In this document: in pieces, positions 1 to 40,068 of the stretch
Numbering within the stretch: the first letter of the stretch is position 1
Layout of the letters: each line of letters begins with the position of its first letter
DNA from: Fibrobacter sp.
Lineage (GTDB): Bacteria; Fibrobacterota; Fibrobacteria; Fibrobacterales; Fibrobacteraceae
DNA length: 40,068 bases
Assembly (NCBI GenBank): GCA_024398965.1
Contig: JAKSIF010000024.1
Location: 1-40,068 of the forward strand
Direction of reading: 5' to 3'
Notes under the pieces: model-generated
Databases searched by the model: none
What the model saw: the letters and a program-made list of their open reading frames with translations, nothing else
What the model was told of the DNA's origin: nothing
Made by a program: the position numbers and the translations under genes

Positions 1-67
1 GACCAACGGCGTCGCTGTCCGTATGGCTGTTCTCTTCCTTTTGGCTGGAGGTCGTAACAATGACTAA
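1..67 (+). CDS. pyrB: Aspartate carbamoyltransferase catalytic chain, C-terminal end only
   Basis: The reading frame beginning at base 2 gives 21 residues and a TAA stop at 65-67. The tail reads TNGVAVRMAVLFLLAGG, the conserved end of the aspartate carbamoyltransferase catalytic chain (pyrimidine synthesis, carbamoyl phosphate plus aspartate). The gene runs off the left edge, so its active site cannot be checked. It overlaps the start of the downstream dihydroorotase-like gene by 8 bases, which implies translational coupling. The pyrB-pyrC order agrees with the assignment. The identification rests on a short tail plus the neighbour. Confidence 0.8.
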   Translation, partial: TNGVAVRMAVLFLLAGGRNND

Positions 68-1355
68 GGCGTGCGAAAAGAAAATTGAAAATGTTGTTCT
101 GAAGAACGTCCGCGTTTGGGACGGTGCAAAGTTTGTACAGAAGGCAGCTCTTGCCATTGCTAACGGTTACGAGGTTGAACCGGATTACTTTGCAAAGAAT
201 CCCGCCGAACTGGATGCTGAAGTTGACTGCGATGGCGCCCTTGTGATGCCCGCCCTCTTTGGCTTGGGCGTTGATTTCCGCGAACCCCTTCGCGACGACA
301 TCTACACTGTGAAGGATGGTATCAAGGCCATGCGTAAGGGTGGCTTCTATGGTGCCCTTTACGAAAGCTCTGCAAATCCTGTGGACGACAGCGAAAAGCT
401 TGCTGCCCTTGAAAATCGCCTGGCTGGCCAGAACATGAAGTTTGCTGTTCTCGGCGCCTACAGCGTTGAATTCGGTAGCGACCGCCTTTCTGAAATGCTT
501 GAACTTGCCGAAGGCAATGAAGACCTGGATGTGAAGGGCGTTGCCGGTTTCGGTGACGGTAATGCAAGCATCCCGCACAACCGCTTTATCCGTCTTGCCA
601 TGGAATACGGCAAGATGACTGGCAAGCGTTTCTTCTTCCAGCCCATGGACAAGACTCTTCGCAAGAGCGGCTGCGTTCACGAAGGCGCCTACTCCGATAT
701 GATGGGCATGAAGGGCATTCCCCGTATTGCAGAAACCATTGCCGCCTACACGGTTCTTGAAAACGCCCGCTTCTTGCAGGTGCCGGTTCACTTCAAGCAG
801 GTGACCTGCGGCGAAACTCTGGACTTGATCCGCGATGCCCGCAAGAAGGGTATCGACGTCACTTGCGACGTGGACATGTACCACTTGCTGTTCGATGATT
901 CTGTCTTGACCACTACGGATTCCGCGTTCCACCTGCTGCCGCCTCTCCGCGCTGCAGCCGACCGCGAGGCCCTGTTGGCAGGCATTGCCGACGGTACCGT
1001 AAACGCTATCAGCGTGAACCACACTCCGGTGCTCCGTCAGGACAAACAAGTTAACTTCGAAGATTCCGTGCCGGGCGCCGTTTCTTTGGAAGTGGCTCTG
1101 CCTGCTCTCTGGAAGCTTCTCTCCGAAAAGTTCGGTGAAGCCAAGGCCATCGAACTTCTGTCTGCCGCTCCTGCAAAGATTGCCGGCGTGGAAGCCGACA
1201 GCAAGCTCATGAATGTCGTGGTTCTTTCTGAAAAGTCTCACGTCGTGGCTGAATCCGAATTCGCTGGTCATGTCTGCAACTCTCCGCTGGTGGGTACCGA
1301 AATTCCTGCAACAATCGTTGGTTCCTACATCGGCGGTGTGTGGACTAAGGCCTAA
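60..1355 (+). CDS. Dihydroorotase-like protein lacking metal ligands (PyrC' pseudoenzyme)
   Basis: This is a 431-residue amidohydrolase-fold protein of dihydroorotase length. The family landmarks align but have decayed. The HxH metal motif before FREP is replaced by GLGVDFREP. The position of the usual H-A-E-D segment reads FQPMD. The HxS/T-type histidine segment reads VPVHFKQVT. The TPHHLLL segment is DMYHLLF, and the DHAPH segment is NHTPV. With essentially all zinc ligands and the catalytic Asp gone, hydrolysis of dihydroorotate is unlikely. In Pseudomonas and relatives an inactive PyrC' encoded next to pyrB is a structural partner of aspartate carbamoyltransferase; the 8-base overlap with pyrB here fits the same role. 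That role is inferred. An active pyrC would be expected elsewhere in the genome. Confidence 0.85.
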   Translation: MTKACEKKIENVVLKNVRVWDGAKFVQKAALAIANGYEVEPDYFAKNPAELDAEVDCDGALVMPALFGLGVDFREPLRDDIYTVKDGIKAMRKGGFYGALYESSANPVDDSEKLAALENRLAGQNMKFAVLGAYSVEFGSDRLSEMLELAEGNEDLDVKGVAGFGDGNASIPHNRFIRLAMEYGKMTGKRFFFQPMDKTLRKSGCVHEGAYSDMMGMKGIPRIAETIAAYTVLENARFLQVPVHFKQVTCGETLDLIRDARKKGIDVTCDVDMYHLLFDDSVLTTTDSAFHLLPPLRAAADREALLAGIADGTVNAISVNHTPVLRQDKQVNFEDSVPGAVSLEVALPALWKLLSEKFGEAKAIELLSAAPAKIAGVEADSKLMNVVVLSEKSHVVAESEFAGHVCNSPLVGTEIPATIVGSYIGGVWTKA

Positions 1356-1376
1356 TACCTAAAGGGAATGTCGTAG

Positions 1377-2390
1377 ATGATTGAACCGCTTCAGCTTGTC
1401 TGGATGGCGTCCTTGGTTGTCGCTGCTTTCGTACTGTTGGTGCTATGGGAAGTCCATCGCATCAACTATCGTCGTGAAAACGAAGAGATGTTTGGTACAG
1501 AAGCCTTTGACGAAAAGGTGAAGGCTTTTGAATTTACAGACAAGGAAAAACGTACACTTGAAAAGATGATTCGAGCATCGTCCTTTGAAAATAAGGACGC
1601 GGTCATTAATTCGTCTGTACATTTCGAGGCGGCTGTCACAAACTTTTACGATTTCCGAGATGTCTTTACGATTCGAGACGAAACCGTAGATGCCGTGGAA
1701 AGTATCCGTAAAAAGATGGATTTCACGGCGTCGAACCCGCTGACCCAGGTTTGCTCTACAAGGCAGTTCAATGTGGGGGACCGCATTGACCTGATACTGG
1801 ATAGCGGCCGAGTGTTTAAGCGATCTGAAATTGTGTGGCGTAAGGAAAAGGAATGGGCCATTACCTACGACGGAAGTTGCGGCCCCGTGGGAGACTTTGT
1901 TGGTCAAGAGGTTCTTGTTCGATGGACTCGTCCGGATGATGCTGTGTACTCCACCTATCTCGATGTCAGATCCTGTTTGCCCGACCAACTTATTTTGCCC
2001 CATTCTTCCAACTTGGAGAAAAAACAGCTTCGTCGTTGGGTTCGAGAAACGGTTGCATTCCCTGTGGTTGCTACACTTCCCGATGGATCGACTTGCGAAG
2101 GGCGCCTTTTTGACCTGTCTGCAGGCGGTATCATGATCGGTTTGCCTGTGGATTGTTCTTCGGGCGAACACGTTCGCATAAGATTTGTCCTGCCCAGTTT
2201 TGGCGAAGAGGATGTAGAAATCGAGATTTTGCGTAATTTGGGGCATAAACGTAGTGAATTCCCCGAATATAACTGCCTCACCGCTTCGTTCAGCGGGTCC
2301 TTTGGCTGGACTCAGGAGAGGGTGCTGCAATACCTATTTGAGGCTAACAAGGCAAAAAAAGAGGCTGCAAAGAAGGCAAAAATTGCGTAA
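1377..2390 (+). CDS. Membrane-anchored PilZ-domain protein (probable c-di-GMP effector)
   Basis: This 337-residue protein has one N-terminal membrane segment (about 8-24), a helical charged region (about 30-110), a YcgR-like N-terminal beta domain (about 125-190, with NVGDRIDLIL) and a C-terminal PilZ domain (about 215-325). Both c-di-GMP-binding signatures are visible: R219-x3-R223 in LRRWVRE, and D246-L-S248-A-G-G251. A lysine/alanine-rich tail ends the protein. A purine-rich Shine-Dalgarno (AAAGGGA, 1361-1367) precedes the ATG. It follows pyrC' by 21 bases and lies just upstream of the pilus operon promoter, so a role in linking c-di-GMP to pilus function is plausible but inferred. The architecture resembles flagellar-brake proteins, yet no flagellar gene is nearby. 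Confidence 0.82.
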   Translation: MIEPLQLVWMASLVVAAFVLLVLWEVHRINYRRENEEMFGTEAFDEKVKAFEFTDKEKRTLEKMIRASSFENKDAVINSSVHFEAAVTNFYDFRDVFTIRDETVDAVESIRKKMDFTASNPLTQVCSTRQFNVGDRIDLILDSGRVFKRSEIVWRKEKEWAITYDGSCGPVGDFVGQEVLVRWTRPDDAVYSTYLDVRSCLPDQLILPHSSNLEKKQLRRWVRETVAFPVVATLPDGSTCEGRLFDLSAGGIMIGLPVDCSSGEHVRIRFVLPSFGEEDVEIEILRNLGHKRSEFPEYNCLTASFSGSFGWTQERVLQYLFEANKAKKEAAKKAKIA

Positions 2391-2426
2391 CTACTTAATT
2401 TTCAATGACTTAGCGACATTGTCCGC

Positions 2427-2455
2427 TTGACATTTGTTCATTTTTAAGGTAGAAT
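2427..2455 (+). promoter_or_regulatory. Sigma70-type promoter of the pilMNO-pilQ operon
   Basis: A perfect -35 hexamer TTGACA (2427-2432) is followed by a 17-base spacer and a -10 hexamer TAGAAT (2450-2455). A start of transcription near 2462 would leave a leader of about 27 bases before pilM. It sits in the 98-base gap between the PilZ gene and pilM, so the pilus operon can be expressed independently of the pyr/PilZ genes. Called from sequence only. Confidence 0.72.
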
Positions 2456-2488
2456 TAGTATCGTATATTTTCCTATCGGAGTTTTATT

Positions 2489-3628
2489 TTGGCTTTAGGA
2501 TTAATTGCAAAGATACGTGGAGTACGTGAAACCATCGGAATTGATGTTGGTCATTACAGCATCAAGTACGTTAAGGTGCTTCACAATGCCAACGGTGGTC
2601 GAATTGTTGTTGATGCAGACTTGGAAAAGGTTCCTGATGGCGCCATCATCAATGGCGAGATCCAGGCCGCAGAAGAGGCTGTAGAGGGCGCAGAAAAGAC
2701 CGAAAAGAAAGGCGAGGACCTGCTTGCCGATGCCCTTAACAAGCTTCTCCTCCGTCATCCGGGGGAAGATTCCGCTGATGTGGTTGTTTCCGTGAACTGC
2801 GGTGCCGGTGCTGGTGGTGTTCTTGTAGACCGCCTTTCCGTGAAGGTGCCTAAAAACGGCAATGAAGCTGCAATTATTCTTCAGACCGCCCAGTCCCGTC
2901 CGCCCTTTGATGACCAGGACAACGTGATCGACTACGAAGTCGCTTCCAGGGAAGGGGACGAAGTCAAGGCCAACGTGGTTGCTGCAAAAAGCGCCCTGCT
3001 GGACTCCTGGGCAAAGTTCTTTGTTCGCCGCGGGGTCCGACCGGCAGCCATGGACGTAGATATCTTTGGCCTCCTGAATGCGTTTGTTACAACTGCTGAA
3101 CCTAAGGATCTTGAAGCTACCACCGCAATTTTCAACATTGGTGAAAAGAAGATGAGCGTGGTTTTTGTGCAGGATGGTAAGTTCCATTCTATGCGATCCA
3201 TGACCGGTGGTGCGCTGGATATGGTTATCAGCAAGACCTGCATGAACTTGAATATTGATGCTGAAAAGTGTCATGAAATTTTTGACAAGAGTGACATGTC
3301 CATCGTGGATGGATTCTCTGAAGCAGAAGTGGAAACCGCTCTTAAGCTGGCTTACGAAGACGTAATGGCCCAGATTGATTTCGGTATCCGTTACTTCTCT
3401 ACATCCGATGACGCCAAGAATTTGGACAAGATTCTTTTGGGTGGCGGTGGCGCTGCAATTCCTGGTCTTAAGGAATTCATCGCAGAACGCTCCGGCATTG
3501 AAACTGATACGGTGAATCCCTTCCGCCTGGCAGAATGTGATGAAAAGGTTTTCGGAGAAAATGGTATTTCCATTGCCCTTTCTAACATCTACGCTCCGGC
3601 TCTGGGCCTTGCAATGAGGAAGTTCTAA
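2489..3628 (+). CDS. pilM: Type IV pilus inner-membrane platform protein PilM (actin-like ATPase fold)
   Basis: This 379-residue cytoplasmic protein of the PilM/FtsA-like fold starts its first phosphate-binding segment at IGIDVGHYSIKYVKV (about 16-30). The second phosphate loop NIGEKKMSV and the adenosine-side LGGGGAAIPGL segment follow in the expected order. PilM binds the N-terminal tail of PilN on the cytoplasmic face and joins the PilN/PilO/PilP alignment complex to the motor. The start is TTG at 2489, with GGAG at 2478-2481 seven bases upstream; no ATG gives a comparable start. Residues about 55-75 hold an acidic/lysine-rich insertion. It is the first gene of the operon, and its stop overlaps pilN as TAATG. 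Confidence 0.9.
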   Translation: MALGLIAKIRGVRETIGIDVGHYSIKYVKVLHNANGGRIVVDADLEKVPDGAIINGEIQAAEEAVEGAEKTEKKGEDLLADALNKLLLRHPGEDSADVVVSVNCGAGAGGVLVDRLSVKVPKNGNEAAIILQTAQSRPPFDDQDNVIDYEVASREGDEVKANVVAAKSALLDSWAKFFVRRGVRPAAMDVDIFGLLNAFVTTAEPKDLEATTAIFNIGEKKMSVVFVQDGKFHSMRSMTGGALDMVISKTCMNLNIDAEKCHEIFDKSDMSIVDGFSEAEVETALKLAYEDVMAQIDFGIRYFSTSDDAKNLDKILLGGGGAAIPGLKEFIAERSGIETDTVNPFRLAECDEKVFGENGISIALSNIYAPALGLAMRKF

Positions 3629-4239
3629 TGGCTGCAAAGAAGAAAGAAGTGACGAAGCAGGCACTGGCAATTTCCATTAACCTGTTGCCTCCGGAATATC
3701 GTAAGAAGCAGAAGGATTTCTCCTGGTTTACAGACCGTCGTGTGATTTGGCCTGTAGTGGGACTTATTGTAACCATCGTTGCAGCAGTGATGCTCTTCGC
3801 TTATGTGGACGAATCCGTTCGTCATCTGAACGATGAAGTTGCTCGAGTAAGAGCTGAAGTTGAACGTGAACGTCCGCTGCTCACCAAGATTAGCGATCTT
3901 GAACAAAAGCAGGGCGTGGTCAATACCAAGATCAACGCTCTCAAGTCAATCCAGGTCAACAAGAAGCGCTGGATTATCTTGTTCGAAAACATTTCCTCTG
4001 TGCTTCCGCCCAACATGTGGGTGACGAGCATTAACCAGATGGGCGAGTATGATATTGAAATGAAGGGTGTTACCTTCGATTTCTCTGAAGTCGCCGAGTA
4101 TATGGTGAAGCTTGAAAAGCAGGTGAGTGTGCAGACTGTCTCCTTGGTAACCATCTCTACCACAAAGGTGGATGGCGAAGAGGCCTATAACTTTACCATA
4201 AAGGTGGTCCTGAATAGGGACCTCAATGGGGAGGGTTGA
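3628..4239 (+). CDS. pilN: Type IV pilus alignment protein PilN
   Basis: This 203-residue bitopic protein has a short cytoplasmic N-terminus with the PilM-binding motif (ISINLLPPEYR, about 12-22), one membrane helix (about 36-57), a coiled-coil stalk (about 60-105) and a ferredoxin-like periplasmic domain. PilN pairs with PilO, and its N-terminal INLLP segment docks into PilM. The ATG shares its A with the last base of the pilM stop, so the two genes are probably translationally coupled. Order and length match standard pilMNOPQ loci. Confidence 0.9.
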   Translation: MAAKKKEVTKQALAISINLLPPEYRKKQKDFSWFTDRRVIWPVVGLIVTIVAAVMLFAYVDESVRHLNDEVARVRAEVERERPLLTKISDLEQKQGVVNTKINALKSIQVNKKRWIILFENISSVLPPNMWVTSINQMGEYDIEMKGVTFDFSEVAEYMVKLEKQVSVQTVSLVTISTTKVDGEEAYNFTIKVVLNRDLNGEG

Positions 4240-4240
4240 T

Positions 4241-4840
4241 ATGGGTGGTATAGACTTTAAAGACAAGAAAAACATATTTGCCCTTGTGATTATCGCCGTA
4301 ATCCTACTGGGTGGTTACTACATGTACGATTACGTGTGGAATCCGTTCGTACTGGAACGCGAAGGATTGGAACGTGATTTGCAGTCCGCTCAGTCTGAAC
4401 TAGACAAGATCAATGCCAAGAAGCACCGTGTTGCCGAGTTGGAATTGCAGCTTGTTCAGGCCGAAAAGGATTTCGAAAAGCTCAAGGAAATGTTCCCGGA
4501 AGAAGAAAAGGTTCCTCTGCGTTTGCAGGACCTGTATTCTGTTTTGCGCAGTTCTGGCGTCCAGATTCAGAAGTTCAATCCTGAAGGCCGTTCGGAACGT
4601 GAACATTACATTGAAAACCGTTATGCAATCGCTGTTAATTCCGGCTATCATATGCTTGGATATCTGTTCGCAGAAATTGCAAACTTCAATTATCCGACCG
4701 CTATTTCCAATTTGAAGCTGAACCGTTATTCCGGTATTGCTGCGGAAATCCAGAAGGCGGAAACTCATGGCTGGACTCCGATTACCATGTCGGTGTCCTT
4801 TAACCTGACCACCTATACATCCAAGAAGGTTGCAAAATGA
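4241..4840 (+). CDS. pilO: Type IV pilus alignment protein PilO
   Basis: This protein of about 199 residues has one membrane helix near the N-terminus (about 12-30), a coiled coil (about 35-85) and a periplasmic ferredoxin-like domain, as in PilO. I chose the ATG at 4241 over the in-frame ATG at 4226. A strong GGGGAGGG (4228-4235) lies five bases before 4241, and the earlier ATG lies inside the end of pilN. PilO heterodimerises with PilN in the inner membrane and contacts PilP. It overlaps the next gene by four bases (ATGA). Confidence 0.88.
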   Translation: MGGIDFKDKKNIFALVIIAVILLGGYYMYDYVWNPFVLEREGLERDLQSAQSELDKINAKKHRVAELELQLVQAEKDFEKLKEMFPEEEKVPLRLQDLYSVLRSSGVQIQKFNPEGRSEREHYIENRYAIAVNSGYHMLGYLFAEIANFNYPTAISNLKLNRYSGIAAEIQKAETHGWTPITMSVSFNLTTYTSKKVAK

Positions 4841-6834
4841 TGAAGTGCAAGTTCCTTCTTTTGTTCGTGATGGCTGCGGTCGCCGCACAGGCGGCTCAGA
4901 TTAAGGATGTGCGTTTGGCTTGCGAATCCAAGGGATGCCAGATGGTGTTCTCCTTTGCTTCGGACAAGGACCTTCCCACATTCTTCCAGAAGTACGATGC
5001 TGCAGCCAAGAAGTTGACCGTCGGTTTTTCCGAGACGACCTTTGCTCTTGGCGAAGGTACTTTTGATGTGGATGCCGATTCCAAGTTCGTGAAGTCCATG
5101 CGTGTCTACAAGGAAGCCTTCCACGGAACAAGCTTCTTGAAGATTGAAATGTCTGTGGGTGCATCCATTGCTACCGACAAAAACGACATTTCTCTGGACA
5201 AGTCCAATTTCAATTTGAAGTTCAAGAGCAAGGGCGGCAAGTCCTGGACTCTTTCCAAGCTTTTTGCTGACAAAAAGAAGGCCGCCGAAAAGCAGGCTCT
5301 CCTGGACAAGAAAGCTGCTGAAAAGGCCAATCTCGAAGAAAAGAAGCGTTTAGCCGAAGAGAAGAAGGCCGCAGAAAAGGCTGCCCTTGAAGAAAAGAAG
5401 GCTGCCGAAAAGCAGGCCGCCGAAGACAAGAAGGCTGCTGCCAAGGCCGCTGCCGAAGAAAAGAAGCGCTTGGCCGAAGAAAAGAAGGCCGCCGAAAAGC
5501 AGGCCGCCGAAGACAAGAAGGCTGCTGCCAAGGCCGCTGCCGAAGAAAAGAAGCGCTTAGCCGAAGAAAAGAGGGCTGCAGAAAAGGCTGCCCTTGAAGA
5601 AAAGAAGCGCCTTGCCGAAGAAAAGAAGGCTGCCGAAAAACAGGCTCTCCTGGACAAGAAGGCTGCAGAAAAGGCTGCCAAGGAAGAAGCTCTTCGCAAT
5701 GCAGAACTTCAGAAGCAAATCGATAAGGCTGTAAAGGAAGGCGGTCCTATTTCCGCCCTCATCGCTAACATCAAGGAAATGACAGTCCTGGTTGGTTCTG
5801 GCATGGAACAGTTCCGCCTGGTGGCAGATTCTCCGATTGAAATCAAGAACGTAAGCGATCCGGATAAGGCTTCCGTCATCACGATTGGTTTGTCTGGACC
5901 TCAGAGATCTCCGCTGTTCAAGATTGGCGCAGGTTCCTTGGTGAAGTCTGTTACCTGGGGTGCAAATGGCGTGAAAATCCAGCTGCAGTCCGGAGCAAAG
6001 CCTGTGGTACTTGTTCAGGACGGTGCGTTGATCCTGCAGACTCGTCACGAAGCTTCCAAGAAGGAAGGTTTCCTGTTCTGGTCTGCCCAGCCCAATGGAA
6101 TCTTCGTTCGTAACTGGACCAAGCCTGTTGAAGAAAATCCGAACTTCGATGCTTTCGTAAAGAAGTTCGAAGGCGAAAGCAAGAAGCTGGTTTCCGGCTC
6201 CCAGACTTTCCACCTCCGTCCTGTGATTCGCGAGTTGATCGTTGTTGCTGATGAAACTGAATTCTATGCTGCTCCCAATGAGGATGCTCAGGTATTACAG
6301 CGTGTTGTCTTTGGCGATCGTCTTGTAAGCCTCGACATTACTGGCCTTTATCGCAAGGTGCAGCTGGGTAACCGCGTTGGTTACGTAAACAAACGCTCGG
6401 TCAGCTTCTTTGATGAACTTTCCTCTGTACAGTCAGAACGCCTGAAACAGGTCGACAAGGAACGCGGCGTTGTGGAAGAAACCTCTGCAACGGTTGCTGG
6501 CAGCCAGTTGGACGATCTTTATGAAGACCGAGTCACTTACAGTTCTTTTGGTCGTCGAGATCCGTTTGTTGAAATTAAGGGCCTGGTGGAAGAAGGCATC
6601 AACATTGACCAGGTTGAACTGATGGGTATCATCTGGGAATCCGAAGTTCCCATTGCTATTCTCGTAGAATCCAAGAATCCTTCCATTTCCTACACTCTTA
6701 AGGAAGGCGACAAGATTCTTAACGGTAAAGTCTTGAAAATTACACAAACTGACGTGCTCTTCCTTATTCAGGAATTTGGTGTGAGCCGCCGCTACTCCAT
6801 GGGTCTTCCCGATAAATTTGGGGGTAAAAAGTGA
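4837..6834 (+). CDS. Pilus alignment protein: AMIN-like, helical rod, AMIN-like, SH3 and PilP domains in one chain
   Basis: This 665-residue secreted protein occupies the pilP position. The order is: signal peptide (1-20); a beta-rich AMIN-like domain (about 21-130); a Lys/Ala/Glu helical rod (about 145-300) with a 29-residue period; a second AMIN-like domain (about 313-402); a bacterial SH3-like domain (about 465-523); and a PilP-type domain (about 568-660) with the FGRRDPFVE and LMGIIW features. PilP links PilN/PilO to the secretin, and AMIN domains bind peptidoglycan and are normally at the N-terminus of PilQ. The signal peptide shows no lipobox, unlike PilP lipoproteins. The rod resembles TolA domain II in composition only. 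It overlaps pilO by 4 bases, and its TGA overlaps the pilQ start. The domain calls are by eye: PilP and SH3 are firm, AMIN is moderate. Confidence 0.82.
   Translation: MMKCKFLLLFVMAAVAAQAAQIKDVRLACESKGCQMVFSFASDKDLPTFFQKYDAAAKKLTVGFSETTFALGEGTFDVDADSKFVKSMRVYKEAFHGTSFLKIEMSVGASIATDKNDISLDKSNFNLKFKSKGGKSWTLSKLFADKKKAAEKQALLDKKAAEKANLEEKKRLAEEKKAAEKAALEEKKAAEKQAAEDKKAAAKAAAEEKKRLAEEKKAAEKQAAEDKKAAAKAAAEEKKRLAEEKRAAEKAALEEKKRLAEEKKAAEKQALLDKKAAEKAAKEEALRNAELQKQIDKAVKEGGPISALIANIKEMTVLVGSGMEQFRLVADSPIEIKNVSDPDKASVITIGLSGPQRSPLFKIGAGSLVKSVTWGANGVKIQLQSGAKPVVLVQDGALILQTRHEASKKEGFLFWSAQPNGIFVRNWTKPVEENPNFDAFVKKFEGESKKLVSGSQTFHLRPVIRELIVVADETEFYAAPNEDAQVLQRVVFGDRLVSLDITGLYRKVQLGNRVGYVNKRSVSFFDELSSVQSERLKQVDKERGVVEETSATVAGSQLDDLYEDRVTYSSFGRRDPFVEIKGLVEEGINIDQVELMGIIWESEVPIAILVESKNPSISYTLKEGDKILNGKVLKITQTDVLFLIQEFGVSRRYSMGLPDKFGGKK
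5404..5577 (+). repeat. 87-bp tandem repeat in the helical-rod coding region (two clean copies)
   Basis: Copy one (5404-5490) and copy two (5491-5577) are adjacent. They are identical over their first 68 bases and then differ at only three positions. Each encodes 29 residues of the Lys/Ala/Glu rod. Flanking DNA (about 5275-5690) carries more degenerate copies of the same KKAAEKQA-type units. The period is a multiple of three, so gain or loss of a copy would change rod length without breaking the frame. Confidence 0.9.
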
Positions 6835-8459
6835 TGAAATCTATGACAAAAATCCTTACTGTACTTCTCCTCGTATTTGGCATTGCCTTTGCTTGGAGTG
6901 CCCCTGCCGAAGGCACTGTTGCCCCGAACAAGAAACTGTATGATTTCAACTTCGTCGATATGGACTACGAAGCGGTGTTCCGCTCTGTTTCCATCATTGC
7001 CGGTGTGGATATCCTTATGGCTCCCGATGTAAAGGGTAAGATCAGCCTTCGCGTGACCAAGAAAACTTGGCAGGAAACCCTGGATATTATTTGTAACATG
7101 AATGACCTCACCTGGGTTATTCAGGACAAGTACATTACCATCCAGCGTTTGGCTTCTTACCAGGCTAAGCAAAAGAAGATTGCCGATGAAGAAGCTCAGG
7201 CTGAGCAGAATGCTCCCTTGGTCCGTAAGAATTTCCCCATCCATCATGCAAAGGCCGATGAACTTATCAAGGTCCTGGAAAGCATGAAGTCTGGCCGCGG
7301 TCGTATTACCTCTGTGGAACGCACCAATTCCATTATCGTGTACGATACCGAAGCTAAGATCGAACAGATGGAAAATGCTCTTGAAGAACTTGATGTGGAA
7401 ACCCTCCAGATCATGATTACTGCAAAGCTGGTTGTTGTCAATAGCGAACGTGCCCGCGAACTGGGTGTGGACTGGACTGCAACTATGGGTAACACAGCCC
7501 TTACTCCGGGTACCGCAGCTGCCGCAACGGGTAGTGCTGCTGGCGCAACCCGTACCAGTGCTGTTGTGCAATCCTTCCCGGGCGGCGGCAAGTCTCCTGC
7601 AGTGGGTAACGCACAGACTGCTGTTACCGCAAGCCTCTTGGATAACAATCTCCAGATTGCCATCAGTAACTTGATGGGTGATGCCTCCACTGAAGTTCTT
7701 GCCAGCCCCCAGGTTTCTACCTTGGACAATACCGAAGCCAAGGTGTTCATGGGTGACAAGGTTTCTATCCGCGTGATCGATGACAGTGGTGAATCTTCTA
7801 CTCAGATGGTAGAAACCGGTATTAAGCTGACAGTGACTCCCCATGTTTCCGGAGACAACCGCATTATGTTGGATCTCCATCCGGAAAACAACTCCTACGA
7901 CTATGACTCCAAGGGCGAAATCGTAATCAGCACCCAGGAAGCACAGACCAAGGTTGTTGTAGCAGATGGTGAAACTGTTGTGATTGGTGGTCTTACCCGT
8001 AACGAAACCCAGGAATCCGAAAGTGGTATCCCGTTCCTGAAGGATATTCCGCTGCTTGGCAACCTCTTCAAGTACTCTCGTAAGTCTGTGGTGAAGAAGG
8101 ACCTGGTCATCTTCGTGACTCCGCGTATCATTCGTAACTACATGGGTAACATTGAAGTTTCTGAACCGACTCGCGAAGCTTCTAGCAAGGACGCTCCCGA
8201 AGCCAAGAAGGTCGAGGCAGCTCCTGAAGCCAAGCCTGTTGAAGCCGCCCCTGCTGCACAGCAGGAAACTGCTCCGGTGGAACAGGCTCCCGCAGAAAAG
8301 GCAGAACCTGCTCCGCAGCCTGCTGCAGAACCGGCTCCGGTTGCACAGCCTGTAGAACCCGCTCCGGTCGCACAGCCCGTTGAGGAAACTCCGGTAGAAC
8401 AGGCTCCCGCAGTGGAAACTCCGGCAGAAGCTCCTGCTGGCGATGACTACGACTGGTAA
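6834..8459 (+). CDS. pilQ: Type IV pilus secretin PilQ, compact form with Pro/Ala/Glu tail
   Basis: Outer-membrane secretin of about 541 residues. After a signal peptide (about 1-24) comes an STN-type N0 domain (about 35-100, DYEAVFRSVSIIAGVDILM), an N1/KH-like domain (about 120-195) and the secretin core (about 200-440). The core contains VLASPQVSTLDN, GIKLTVTPHV and the VIGGLTRNE...GIPFLKDIPLLGNLF signature. No AMIN domain precedes N0. About 100 residues of Pro/Ala/Glu/Val-rich low-complexity sequence follow the core, ending GDDYDW, in place of a recognisable pilotin-binding domain. The upstream TGA overlaps this ATG; an in-frame GTG lies one codon earlier (6831) and ATG 6843 is also possible. 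It is the last gene of the operon. Confidence 0.92.
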   Translation: MKSMTKILTVLLLVFGIAFAWSAPAEGTVAPNKKLYDFNFVDMDYEAVFRSVSIIAGVDILMAPDVKGKISLRVTKKTWQETLDIICNMNDLTWVIQDKYITIQRLASYQAKQKKIADEEAQAEQNAPLVRKNFPIHHAKADELIKVLESMKSGRGRITSVERTNSIIVYDTEAKIEQMENALEELDVETLQIMITAKLVVVNSERARELGVDWTATMGNTALTPGTAAAATGSAAGATRTSAVVQSFPGGGKSPAVGNAQTAVTASLLDNNLQIAISNLMGDASTEVLASPQVSTLDNTEAKVFMGDKVSIRVIDDSGESSTQMVETGIKLTVTPHVSGDNRIMLDLHPENNSYDYDSKGEIVISTQEAQTKVVVADGETVVIGGLTRNETQESESGIPFLKDIPLLGNLFKYSRKSVVKKDLVIFVTPRIIRNYMGNIEVSEPTREASSKDAPEAKKVEAAPEAKPVEAAPAAQQETAPVEQAPAEKAEPAPQPAAEPAPVAQPVEPAPVAQPVEETPVEQAPAVETPAEAPAGDDYDW

Positions 8460-8478
8460 TTTTGTCTAACCAAATTTT

Positions 8479-8533
8479 AAAAGGCTCCGCTGTGGCGGGG
8501 CCATACAGGGCGCCGCGAACGCGGGGCCTTTTT
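8479..8533 (+). terminator. Rho-independent terminator after pilQ
   Basis: The outer arms AAAAGGCTCCGC (8479-8490) and GCGGGGCCTTTT (8521-8532) pair over 12 bases with one G-T wobble and run into a five-T tract. Two smaller GC hairpins can form inside or compete: GGCTCCGC with GCGGGGCC (8483-8502), and GGCGCCGCG with CGCGGGGCC (about 8509-8528). It lies 20 bases after the pilQ stop. Confidence 0.75.
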
Positions 8534-8622
8534 GATATCTGGATGTTCTTGAAATACAGACTTGAGCTAATGCTGCGGCGAGAAACTCTTGTCGCGGCAA
8601 ATGGATTTGTCTTGAACTGGAA

Positions 8623-9603
8623 TTAACGCACTACTAGGGCGGCAAGGGCTAGCTCCAGACTTGTGGCGGTCCACTTGCTGGATTTTAGCTCGTAGTTGAG
8701 GTCGGCCAGTCTGCGAATGACGCGGACCAGTACGGCCTTGTTCCAACGGCGGCAGCATTCCGCGGCGTTGCCCTGCTTGCAGAACATGTAGTAGTTGGCG
8801 CCAATCTGCTTGCAGACTTCCTCATGGTTGGTGCCCTTGGCGGCCAATGTCATGAAGTTCAGCAGGGAGATGGCGTGCTTGTAGAGTTGGCTTGTGATGA
8901 GGATGCCCGAGGTTACGGGATCTTCTTTACTGCCATAGATGATGTCGTGAATCTTGCGGGTATAGCCTACGGCGTCGCGCATGCCAAAGAAGTTCAATAC
9001 TTCGTAGGGCGGAATTTCACGGCGGGGCATGACCATGGTCTTTACAAGGTCATAGGTAATCTTGTTGCAGTCTGGCGAATAGAGTAGTGCCTTTTCGACT
9101 TCTTCACAGACCAGCTTTGTGTCGGTGCCAAGAGCGTCGGCAAGGTACTGGCAGGCGGCTGGTTCGATGGGCTTCTGGAAAAATCCCGGAATGTTTGAGG
9201 CAATCCAGTCGTGCATCTTGTACTGCTTAGGCTCTTCGTACTTCTCGACCTTGCCGACCTTGGGGAGAATCTTGTAAAGTTCCGAGGTGGCTCGAAGTTC
9301 ATCGAAGTCCAGCAGCAGCTTGCAGTCGGGGGCGTCCTTGAGCCAGCGGGCCAAGGCCTTGGATTCTTCAGCCTTCATGGCATCGGCCCTACGGACCACC
9401 ACCGCCTGTTCCGGAGCAAACATGGATACGGATCCGCAACTCTCCATAATCAATCCTGCTACAGAGGGGATGTTGGTGTCGGATGCGTAAATAATCTGCT
9501 TGGCCAGCGGGTCGTCCTTGTTCGCGCCAAGAGCGTCAGATAGAAACTTCTCTACCTGACGATCCTTGGAGAACTTGTCTTTACCGATGAGGGCTAGAAT
9601 CAT
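8623..9603 (-). CDS. holA: DNA polymerase III delta subunit (clamp-loader wrench)
   Basis: This 326-residue protein matches the delta subunit in length and layout. It opens with ILALIGKDKFSKDRQVEKFL, has an N-terminal P-loop-like domain without a working Walker motif, a hydrophobic helical lid region, and the C-terminal collar helices with the NFMTLAAKG and CCRRWNKAVLVRVIRRLADLN segments. Delta opens the beta sliding clamp during loading at replication primers. It follows greA by 22 bases on the same strand and is probably cotranscribed with it. The sequence is divergent, as is usual for delta. Confidence 0.8.
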   Translation of the reverse strand: MILALIGKDKFSKDRQVEKFLSDALGANKDDPLAKQIIYASDTNIPSVAGLIMESCGSVSMFAPEQAVVVRRADAMKAEESKALARWLKDAPDCKLLLDFDELRATSELYKILPKVGKVEKYEEPKQYKMHDWIASNIPGFFQKPIEPAACQYLADALGTDTKLVCEEVEKALLYSPDCNKITYDLVKTMVMPRREIPPYEVLNFFGMRDAVGYTRKIHDIIYGSKEDPVTSGILITSQLYKHAISLLNFMTLAAKGTNHEEVCKQIGANYYMFCKQGNAAECCRRWNKAVLVRVIRRLADLNYELKSSKWTATSLELALAALVVR

Positions 9604-9625
9604 AGAGCTTTGAAAAAGCTACGGA

Positions 9626-10090
9626 TTACTTGAAGTCGACGATTTCGAACTTGTTGGTGCCCTTGGGGGTTACAACTTCTACGATTTCGCCTTTCTTCTT
9701 GCCCATGAAAGCAGAACCCATGGGGCTCTTGAAACTGATCTTGCCATTCATGGGATCGACGCCTTCGGGGCTTACCAGCTGGTAAACGACCTCGCGCTTG
9801 GTAGCCAGGTTCTTTGCTGTAACGGTGGCGCCAAAACGGATGGTGTCGGAATTAGTATCGAATTCAACGATAATGGAGTTGGAAATCTGGTCTTCCAGCT
9901 TGGGAAGTTCCATATCAATATGAGCCAGCATTTCCTTGGCTGCATGATATTCTGCATTTTCGCTTAAGTCGCCCTGCTTGCGGGCTTCTTCCATTTCGTC
10001 TACAACGCGGGGACGTTCAATCTTCTTGAGGAAGTTGTAACGTTCAACCAGCTTATCAAAAGTTTCTTTAGTACAGGGTGTTTTTGCCAT
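9626..10090 (-). CDS. greA: Transcription elongation factor GreA
   Basis: This 154-residue protein has the GreA N-terminal coiled coil (about 1-75), including ARKQGDLSENAEYHAAKE with the tip acidic residues (D-L-S-E-N). The C-terminal FKBP-like domain (about 80-154) contains SPMGSAFMGKKKGE. GreA enters the RNA polymerase secondary channel and stimulates cleavage of backtracked transcripts. The length is standard. It is the first gene of a probable greA-holA unit and is divergent from argJ across a gap of about 100 bases. Confidence 0.95.
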   Translation of the reverse strand: MAKTPCTKETFDKLVERYNFLKKIERPRVVDEMEEARKQGDLSENAEYHAAKEMLAHIDMELPKLEDQISNSIIVEFDTNSDTIRFGATVTAKNLATKREVVYQLVSPEGVDPMNGKISFKSPMGSAFMGKKKGEIVEVVTPKGTNKFEIVDFK

Positions 10091-10133
10091 GCCTTTAAGT
10101 TAGAATTTTTTTTATGGACAAGCCAAAGAATAA

Positions 10134-10162
10134 TGGTGCAAAGGGTCTTTTTTTGTTATAAT
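10134..10162 (+). promoter_or_regulatory. Possible argJ promoter
   Basis: A perfect -10 hexamer TATAAT lies at 10157-10162, 29 bases before the argJ ATG. At the right spacing (10134-10139) the sequence is TGGTGC, a weak -35 element, so the call rests mainly on the -10. It lies in the divergent greA-argJ gap. Confidence 0.4.
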
Positions 10163-10191
10163 TTAACGTGAAGAAAACAATAGGAGACACT

Positions 10192-11409
10192 ATGTATACT
10201 GTGTTGGAAAAAGGTGGCGTTTGCTCCCCCAAGGGCTTTACCGCCTGTGGTATCCGCGCTGGCATCAAGGCCAGTGGTAATGATGATATGGCTCTTCTCA
10301 AGAGCGAAAAGGCTGCTCGTTGCTTTGCCGTGTTTACAACGAACAAGGTAAAGGCTGCCCCGGTGCTTTATGACAAGGCAGCCTTGGAACACGCACACTT
10401 TGCTACCGCTGTTGTCGTAAATAGCGGTAACGCCAATGCCTGCACTGGTGAACAGGGTTACAAGGATGCCGAACGCATGGCCACCTTGACCGAAGAAGCC
10501 TTGGGCCTTACTCCCAAGAGCGTTCTGGTTTGCAGCACCGGTGTGATTGGTCACCTGATGCCCATGGACAAGATCGAAGCAGGCATTCCTCGTTTGGTTG
10601 CTGGCCTCCATGCAGATGCTTCTGAAGAATTTGGTCGTGCCATCTTGACTACGGATTTGGTCCTCAAGTCCCACGCTGTTGAAATCCAGACCGAGAAGGG
10701 TGTGGTGACCATCGGTGGCGCCTGCAAGGGTAGCGGTATGATTCACCCCAACATGGCTACCATGCTGGCTTTCATTACTACAGACCTTGCACTGCCTATT
10801 GATTTCTTTGCTGAATTCCGCGCCAACATTGCGGACTCCTTCAACGCCATTACCGTTGATGGCGATACCAGCACCAACGACACCTGCATCCTTTTGGCAA
10901 ACGGCATGAGCGGTCTTCGTTACGAAGATCTTAGCCTGTCTGAACAGGGTGAATTCCGCGCAGCCCTGATGCTTGTGATGAAGTCTCTGGCCAAGGACAT
11001 TGTCCGCGACGGTGAAGGTGCTACCAAGCTCATTGAACTTTGCATCGAAAAGGCTGAAAGTCACGAAGAAGCCTTGAAGATGGCTCGCTTTATCGGTACC
11101 AGTAACTTGGCCAAGTGCGCAATGTTCGGTCAGGATCCTAACTGGGGCCGTATCCTTAGCAGCGCTGGTTCCAGCGGCTGCAACATGGTTGCCGAACATA
11201 CCGATCTTTACTTTGGTGATGTCCAGGTTCTTGAAGGCGGCCGTCCGGTGCAGCTTACCAAGGAACAGACCGATGCTCTCCATGCTGTTGTTCGTCAGCG
11301 CGAATACAAGGTGACCTTGGTTCTTAACATTGGTCATGCTAGCGCCAGCGCATTCACTTGCGACCTGAGCTATGACTACGTGAAGATCAACGCTGAATAC
11401 ACAACCTAG
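10192..11409 (+). CDS. argJ: Bifunctional ornithine acetyltransferase / N-acetylglutamate synthase
   Basis: This protein of about 405 residues is a typical ArgJ. The self-cleavage site is visible in HPNMATMLAFI, where the Thr of A-T-M becomes the N-terminal nucleophile of the beta chain. The GACKGSGMIHP segment precedes it, and the conserved FGQDPNWGRI and VDGDTSTNDT motifs follow. The enzyme recycles the acetyl group between N-acetylornithine and glutamate in arginine synthesis. The ATG at 10192 is preferred because AGGAG (10182-10186) sits five bases upstream; an in-frame GTG at 10168 would give eight extra residues. No other arg gene is adjacent. Whether it is mono- or bifunctional cannot be told from sequence alone. 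Confidence 0.95.
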   Translation: MYTVLEKGGVCSPKGFTACGIRAGIKASGNDDMALLKSEKAARCFAVFTTNKVKAAPVLYDKAALEHAHFATAVVVNSGNANACTGEQGYKDAERMATLTEEALGLTPKSVLVCSTGVIGHLMPMDKIEAGIPRLVAGLHADASEEFGRAILTTDLVLKSHAVEIQTEKGVVTIGGACKGSGMIHPNMATMLAFITTDLALPIDFFAEFRANIADSFNAITVDGDTSTNDTCILLANGMSGLRYEDLSLSEQGEFRAALMLVMKSLAKDIVRDGEGATKLIELCIEKAESHEEALKMARFIGTSNLAKCAMFGQDPNWGRILSSAGSSGCNMVAEHTDLYFGDVQVLEGGRPVQLTKEQTDALHAVVRQREYKVTLVLNIGHASASAFTCDLSYDYVKINAEYTT

Positions 11410-11440
11410 TATAAAGGTTATAGGTTAAAGATTAAAGGAT

Positions 11441-11473
11441 AAAAAAAGGGAGTTCCGTTTGGAACTCCTTTTT
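11441..11473. terminator. Bidirectional terminator between argJ and the convergent FISUMP gene
   Basis: A perfect 8-bp stem GGAGTTCC (11449-11456) and GGAACTCC (11461-11468) with loop GTTT is flanked by a seven-A run on the left and five T on the right. It can therefore terminate argJ on the plus strand and the minus-strand gene ending at 11519. Confidence 0.88.
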
Positions 11474-11518
11474 CTGTGCGAGAAAGATTCGCGGGCTGCG
11501 ACTTGGGCTGGCTTCGAC

Positions 11519-12448
11519 TTAGTCCTTGATGCAGCGGAGGCTTGCTCCGTGCTGGGGATTGAACTTCTCGAACTTGGCAATGTCCTTGTCGTGGTAGAAT
11601 ACCAGAACTTCGCCGTTGTCGACCCAGAAGTAAGCCTTCTGGCCGGCTCCTTCGAACTTACGTTCCTTCAGGGGAACGTCGCTCTTGGCGAAGTGACCTC
11701 CACCGGCCTTGGCGCCGAAGCCCAGTTCGTCCTTGCCGTTGCCGAAAATGCCTGTGCCCTTGAGCGGGTCCCAGCCATAGCCGGCCTTAAGTGCAATGCC
11801 CGGCTTGCTGTCTACGCTGGCGTAAGTCAGGAGAACTTCCCAGTCGTGCTTGGTGGGCATGTGGAAACCTTCAAGGCATGCCTTCTTTGCGTTTTCGAAA
11901 TCGTAGAGACGTCCCCAGTGGTTGCACTGGGCGCAGACGGAACCGCTTGCTGTTGCGTAGTTCATGTTTTCTGCGATCCACAGCTGGGCTCCAATGCGGA
12001 TCCATTCGTAGGAGAATCCATCACGGGGGTCCTTGTAGCTGCCGCTAGTTTCTGGTTCGCCGTTTTCGTTGAAGTATTCACCGAAGGCAATCTGCTTATT
12101 CTGCTTGTACTGCAGTTTGCTGGAAACCTTGCCGTTCTTGTGATAGAAGGTTACAGGACCTTCGATGTAGCCGTCTTCGTAGGTGTATTCCGCCTTGATG
12201 GATCCGTCGTCGTAGTATTCCTTGGAAATACCCTGACGGCGATCATTTTCGTAGGTGGATTCCCTCTTCATGTTGCCGTTTTCGTAGTATTCCTTTTCGG
12301 AGCCTTGCTTCTTGTCCTTGACGTAGGTGGCCTCGGAACGGATTTGACCACTGGGGTACTTTTCAACACGGATGTCTTCACAACCGGTGAGGGCTGCCAC
12401 AAGGGCGAATCCTGCAATGAATGCGGAAATTTTAATTGACTTGTTCAT
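11519..12448 (-). CDS. Lipoprotein with MORN-type repeats and C-terminal FISUMP domain
   Basis: This 309-residue protein begins with a signal peptide and lipobox (LTGC, Cys about 23). Residues about 28-140 hold five or so MORN-2-like (YwqK-type) repeats of the form EYYENGNMKRESTY. The C-terminal half (about 148-309) is a FISUMP domain: IGAQLWIAENMNY, GRLYDFENAKKAC, GFHMPTKHDWEVL and a final RCIKD. Shine-Dalgarno AGAGGAAG precedes the ATG. FISUMP domains are abundant on Fibrobacter surface proteins and their function is not established. The MORN-type repeats suggest protein or envelope contact, not catalysis. It probably sits on the envelope surface or in the periplasm. The gene downstream of it is convergent argJ. 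Confidence 0.88.
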   Translation of the reverse strand: MNKSIKISAFIAGFALVAALTGCEDIRVEKYPSGQIRSEATYVKDKKQGSEKEYYENGNMKRESTYENDRRQGISKEYYDDGSIKAEYTYEDGYIEGPVTFYHKNGKVSSKLQYKQNKQIAFGEYFNENGEPETSGSYKDPRDGFSYEWIRIGAQLWIAENMNYATASGSVCAQCNHWGRLYDFENAKKACLEGFHMPTKHDWEVLLTYASVDSKPGIALKAGYGWDPLKGTGIFGNGKDELGFGAKAGGGHFAKSDVPLKERKFEGAGQKAYFWVDNGEVLVFYHDKDIAKFEKFNPQHGASLRCIKD

Positions 12449-12497
12449 CTTATTCTTCCTCTTAACCTAATCCAAACGGTTTAATAGAAAAATCTGT

Positions 12498-13610
12498 CTA
12501 GAAGTGAATCTTGCCTGCGGTAGCCAGAAGGCCGATCATGTAGAGCATGCCGTCGTAGTAACGCCAGACTCTGCTGGGCACGGAAAGGGCAGCCAAGTCC
12601 TTGACGAAGGGCTTGACCAGTGCGTCGTCGGAAGACAGTACCTGAGTTGCTGCTGCGTTCATGGCGATAACGCCTGGCGTTGCGCTTCTGCCCGGCCTGG
12701 GGAAGTCAGAGCCGTCTACGGCGTAGTCTGCCAGGTAAGGCCTGCGGCTCTCGAAGAAGAACAACAGGCGTTCGCACATGGATTTTTCGACTTCGTCACC
12801 GCGGAACAGGGCATAGTCCAGACTCATGTTCATGGCGACGCGCCATGCGTCTCCGCTAAAGCAGTTACTTTCTGGATACCAGGGTGTTGCCCTGGGGGTT
12901 CCGTCGAATTCGGAATATTCGGAACAGAGCCCGGTGTCATAATGGGTGGCTTTCTTCAGGTACTCGATACTGTTCTTTGCGATGGTTAACCAGCTTTCGT
13001 CGCCGGTGGCTTCTGCAAAGGCTCGATAGAATGCGATGGTGTGATAGCTGGGATCGGTAAAGTCGTTGCCCTTTACGGGGGAGAATCGGACCATCAGTCG
13101 TTCAGGATCGAAGATGGGACCGACTTCGCCATTGTCCGGCTTGTGACGCAACCAATTGATGAGTTCGAGGGCTTCTTGCTTGAGTTCGGGGCGGCCGAAT
13201 TTTTCGGCGGCAATCAGCAGGGCCATGGCAAAGTATTCCTCGCCATCAGGAGCTGCACCCGGATCCATCATGGAAAAGTCAGTGGTGGAAACCTGCCAGG
13301 AGTAGTATCCCTGGTGTGGACCGTCGTTGTTTCTAAGGTAGCGCTTGGTGAAGTTCCAAAGCTTGTCAAACTGCTTTTCGTTACCGATGAGGGCTGTAAT
13401 GTACATGCCGTAGCTCATGCCCTCGGAGCGGATGTCGTCGTGTCCGATGTCTACGATGTAGGACATGTCGTCCGAGGCATCGAAACAGATTCGCTCGTCG
13501 ATGGGATCGCCTTCGAACAGCTTGCTATAGGCGTTTTGGATAAGCTGGTTGGCAAAGTTGGGGCCGTAGCCTGCCTCAACGAACATATCACGGGGTTGAA
13601 AACGATCCAT
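12498..13610 (-). CDS. GH8 reducing-end xylose-releasing exo-oligoxylanase (Rex-type)
   Basis: This 370-residue single-domain glycoside hydrolase family 8 protein has no signal peptide, so it should be cytoplasmic. Family landmarks run in order: DIRSEGMSYGM with the general acid Glu63; GYYSWQ; APDGEEYFAMAL; DPSYHTIAFYRAF; TGLCSEYSEFDGTP; FSGDAWRVAMN with the general base Asp254; and a C-terminal RYYDGMLYMIGLLATAGK. The spacing and the DPSYH and RYYD segments resemble the Rex subgroup (release of xylose from the reducing end of xylo-oligosaccharides) more than secreted GH8 endoglucanases. Shine-Dalgarno AAAGGA lies seven bases before ATG. It lies 49 bases upstream of the FISUMP lipoprotein gene on the same strand. 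Substrate is inferred from resemblance. Confidence 0.87.
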   Translation of the reverse strand: MDRFQPRDMFVEAGYGPNFANQLIQNAYSKLFEGDPIDERICFDASDDMSYIVDIGHDDIRSEGMSYGMYITALIGNEKQFDKLWNFTKRYLRNNDGPHQGYYSWQVSTTDFSMMDPGAAPDGEEYFAMALLIAAEKFGRPELKQEALELINWLRHKPDNGEVGPIFDPERLMVRFSPVKGNDFTDPSYHTIAFYRAFAEATGDESWLTIAKNSIEYLKKATHYDTGLCSEYSEFDGTPRATPWYPESNCFSGDAWRVAMNMSLDYALFRGDEVEKSMCERLLFFFESRRPYLADYAVDGSDFPRPGRSATPGVIAMNAAATQVLSSDDALVKPFVKDLAALSVPSRVWRYYDGMLYMIGLLATAGKIHF

Positions 13611-13631
13611 AGAAAAATCCTTTGAGTCTTA

Positions 13632-13659
13632 TTGGAAAACTCTCTATGCTAAGTATAAA
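13632..13659 (+). promoter_or_regulatory. Probable promoter of the flavoprotein/radical SAM pair
   Basis: TTGGAA (13632-13637), a 16-base spacer and TATAAA (13654-13659) precede a very strong Shine-Dalgarno (AGGAGGAGG, 13675-13683) before the ATG at 13690. It lies in the 79-base divergent gap with the GH8 gene. Confidence 0.5.
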
Positions 13660-13689
13660 TAAATTCGTATCTTTAGGAGGAGGTTTATT

Positions 13690-14559
13690 ATGGATGATAT
13701 GCTGATTTTAGGTTATGGTCCGGCAGGTGTTTCTGCCGCTCTCTATGGTTTGCGTTCTGGATTGGCTGTCCAGATGGTGGGTAAGGATGGCGGTGCCCTT
13801 GAAAAGGCTCATCTGATTGAAAATTATTATGGTTTGGAAAAGCCCTTGACAGGTTCTGAACTTCTGCAGGTAGGTAAAAAGCAGGCAGAAAGCCTGGGAG
13901 CCAAGATTGCCGAAGACGAAATTACGGACCTGATGTTTGATGGAACTGGTTTTGTGGCTACGGGTCTTAAGGGCGTGTATCGCGGCAAGGTTTGCATCAT
14001 GGCGACGGGCGCTGCCCGAAAAAAGCAGCCTCTTCCTGGTATGGCAGAGATGGAAGGCCATGGCGTAAGCTACTGTGCCGTTTGTGACGCCTTCTTCTAC
14101 CGACAGAAGAATGTGGCAGTGATGGGAAGTGGAGAATATGCTCTCCATGAGGCAACGGAACTTCTGCAGGTGGTTGGTAGCGTGACTTTGCTGACTAATG
14201 GAGCTCCCTTGACTGCGACTTTCCCGGAAACGGTAAAGATTGAAACGCGCAAGCTGAAGGGCTTGGTTGGTGAAGGAGCCTTTAAGGGTGTGCAGTTTGA
14301 AGACGGATCAGAAACTGCCTTTGATGGACTTTTTGTTGCCTTGGGCAGTGCCAACGCTACAGACCTGGCGCTTAAGGCGGGGGCAGCCTTTGACAATGGA
14401 AAACTTGTGCTGGATGACAATCTGATGTCTACGGTTCCGGGGCTTTTTGCGGCTGGGGACTGTACCGGTGGTGTGCTGCAGGTTTCTGTGGCGGTAGGCG
14501 AGGGTGCTGTTGCCGGCATGGCGGCCATCAAGTATCTGCGAGAAAATTGCAGGGACTAG
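13690..14559 (+). CDS. Thioredoxin-reductase-like FAD protein without the NADPH-phosphate motif
   Basis: This 289-residue flavoprotein has the thioredoxin reductase fold. The N-terminal FAD motif is GYGPAG (about 8-13). The redox-active pair is C129-A-V-C132 in SYCAVCDAFFYR. A second nucleotide-type loop GSGEYA lies at about 146-151, and the FAD-closing AAGDCTGG is near the C-terminus. Two features differ from standard TrxB: it is about 25 residues shorter, and the HRRxxxR motif that binds the NADPH 2'-phosphate is absent (SVTLLTNG in its place). Ferredoxin-linked and deeply rooted thioredoxin reductases lose the same motif, so NADPH should not be assumed as donor. A radical SAM gene follows by 33 bases. 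Confidence 0.85.
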   Translation: MDDMLILGYGPAGVSAALYGLRSGLAVQMVGKDGGALEKAHLIENYYGLEKPLTGSELLQVGKKQAESLGAKIAEDEITDLMFDGTGFVATGLKGVYRGKVCIMATGAARKKQPLPGMAEMEGHGVSYCAVCDAFFYRQKNVAVMGSGEYALHEATELLQVVGSVTLLTNGAPLTATFPETVKIETRKLKGLVGEGAFKGVQFEDGSETAFDGLFVALGSANATDLALKAGAAFDNGKLVLDDNLMSTVPGLFAAGDCTGGVLQVSVAVGEGAVAGMAAIKYLRENCRD

Positions 14560-14592
14560 TTGCTTGAAGGTTTGAACTGAATTTCTAGGCTA

Positions 14593-15483
14593 ATGCGTCG
14601 CATTACATTGCTTACAAATCCCGATAAGTGCAACTTGCATTGCCCTCTCTGTTTCTTGAATCAGCGAGGGCGTGCTTTTGGCATGGGGGAAATGTCTCTT
14701 GATGTGATGCAGGCTGCTATTGAAAAGTATGGAAATGAGGTAGGTGGAGACGGTTCCCGAGTTCTGAAGGAAGTGATTCCCAGCACCATGGGGGAACCGC
14801 TGCTCTATTCCCATTTTAACGAGCTGCTGGAACTGTGCGGCAAGTTGAACATACCGCTGAATCTTACGACCAATGGGACGTTCCCGGGCGTATGGAAATC
14901 GGCTGCGGGAATGGATCGACTGCTGCGGTCCTGTAGCGACATTAAGGTCAGCTGCATGGGTTTCGATGAGGAAACGGTGGGCGAGATGATGCCAGGGACC
15001 GTCTTTGCGGAGTGGAAAAGGAACGTGGAATCCTTGTTGGAAATCCGTCGAAATTTGAGCGTGGGTTCGGAGCGCCTTGCCACGGTATCGCTGCAGGTTA
15101 CCTTGCATAGAAGAAACGTTCAGCAGTCCATGGACATTCTCATGTGGGCGGAGTCCATCGGCGTTCATCGTATCAAGTGGAATCCTGCGGTTTTCCTTGG
15201 CTGTGCATCGGAAATGTTGCGCTCAAGGTACGAGCTGCGGGAATGCGAACTTGAAAAATGGCGGACGCTACTTTGTTCTAAAAAGGTGATTTGTGAAGGA
15301 AGTTTATTCTTTAGAAAGGGTTGCGGAAATTCTGCCGAGGCGATTGAATTGAACTGCCCTTTTGAAGATGAACTGTGGATTTTACCGGATGGTTCTGTGG
15401 AACATTGCCCCAATCCTGAACGACGCTTTGGAGACGAAAAAAAGGACAGCGCTCGTTGTGAACACTGCCCCATGAAACACTAG
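14593..15483 (+). CDS. Radical SAM protein with C-terminal cysteine cluster
   Basis: This 296-residue protein has the radical SAM motif C13-x3-C17-x2-C20 (CNLHCPLC) and then STMGEPLLY, in the position of the GGEPLL-type SAM-binding motif. The C-terminal third carries further cysteines (GCGNS, LNCPF, EHCPNP, CEHCPMKH), arranged like a SPASM/twitch auxiliary-cluster region. Such proteins often modify peptides or proteins or act in cofactor synthesis; I do not recognise the substrate and no peptide gene is visible next to it. It is probably cotranscribed with the upstream flavoprotein, which could supply electrons (inference). It faces the next gene convergently across 31 bases with no clear hairpin. 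Confidence 0.83.
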   Translation: MRRITLLTNPDKCNLHCPLCFLNQRGRAFGMGEMSLDVMQAAIEKYGNEVGGDGSRVLKEVIPSTMGEPLLYSHFNELLELCGKLNIPLNLTTNGTFPGVWKSAAGMDRLLRSCSDIKVSCMGFDEETVGEMMPGTVFAEWKRNVESLLEIRRNLSVGSERLATVSLQVTLHRRNVQQSMDILMWAESIGVHRIKWNPAVFLGCASEMLRSRYELRECELEKWRTLLCSKKVICEGSLFFRKGCGNSAEAIELNCPFEDELWILPDGSVEHCPNPERRFGDEKKDSARCEHCPMKH

Positions 15484-15514
15484 TTTCTTGCCGAATCTAA
15501 GAACTTAAATCCGA

Positions 15515-17152
15515 TTAATAATCCTTTTCGTCGTAGTACTTGTTAAGAAGATCGAGAACGGTTTCCTTGCTCTTGATGATGCGAGCATTTGCCATAAGGA
15601 TGTTGTCGAAGTTGCCAAACGCTTGCATAGGGTCGCTTACGTCGGCGTCAAAGGTTTCTTTGCGGCCAATGGCAAGGATGTTCCTGTTGCTGGACTTTGG
15701 TGCATACTTGGAATTTGAAACAATCTGACGAGTCAGCAGTTCTCCATTGAGGTACAGCTCCATTCGTCCTTCGCCCCACTGGGCGGTGATGGTGTTGTAG
15801 TCGCTGGTCAAGGTTGCCTTTGCTGAAATGCTGATCGGTTCGCCGTCTACATCCTTGTGGAAGTAGATGCTGCCCTTGTCGTAATAGATTGTCAGTTCGT
15901 TTTCGCTGTGGCCAAAGAAGGCGATGGAAGCCTTGTCGATGGACTTGTATTCTTCTGCGCTGGGCTTGTAGTCGAACTGGATTGCGCCGAATCTTAAGGG
16001 AGAGTCCAGGGTGTAGGAGATGAAGTAATTGGCAGATGCCCTTAGCGCAAAACCGTCGCCGTTTGCGTCCAGAAATTCTTCGCCGAACTTGCCTGAATCG
16101 AAGTCCTCGTCAACGAAGGGAATAATCTTGTAGTCGTCCAGTTCTTCGTAGATGCCTGCTTCGGTGTCGAAATAAACCTGCTGGTCAAAGCACTGGTCTT
16201 TGCCCAGTTCTTCAACTTCTTCCTTGCTTTCTCTGTAGCTTGCATGACGGTAGTAGAATGCGTAACCCTTGTCAAAGCATTCGTTCTTGTCGACTCTTAT
16301 GCTGCTGGTATGATTTTTGGACTGGGAATCATAGCACTTGTCGGCGCCAATTTCCGCAGTGGGGAAGTAGTACTGCGTGGCGTAGTAGGTGGAATCCTTG
16401 GTGACGTGGAAGGTCATTACGAAGTTGAAGTTCTTGCTGCCGCCTTTTACGATCATCAGGGTGTCGTCGGTGACTTCGTAGGAGCAGGAATAGTCCTTTG
16501 AAAAGTCTGGCTTGAAGTCCCTGAAAAGTTCAGTGACGTAGGTGGTGTCCCTGGGTTCTTCGGGAATTTCCTCGGAGGAAGAGGAGTGGTAATCTTCGTA
16601 GTCCTCGCTGGAACTGGAGCTGGAAAGGCTGTAGTCGTAGAACCCTTCTTCGTAATCAGCTGTGATTCCCCAGTATTCCTCGGGAGTCCTGCCTTGGGAC
16701 TTGCGGCGGATCTTGTCGAAGTATTCGTCAATTTCAAAGCATTCCGCCTTGGCGCCAGAGACGAGCCTGGAGTAGGTAGGGGGTTCTTCGTCGCTGTCGT
16801 ACATGTCGTAGTCGCGGTAGGAGTAGCCGTCCTTGTCGCAGGAGACCAGCTCTACGTTGGAGCCCAGTTCTTCTTCGATGACTTCAACGCAGCTGAGGGG
16901 ATTGCGGATGGGAAAGGTGAAACCAGTGGTGACTTCGACGCCGTGGTCCACGACCCTGGCTGTTTCGGTTCTTGTGAAATAGGGCGTCGAGATGACGAGA
17001 GAAACCGAATTGTCGCCTTTTTTGACATCGCAGCTGTAGCCGTCGGACGAAGAGCCTGAATTGGAGGAACTGCTGTCGTCGGAGCAACTGGTGAGTGCTG
17101 CTGCAAGCAGACTGGCTGTGGCGATTGCGAAAAGTTTGGATTTTTTGGACAT
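15515..17152 (-). CDS. Large surface lipoprotein with Ser-rich linkers and LamG-like C-terminal domain
   Basis: Protein of about 545 residues. The ATG at 17152 is chosen because GGAGG (17160-17164, minus strand) lies seven bases upstream and a clear lipoprotein signal follows (LAAALTSC); the frame is open farther upstream but without support. After the lipobox comes a Ser/Asp/Asn linker, a region of unknown fold with paired cysteines (about 40-165), a second Ser/Glu-rich linker (about 180-205), another cysteine-containing region, and a C-terminal domain (about 345-525) that reads as a concanavalin/LamG-like beta sandwich (GRMELYLNGELL, NRNILAIGR). The Ser-rich linkers are typical of Fibrobacter envelope proteins. 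A glycan-binding role is possible; no catalytic motif is seen. Confidence 0.8.
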   Translation of the reverse strand: MSKKSKLFAIATASLLAAALTSCSDDSSSSNSGSSSDGYSCDVKKGDNSVSLVISTPYFTRTETARVVDHGVEVTTGFTFPIRNPLSCVEVIEEELGSNVELVSCDKDGYSYRDYDMYDSDEEPPTYSRLVSGAKAECFEIDEYFDKIRRKSQGRTPEEYWGITADYEEGFYDYSLSSSSSSEDYEDYHSSSSEEIPEEPRDTTYVTELFRDFKPDFSKDYSCSYEVTDDTLMIVKGGSKNFNFVMTFHVTKDSTYYATQYYFPTAEIGADKCYDSQSKNHTSSIRVDKNECFDKGYAFYYRHASYRESKEEVEELGKDQCFDQQVYFDTEAGIYEELDDYKIIPFVDEDFDSGKFGEEFLDANGDGFALRASANYFISYTLDSPLRFGAIQFDYKPSAEEYKSIDKASIAFFGHSENELTIYYDKGSIYFHKDVDGEPISISAKATLTSDYNTITAQWGEGRMELYLNGELLTRQIVSNSKYAPKSSNRNILAIGRKETFDADVSDPMQAFGNFDNILMANARIIKSKETVLDLLNKYYDEKDY

Positions 17153-17206
17153 GGCTTCGCCTCCTTTTTTTATTTTTTTGCAAATAATAAAATAAAGATA
17201 AACGCT

Positions 17207-17788
17207 ATGATGAATATGTCTAAGATATCGCTGCTTTTTTTTGTTGTGCCTGCGCTGTTTGCTGCAGATTTCAAGGATAAGCGCGATAAGCAGGTTTATC
17301 GCACTATTCATGTGGATGGCCGTGAATGGTTTGCGGACAATCTGAATTTTAAGTCGGAAGGAAGCTTCTGCTATAAGGACGACGATGACCAGTGCATGGC
17401 CTATGGACGTCTGTACACCTGGGAGGCCGCGAAGGCAGCCTGTCCTAGTGGGTTCCGTCTGCCTACTCACGAAGATTTTGAGAGCTTATGGACCGCTGCT
17501 GGAGCTGACTTTAATGCGGGCTACCTGTTGAAGACGGATTATGGTTGGAACGGCAACACTAACGGTAACGATACGCTGAAGTTTAGTGCCATGCCTGCAG
17601 GTAATCGTTTTGATGACGAAACTTATGGAAACATGATGAAGTTTGCCTTCTTCTGGAGTGCTGACGACAAGTCAGAGGGTATTTCCGTAGGGGATGCTCG
17701 GGTTTGGTACTTGACCAGCAAGAATATGGGCTTTGGATATATGAGCAAACCCAAGACCTTTGGCTTTTCCGTTAGGTGTGTGAAGTAG
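17207..17788 (+). CDS. Small secreted FISUMP-domain protein
   Basis: This 193-residue protein has a signal peptide (about 1-20, ending LFAAD) and then a single FISUMP domain: TIHVDGREWFADNLNF, YGRLYTWEAAKAACPSGFRLPTHEDF, FFWSADD and a terminal FSVRCVK. Unlike the lipoprotein at 11519-12448 it lacks a lipobox and MORN repeats, so it is probably periplasmic or secreted. Three in-frame ATGs (17207, 17210, 17216) compete; the first is used and no strong Shine-Dalgarno is present. It is divergent from the large lipoprotein across an AT-rich gap of 54 bases, in which promoters probably lie back to back. Confidence 0.85.
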   Translation: MMNMSKISLLFFVVPALFAADFKDKRDKQVYRTIHVDGREWFADNLNFKSEGSFCYKDDDDQCMAYGRLYTWEAAKAACPSGFRLPTHEDFESLWTAAGADFNAGYLLKTDYGWNGNTNGNDTLKFSAMPAGNRFDDETYGNMMKFAFFWSADDKSEGISVGDARVWYLTSKNMGFGYMSKPKTFGFSVRCVK

Positions 17789-17802
17789 GGACGGAGCGAG
17801 AT

Positions 17803-18026
17803 GAGATTGTGTCCTACGGAGAACTTGCGCGAGATGAGGCTACTTCGTAGCCTCTGACGCTTCACCTCGGTCATAAAAACGAACAAGTTCGTTTTTGCGA
17901 CGCTCACCTTGCACGAGATTGTGTCCTACGGACACCAGCTTCATCGCCTCGGCAATGCCGGTGAGCGAGCTCCCCGGCGCTGCGCTCGGCTCAGTCGCTG
18001 TCGACCTCACGACCTACGGTCGTGAG
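17803..18026. repeat. Cluster of perfect short palindromes and an 18-bp direct repeat
   Basis: This gene-free stretch contains at least four perfect hairpins: GAGGCTAC/GTAGCCTC with loop TTC (17836-17854); AAAAACGAAC/GTTCGTTTTT with loop AA (17875-17896, also a plausible terminator for the FISUMP gene); GTGTCC/GGACAC with loop TAC (17921-17935); and CTCACGACC/GGTCGTGAG with loop TAC (18006-18026). The 18-mer GAGATTGTGTCCTACGGA occurs at 17803-17820 and again at 17915-17932. No reading frame of note is supported here. It resembles REP-type intergenic palindromes. Confidence 0.8.
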
Positions 18027-18043
18027 TCCAGATCATTATGCTA

Positions 18044-18085
18044 ATAAACAAGAAACCCCTGCATTAGCAGGGGTTTCTTGTTTAT
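18044..18085 (-). terminator. Perfect 19-bp inverted repeat at the 3' end of tRNA-Pro (probable terminator)
   Basis: Arms at 18044-18062 and 18067-18085 are exact reverse complements around the loop ATTA. The inner stem is GC-rich (CCCCTGC/GCAGGGG). The outer stem is A-rich on one arm and T-rich on the other, so either strand ends in a U-rich arm. On the minus strand it begins at the tRNA discriminator base, so it could terminate and help mark the 3' end of the tRNA transcript. It could also serve plus-strand transcription from the FISUMP gene. Confidence 0.75.
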
Positions 18086-18158
18086 CGGAATAGCGAGATT
18101 CGAACTCACGACCTCTTGCTCCCGAAGCAAGCGCTCTACCAGACTGAGCTATATTCCG
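18085..18158 (-). tRNA. tRNA-Pro (anticodon CGG)
   Basis: On the minus strand the sequence folds into a full cloverleaf. The acceptor stem CGGAATA/TATTCCG is perfect. The D arm is GCTC/GAGC with loop AGTCTGGTA, and the anticodon stem CTTGC/GCAAG holds loop TTCGGGA. The T arm is GTGAG/CTCGC (one T-G pair) with loop TTCGAAT, and the discriminator is A. The anticodon CGG reads CCG proline codons. CCA is not encoded. A possible -10 (TATACT on the minus strand, 18181-18186) lies about 22 bases upstream. Confidence 0.95.
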
Positions 18159-18218
18159 TTTTGTGAGACCAAATATAGATAGTATAATTGACTTTTTAAA
18201 GGGGTAAGGGTAAAAAAA

Positions 18219-18698
18219 TTACTTTTTAGCCTTAATTTTACCCTTGGAATTGAGCTTAGGGGCCGGTTTTCCCAGTTTCATGATGCTGGAACCTGCGTTA
18301 TCGGGCTCAACCTTGTATAAAACGATGCGGTTGCTCCATTCGGTACGGGCCTTGCGGTCGATAATGTGCTTTACGTTGCCGTATTCCGGGTTCCCGCCAC
18401 CATGAATCACGCGTAAAACGCTTAAACCTGCAATCATCAGGTCGTCAATACGGCGTTCAACGGCTGCTGCAGCCTCTTCGGAGGTGTATCCGTGAAGGTC
18501 AATTTCGTCTTCGGGTACAGGAAGTTCCCAACTGGAGGGGCTACGGCCCATTTTTCTGCCACGAGGACCACGAGTCTGGGGGCGGGCTGCAGCCTCAGCT
18601 TCTTCGGCCTGCTGGCGAGCCTTGTCCTTGTCTTCCATATGGTGGTTCATTATCCATTCCATCTGGAAGCGTTCTTCTTCGTTAAGTTCTGCAGCCAT
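18219..18698 (-). CDS. Smr-domain protein (MutS2 C-terminal-type)
   Basis: This 159-residue protein has a charged helical N-terminus (about 1-40), a basic linker (about 40-55) and an Smr domain (about 62-135). The two Smr landmarks are IDLHG (66-70) and RVIHGGGN (about 96-103). A lysine-rich tail ends the chain. Stand-alone Smr domains are nucleic-acid-binding proteins, and several have nicking or RNA-cleaving activity in translation quality control; which applies here is unknown. Shine-Dalgarno GATGAGG precedes ATG by about five bases. It lies upstream of tRNA-Pro on the same strand. Confidence 0.87.
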   Translation of the reverse strand: MAAELNEEERFQMEWIMNHHMEDKDKARQQAEEAEAAARPQTRGPRGRKMGRSPSSWELPVPEDEIDLHGYTSEEAAAAVERRIDDLMIAGLSVLRVIHGGGNPEYGNVKHIIDRKARTEWSNRIVLYKVEPDNAGSSIMKLGKPAPKLNSKGKIKAKK

Positions 18699-18811
18699 AA
18701 AAACCTCATCCGAAATAACGGCGCAAATTTAGCAAAAAACAGTGGCTCAGTATAAGGAGCCTTCTGGATATACCTATATTTCACAACATGTTTTTCAATA
18801 GGAATGGTCGC

Positions 18812-21040
18812 ATGGTTCGTAATGTTTTTAAGATGGTTGTGACTGCTGCTTTGGCTCTTTCCGCTATGGTCTTTGTGGGTTGCTCTGCAGGTGGTGACGA
18901 CGCTTTGGTCAATCGCGTGTTCAAGGTTTCTGACCTGGGCCACAAGAAGGTGGGTGTGCAGATTGGCAACACCGCCGACATTTATGCCTCTGAATATGGT
19001 GGCGATACCGCAAAGATTGACGTGGAACGCTACACCAAGTTGGCTGATGCCGTTCAGGCTCTGAAGCAGGGAAAGATTGACGCAGTGCTTCTGGATGACC
19101 AGCCGGCAATTTACTTCGTGAAGCAAAATCCTACGCTGCGGGTTTTGGACGAAGCTTTCGTGGAAGAGACTTATGCAGGTGTCATTGCCAAGGGTAACGA
19201 AGGCCTCTTGGATACCTTCAACCTGGTGCTGAAGGAAATGCACGAGAATGGAATTTTTGATTCCTTGATGAACACTTACATCAACGGTACCGGCTCTTAC
19301 CATTATGCCCAGAAGGTGAAGGAAGGGCCTCATCTGGTGCTGGCAACCAACGCTCAGTTCCCGCCTTACGAATATCATGAAGGTGAATTCATCGTTGGCT
19401 TGGAAATCGAACTGGCTTACTACCTGGCCGATAAGATGGGCCGCGTGCTGGAAATCCAGGATATTGAATTTGACGCTGTGATTAACGCCGTAAGCTCCGG
19501 CAAGGCAGACCTTGGCCTTTCTGGCTTTACCGTTACCGAAGAACGCAAGAAGTCCATCAACTTCACCGACAAGCTGGTGGATAACAAGGTTGTAATCATG
19601 GTTCGCAGCGATATTAAACCTAGCGAACTAGACAACAAGGTTTTTACTGTTAGCGATCTTGGTCATAAAAAGGTGGGTGTGCAGATTGGCAATACCGCCG
19701 ATATTTACGCCTCTGAATATGGTGGCGATACCGCAAAGATCGATGTGGAACGCTATACGAAGCTCGCGGATGCGGTTCAGGCTCTGAAGCAGGGCAAGAT
19801 TGACGCCGTGCTTCTGGATGACCAGCCGGCTATTTACTTCGTGAAGCAGAATCCCACCCTCCGCGTTCTGGACGAAGCTTTCGTGGAAGAAACTTACGCT
19901 GGCGTCATCGCCAAGGGTAACGAAGGTCTGCTGGATACCTTCAACTTGGTGCTGAAGGAAATGCATGAAAACGGAATCTTTGATTCCTTGATGAACACTT
20001 ACATCAACGGCACCGGTTCTTACCACTACGCCCAGAAGGTGAAGGAAGGCCCGAAGCTTGTTCTGGCCACCAACGCTCAGTTCCCGCCTTACGAATATCA
20101 TGAAGGTGAATTCATCGTTGGCTTGGAAATCGAACTGGCTTACTACCTGGCCGATAAGATGGGCCGCGTGCTGGAAATCCAGGATATTGAATTTGACGCT
20201 GTGATTAACGCCGTAAGCTCCGGCAAGGCAGACCTTGGCCTTTCTGGCTTTACCGTTACGGAAGAGCGCAAGAAGTCCATCAACTTCACCGACAAGCTGG
20301 TGGATAACCGCGTGGTGATTTTGGTCCGTACGGGCATGAAGGAAGATTCCGAAGAAACCTTCGTGGAAAAGTTCCAGAAGAATTTCATTAAGGATAACCG
20401 TTGGAAGTACATTGCCGAAGGTCTTCGTAATACCATAATTATTGCGCTTTGCGCTGCATTGCTGGGCATTGTCATCGGCTTTTTGGTGGCCATGGTCCGC
20501 GTGAATCATGAGTTCAACGGAAAGTACAAGATTGCCAACTGGGTTTGCAAGGCTTACCTGGCGGTAATCCGCGGAACTCCGATGATGGTCCAGCTGTTGA
20601 TCATCTATTACATCGTTTTCTCTTCTGTGAACATCAACAAGTTGCTGGTGGCAATCATCGCTTTCGGTATTAACTCCGGCGCCTACGTTTCTGAAATTAT
20701 TCGCGGTGGCATTAAGGCTGTGGATCCGGGGCAGATTGAAGCGGGTCGCAGTCTTGGCCTGAAGTTCAGGACGGTGATGCTCCATGTGGTTTACCCCCAG
20801 GCATTCAAGAATTCCTTGCCGGCATTGACAAACGAGTTTATTTCCCTCATCAAGGAAACGTCCATTTGCGGCTACATCGGCTTGACTGATTTGACCCGCG
20901 GTGGCGACATTATACGAAGCTTGACTTACGAGGCCATGTTCCCGTTGATTTCTGTGGCTATTGTCTACTTTATTATTGTGGCAGGGCTTTCCACTTGCGT
21001 GGCTCGCCTTGAAAAACGTTTGAAGAAGAACGAGCGCTAG
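18812..21040 (+). CDS. Amino acid ABC transporter: two tandem lobe-permuted binding modules fused to permease
   Basis: Protein of about 742 residues. A lipoprotein signal (VFVGC, Cys about 24) is followed by two nearly identical 241-residue units and then a GlnP/HisM-type permease domain (about 515-742) with five or so membrane segments and the EAGRSLGLKF coupling-loop motif. Each unit holds the second lobe of a family 3 binding protein (VGVQIGNTAD...DAVLLDDQPA) before the first lobe (LVLATNAQFPPYEY...GLSGFTVTEERK), the reverse of normal order. ATG 18812 is preferred over 18788 because AGGA (18800-18803) precedes it and it gives a cleaner signal peptide. The ATPase gene follows by 12 bases. 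The substrate is probably a polar amino acid. Full-length pairing could be read as one normal module flanked by orphan lobes. Confidence 0.88.
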   Translation: MVRNVFKMVVTAALALSAMVFVGCSAGGDDALVNRVFKVSDLGHKKVGVQIGNTADIYASEYGGDTAKIDVERYTKLADAVQALKQGKIDAVLLDDQPAIYFVKQNPTLRVLDEAFVEETYAGVIAKGNEGLLDTFNLVLKEMHENGIFDSLMNTYINGTGSYHYAQKVKEGPHLVLATNAQFPPYEYHEGEFIVGLEIELAYYLADKMGRVLEIQDIEFDAVINAVSSGKADLGLSGFTVTEERKKSINFTDKLVDNKVVIMVRSDIKPSELDNKVFTVSDLGHKKVGVQIGNTADIYASEYGGDTAKIDVERYTKLADAVQALKQGKIDAVLLDDQPAIYFVKQNPTLRVLDEAFVEETYAGVIAKGNEGLLDTFNLVLKEMHENGIFDSLMNTYINGTGSYHYAQKVKEGPKLVLATNAQFPPYEYHEGEFIVGLEIELAYYLADKMGRVLEIQDIEFDAVINAVSSGKADLGLSGFTVTEERKKSINFTDKLVDNRVVILVRTGMKEDSEETFVEKFQKNFIKDNRWKYIAEGLRNTIIIALCAALLGIVIGFLVAMVRVNHEFNGKYKIANWVCKAYLAVIRGTPMMVQLLIIYYIVFSSVNINKLLVAIIAFGINSGAYVSEIIRGGIKAVDPGQIEAGRSLGLKFRTVMLHVVYPQAFKNSLPALTNEFISLIKETSICGYIGLTDLTRGGDIIRSLTYEAMFPLISVAIVYFIIVAGLSTCVARLEKRLKKNER
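18911..19633 (+). repeat. Intragenic tandem duplication, copy 1 (723 bp)
   Basis: Unit one of the duplicated binding-module DNA. Offset to unit two is exactly 723 bases. The first part (to about 19345) differs from unit two at about forty mostly third-codon positions. The stretch 19346-19536 is identical to 20069-20259 over 191 bases. Confidence 0.92.
19634..20325 (+). repeat. Intragenic tandem duplication, copy 2
   Basis: Unit two begins at the codon equivalent to 18911, and recognisable similarity to unit one ends near 20325, just before the linker to the permease. The encoded residues differ from unit one at only three positions before the VDN segment (about residue 229 of the unit), despite many silent differences in the first half. 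Confidence 0.9.
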
Positions 21041-21052
21041 GAGGAAACGGTT

Positions 21053-21793
21053 ATGGCAAAAGAAGTAATGATTGAGGTAAAGAACCTTTGCAAGTCCTAC
21101 GGCGACAAGCAGATTTTGAAGAACATTGACGCGGAGTTCCACAAGGGTGACGTGGTTGCCATTATCGGACCTTCGGGTTGCGGCAAGTCCACGTTTCTTC
21201 GCATGCTGAATCTTTTGGAAAAGCCTACCAGCGGTGACATTTTGCTGGATGGCAAGAGCATTCTGGATAAGAATGTTTCCAAGCCCACAATTCGTGCCCG
21301 CGTGGGAATGGTGTTCCAGCAGTTCAATTTGTTCAAGAACATGACTGCGTTGAAGAACGTGATGTTTGCGCCGGTAAAGCTTGGCCGCATGAACAAGGCT
21401 GAAGGCGAAAAACAGGCCATGGAATTGCTGAAGCGTGTGGGCCTTGCAGATCGCGCCGACCATTATCCGGCCCAGCTTTCGGGTGGTCAGCAGCAGCGTG
21501 TGGCCATTGCCCGCGCCGCCGCCATGAATCCCGAGGCAATCCTGTTTGATGAACCTACTAGCGCCTTGGACCCTGAAATGGTGGGCGAAGTCCTGAAGAT
21601 CATGAAGGACTTGGCTCAGTCTGGCATGACCATGCTGGTGGTGACCCACGAAATGGGCTTTGCCCGCGAGGTGGCAAACCGCGTGCTGTTCTTTGCCGAT
21701 GGCGTCATTAAGGAACAGGGTACTCCCGAGGAAATTTTTGACCATCCCAAGGATGTGCGCTTGAAGGATTTCTTGGCTGCTATCAAGAAATAG
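21053..21793 (+). CDS. Polar amino acid ABC transporter ATPase (GlnQ/HisP type)
   Basis: This 246-residue ATP-binding subunit is complete: Walker [10 protein letters not shown] (about 38-46), Q-loop [11 protein letters not shown] signature LSGGQQQR, Walker [13 protein letters not shown], and the switch histidine in VVTHEMGFA. Sequence and length match the polar amino acid (GlnQ-like) class. AGGAGG sits just before the ATG, and the gene follows the fused binding protein/permease by 12 bases, so the two form a two-gene transporter. A homodimer of the fused protein and of this ATPase would complete the complex. Confidence 0.95.
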
Positions 21794-21840
21794 AATCCGC
21801 TTGCGAACAAGCGCTGTTCGCTGGTTTCTGCTGTGTACTT

Positions 21841-21877
21841 GAATCCTGAGAAATCGAGGTTTCTCGGGATTCTTTTT
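21841..21877 (+). terminator. Rho-independent terminator of the ABC transporter operon
   Basis: A 13-bp stem with one T-G pair (arms 21841-21853 and 21860-21872, loop TCGAGG) is followed by TTTTT at 21873-21877. It lies 47 bases after the ATPase stop and ends only 17 bases before the GH3 start codon. Confidence 0.88.
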
Positions 21878-21894
21878 ATATAGATTTTAAGGGT

Positions 21895-23976
21895 ATGAAA
21901 AAGAATCGTAAGTTTATTTCTGCGGCTGTGGCTACTATGTTTGCCTTGGCTGTTCCTGGTTTTTCCGCTGTCCCCTCGGCTTCTGTTTCTGGCAATGTGG
22001 TGGATGCACAGGGCGCCCCTGTCAAGGACGCCGTTGTTTCCGTAAAGACCTTGCCCAACTTGCTGCCCGATGCACGCGGACTTTCCAACGTCAAGGGATC
22101 CTTTAACCTGAAAACAAAAATGGCTGATACCCAAGTGTTGGTTGTTAAAAAGACCGGATTCTTGCCTGAAACATTGACAGTTGCAGGCCTGGATTCTATG
22201 AAGGCTGCAAGTGGTGCAGGAGGCGTCGCAAAGATCATCTTGAAACGGGATCCCATTGAAGATAGAATTGACTCCCTGATGGCAGGCATGACTATTGATG
22301 ATTTGGTGGCCCAGATGACTCAGGCCATGGTTCCCAACGTGGATTGCGGGGGTGGTATTTGCGGATCTGCATTGCAGGGCGGTGGCCGTTACGCAAAGGA
22401 TTTTTACCAAAATGCCTGGGCTCAGAAAATTCCAGTAAGCTATGGAAAGGATAATGTTCACGGCGTTGCCGATGTGGTGAATGCTACGGTTTTTCCCCAC
22501 AATATCGGACTAGGGGCAACGCGAGACACTGCCCTTGTTCGTCGTATTGGCCAGGTGGTGGCTGAAGAAATGTGGGCTGCTAACATTGACTACAATTTTG
22601 CTCCCGCTTTAAGCGTTCCTCAGGATGAACGTTGGGGTCGAACCTACGAAGGCTTTGGCGAAAAGCCGGAACTTGCTGTGGATTTGGGCTCGGCATTCCT
22701 TCGAGGTATGCAGGGCGATCACTTTGATGCGGAATGGCGAGTGACGGGAACCATCAAGCATTATCTAGGCGATGGCGCTACCAATAAGGGGTGGGACCGT
22801 GGCGATGTAAAAATGTCCGATGCTCAGATTCGTAAATTACTTTTGCCGCCTTACGTTGCCGCCGTGGAGCAGGGGGCCCAGAGTGTGATGGCCAGCTTTA
22901 ACACTATCCGCGGCAAGCATCAGCATGTGGATTCTTTGCGTTTGACAGGCTGGCTCAAGACTGAATTGGGCTTTGACGGTTTTGTCATTGCGGACTGGGA
23001 AGGCATTGAACATTCTACTACTCCAGGCAATGCTGGCGACTACTCAGGCAAGAAAACCAATGTCTCTAGCGAAGAAGCTATTCGTCGTTCCATTAATGCT
23101 GGCCTTGACATGGCCATGGTACCGTCCTCCGCAGAAGCTTTCATGAGTTCGCTGAAGAAACTTGTTGCCGAAGGGAAGGTTCCTGAAAATCGCGTGAAGG
23201 ATGCGGTCCGCAGAATTCTGCGTGTGAAGATTCGCGCCGGCCGTTTGGACAATCCCATGGGGCCTGCTCAGTATGTTGGCAAGACAGAAAATATCGGTAG
23301 TAAAGAACACCGTGCCATTGCCCGTGAAGCCGTGCAGAAAAGCTTGGTATTGCTGAAGAACGAAGGAGTTCTGCCTTTGGCAAAGACTTCTCCTGTTTTT
23401 GTCACTGGGTCTCATGCAGATCATACGGGCCTTCAGTGTGGCGCATGGACGTTAGGCTGGCAGGGTACACGAGGTGATGTTCCTGGCGCAACTTCTATTG
23501 TCGGAGGCTTCGATCAGGTGGCTCCCGGAGCACGTACTGAAAATGCAGACAGTGCAAATACCGTCGTCTACGTCATAGGCGAAACGCCCTATGCGGAATG
23601 GTTCGGTGATTTCCGAGAAAAGGATTTTAATAACAAGCTGTTTACTACGGAAAAATCTCATACAACCCATTTTGAAAGTACCGATGAAAACTTGAAACAG
23701 ATAAATACTTGGAAAGCCGCTGGCAAGAAAGTGGTTCTGGTTTTAGTTTCTGGTCGTCCTTTGCCGATTACGAATATTATCAATGCCGTAGATGGTTTTG
23801 TTGCTGCATGGCTTCCGGGTAGCGAAGGCGAAGGCGTTGCTGACGTACTCTTTGGTGATGTAAAGCCTACGGGTAAGTTACCTCACACTTGGCCAAAGGA
23901 TGCTAAGCAGATTCCCATTAACGACGGTGATGGGAAGAAGGGCCTGTTCCCTTATGGGTTTGGCCTGACCTATTAA
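21895..23976 (+). CDS. Secreted GH3 beta-glucosidase-like enzyme with N-terminal Ig-like domain
   Basis: This 693-residue protein has a signal peptide (about 1-25), a carboxypeptidase-regulatory-like beta domain (about 28-110, GNVVDAQGAPVKDAVVSV), and a GH3 N-terminal barrel (about 120-440) with NFAPALSVPQDERWGRTYE and KHYLGDG. The catalytic nucleophile is Asp367 in VIADWEGI. A GH3 C-terminal sandwich (about 470-693) carries VVYVIGETPYAEW and ends PYGFGLTY. It stops at the end of the GH3 fold, with no fibronectin-like or sorting tail. Retaining GH3 enzymes of this type release glucose from beta-glucans/cello-oligosaccharides; the precise substrate is not determined. AAGGG is only one base from the ATG, an unusually short spacing. 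Flanking terminators isolate the gene. Confidence 0.9.
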   Translation: MKKNRKFISAAVATMFALAVPGFSAVPSASVSGNVVDAQGAPVKDAVVSVKTLPNLLPDARGLSNVKGSFNLKTKMADTQVLVVKKTGFLPETLTVAGLDSMKAASGAGGVAKIILKRDPIEDRIDSLMAGMTIDDLVAQMTQAMVPNVDCGGGICGSALQGGGRYAKDFYQNAWAQKIPVSYGKDNVHGVADVVNATVFPHNIGLGATRDTALVRRIGQVVAEEMWAANIDYNFAPALSVPQDERWGRTYEGFGEKPELAVDLGSAFLRGMQGDHFDAEWRVTGTIKHYLGDGATNKGWDRGDVKMSDAQIRKLLLPPYVAAVEQGAQSVMASFNTIRGKHQHVDSLRLTGWLKTELGFDGFVIADWEGIEHSTTPGNAGDYSGKKTNVSSEEAIRRSINAGLDMAMVPSSAEAFMSSLKKLVAEGKVPENRVKDAVRRILRVKIRAGRLDNPMGPAQYVGKTENIGSKEHRAIAREAVQKSLVLLKNEGVLPLAKTSPVFVTGSHADHTGLQCGAWTLGWQGTRGDVPGATSIVGGFDQVAPGARTENADSANTVVYVIGETPYAEWFGDFREKDFNNKLFTTEKSHTTHFESTDENLKQINTWKAAGKKVVLVLVSGRPLPITNIINAVDGFVAAWLPGSEGEGVADVLFGDVKPTGKLPHTWPKDAKQIPINDGDGKKGLFPYGFGLTY

Positions 23977-23979
23977 AAA

Positions 23980-24010
23980 AACGCCGCATTGCTGCGGCGT
24001 TCAATTTTTT
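23980..24010. terminator. Bidirectional terminator between GH3 and metalloprotease genes
   Basis: A perfect 9-bp stem AACGCCGCA (23980-23988) and TGCGGCGTT (23993-24001) with loop TTGC is preceded by an A run and followed by CAATTTTTT. The two flanking genes are convergent, so it can serve both. Confidence 0.85.
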
Positions 24011-24023
24011 CGGAGTTTTTTAA

Positions 24024-25976
24024 CTACTTGATTCGAATGACGGATTGGTGCAGAGCCTTTCCGTTTTTCATTATGCGCATGAGGTAAACACCGGATTGCT
24101 TGGGTGCAGATTTGAGAGTGTTGCCGTTCATGTCAAAATATTGGATGGTTCTGTTGGATGAATCAAACAAGTCTGCATTCAACTGAGAAATAATTGTAGT
24201 TGTTGTGTCTGTTTTTTCTTCTGGATTGACCACGGGTTCTTCAGGAGCTGTAGTGGAATCGCTTGCAATTGTCATTACAATGGAAAGCGTTACCTGATTC
24301 TTGCCGTAGACAATGGCCTGCTTTACGGTAAATTCGTCTCCAGCCTTGACCTTGCCGGGCATATGGCCGACCTTTGTTGTCATGGTATTTAGATCGACGT
24401 TGGAGAAAACGATGCTTGTTCCGTTGGGATTCCAGGTGGCGACAGCTCCCTTGGAATCAAACCAATGGCCGGTGCCTTCACCAGTGGTTTCGCTGTTTAA
24501 TGAACCGTCAGGCTCGACTGCGTAGAAACTGGCCTTGCTTGGAATTTCACTTTGCTTGATTCCGAGAATTTCAGCAACCTTTGCTCCTTGTAAATCAACT
24601 GAAACTGGGGCGTAGTTATCGCTGATGGGGATCTGTGCTGTTAAAGAAATTTCAGTAATTGTGGGCGGTTCACTGGGCGTGTTACCTGGGTCTGCTGCAA
24701 TAGAACAGTCTCCGCCGAGGCAGAAGCTGAGGGTGTTCCCGTTGACGCTTACGTTAGTGAAATTGAGCCCTGTTGCAGATCCGCTGTACCAACGAATTGC
24801 AGGGTAGAGGGCGTCCGAGAATGCGTCGTAGGAATTTGTTGCGTTAAAGAATGCTCCGGCTCTGCTACCGGGAGAGGGCCACTGGTCATTTTCGGGATCG
24901 CTGTTGTTGCCCTTGGAATCAGCATGAACAATGCGGAGCCCAAGCTTGTTTGCTGCAGAATTTCCTTCGATGGAAAAGTCATAATGCTGCATCAGGATGC
25001 CGCTACCCTTAAGAACCTTGTTGCGGCCGTCGTTTTTCACATAGGACCAGACCAAGCCTTCCTTGTCTGGGCGGCTGGGATTCTTGAAGCGGAAACATTG
25101 CTCTCCAGCTTCAGTGGAAATTTTTCCCACGTCATCTGCTGAAATATCCTTGAAGGGAATCCATCCCTGGTCTGCGCGGTAGAAATCGTTGATTGCAACT
25201 GGGTTCCAGTCGTTGGGACGGTTGCCCATGGTGCAGTAGTCGCCGTACCAGTAAAGGTCCGGCCATCCAAAGATCATGTGGCCAGTTTCATGAATGAAAA
25301 CGTAGATGGAGAACTTGCCCGGCATGTCTGTCATTTGATGCTTTTGCAGAACTACTCCATCGCGCCTTTCGTTGGACCAACCTGCGTGAGGCCACAAGCC
25401 CTTGCCCCATTCAAGACCCGCACCTGCGTACAGAATGTTGATTGCTTCGGTAATTCCATTCTTGTCGTTGTCATAGCGGGAATAGTCTACCTGGGAGTCA
25501 AAATACTCGAAGACTTCCTTTACAAGGACGTCGGATCCGGAATAGCCGTCCATATTTTCGTAATAGGACTTGGGATACTTGGCGCGGTACCAACCGAAGA
25601 CTTCGTTGGTCAAGTCCAGCTGGCCATTGGATACGTCCAGATAGTAATCGCGGACAGAACCGTTACAGCCGTCACGATTGAATCCTTCCTTGTTCAGCCA
25701 GTCGGAAATTTCTTCCTTGGTTACCGGGGCGGGTTGGTCGGAAAAATCTACAAGGAGGGTTAGCCCGTAGACTTTACCCTTGGGCGCCGAGTAATGACTT
25801 TTTTCTGCTGTGGAAGGGGCGAATTTCAGCTTGGAGCCCCTTGTATTGTCGAATTTCGTAATGGCTTCGCTAGGCCAGGCCTGAACACGCTTGCCTTGAT
25901 AAACAATGTCTGCAAAGGAGGTGCCGATTAAAGAAAGTACAGCACACCCAAAAATCATTTTTTTAAAACAACCCAT
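24024..25976 (-). CDS. Secreted M6-like metalloprotease with C-terminal sorting-type domain
   Basis: Protein of about 650 residues. I place the start at 25976 because AAGGTGG lies five bases upstream and a clean signal peptide follows (ending GTSFA). The protease domain (about 55-400) has H229-E-T-G-H233 followed by MIFGWPDLY, as in the immune inhibitor A (M6) family: two zinc histidines, the catalytic Glu and the downstream Asp-containing turn. A middle beta-rich region (about 415-580) follows, then a Thr/Pro/Glu linker. The last 45 residues or so (YFDMNGNTLKSAP, SGVYLMRIMKNGK) look like the C-terminal beta-sandwich sorting domains of type IX-secreted proteins. Export route is inferred. Confidence 0.88.
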   Translation of the reverse strand: MGCFKKMIFGCAVLSLIGTSFADIVYQGKRVQAWPSEAITKFDNTRGSKLKFAPSTAEKSHYSAPKGKVYGLTLLVDFSDQPAPVTKEEISDWLNKEGFNRDGCNGSVRDYYLDVSNGQLDLTNEVFGWYRAKYPKSYYENMDGYSGSDVLVKEVFEYFDSQVDYSRYDNDKNGITEAINILYAGAGLEWGKGLWPHAGWSNERRDGVVLQKHQMTDMPGKFSIYVFIHETGHMIFGWPDLYWYGDYCTMGNRPNDWNPVAINDFYRADQGWIPFKDISADDVGKISTEAGEQCFRFKNPSRPDKEGLVWSYVKNDGRNKVLKGSGILMQHYDFSIEGNSAANKLGLRIVHADSKGNNSDPENDQWPSPGSRAGAFFNATNSYDAFSDALYPAIRWYSGSATGLNFTNVSVNGNTLSFCLGGDCSIAADPGNTPSEPPTITEISLTAQIPISDNYAPVSVDLQGAKVAEILGIKQSEIPSKASFYAVEPDGSLNSETTGEGTGHWFDSKGAVATWNPNGTSIVFSNVDLNTMTTKVGHMPGKVKAGDEFTVKQAIVYGKNQVTLSIVMTIASDSTTAPEEPVVNPEEKTDTTTTIISQLNADLFDSSNRTIQYFDMNGNTLKSAPKQSGVYLMRIMKNGKALHQSVIRIK

Positions 25977-26149
25977 ACATTCCACCTTTTTTAGTAATAT
26001 ACTCAAAAATTAAAGAATATGTGGAGTGAAAAAACGGTGGAGTTGTTCTTTATGGGCTTTTATGGGATTTATATGCAATTTATTTTGAATAGAACCAGTC
26101 TATAACGAACTATAATAAAAAGTGATTATCGCAAAGCCTCCGCAAATGT

Positions 26150-26179
26150 TTGCCTTTTTCTAAATTTCCCCTGTAAAAT
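26150..26179 (+). promoter_or_regulatory. Possible metH promoter
   Basis: TTGCCT (26150-26155), an 18-base spacer and TAAAAT (26174-26179) with a TG one base upstream of the -10. A start near 26186 leaves about 39 bases to the preferred ATG. The rest of the gap (25977-26149) is AT-rich; I see no SAM or cobalamin riboswitch core in it. Confidence 0.4.
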
Positions 26180-26224
26180 GATTGTGTGGAAAGAAATTTC
26201 TACAAACTAAGAGGCCATTGGAAA

Positions 26225-29200
26225 ATGACACTTCGCGAAGCTTTTGAGAATAAGATGTTGCTGCTGGATGGCGGCATGGGATCTGTTATCCAGACTTATG
26301 GGATTAAGGGTGCCAACAATGACATGTTGAGCATTGAACGCCCGGATGTGATTCTGGATATCCAGCGTCGCTATGTGGACGCTGGTGTAGATTGCCTTAC
26401 CACCAACACATTCTCTAGCCAGAGGGTAAGCCAGCACGAATATCACCAGGAGCATCGCATTGCGGAAATGAACCGCGCTTCCGTAAAGATTGCCAAGCAG
26501 GCTGCTGCCGAGGCCATGGAAAAGTATGGCCGCAAGGTGTACATTTTGGGCGACGTGGGCCCCACCAGCAAGATGCTTTCCATGAGCGAGGATGTGAACG
26601 ATCCTGCCAGCCGTAGCATTACTTTCGACGAACTGGAAGACGCCTACCTGGAACAGATTCAGGTGTTGATTGAAGAAGGCGTGGATGCAATCCTTATCGA
26701 AACCATTTTTGATACGTTGAACGCCAAGGCGGCAGCAAGCGCATACACGAAGGCTAAGGATGCTATGGAAGCTGCTGCAGTTGCTCGCGGTGAAACGCCC
26801 CGCGCTCTGGAAGTCATGTTCTCCATGACCGTAAGCGATGCTTCTGGCCGTACCCTTTCTGGTCAGACGGTGGAAGCCTTCGCCATCAGCGTTATGCATG
26901 TGAAGCCCTTGAGCATTGGTCTCAACTGCGGTCTTGGCGCCGACGGTATGGTGCCTTACCTGCGCCGTATGGGTAAGCTTGCTCCTTGCTATATTAGCTG
27001 CCATCCTAATGCAGGTTTGCCTAACCAGTTTGGCGGTTACGATGATACGCCCGAGGATATGGTTCGCCTGATGGCTCCCTACCTTGACGAAAAGTTGGTG
27101 AACATGGTAGGCGGTTGCTGCGGTACTACTCCGGAACACATTGCTGCCATGCGCAAGATGCTGGATGCCTTGCCTGCAGACTATGAACGTCGCAAGCCCG
27201 CTCCTGCGTTCGCAACTTCTCCGCTGCTTCGTTTGGCAGGCCTGGAACCGCTGATGGTTTCTCAGGTGCGCCCCAGCAATGGCGCCGACAACTGCAACGC
27301 TGAAGATTTCGTGCAGGTGGGTGAACGTTGCAACGTGGCTGGTTCCAAGAAGTTCCTGCGACTGATCAACGAAAAGAACTATGACGAAGCTCTGGACATT
27401 GCCCGCAAGCAGGTGGAAGATGGAGCTCAGGTGGTTGACGTCAATATGGACGACGGCCTTCTGGATGCCAAGCAGGAAATGCGCACCTTCTTGAACTTGC
27501 TGGCTTCTGACCCGGCAATTAGCCGTGTGCCCATCATGGTGGACAGCTCCCGCTTCGAAGTTATTGAAGAAGGCTTGAAGTGCGCTCAGGGCAAGTGCAT
27601 CGTAAATTCCATCTCCTTGAAGATGGGTGAGGAAGCCTTCATTGAACATGCCAAGACGGTGAAGCGTTTGGGCGCTGCCGTTATCGTGATGCTCTTTGAC
27701 GAAGAAGGGCAGGCCACCAATTACGACCGCCGCGTGGCCATAGCATCCCGCGCCTACAAGATTATTACGGAACAGTGCGGCTTCGATCCGAGTGACATTA
27801 TTTTTGACCCCAACGTCTTGACGGTGGCGACAGGCATGGCGGAACACAACGCCTACGCCCACGACTTTATCCGCGCTTGCCGCTGGATTATTGACAACCT
27901 GCCTGGCGTTCGCATTTCCGGCGGTCTTTCCAACCTGAGTTTTGCCTTCCGTGGAAATAACTACCTACGCGAAGCTATGCACTCTACCATGCTCCACTTG
28001 GCAACTCCCAACGGCATGGGCATGGCCATCATGAATCCTGCCGCTGCAGTGGATTACAAAACCATTCCTCTGGAACTTCGCATGGCCATTACCGAAGTGT
28101 TGCTGAACACCCATCCGGAATCTAGCGAGGAACTGATTGAAATTGCAAGCCGCATGAACGAGGCTGCAGCAAAGGCAAAGGAAACAGGTGCCAAGTACGA
28201 TCCTAAGGCAATCTTTGCCATGGGTGTCGGTTCTGCAAATGTCGCAGGCTCCGCCGAATCAGGCGCCGCTGCCGGGAATGCCGCTGCAGCTCAGACTACT
28301 CCGGAACAGCGCTTGCAGGAAGCCCTCTTGAAGGGAACTTCTACAACCCTTCAGCCGGATCTGATGGAATTGATCAACCGCGGTGACAGCCCGGTGAACA
28401 TTATTTCTGGCCCCCTCATGGATGGCATGAATGAAGTGGGCCGCCGCTTTGGCGCCGGCGAAATGTTCCTGCCCCAGGTGGTGAAAACTGCACGTACCAT
28501 GAAGAAGGCCGTGGAAATTTTGCAGCCCTACATTGAAGCGGGTAAGGCGGCCGATGGTGCCAACGGTTCCGCAGGTTCTCGTGGCAAGATTGTCATCGCC
28601 ACTGTGAAGGGTGACGTTCATGATATTGGCAAGAACATCGTTTCCGTGATTATGGCCTGCAACGGCTTCGAGATGGTGGACCTTGGCGTTATGGTAACAG
28701 AAGATGTGATCGTGAAGGCTGCCATCGAACATAAGGCCGACATCTTGAGCCTCTCTGGACTTATCACTCCGTCTCTGGAAGAAATGTGCACTGTGGCCAA
28801 GGAAATGCAGAAGGCTGGCCTTCGCATTCCTATCATCGTGGGTGGTGCAACAACAAGCCCGACCCATACGGCTGTGAAGATTGCTCCTTGCTACGATGGC
28901 CCCGTTTTCCATGTACGTGATGCTGCGTCCAACCCGGGCCTTGCCGCAAAGCTTTTGGATCCCGCCACTCGTGACGCTACCATCGAAGAAAACCGCAAGG
29001 AACAGCAGCGAATCCGTGACGAACAATCCGGCAAGATTACTGCAAAGGCGGTCGCCATGGCTGCCGCAGAATCTACTCCTGTGGAACGCCGCTTCAAGTG
29101 CGACTGGTCCAAGTATAGCCCGGTGCAGCCGCCCTTCTTTGGTGAAAGTAAGTTGCCGCCCATTTCTTTGGACAAGGTCATCCCGCTGATTAGCTGGGAA

Positions 29201-29890
29201 TACTTCTTCTTTACTTGGAAGGTGAAGGCTGACTGCGACGAAGCTATCAAGCTTAAGGCCGATGCGGTTGCGCTTCTTGCCGACTTGAACAAACCGGAAT
29301 ACGCCCTCCGTGCAGTACAGGCATTCTACCCGGCTGCAGGCACCGTCGACGGCATCACGTTTAATACGGGCCGCACCGGTACCGATGCCGACATCGTTGA
29401 AATAGCAACCGCACGTCAGCAGAATCCCGAAGGCACTTGCCTTGCCCTCTGCGACTATGTGGCACCCGCCGATACGAAACTTGCCTGCGAGTCCGTCGCC
29501 AGCCCCAAGTTCCCGGATGTCGTCGGAGCGTTCGCCGTTACCGTCAGCGACGCCTTCGTGAAACGCCTCGAAAAGCTGAAGGCAGAACAGGGCGGCAGCG
29601 ATTACGACGTTCTTTTGATGCAGACCGTGGCAGACCGCCTTGCAGAAGCTGGAGCTGAATACCTAAGCCAGCAGCTGGCTGCAAACAACAGCTGGAAGGG
29701 CATCCGCCCGGCAGTGGGCTATCCGGTATTGCCCAACATCAAGGAAATCTTCAACGTAGCAAAGCTTATTGACTTTGATAGCGTTGGCATTAGCCTTACG
29801 GAAAACGGCGCCATGTACCCGCAGGCATCTGTCAGCGGCCTGTACATCAGCCATCCGGAAATTGATTACTTTAACGTGAAAGTGAACTAG
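26225..29890 (+). CDS. metH: Cobalamin-dependent methionine synthase
   Basis: This protein of about 1221 residues carries all four MetH modules. They are: the homocysteine-binding barrel (about 1-325) with its zinc cysteines in GLNCGLG and VGGCCGTTP; the methyltetrahydrofolate barrel (about 350-640, VGERCNVAGSKKF); the cobalamin module (about 690-930) with the lower-ligand motif D-V-H-D-I-G in KGDVHDIGKN; and the SAM-dependent reactivation domain (about 970-1221, GIRPAVGYP and ASVSGLYISHPE). It transfers a methyl group from methyltetrahydrofolate to homocysteine. The ATG at 26225 matches the usual MetH N-terminus; an in-frame GTG at 26186 would add 13 residues. A Gly/Ala-rich spacer (about 670-685) precedes the cap helices. 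It is full length with no truncation. Confidence 0.96.
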   Translation: MTLREAFENKMLLLDGGMGSVIQTYGIKGANNDMLSIERPDVILDIQRRYVDAGVDCLTTNTFSSQRVSQHEYHQEHRIAEMNRASVKIAKQAAAEAMEKYGRKVYILGDVGPTSKMLSMSEDVNDPASRSITFDELEDAYLEQIQVLIEEGVDAILIETIFDTLNAKAAASAYTKAKDAMEAAAVARGETPRALEVMFSMTVSDASGRTLSGQTVEAFAISVMHVKPLSIGLNCGLGADGMVPYLRRMGKLAPCYISCHPNAGLPNQFGGYDDTPEDMVRLMAPYLDEKLVNMVGGCCGTTPEHIAAMRKMLDALPADYERRKPAPAFATSPLLRLAGLEPLMVSQVRPSNGADNCNAEDFVQVGERCNVAGSKKFLRLINEKNYDEALDIARKQVEDGAQVVDVNMDDGLLDAKQEMRTFLNLLASDPAISRVPIMVDSSRFEVIEEGLKCAQGKCIVNSISLKMGEEAFIEHAKTVKRLGAAVIVMLFDEEGQATNYDRRVAIASRAYKIITEQCGFDPSDIIFDPNVLTVATGMAEHNAYAHDFIRACRWIIDNLPGVRISGGLSNLSFAFRGNNYLREAMHSTMLHLATPNGMGMAIMNPAAAVDYKTIPLELRMAITEVLLNTHPESSEELIEIASRMNEAAAKAKETGAKYDPKAIFAMGVGSANVAGSAESGAAAGNAAAAQTTPEQRLQEALLKGTSTTLQPDLMELINRGDSPVNIISGPLMDGMNEVGRRFGAGEMFLPQVVKTARTMKKAVEILQPYIEAGKAADGANGSAGSRGKIVIATVKGDVHDIGKNIVSVIMACNGFEMVDLGVMVTEDVIVKAAIEHKADILSLSGLITPSLEEMCTVAKEMQKAGLRIPIIVGGATTSPTHTAVKIAPCYDGPVFHVRDAASNPGLAAKLLDPATRDATIEENRKEQQRIRDEQSGKITAKAVAMAAAESTPVERRFKCDWSKYSPVQPPFFGESKLPPISLDKVIPLISWEYFFFTWKVKADCDEAIKLKADAVALLADLNKPEYALRAVQAFYPAAGTVDGITFNTGRTGTDADIVEIATARQQNPEGTCLALCDYVAPADTKLACESVASPKFPDVVGAFAVTVSDAFVKRLEKLKAEQGGSDYDVLLMQTVADRLAEAGAEYLSQQLAANNSWKGIRPAVGYPVLPNIKEIFNVAKLIDFDSVGISLTENGAMYPQASVSGLYISHPEIDYFNVKVN

Positions 29891-30834
29891 ACCTTGAAAT
29901 TGCCGTGGTAGTTCCAGCTCCATTGGGCAGGATGCTCGGCGATCCAAGTTTCAACTTCTTTAGCGATGCTCTCTACTAAGGGAGCGTCGCTTTCTTTTTT
30001 GTCGGAACTGTTTTTTGCATGGAGTTCGACGAGGGCCTTGTCGTATTCTGGCGGATAATATTTTTCGAATCGGATGACGATTTCGCGGCGGTTCTGGCTG
30101 CCAATAGTCTCGTTGTCGCTAGTTCTTGTGAATGTGCGGAACGTAACGATGCCTGCTCCCATTTGGTTCACTAGCTCGGGTAATCTTAGATACAGCGTGG
30201 AATCTTGCCCGAAGAGCTTGACTTTGTTCCCCTTGGTGTTCTTGCCTTGGTCAAATACCATGGCCAATATACCATTGGTCTTGAACAAATTGCGAATCAA
30301 GGCGCGAGAATCTTCGGGGCTGTATTCCGTTAGATGTGGGTCACTGCGCAGTTCCTGAATGAGCAGACGAAGTGCCCCTTCGCCTAAGGTATCGGTAACG
30401 AGGTGAACGTTGTTGCTGTAGCGGCATAGGCTCCGATGCAAAAGTTCAAAGGAACCTTGGTGAATGCTGATTGCTGCTACGGGGCCATGGGTAAGGGCCT
30501 CTTTAATGATATTTTCGTTCTCGAAAACGAGTCTCGACGTGGTTTGCTTAAATCTCGCTAAACCGCGGTAGGAATCAAGCGCGTTCCAGAATATTCCCTG
30601 GAAGACGTCCCTTGGTGTAACGTCTGTCCAATTTTTTTCCTGGTTTGTTTCCTCGAGAAATTCTTGGGCTTTTTTCAGGTGTCTTTGTGTCCGGCCCCAG
30701 GCTCTTTTTTCGTGAGTTTTCTTGTAGATGGGGTAGGCCAGTTTAAACAAGAAACCAAGAGCAAAATCAGGAAACCGCAAAAGGGCGTGTAGCACTATTT
30801 TCGCCAGTACGTATTTTACGGAAATCCTTGCCAT
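29887..30834 (-). CDS. LpxL/HtrB-type lipid A acyltransferase family protein
   Basis: This 315-residue protein has a hydrophobic N-terminal segment (about 8-36) and the lysophospholipid-acyltransferase catalytic motif H125-x4-E130 (HQGSFE), followed by the FDQGKN and GIVTF segments and a C-terminal WIAEHPAQWSWNYHGNFK. This matches the late (lauroyl/myristoyl-type) acyltransferases that add secondary acyl chains to lipid A at the inner membrane. Acyl and acceptor specificity cannot be read. The gene's stop overlaps the metH stop in a shared CTAG. It is divergent from the mraY-like gene across 86 bases. Confidence 0.83.
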   Translation of the reverse strand: MARISVKYVLAKIVLHALLRFPDFALGFLFKLAYPIYKKTHEKRAWGRTQRHLKKAQEFLEETNQEKNWTDVTPRDVFQGIFWNALDSYRGLARFKQTTSRLVFENENIIKEALTHGPVAAISIHQGSFELLHRSLCRYSNNVHLVTDTLGEGALRLLIQELRSDPHLTEYSPEDSRALIRNLFKTNGILAMVFDQGKNTKGNKVKLFGQDSTLYLRLPELVNQMGAGIVTFRTFTRTSDNETIGSQNRREIVIRFEKYYPPEYDKALVELHAKNSSDKKESDAPLVESIAKEVETWIAEHPAQWSWNYHGNFKV

Positions 30835-30920
30835 AACCGCAATATAAAATAAACCTGAAGGTTGTAATATTTTTAAATTTTATAGGTACAGTTTTCACTT
30901 AACATTAACCCTAGTAAATT

Positions 30921-32069
30921 ATGCTTTGTCAGTGGCTTTTTCACTTAACTAACATTGATTTCTTTGACGGTCGTCTGTTCCGTGCAGGTGTTGCCGCCAT
31001 GCTATCCGTCATCATGGTCATGACCTTCATGCCTGTGTATATCCGTAAGCTCCAGAGCCTGGATGCTACCAGCGATTTTGATAAGGATGGCAAGTCCAAA
31101 TCACCTCCGATTATGGGCGGTTTGCTTCTTGTGGTAGTTGTGGAAATTGTTTCCCTTTTGGTTTGCAAGATGAATGGCTATACCATCTCCACCCTGGTAA
31201 TCCTGGCTGCATTCTCTGCCGTGGGTGCCATTGACGATATTGCCAAGGTTCGCGCCAAGAGGCTTATTAAGCTCGGCAAGCTGAAGGCTGCCGACTATAT
31301 GGACAAGGCCGACGGTATCTCCAGTTCTCTCCGTCTTTTCCTGTATTTCCTGTTTAGCTTGCTTGTTGCCATTTTCTGCTATAAGTTCATCCCGGAACTG
31401 AAGGGTGACTTGACTATTCCGTTCTTTCCTGTGGATGTATTCCAGCTTCACTTGCCGAACTGGATCTTTGTTGCCTTTATGACTTTTGTTATTGCGGCCT
31501 CTGCAAACGGAACCAACTTTACCGATGGCCTGGACAGCCTTGTTTCCGTGCCTATCCTTACAAGTATGGTTTTTGTGGGCTTGGTGGCCTACGTTAGTGG
31601 AAACTTTATCTTCAGCCAGTACCTTAGCGTTCCTTATCTGCCTGGTTGCGATGAATTGTTCCCCCTGGCCATGTCCATTGCAGGATCTCTGCTTGCCTAT
31701 CTTTGGTTTAACAGTCCTCCGGCAGAAATCTACATGGGCGATGCCGGTTCCGTCGGTTTCGGTGCCGCAATCGGTATCATGTTCATCCTGGTTCAGGCAG
31801 GTCTCTTCCTTCCCATTGTTTGCATTATCATCATTGCCGAAGCTTGCTCTGTGCTGTTCCAGATTCTTTGGTTCAAGATTACCAAGAAGGCTACCGGAAC
31901 TGGCCGTAGAATCTTCCTTTGCGCTCCGCTGCATCATCATTTCCAGAAGAAGTGGGAAGGTCGTTTTGCTAGCAAGCCTTTGATGAACTCCAAGATTGTC
32001 TGGAGAATGCACTTGATCAGCATCTTTGCCTTGATCGTTAGCATGGTGATTTTCTTCGGTATTAGGTAG
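30921..32069 (+). CDS. mraY: Phospho-MurNAc-pentapeptide transferase (MraY), divergent
   Basis: This 382-residue polytopic membrane protein has about ten hydrophobic segments. Landmarks in order: SPPIMGG (normally TPTMGG), GAIDD with the paired catalytic aspartates, ANGTNFTDGLD, PAEIYMGDAGSVGFG, and the MraY-specific APLHHHFQ near the C-terminus. MraY moves phospho-MurNAc-pentapeptide from UDP onto undecaprenyl phosphate to make lipid I. The HHH loop argues for MraY over WecA-type transferases. The cytoplasmic loop after GAIDD is divergent (KADGISSSLRL), and the gene lies outside any mur/fts cluster. No clear Shine-Dalgarno precedes the ATG. It is the first gene of a seven-gene run. Confidence 0.85.
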   Translation: MLCQWLFHLTNIDFFDGRLFRAGVAAMLSVIMVMTFMPVYIRKLQSLDATSDFDKDGKSKSPPIMGGLLLVVVVEIVSLLVCKMNGYTISTLVILAAFSAVGAIDDIAKVRAKRLIKLGKLKAADYMDKADGISSSLRLFLYFLFSLLVAIFCYKFIPELKGDLTIPFFPVDVFQLHLPNWIFVAFMTFVIAASANGTNFTDGLDSLVSVPILTSMVFVGLVAYVSGNFIFSQYLSVPYLPGCDELFPLAMSIAGSLLAYLWFNSPPAEIYMGDAGSVGFGAAIGIMFILVQAGLFLPIVCIIIIAEACSVLFQILWFKITKKATGTGRRIFLCAPLHHHFQKKWEGRFASKPLMNSKIVWRMHLISIFALIVSMVIFFGIR

Positions 32070-32075
32070 TCTGGT

Positions 32076-33422
32076 ATGGCAAACGAAAACTTAATTGAAA
32101 TATTGAATAACTTTGGCCAGCAGGATTTGGCTAAGCATCTGGAATCTCTCAGTGGTGAAGCCAGAACCCGTCTGGAACGTGACGTGGCAGGTCAGGACTG
32201 GGAAGAACTTCGTGCACTTTACGAAGAAAAATCCAGTGCAAATTTGACTGACAATGTGAGCTCCGATCTCAAGCCAATGCCTTTCAAGATTGCTACCGAG
32301 GATTTGCGTTACGATTTCTGGAAGGAAACAGGCGAGGTCCTTTTAGGCAAGGGCCAGGTTGCAGCGTTCCTGGTTGCCGGTGGTCAGGGTTCCCGCCTTG
32401 GCTTTGACGGCCCCAAGGGCATGTTCGATATTGGCCTTCCCAGCCATAAGAGCCTGTTCCAGCTTCAGGCGGAACGACTGCTGAATCTTGGTGCCCAGGC
32501 CGGACACGCCATTCCCTGGTGTATTATGACCAGCCCCCTCAATCACGAGGCTACGGTCAACTTCTTTATTGAAAACAACTACTTTGGCATGGACCGCCAG
32601 AATGTCCGTTTCTTTGAGCAGGGTACTATCTGCGCCTTGACTCCGGACGGAAAGGCTGTGCTGGATGGCGAAGACCATCTGGCTCTTGTGCCCGATGGAA
32701 ACGGCGGTTGCTTTAGGGCTCTTTCCCAGAGTGGAACTCTGGCATGGCTTATTGAACGTGGCGTCCGCTACGTGTTCTTGTACAGCGTTGATAACGCTCT
32801 CTGCCGTATCTGTGACCCGGCCTTTGTCGGCGCCCTTGCCAGCGAAGGCATGAGCATGAGTGCATCCAAGGTGGTACATAAGGCTAACGCGCAGGAAAAG
32901 GTAGGCATCTTCGCTTATCAGAACCGCAAGCCTGGCGTTGTAGAATACAGCGACCTTCCCGAGGAATACCGCGACATGACCAATGCCGACGGTAGCTTGA
33001 CTTTTGATGGCGGCAATATTGCAGTTCATCTGTTCAAGATCGAAGGCCTTCGTAAGTTGCAGACCAGCAAACTCCCGTGGCACACCGCCCGTAAGACTGT
33101 CTGCGGTATCGAGAAGTGCTGGAAGTTTGAACAGTTCCTTTTCGATGCATTCCCACAGTTGGGTTCCATGATGCCTTTCGGTGTTGTTCGTGAAGAAGAA
33201 TTCAGCCCGGTGAAGAATGCCGACGGAAACGACAGTCCCAAGACTGCCCGCCAGATGATTGGTCGCCTCCATAGGGATTGGCTCCGTAAGGCCCACGTGG
33301 AAGTAAATCCCAACAAACTGTACGAAGTGTCTCCCCAGTTGAGCTATGCAGGCGAGAACCTGAGCCGCCGCGTTTTTGAACGTGAACTGGGCAAGAGCAT
33401 TCTGGAATTTGACGATGTGTAG
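32076..33422 (+). CDS. UDP-sugar pyrophosphorylase of the UDPGP family (UAP-like)
   Basis: This 448-residue nucleotidyltransferase has the uridine-binding signature AGGQGSRLGFDGPKG (about 95-109) typical of the eukaryote-type UDPGP family, which includes UDP-N-acetylglucosamine pyrophosphorylases. Further family segments are PWCIMTSPLNH, PDGNGGCFRAL and YSVDNALCRICDPAF. It makes UDP-sugar from UTP and a sugar-1-phosphate; GlcNAc-1-phosphate is the most likely substrate by resemblance. It is unrelated to GlmU. It starts six bases after mraY, placing UDP-HexNAc supply beside a UDP-MurNAc consumer, and overlaps the next gene by 8 bases. Confidence 0.85.
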   Translation: MANENLIEILNNFGQQDLAKHLESLSGEARTRLERDVAGQDWEELRALYEEKSSANLTDNVSSDLKPMPFKIATEDLRYDFWKETGEVLLGKGQVAAFLVAGGQGSRLGFDGPKGMFDIGLPSHKSLFQLQAERLLNLGAQAGHAIPWCIMTSPLNHEATVNFFIENNYFGMDRQNVRFFEQGTICALTPDGKAVLDGEDHLALVPDGNGGCFRALSQSGTLAWLIERGVRYVFLYSVDNALCRICDPAFVGALASEGMSMSASKVVHKANAQEKVGIFAYQNRKPGVVEYSDLPEEYRDMTNADGSLTFDGGNIAVHLFKIEGLRKLQTSKLPWHTARKTVCGIEKCWKFEQFLFDAFPQLGSMMPFGVVREEEFSPVKNADGNDSPKTARQMIGRLHRDWLRKAHVEVNPNKLYEVSPQLSYAGENLSRRVFERELGKSILEFDDV

Positions 33423-33819
33423 TTTGCGAATCGATTGCCCCCACTGCAATTCTTCTTTCGATGTTCAGATCGAAGGGGAACCGTCTAACATGATGGTGTT
33501 TTGCTGTGCTCGCTGCAAGACTCCCTTGATGTTCTATCACGGGGTAGTCTCTGAATTGGACCGTGATGAATTCGCCAATCTTCGTAAGCGCCTGAGCCGA
33601 GCCCTTGATGCCGTCGTCAATAAGGACGGTGCCATGGCCGAGGTTGTGGAAGTTATTAAGGAGATGGTTCAGGAATCTGACCAGCGTGCGGCAGAACGTG
33701 CCTCCGAAAATGAACCGTCCGTGGTTCAGGATAAGAAGACCCTTACCGATGAATCCATTGATGCTTTGCAGAAACAGCTAGATGAAATGGATGCGGAAAG
33801 CTTCCTGGATAATCTTTAG
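33415..33819 (+). CDS. Zinc-ribbon protein with acidic helical tail, function unknown
   Basis: This protein of about 134 residues begins with a CPHC...CARC zinc ribbon (about residues 8-34), similar to MJ0042-type ribbons. Then comes a helical charged region (about 45-95) and an acidic C-terminus (DEMDAESFLDNL). The ATG at 33415 is favoured because the ribbon begins directly after it; the frame is open 13 codons farther upstream inside the preceding gene. The 8-base overlap with the pyrophosphorylase gene implies coupling. I do not recognise a specific function. Confidence 0.75.
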   Translation: MCSLRIDCPHCNSSFDVQIEGEPSNMMVFCCARCKTPLMFYHGVVSELDRDEFANLRKRLSRALDAVVNKDGAMAEVVEVIKEMVQESDQRAAERASENEPSVVQDKKTLTDESIDALQKQLDEMDAESFLDNL

Positions 33820-33830
33820 TCGTACCTTTT

Positions 33831-34700
33831 ATGAAGATTCTTTTTTCAGACCTTGACGGGACTCTATTGACCGATGACAAGCGTATTCTCCCTGAGGATA
33901 TGGCTGCTATCGATGCCCTTCTTGCTGCTGGAAACAAGTTTCTCATTACTACAGGAAGGCCTTTGACAAGCGCCAAGATGCTGGCCAAGAAATATGGTTT
34001 CTACAAACCGGGATTTTTTCTTGTCAGTTTCAACGGTGGGCTGATTTATGATTGCGCCACAGAGGAATCCATACTGACCCGCCGTATTTCCGTGGACCAG
34101 GTAAAGTTCATTATGGACAAGGCCCACGAGTGGGGGATGCACGCCCACACTTACGCTGGCGACCTGGTAATCTCTGAATACGAGACGGAACAGCTTAAGA
34201 ATTACTGCTGCATTATGCAGATGGATTACAAGATTGTGGATGACATCCGTCAGTATTTCAGCGCAACACCATCTGGGGCGGCGACATGCGCTCCCACCAT
34301 GCCGATTAACGTGGTCATTCGTCCCGAGGATCCCATTAAGGTGAACGTGATTACACCGAAGGATCATTCCAGTCTGCTCGACTTCAGGGCAGAAATGCGA
34401 AAGACCACCGAGGGCAAGCTGTTCGATGTTTTCAGCAAGCCCGAGATGTTGGAGTTTTCCGACCTTAAGACCAACAAGGGAGATGCTGTCCGGTTCATGG
34501 CGGATTTCTACAAGGTTCCCCTGGCCGATACTATTGCCTGTGGTGACGAGGAAAATGATTGCCCCATGATCAAGGCGGCTGGTGTGGGAGTTGCCATGGC
34601 GAACGCTTCTGATGTAGCCAAGGGCTGTGCGGATTATATCACTGTGAATGACAATAACCATGGCGGCATTGCCGAGGTTATTGCAAAGTTTGTTTTGTAG
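33831..34700 (+). CDS. HAD-superfamily Cof-type sugar phosphatase
   Basis: This 289-residue cytoplasmic phosphatase of the HAD IIB (Cof) subfamily has motif I SDLDGTLL with nucleophile Asp7 and Asp9, motif II TTGRP, and motif IV GDEENDCPMI near residue 240. An alpha/beta cap lies between. Such enzymes dephosphorylate sugar phosphates or other small phosphometabolites. It starts 11 bases after the zinc-ribbon gene and could process a sugar phosphate for the glycan pathway encoded around it, or be a housekeeping phosphatase; the sequence does not decide. Confidence 0.88.
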   Translation: MKILFSDLDGTLLTDDKRILPEDMAAIDALLAAGNKFLITTGRPLTSAKMLAKKYGFYKPGFFLVSFNGGLIYDCATEESILTRRISVDQVKFIMDKAHEWGMHAHTYAGDLVISEYETEQLKNYCCIMQMDYKIVDDIRQYFSATPSGAATCAPTMPINVVIRPEDPIKVNVITPKDHSSLLDFRAEMRKTTEGKLFDVFSKPEMLEFSDLKTNKGDAVRFMADFYKVPLADTIACGDEENDCPMIKAAGVGVAMANASDVAKGCADYITVNDNNHGGIAEVIAKFVL

Positions 34701-34720
34701 TTAAACATAGTTGGAATGTT

Positions 34721-37222
34721 ATGAAAAATTGGATTGCCTCATTGAATCTTGGACGTAAGCACGGAATCGCTCTGGCTGTGACCTTGGCCGTTCTTGTGGT
34801 TGCCTTCTTGATTTTCAACAACCTATCGGTGCCTTACGCAAGGCGTTGGGATATTGACTGGGGTTATTATTCCATTCTCTCTACGTTTATACTCCTGGTC
34901 GTGGGTGTTGTTGTAAACGCTCCCTATATTTCCCGCAATTGGAAAGACATGAAACCTTCGGGAAAGGGCTGCTGTATTCTGGCCGTTGTCATCCTGATTT
35001 TCTCTGTGTTCATGTTTGCCAATATCAGCAATACTCATCGCGTGCTCAGTGATGAAACTAGCTGGGAATCCATGGGCCTTCAGATGTACTACCAGCATAC
35101 CGGTGGTATCTGTAACGAAGGCATTTGGCACGACGGAGTTCTGGACTGCAAGACAGAAGTGAACAACTTCAAGGGAAAGGCCCTGGGATTTGTTTATTCC
35201 CTGGTGTTCAACTTCATGGAGCCCAACCGTGATACGGCGCTACTGGTGAACTATCCTTTCTACGTCCTGAGCCTATTGCTGTTCTTCCTTGCCTTGCGCA
35301 AGTGGTTTAGGAATGAATGGGCCGCCATTGCGGCGACAGCATTTCTTGGGGGTATGCCCATTTACCTGTTGCAGGCAAGGTCTGCATCTACAGAAGTTCT
35401 GTACATATTCTTGCTGAATGCCTTGATGGCGTGGTACGCCTTTGTGCCCACAAGCAAGGTGACCTGGAAGCATTTCTTGCTGACGGTGCCTCTGCTTGGC
35501 TTCTTTGCCCAGACCAGGCAGGAAACCGTTTTCGCCTTTATTCCCTTTGCCCTGTTCTATTACAGGTATTTCCTGGAAAAGGCTCATCGCCTTCCGTTGT
35601 TTGTTGCATCCGTTATTGCTGTTAGCTGGCCCTCTGTAAATACCATGGCAGCCTACCGCGGTTACGATTTCCAGGGCGGTGAACATGCTGCGCACTCCTT
35701 TGAGAACCTTTGGTTCAATCTGAAGACCAACATCGAGGTAATGCTGAACTTGAAGGAAAATCCTGCCTTCGGTGGCATCATGGAAAATCCCTTCTATACA
35801 AGCTTTACCATCATTACCATGGTCGCAACGGTGTGGCTCCTGGTTCGTGCGATTGTATGGAGAAGATATCTTCGTGGCTTGATTTTGGGCTTGGCCTTCT
35901 GTGCCCAGATTTTTGTCATCATGTTCAATGTCTCCGGTACGTTTACCATTGACATTAACCAGCGCTATGTCCTGGTTGCCTTGCCTTTGTTTGCCTTGAT
36001 TATGGCCCTGGGACTTTTTGACGCTTTGCAGTTTGCAACCAAGATGCGCCATGATGCCGCAGGCCATATTGTGATGATTCTTGCCTGCCTTATGTCTGTG
36101 GGCTTGATGGTTTATCATGGAAACAGCTATCGAAACAACATGCTCTATTACAAGAACAAGCTGTTGGGCGAAGAGGATTATCTGGATCATGTCCTTGAAT
36201 CCTATCCAGAAAATTCCATATTCATTTATGCCCGCCCCTGGCAGATGCTGGCTTCCGGCCATAGTTCCTTTAGTGAACGCACCTTTATGGGCTGGAATAC
36301 GGAAAACTTTGCCAAGTGGCTTCAAGTTTCCGATGGCAATATTTACCTGGTTCGCGGCCAGGACGGCTATGGTGAATTGAACCGCAAGAGCCGTGTGGTT
36401 GGCTTCAAGACCACGGATCAGATTGACGAAATCCTCCAGGATTACAAGCACGAAAGGGTTCTTCTGGAACCGAAGCTGTTCGGCTATCCCTTGGCGATTT
36501 ATAAGGTGATTTCCAAGAAGGGAGTTTCCAACTACGCCCAGAATTTCATGGTTTCCGACTATGTTGCGGCTTCTGATTCTTCCGACAATCATTTTGTGTT
36601 GAACCGTCGCTTCCCTGAGGCCATTTCCTGCGTGTATACCTTGAATGGCGAACTTCAGGAAGAAATCCTTTTGTCCCAGGATGCAGATACAGTCCTGGTG
36701 GATTCTAGCAAGATCCATAATGGCATGAATCGTGCAGAATTCCGTTGCGAGATGCCGGATAACGACACCTTGAATATCATTAGGGATTTCTTCATTGATG
36801 CGGAAAGTGTCCAGCTTCTGTCCGCATTGAAAATGGATTCCTACAGCCAGGACTGGGGCGCTCCTCAAACCAACGAGTCTGTGGAACATCATCAGCTGAT
36901 GCTGGATGGTGAATACTTCCGTTACGGCATTGGTTCCCATGCAAACTCTGTAATCAAGTATACCTTGCCAAGGAAGTTTGAAAAATTCCACGTTGTAGTG
37001 GGGCTTGATGACGAAAGTGCCTGCGGCGATGGTGCAAATTTTGTAATCGTTGGCGATGGTAATGTTCTCGTTCGCACAAAGCGCCTGTATTCTTCCCAGA
37101 AGCAATCCCTTGATGTCGATGTTACAGATGTGAAGTCCTTGGAACTTCGCGTTGAAAAAGGCGACAATATGGATTGCGACCACGGCGACTGGGCAAATGC
37201 CTGGCTGGAGGCCGCTAAGTGA
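34721..37222 (+). CDS. GT-C-type membrane glycosyltransferase with C-terminal NPCBM-like domain
   Basis: This 833-residue protein has a hydrophobic N-terminal half (about 15-465) with a dozen or so membrane segments. The first large periplasmic loop carries SDETSWESMG, the acidic pair expected of lipid-phosphate-sugar-dependent GT-C transferases (ArnT/PMT-like). A soluble region (about 480-680) follows, then an NPCBM-like beta sandwich (about 695-833): YFRYGIGSHANSVIKYTLP, FHVVVGLDDE and ANAWL. The module would bind glycan outside the membrane. It probably transfers a sugar from a polyprenyl-phosphate donor to an envelope acceptor; donor and acceptor are unknown. It overlaps the next gene by four bases (GTGA). 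Confidence 0.83.
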   Translation: MKNWIASLNLGRKHGIALAVTLAVLVVAFLIFNNLSVPYARRWDIDWGYYSILSTFILLVVGVVVNAPYISRNWKDMKPSGKGCCILAVVILIFSVFMFANISNTHRVLSDETSWESMGLQMYYQHTGGICNEGIWHDGVLDCKTEVNNFKGKALGFVYSLVFNFMEPNRDTALLVNYPFYVLSLLLFFLALRKWFRNEWAAIAATAFLGGMPIYLLQARSASTEVLYIFLLNALMAWYAFVPTSKVTWKHFLLTVPLLGFFAQTRQETVFAFIPFALFYYRYFLEKAHRLPLFVASVIAVSWPSVNTMAAYRGYDFQGGEHAAHSFENLWFNLKTNIEVMLNLKENPAFGGIMENPFYTSFTIITMVATVWLLVRAIVWRRYLRGLILGLAFCAQIFVIMFNVSGTFTIDINQRYVLVALPLFALIMALGLFDALQFATKMRHDAAGHIVMILACLMSVGLMVYHGNSYRNNMLYYKNKLLGEEDYLDHVLESYPENSIFIYARPWQMLASGHSSFSERTFMGWNTENFAKWLQVSDGNIYLVRGQDGYGELNRKSRVVGFKTTDQIDEILQDYKHERVLLEPKLFGYPLAIYKVISKKGVSNYAQNFMVSDYVAASDSSDNHFVLNRRFPEAISCVYTLNGELQEEILLSQDADTVLVDSSKIHNGMNRAEFRCEMPDNDTLNIIRDFFIDAESVQLLSALKMDSYSQDWGAPQTNESVEHHQLMLDGEYFRYGIGSHANSVIKYTLPRKFEKFHVVVGLDDESACGDGANFVIVGDGNVLVRTKRLYSSQKQSLDVDVTDVKSLELRVEKGDNMDCDHGDWANAWLEAAK

Positions 37223-38325
37223 AAGTCCTGGTAGCTCCGCTTGACTGGGGCTTAGGGCATGCAACTCGTTGCATTCCCGTTATCAGGGAATTCCTGAGGC
37301 AGGGGGCGGAAGTGGAATTGGCTGTTGTTAAAAGCAACGCTAAACTGCTTCGTGGCATTTTCCCAGAACTCCGTCAAAGGTTGGCTCCTTCCTACAATAT
37401 TGTCTATCCCAAGCACGGTTACAATATGGGGTTGTGGCTTGCCAAGAACGGCGCCCACCTGAATTCGGTTATAAGGTTTGAGCATCGCTATGTAGAGGAA
37501 ATGGTTGAACGTCATCATTACGACGTTGTCCTTTCCGACAACCGCTTTGGATTTTATTCTCGCAAGGCTAAGTCTATCTACATGACTCACCAGAGGCGAA
37601 TAGCCTTCCCGCCGGCTTTAAGTGCCCTTGAATCGGTGGGAATGATGTGGCATGCCTCCGTTATGCGACATTTTGATGAAGTCTGGGTTCCCGATATTCC
37701 CGAGGAACCGGGATATGCGGGGAACATGTCCCACGTAAGATACTGCCCTAGGTCGGTGCGTTACGTAGGAGCCTTGTCCCGATTTGAAAATGCACCTTCC
37801 GAGAACGAAGGCGGAACGTTGCTGGAAAGTATCCCTCTGGAAAATCCGCAGTACAAGTTCGTGGCGGTGGTGTCCGGAGTGGAACCTGCCCGTTCCCGCT
37901 TTGAAAAAAAGCTGGCGGAGGCCTTCGCAGGTATTCCCGGCAGGCACCTCATTATCCAGGGCCGTCCCGCAGCCGGTATCAAGACGTGGACCGAGGGCAA
38001 CGTGGACTTCTGCACACACCTGCAGGATGCCGCCTTCTCCGCCGCGGTTCGCGGTGCAGAACATGTGGTTTCCCGCGGCGGCTACAGCACCGTGATGGAT
38101 ATGGCCGTCCTTGGCGCCTCCTGCATTTTCGTTCCCACGCCGGGGCAGTACGAGCAGGTAATTCTCGGACGCAACCTGGCACGGGCAGGATTCGCCTACA
38201 ACATCGACGAAAAGGATCTTTCCGCCGGAAGCCTCCTTCGTTGTTCTGGATCCATGAAACTGCCGCAGGTTGCAAAAAACGACCTGCTTCATAAGGCTGT
38301 TTCAGAAGTTTTAAAAATCAAGTAG
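37219..38325 (+). CDS. MurG-like (GT28-fold) glycosyltransferase
   Basis: This 368-residue GT-B protein opens with the glycine loop APLDWGLGHATRCIPV (about 6-21), which resembles MurG/GT28 enzymes. The C-terminal donor site has HVVSRGGYSTVMDMAVLG and FVPTPGQYEQ (about 283-318), in the position of the UDP-sugar-binding segment. The start is GTG at 37219, overlapping the previous stop. It is not a close MurG (the GGTGGH loop is absent). Given its neighbours it probably acts on a cytoplasmic-face lipid-linked sugar or glycan (inference). Confidence 0.82.
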   Translation: MKVLVAPLDWGLGHATRCIPVIREFLRQGAEVELAVVKSNAKLLRGIFPELRQRLAPSYNIVYPKHGYNMGLWLAKNGAHLNSVIRFEHRYVEEMVERHHYDVVLSDNRFGFYSRKAKSIYMTHQRRIAFPPALSALESVGMMWHASVMRHFDEVWVPDIPEEPGYAGNMSHVRYCPRSVRYVGALSRFENAPSENEGGTLLESIPLENPQYKFVAVVSGVEPARSRFEKKLAEAFAGIPGRHLIIQGRPAAGIKTWTEGNVDFCTHLQDAAFSAAVRGAEHVVSRGGYSTVMDMAVLGASCIFVPTPGQYEQVILGRNLARAGFAYNIDEKDLSAGSLLRCSGSMKLPQVAKNDLLHKAVSEVLKIK

Positions 38326-38336
38326 AAAGGTTAAGT

Positions 38337-39026
38337 ATGCCTCAGTTTATTCTCGCATTTCCCATGAACTGCACCGTAGCAGATCCCATCGTGATAAACG
38401 AAAACGTCTCCATTGCCGCAGACGCAAAGACCGCCATTATTCCTGGCTGTACAGTTTCTTTCAACGTTATCCGTAAGGAACATGTGGACGGCCTGGTGGA
38501 CATCTTCAAGGAGCATCAGGATATTTCCGCAGAAGCTGCTTCCGCAATTGATGCCCACAAGTCTCTGCTGTTCCTCCTTGGCGAAGCAAAGTCCGTAGAA
38601 GACGTGGCTCAGGTCAATATGGCCATTCTCAAGTTGTTCGGACTTGGAGCAACCGGTGTCTACATGCAACAATCCGGCGCCGCCTGGAGCGAACAGGGTT
38701 TCCGCGAGGAAGTAGGTGATGGTGAATATCCCATGGACCCGTGGATCAACTTCGTTGAAAACAACGACGTTCTCTACACATTGGGCCTGGCCTGCTTTGC
38801 CCTGCCGGACCTCTGCATTTCCACCTCTACGGAAAACGCACAGGAGGCGCTGCTTCTTGCCGCAGACGCCTTGTTCGGCGATGGCATTCCTGCCAAGTCC
38901 GGTTCCGAAATTGACCTGGAAGATGGCGAAGTCTATGTGCTGCGTCAGGAAACCAAGATCCCGTTCCCCAAGGATTCCCCTGAATACAACAAGCAGGGTG
39001 TTCTCCGCCTGAATAAGAAGAAGTAA
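38337..39026 (+). CDS. Uncharacterised protein, DUF4261-like
   Basis: This 229-residue soluble protein has no signal peptide or membrane segment. The C-terminal half (about 120-215, SGAAWSEQGFREEV, NNDVLYTLGLACFALPDLCI) resembles DUF4261 proteins, whose function is unknown. AAAGG lies six bases before the ATG. It is the last gene of the run beginning at mraY and is followed by a hairpin terminator. The reading frame is certain; the family name is tentative. Confidence 0.75.
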   Translation: MPQFILAFPMNCTVADPIVINENVSIAADAKTAIIPGCTVSFNVIRKEHVDGLVDIFKEHQDISAEAASAIDAHKSLLFLLGEAKSVEDVAQVNMAILKLFGLGATGVYMQQSGAAWSEQGFREEVGDGEYPMDPWINFVENNDVLYTLGLACFALPDLCISTSTENAQEALLLAADALFGDGIPAKSGSEIDLEDGEVYVLRQETKIPFPKDSPEYNKQGVLRLNKKK

Positions 39027-39084
39027 CTGCGCCATTCGGCTACCATGCCGCGGCGCCTGTCCGTCCGTTAAATTGCAAAAAAAG

Positions 39085-39115
39085 AAAAAGCCTCGCTTTA
39101 ACGCGAGGCCTTTCT
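39085..39115. terminator. Hairpin terminator between the glycan operon and purC
   Basis: Stem GCCTCGC (39090-39096) and GCGAGGC (39103-39109) with loop TTTAAC, preceded by an A-rich run (39077-39089) and followed by CTTTCTT. It lies between convergent genes and can act on both strands; the A-rich left flank makes it the better terminator for the minus strand. Confidence 0.75.
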
Positions 39116-39180
39116 TGTGAACTCTTATGAAGGCTGGTTCTAGCGCAGGGTGTTCTCCCGCGTTTAGAACAGTGCAATCA

Positions 39181-40065
39181 TTACAATTCCGGCTGCTTGC
39201 CAGTGAGACGAACGAAGATCTCGATGTACTTGTCGAGAGTGTTCTTCACAACGTCGGCAGGAATTTCGGGACCCGGATAGCACTTGCCCCAGTCCAGAGT
39301 TTCGAGCCAGTCACGGATGTACTGCTTGTCGAAGCTTTCCTGGTTCTTGCCAACCTGGTACTTGTCTGCGGGCCAGTAGCGGCTGGAGTCCGGAGTAAGA
39401 ACTTCGTCGATGAGGATGGTTTCGCCATCGATTTCGCCGAATTCGAACTTTGTGTCAGCCAGGATGATGCCCTTGGAAGCGGCGTAGTCGCGAGCCTTGG
39501 TGTAGATGTCGAGAGACATGTCACGCAGGGTGGTTGCAACCTTTTCGCCAACGATGTCGAAGGTCTGTTCGAAGCTGATGTTTTCGTCGTGGCCTACGTC
39601 CGGCTTGGTGCTGGGAGTGTAGAGCGGATTTTCGAGCTTCTGGCAGAGCTGCAGATTTTCGGGGAGGACATGACCGCAGATCTTACCGGTCTTCTGGTAG
39701 TCCTTCCAGCCGGAACCCACGATGTAACCGCGGACGATGCATTCCACGGAATGACGGTGAGCCTTCTTAACGATCATGGAGCGGCCGCGGAGATAGTCGG
39801 CGTGCTTCTTCAGCACTTCCGGATATTCGTTCACGTCGGCGGTGATCAGGTGGTTCTTCATGCCAAGCTGCTTGAACCAGAACAGAGAAAGCTGGTTCAG
39901 GATCTTGCCCTTACCCGGAATGGGGGTGGGGAGGACCACGTCAAAGGCGGAGAGACGGTCGGAAGCGACCATCAGGAAGCTGTCGCCCAGGTCGTACATG
40001 TCGCGTACTTTACCCTGGTGGAACAGCGGGACTTCAGTAATCGGGGTTTCGAATTTTAAGCTCAT
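39181..40065 (-). CDS. purC: Phosphoribosylaminoimidazole-succinocarboxamide synthase
   Basis: This 294-residue SAICAR synthetase of the longer bacterial/yeast type has VPLFHQGKVRDMYDLG (ATP-binding start), SDRLSAFDVVLPTPIPGKG, RGYIVGSGWKDYQKTG, and LADTKFEFGEIDGETILIDEVLTPDSSRYWP, the conserved IDE-V-TPDSSR metal and substrate segment. It joins aspartate to CAIR in purine synthesis. The ATG lies three bases from the window edge, so its upstream signals are not visible. It is complete and convergent with the glycan operon. Confidence 0.96.
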   Translation of the reverse strand: MSLKFETPITEVPLFHQGKVRDMYDLGDSFLMVASDRLSAFDVVLPTPIPGKGKILNQLSLFWFKQLGMKNHLITADVNEYPEVLKKHADYLRGRSMIVKKAHRHSVECIVRGYIVGSGWKDYQKTGKICGHVLPENLQLCQKLENPLYTPSTKPDVGHDENISFEQTFDIVGEKVATTLRDMSLDIYTKARDYAASKGIILADTKFEFGEIDGETILIDEVLTPDSSRYWPADKYQVGKNQESFDKQYIRDWLETLDWGKCYPGPEIPADVVKNTLDKYIEIFVRLTGKQPEL

Positions 40066-40068
40066 AGT

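Follow-up and report, generated by a model that had tools for sequence, protein, structure and literature searches.

A diverged PilP-like protein of Fibrobacterota carries predicted AMIN domains that its PilQ secretin lacks

The window analyzed here, a stretch of 40,068 nucleotides from a Fibrobacter genome (contig C24), encodes a type IV pilus operon with the gene order pilM-N-O-[P]-Q (Table 1). The gene for P0001 lies between pilO and pilQ, the pilP position, and its product is built in the order signal peptide, first AMIN domain (AMIN1), rod, probable second AMIN domain (AMIN2), bacterial SH3 domain (SH3b) and PilP-type HR domain. Directly upstream of pilM, at 1377–2390 on the forward strand, is a gene for a PilZ-domain protein (E = 1e-8) with an N-terminal hydrophobic segment. 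Homologs of this protein adjoin pilM in loci across the phylum, and the presence of a PilZ neighbor suggests c-di-GMP control of the Fibrobacter pilus. The rod of P0001 is of low complexity and encoded by repeats, as it might be if the protein were an artifact of a wrong start call, of fused ORFs or of a chance low-complexity frame. The odds of such an origin are negligible: an identical architecture is found at 47–77% identity in dozens of genomes, with frames open throughout, and well-folded domains flank the rod on both sides. An artifactual or chance origin of the architecture is ruled out by this conservation.

Table 1 Features of the pilus operon and of the encoded P0001 and P0002 proteins in the window
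Feature	Coordinates	Strand	Evidence
pilM	2489..3628	+	Pfam PilM_2, 2.2e-27
pilN	3628..4239	+	Pfam PilN, 9.3e-15
pilO	4226..4840	+	Pfam PilO, 8.2e-15
PilP-position protein P0001, 665 aa	4837..6834	+	ORF, synteny, phylum-wide homologs
Sec signal peptide MMKCKFLLLFVMAAVAAQA, no lipobox	4837..4896	+	Read from sequence; 66 homolog N-termini compared
AMIN domain 1 (predicted), residues 20–131	4894..5229	+	AlphaFold fold, PDB matches, profile score
A/E/K/R-rich helical rod, residues about 145–300	5269..5736	+	Composition; tandem repeats
Probable AMIN domain 2, residues 312–426	5770..6114	+	All-beta model, profile match
Bacterial SH3b domain, residues 467–529	6235..6423	+	SH3_3 in homologs; fold match
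PilP/GspC-type HR domain, residues about 566–660	6532..6816	+	Fold matches
YSSFGRRDPF motif preceding HR	6538–6567	+	Invariant Y568, G572, R574, D575, P576, F577
pilQ secretin P0002, without AMIN	6831..8459	+	TIGR02515; STN, Secretin_N, Secretin
PilQ subdomains	N0 start about 6945; secretin domain 7680–8135	+	STN, Secretin_N, Secretin

P0001 lacks the lipobox by which PilP is recognized as a lipoprotein, and the N-termini of 66 homologs were plain signal peptides as well, except for four regular-expression lipobox matches of doubtful meaning. Whereas canonical PilP is held in the inner membrane as a lipoprotein (PMC5285504), P0001 has thus lost this lipid anchor too, and an AMIN domain occupies the position at the mature N-terminus held elsewhere by the lipid. 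This feature, on which the first-pass annotation of the window was silent, is added here from the N-terminus comparison.

The first-pass annotation placed two AMIN-like domains in P0001, at residues 21–130 and 313–402. An AlphaFold model of residues 1–150 (pLDDT 90, pTM 0.81; pLDDT about 92–98 within AMIN1) was searched against the PDB with Foldseek, which ranked Myxococcus xanthus PilQ and Escherichia coli AmiC first, the top match of AMIN1 being the PilQ AMIN domain. In VIA-align, the same model matched AmiC residues 33–144 (Z 9.9), PilQ residues 33–137 (Z 9.5), Neisseria meningitidis PilQ (Z 7.6), and the B2 AMIN domain of the latter (Z 7.2), and after these four AMIN chains the scores dropped to 5.7 for small heat-shock proteins, which are unrelated. 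Using an AMIN profile seeded from Pfam-validated cases outside Fibrobacterota, the profile of the N-terminal domain scored 43.8 over 94 columns, against a maximum of 10.7 among column shuffles. A profile built from Fibrobacter AMIN1 sequences alone did not beat the shuffles when compared with the AMIN profile directly; the link of AMIN1 to that profile runs via distant homologs and via fold. The Pfam AMIN model (PF11741) had no match at its cut-off in P0001 or anywhere in the genome, profile A3 found no match among PDB sequences, and neither AMIN nor PilP was matched when P0001 alone was searched with NCBIfam and Pfam; the domain calls are therefore based on fold and profile. An HMM of the N-terminal domain matched 59 of 66 PilP-position proteins, with two copies in 13 of them. 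Together, fold prediction and profile comparison strongly support an AMIN beta-sandwich for residues 20–131, nearly the limits first proposed, and the case for AMIN in P0001, which depended on a predicted AMIN fold in one or the other segment, is upheld by the first of them.

The second segment is a probable AMIN domain by profile similarity and strand pattern. In the AlphaFold model of residues 296–665 this region is all-beta (pLDDT about 90). Comparing its profile with that of the second AMIN copy in distant homologs gave a score of 28.4 over 118 columns, a value reached by none of 100 shuffles (maximum 16.9); its place in the domain order is also that of the second copy in those homologs. 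Compared directly with the AMIN profile, the AMIN2 profile was not significant, the shuffles not being beaten, and a PDB search with the whole 296–665 model listed mostly SH3 and PilP chains. A beta domain is thus present where the first-pass annotation placed its second AMIN-like domain, although the limits had been drawn slightly short and are better placed at about residues 312–426.

The two C-terminal domains were recovered much as first described, with an SH3-like domain at residues 465–523 and a PilP domain at 568–660. The SH3b fold was matched in the 296–665 model with Z 11.0, and Pfam SH3_3 was found in 25 of 37 homologs (best E = 1.5e-16), the match in P0001 itself being weak (E = 0.037). 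The C-terminus resembles PilP structures 3jc8 (Z 8.6; chain 3jc8_Pa, 3.7 Å over 78 residues), 2lc4 (Z 8.2) and 2y4y (Z 8.0), followed by GspC (3oss, 7.8), and the motif Y-x3-G-x-R-D-P-F ahead of it is invariant in 37 homologs. The Pfam PilP model (PF04351) had no match at its curated cut-off in P0001 or anywhere in the genome, and among the 37 homologs it was found in three (best E = 0.014). Because this model was missed, we describe P0001 as a diverged PilP-like protein that would work like PilP.

The neighboring secretin, P0002, scored 285.5 bits against TIGR02515, passing the cut-off of 284.35. It consists of a signal peptide followed by N0 (from residue about 39), N1 and the secretin domain, with no AMIN, which bears out the earlier claim that this PilQ starts directly at N0. 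A tail rich in Pro, Ala and Glu follows the secretin domain (window 8160–8456) and differs in length among relatives. All 36 Fibrobacterota PilQs examined contain Pfam Secretin and Secretin_N, and none of the 36 has a match to AMIN or the N-domain. A second PilQ/PilP pair of canonical architecture, which would have spoken against the interpretation given in the first-pass annotation, was not found: there is no Pfam PilP in the genome, and the sole other secretin, encoded on contig C18, has an N0 that Pfam assigns to the GspD type and lies among different genes. At that locus (L103:1975–4753, G000:C18), the GspD-like secretin is followed by a gene (3707–4753) without a Pfam match, the product of which resembles the GspC/PilP HR domain at its C-terminus, and the locus possibly represents a minimal type II system.

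The arrangement of AMIN on PilP and PilQ without AMIN is phylum-wide in Fibrobacterota. Homologs of P0001 were found in 149 of 168 Fibrobacterota genomes, and in 36 of 36 loci, across families and classes, the order pilM-N-O-P-Q and the AMIN-less PilQ were retained, a result that extends the first-pass description from one locus to the phylum. In these loci the PilP-position protein ranges from 324 to 793 residues and PilQ from 416 to 547, and throughout the phylum only the C-terminal hundred residues of the former, with the Y-x3-G-x-R-D-P-F motif, are kept. PilP-position proteins of the Fibrimonadaceae type (379–396 aa; loci L039, L041, L042, L081–L083, L133 and L134) retain the middle domain, SH3b and HR. 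Homologs in family f8, one of which has a tandem pair of SH3b domains (L074:3970–5745), showed no clear AMIN by HMM. G167, a Fibrobacterota genome in which the PilP-position protein was not matched, encodes a stand-alone protein of 311 residues with two AMIN domains (L100:1363–2298). Four small Fibrobacterota genomes of genus g15 in family f4 (G160–G163) gave no match to the PilP-position protein or to the PilQ profile, which may reflect loss of the pilus in this genus.

The rod follows a different pattern. In P0001 it is charged and comprises 160 linker residues, 96% of which are A, E, K, R, Q, L or D, and it is encoded by near-perfect DNA tandem repeats (5273–5675). The first-pass annotation suggested that it sets a spacing across the periplasm. 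As a molecular ruler it would fix the distance between a peptidoglycan-bound AMIN1 and a PilQ-bound HR domain, and a straight helix of this length would indeed reach about 22–24 nm. However, in 30 Fibrobacter proteins the segment between AMIN1 and the middle domain, composed almost wholly of the same seven residues, has a length of 106 to 172 residues, and the rod ranges from 17 to 188 residues in related genera. Most of the phylum has no rod. Other Fibrobacterota families have short ordinary linkers in its place, and proteins of the Fibrimonadaceae type have neither AMIN1 nor the rod. The coding DNA, being made of near-perfect repeats, is also prone to expansion and shrinkage. A variable, repeat-encoded rod makes a conserved ruler very unlikely, and we do not retain the claim of fixed spacing; the rod is likelier to be a tether of variable length, which in Fibrobacter would join the two AMIN modules. 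Domain II of TolA is a long periplasmic helix rich in K, E and A, which the rod may resemble as a helix, whereas the flanking domains are unrelated.

We surveyed the placement of AMIN across bacteria by scanning 84,980 genomes with a PilQ profile, which gave 80 loci, in 79 of which PilQ and its upstream neighbor were readable; Pseudomonas is over-represented in this sample. In 44 loci PilQ alone carried AMIN, and in 24 the PilP-position protein alone did; 11 loci had AMIN on neither protein, and no locus had it on both. The 44 loci belong to Pseudomonas, Desulfobacterota, Nitrospirota, Elusimicrobiota, Eisenbacteria, and one bin labeled Heimdallarchaeota, which is probably contaminated. The 24 comprise 20 Fibrobacterota, one Hydrothermota, two WOR-3 and one unplaced bacterium. 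Pfam-significant AMIN-PilP fusions occur in the Hydrothermota and the unplaced bacterium (L147, 3.4e-11; L151, 7e-7), each beside an AMIN-free PilQ, while the WOR-3 fusions were detected at profile level; outside Fibrobacterota, AMIN on PilP is thus seen again in Caldifarciminota and in a single unplaced lineage. Of the 11 loci with AMIN on neither protein, three are from Fibrobacterota, where the ORF was truncated, wrongly picked or matched weakly, and about two are from Pseudomonas, where PilQ was called too short. About six are left outside Fibrobacterota, in KSB1, Omnitrophota and some Nitrospirota; these indicate that a pilus can work without AMIN.

These distributions bear on the proposal of the first-pass annotation that peptidoglycan attachment was transferred from the secretin to the alignment complex. 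AMIN lies on PilP and not on PilQ throughout the phylum, which fits wall attachment from the side of the alignment complex, and this part of the proposal holds; a literal move of the domain from PilQ is unproven, and an AMIN-less PilQ by itself is common. No transfer need have occurred if AMIN-less PilQ is old and PilP gained AMIN independently, or if AMIN on PilP is ancestral for part of the tree, a history to which we give slightly less than even chances. It is consistent with the lineages that have AMIN on neither protein and with the PilQ-core tree, which rejects a single clade for AMIN on PilP and calls for two or more changes, and AMIN is also found on the envelope proteins FliO and PflA (PMC12403147, PMC11870540). 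Against it, the two proteins were never seen to carry AMIN together, and the top Foldseek match of AMIN1 is the AMIN of PilQ, although AmiC is tied with it by VIA-align and the match is not decisive. A sign test of the alternation between PilQ and PilP on the tree is limited to three to four independent pairs, a number too small for significance. Given the lineages with AMIN on neither protein and the AMIN-less PilQs already known, AMIN may equally well have been recruited to PilP independently as transferred from PilQ. The question concerns origin, and a history without transfer is compatible with the wall-anchoring function that we propose for PilP.

We propose that P0001 is probably a diverged type IVa PilP of the alignment complex that bears the peptidoglycan-binding domains of the machine. 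In Pseudomonas aeruginosa, the AMIN domains of PilQ attach to peptidoglycan and, by way of PilP, recruit PilO (PMC5285504), and in M. xanthus they are required for polar assembly (PMC10653833). By analogy with these studies, AMIN1, the probable AMIN2 and perhaps SH3b would bind peptidoglycan. The HR domain following the RDPF motif would dock on PilQ N0 and the PilN/PilO dimer as in canonical PilP, with the region around the motif contacting PilN/PilO and HR contacting N0. P0001 likely works from the PilP side, linking PilQ N0 and PilNO to peptidoglycan; its binding to the wall would fix and localize the secretin and the alignment complex in the envelope, as the AMIN domains of PilQ itself do in Pseudomonas and Myxococcus. 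The wall-binding domain would then be shifted one step along the PilQ-PilP-PilO chain with the physical link retained, and the occurrence of AMIN on PilP in Fibrobacterota and other lineages, never on both proteins in 79 loci, fits such attachment.

The AMIN folds of PilP might instead form a protein-protein scaffold, contacting for instance PilN/PilO or adjacent PilP copies in the ring, with no binding to peptidoglycan. The domains have diverged beyond the reach of Pfam AMIN, and the AMIN domain of Campylobacter FliO stabilizes FlhB in the membrane (PMC12403147), but peptidoglycan binding has been found for the AMIN domains studied in other systems (PMC5285504, PMC10653833), the adjoining SH3b is often a wall-binding domain, and AMIN on PilP alternates with AMIN on PilQ; we therefore consider a scaffold unlikely. 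Returning to wall anchoring by PilP, we tentatively suggest, at rather less than even odds, that anchoring is a movable module, in which AMIN switched between secretin and alignment protein at least twice (in Fibrobacterota and Caldifarciminota) and, on PilP, also replaced the lipid anchor, so that the wall would hold these pili at the ring in the inner membrane and not at the pore in the outer membrane.

AMIN-less secretins were already known (PMC10653833, PMC3724824), with absence of AMIN linked to peritrichous pili, and pilus placement has been explained from the secretin alone, by whether or not it carries AMIN (PMC10653833). In the literature searched, AMIN was reported on PilQ or another protein, and we found no report of AMIN on PilP. 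Since a whole phylum with AMIN-less secretins carries AMIN on PilP, surveys of AMIN must include PilP, and experimenters working with Fibrobacterota should seek the wall anchor there. Fibrobacter is a cellulose degrader of the rumen in which pili are implicated in attachment to cellulose, and P0001 offers a defined protein with deletable domains for testing in such an organism. The published pilus gene inventory of Fibrobacteres, as we read it, lists PilM, N, O and Q and no PilP (PMC4704652). P0001 is likely the PilP missing from that list, and the placement of the wall-anchoring domains on PilP explains why PilP went unrecognized in Fibrobacterota.

Compared with type IVa PilP of Pseudomonas, Neisseria and Myxococcus, P0001 shares the position between pilO and pilQ, the HR fold (Z 8.0–8.6) and an R-(D/S)-P-F motif ahead of the HR domain, but it has 665 residues rather than about 175, no lipobox and a sequence outside the reach of Pfam PilP, and it adds two AMIN-like domains, the rod and SH3b. 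With AMIN-bearing PilQ, AMIN1 has a fold in common (N. meningitidis and M. xanthus, Z 7.2–9.5), whereas in Fibrobacter AMIN is on PilP and PilQ begins from N0. Flagellar FliO and PflA are similar in that they carry a lineage-specific AMIN on a component of an envelope machine (PMC12403147, PMC11870540), but the machine and the partner domains are different. The nearest functional precedent is GspB/OutB, which acts with GspA in type II secretion: its HR domain binds the secretin N0 while its extension lies in the peptidoglycan, so that an HR protein ties N0 to the wall (PMC9239104). Unlike P0001, GspB has a transmembrane segment, belongs to another system and has no AMIN or SH3b described, whereas P0001 has a signal peptide that by inspection is cleavable and is encoded in a type IV pilus operon.
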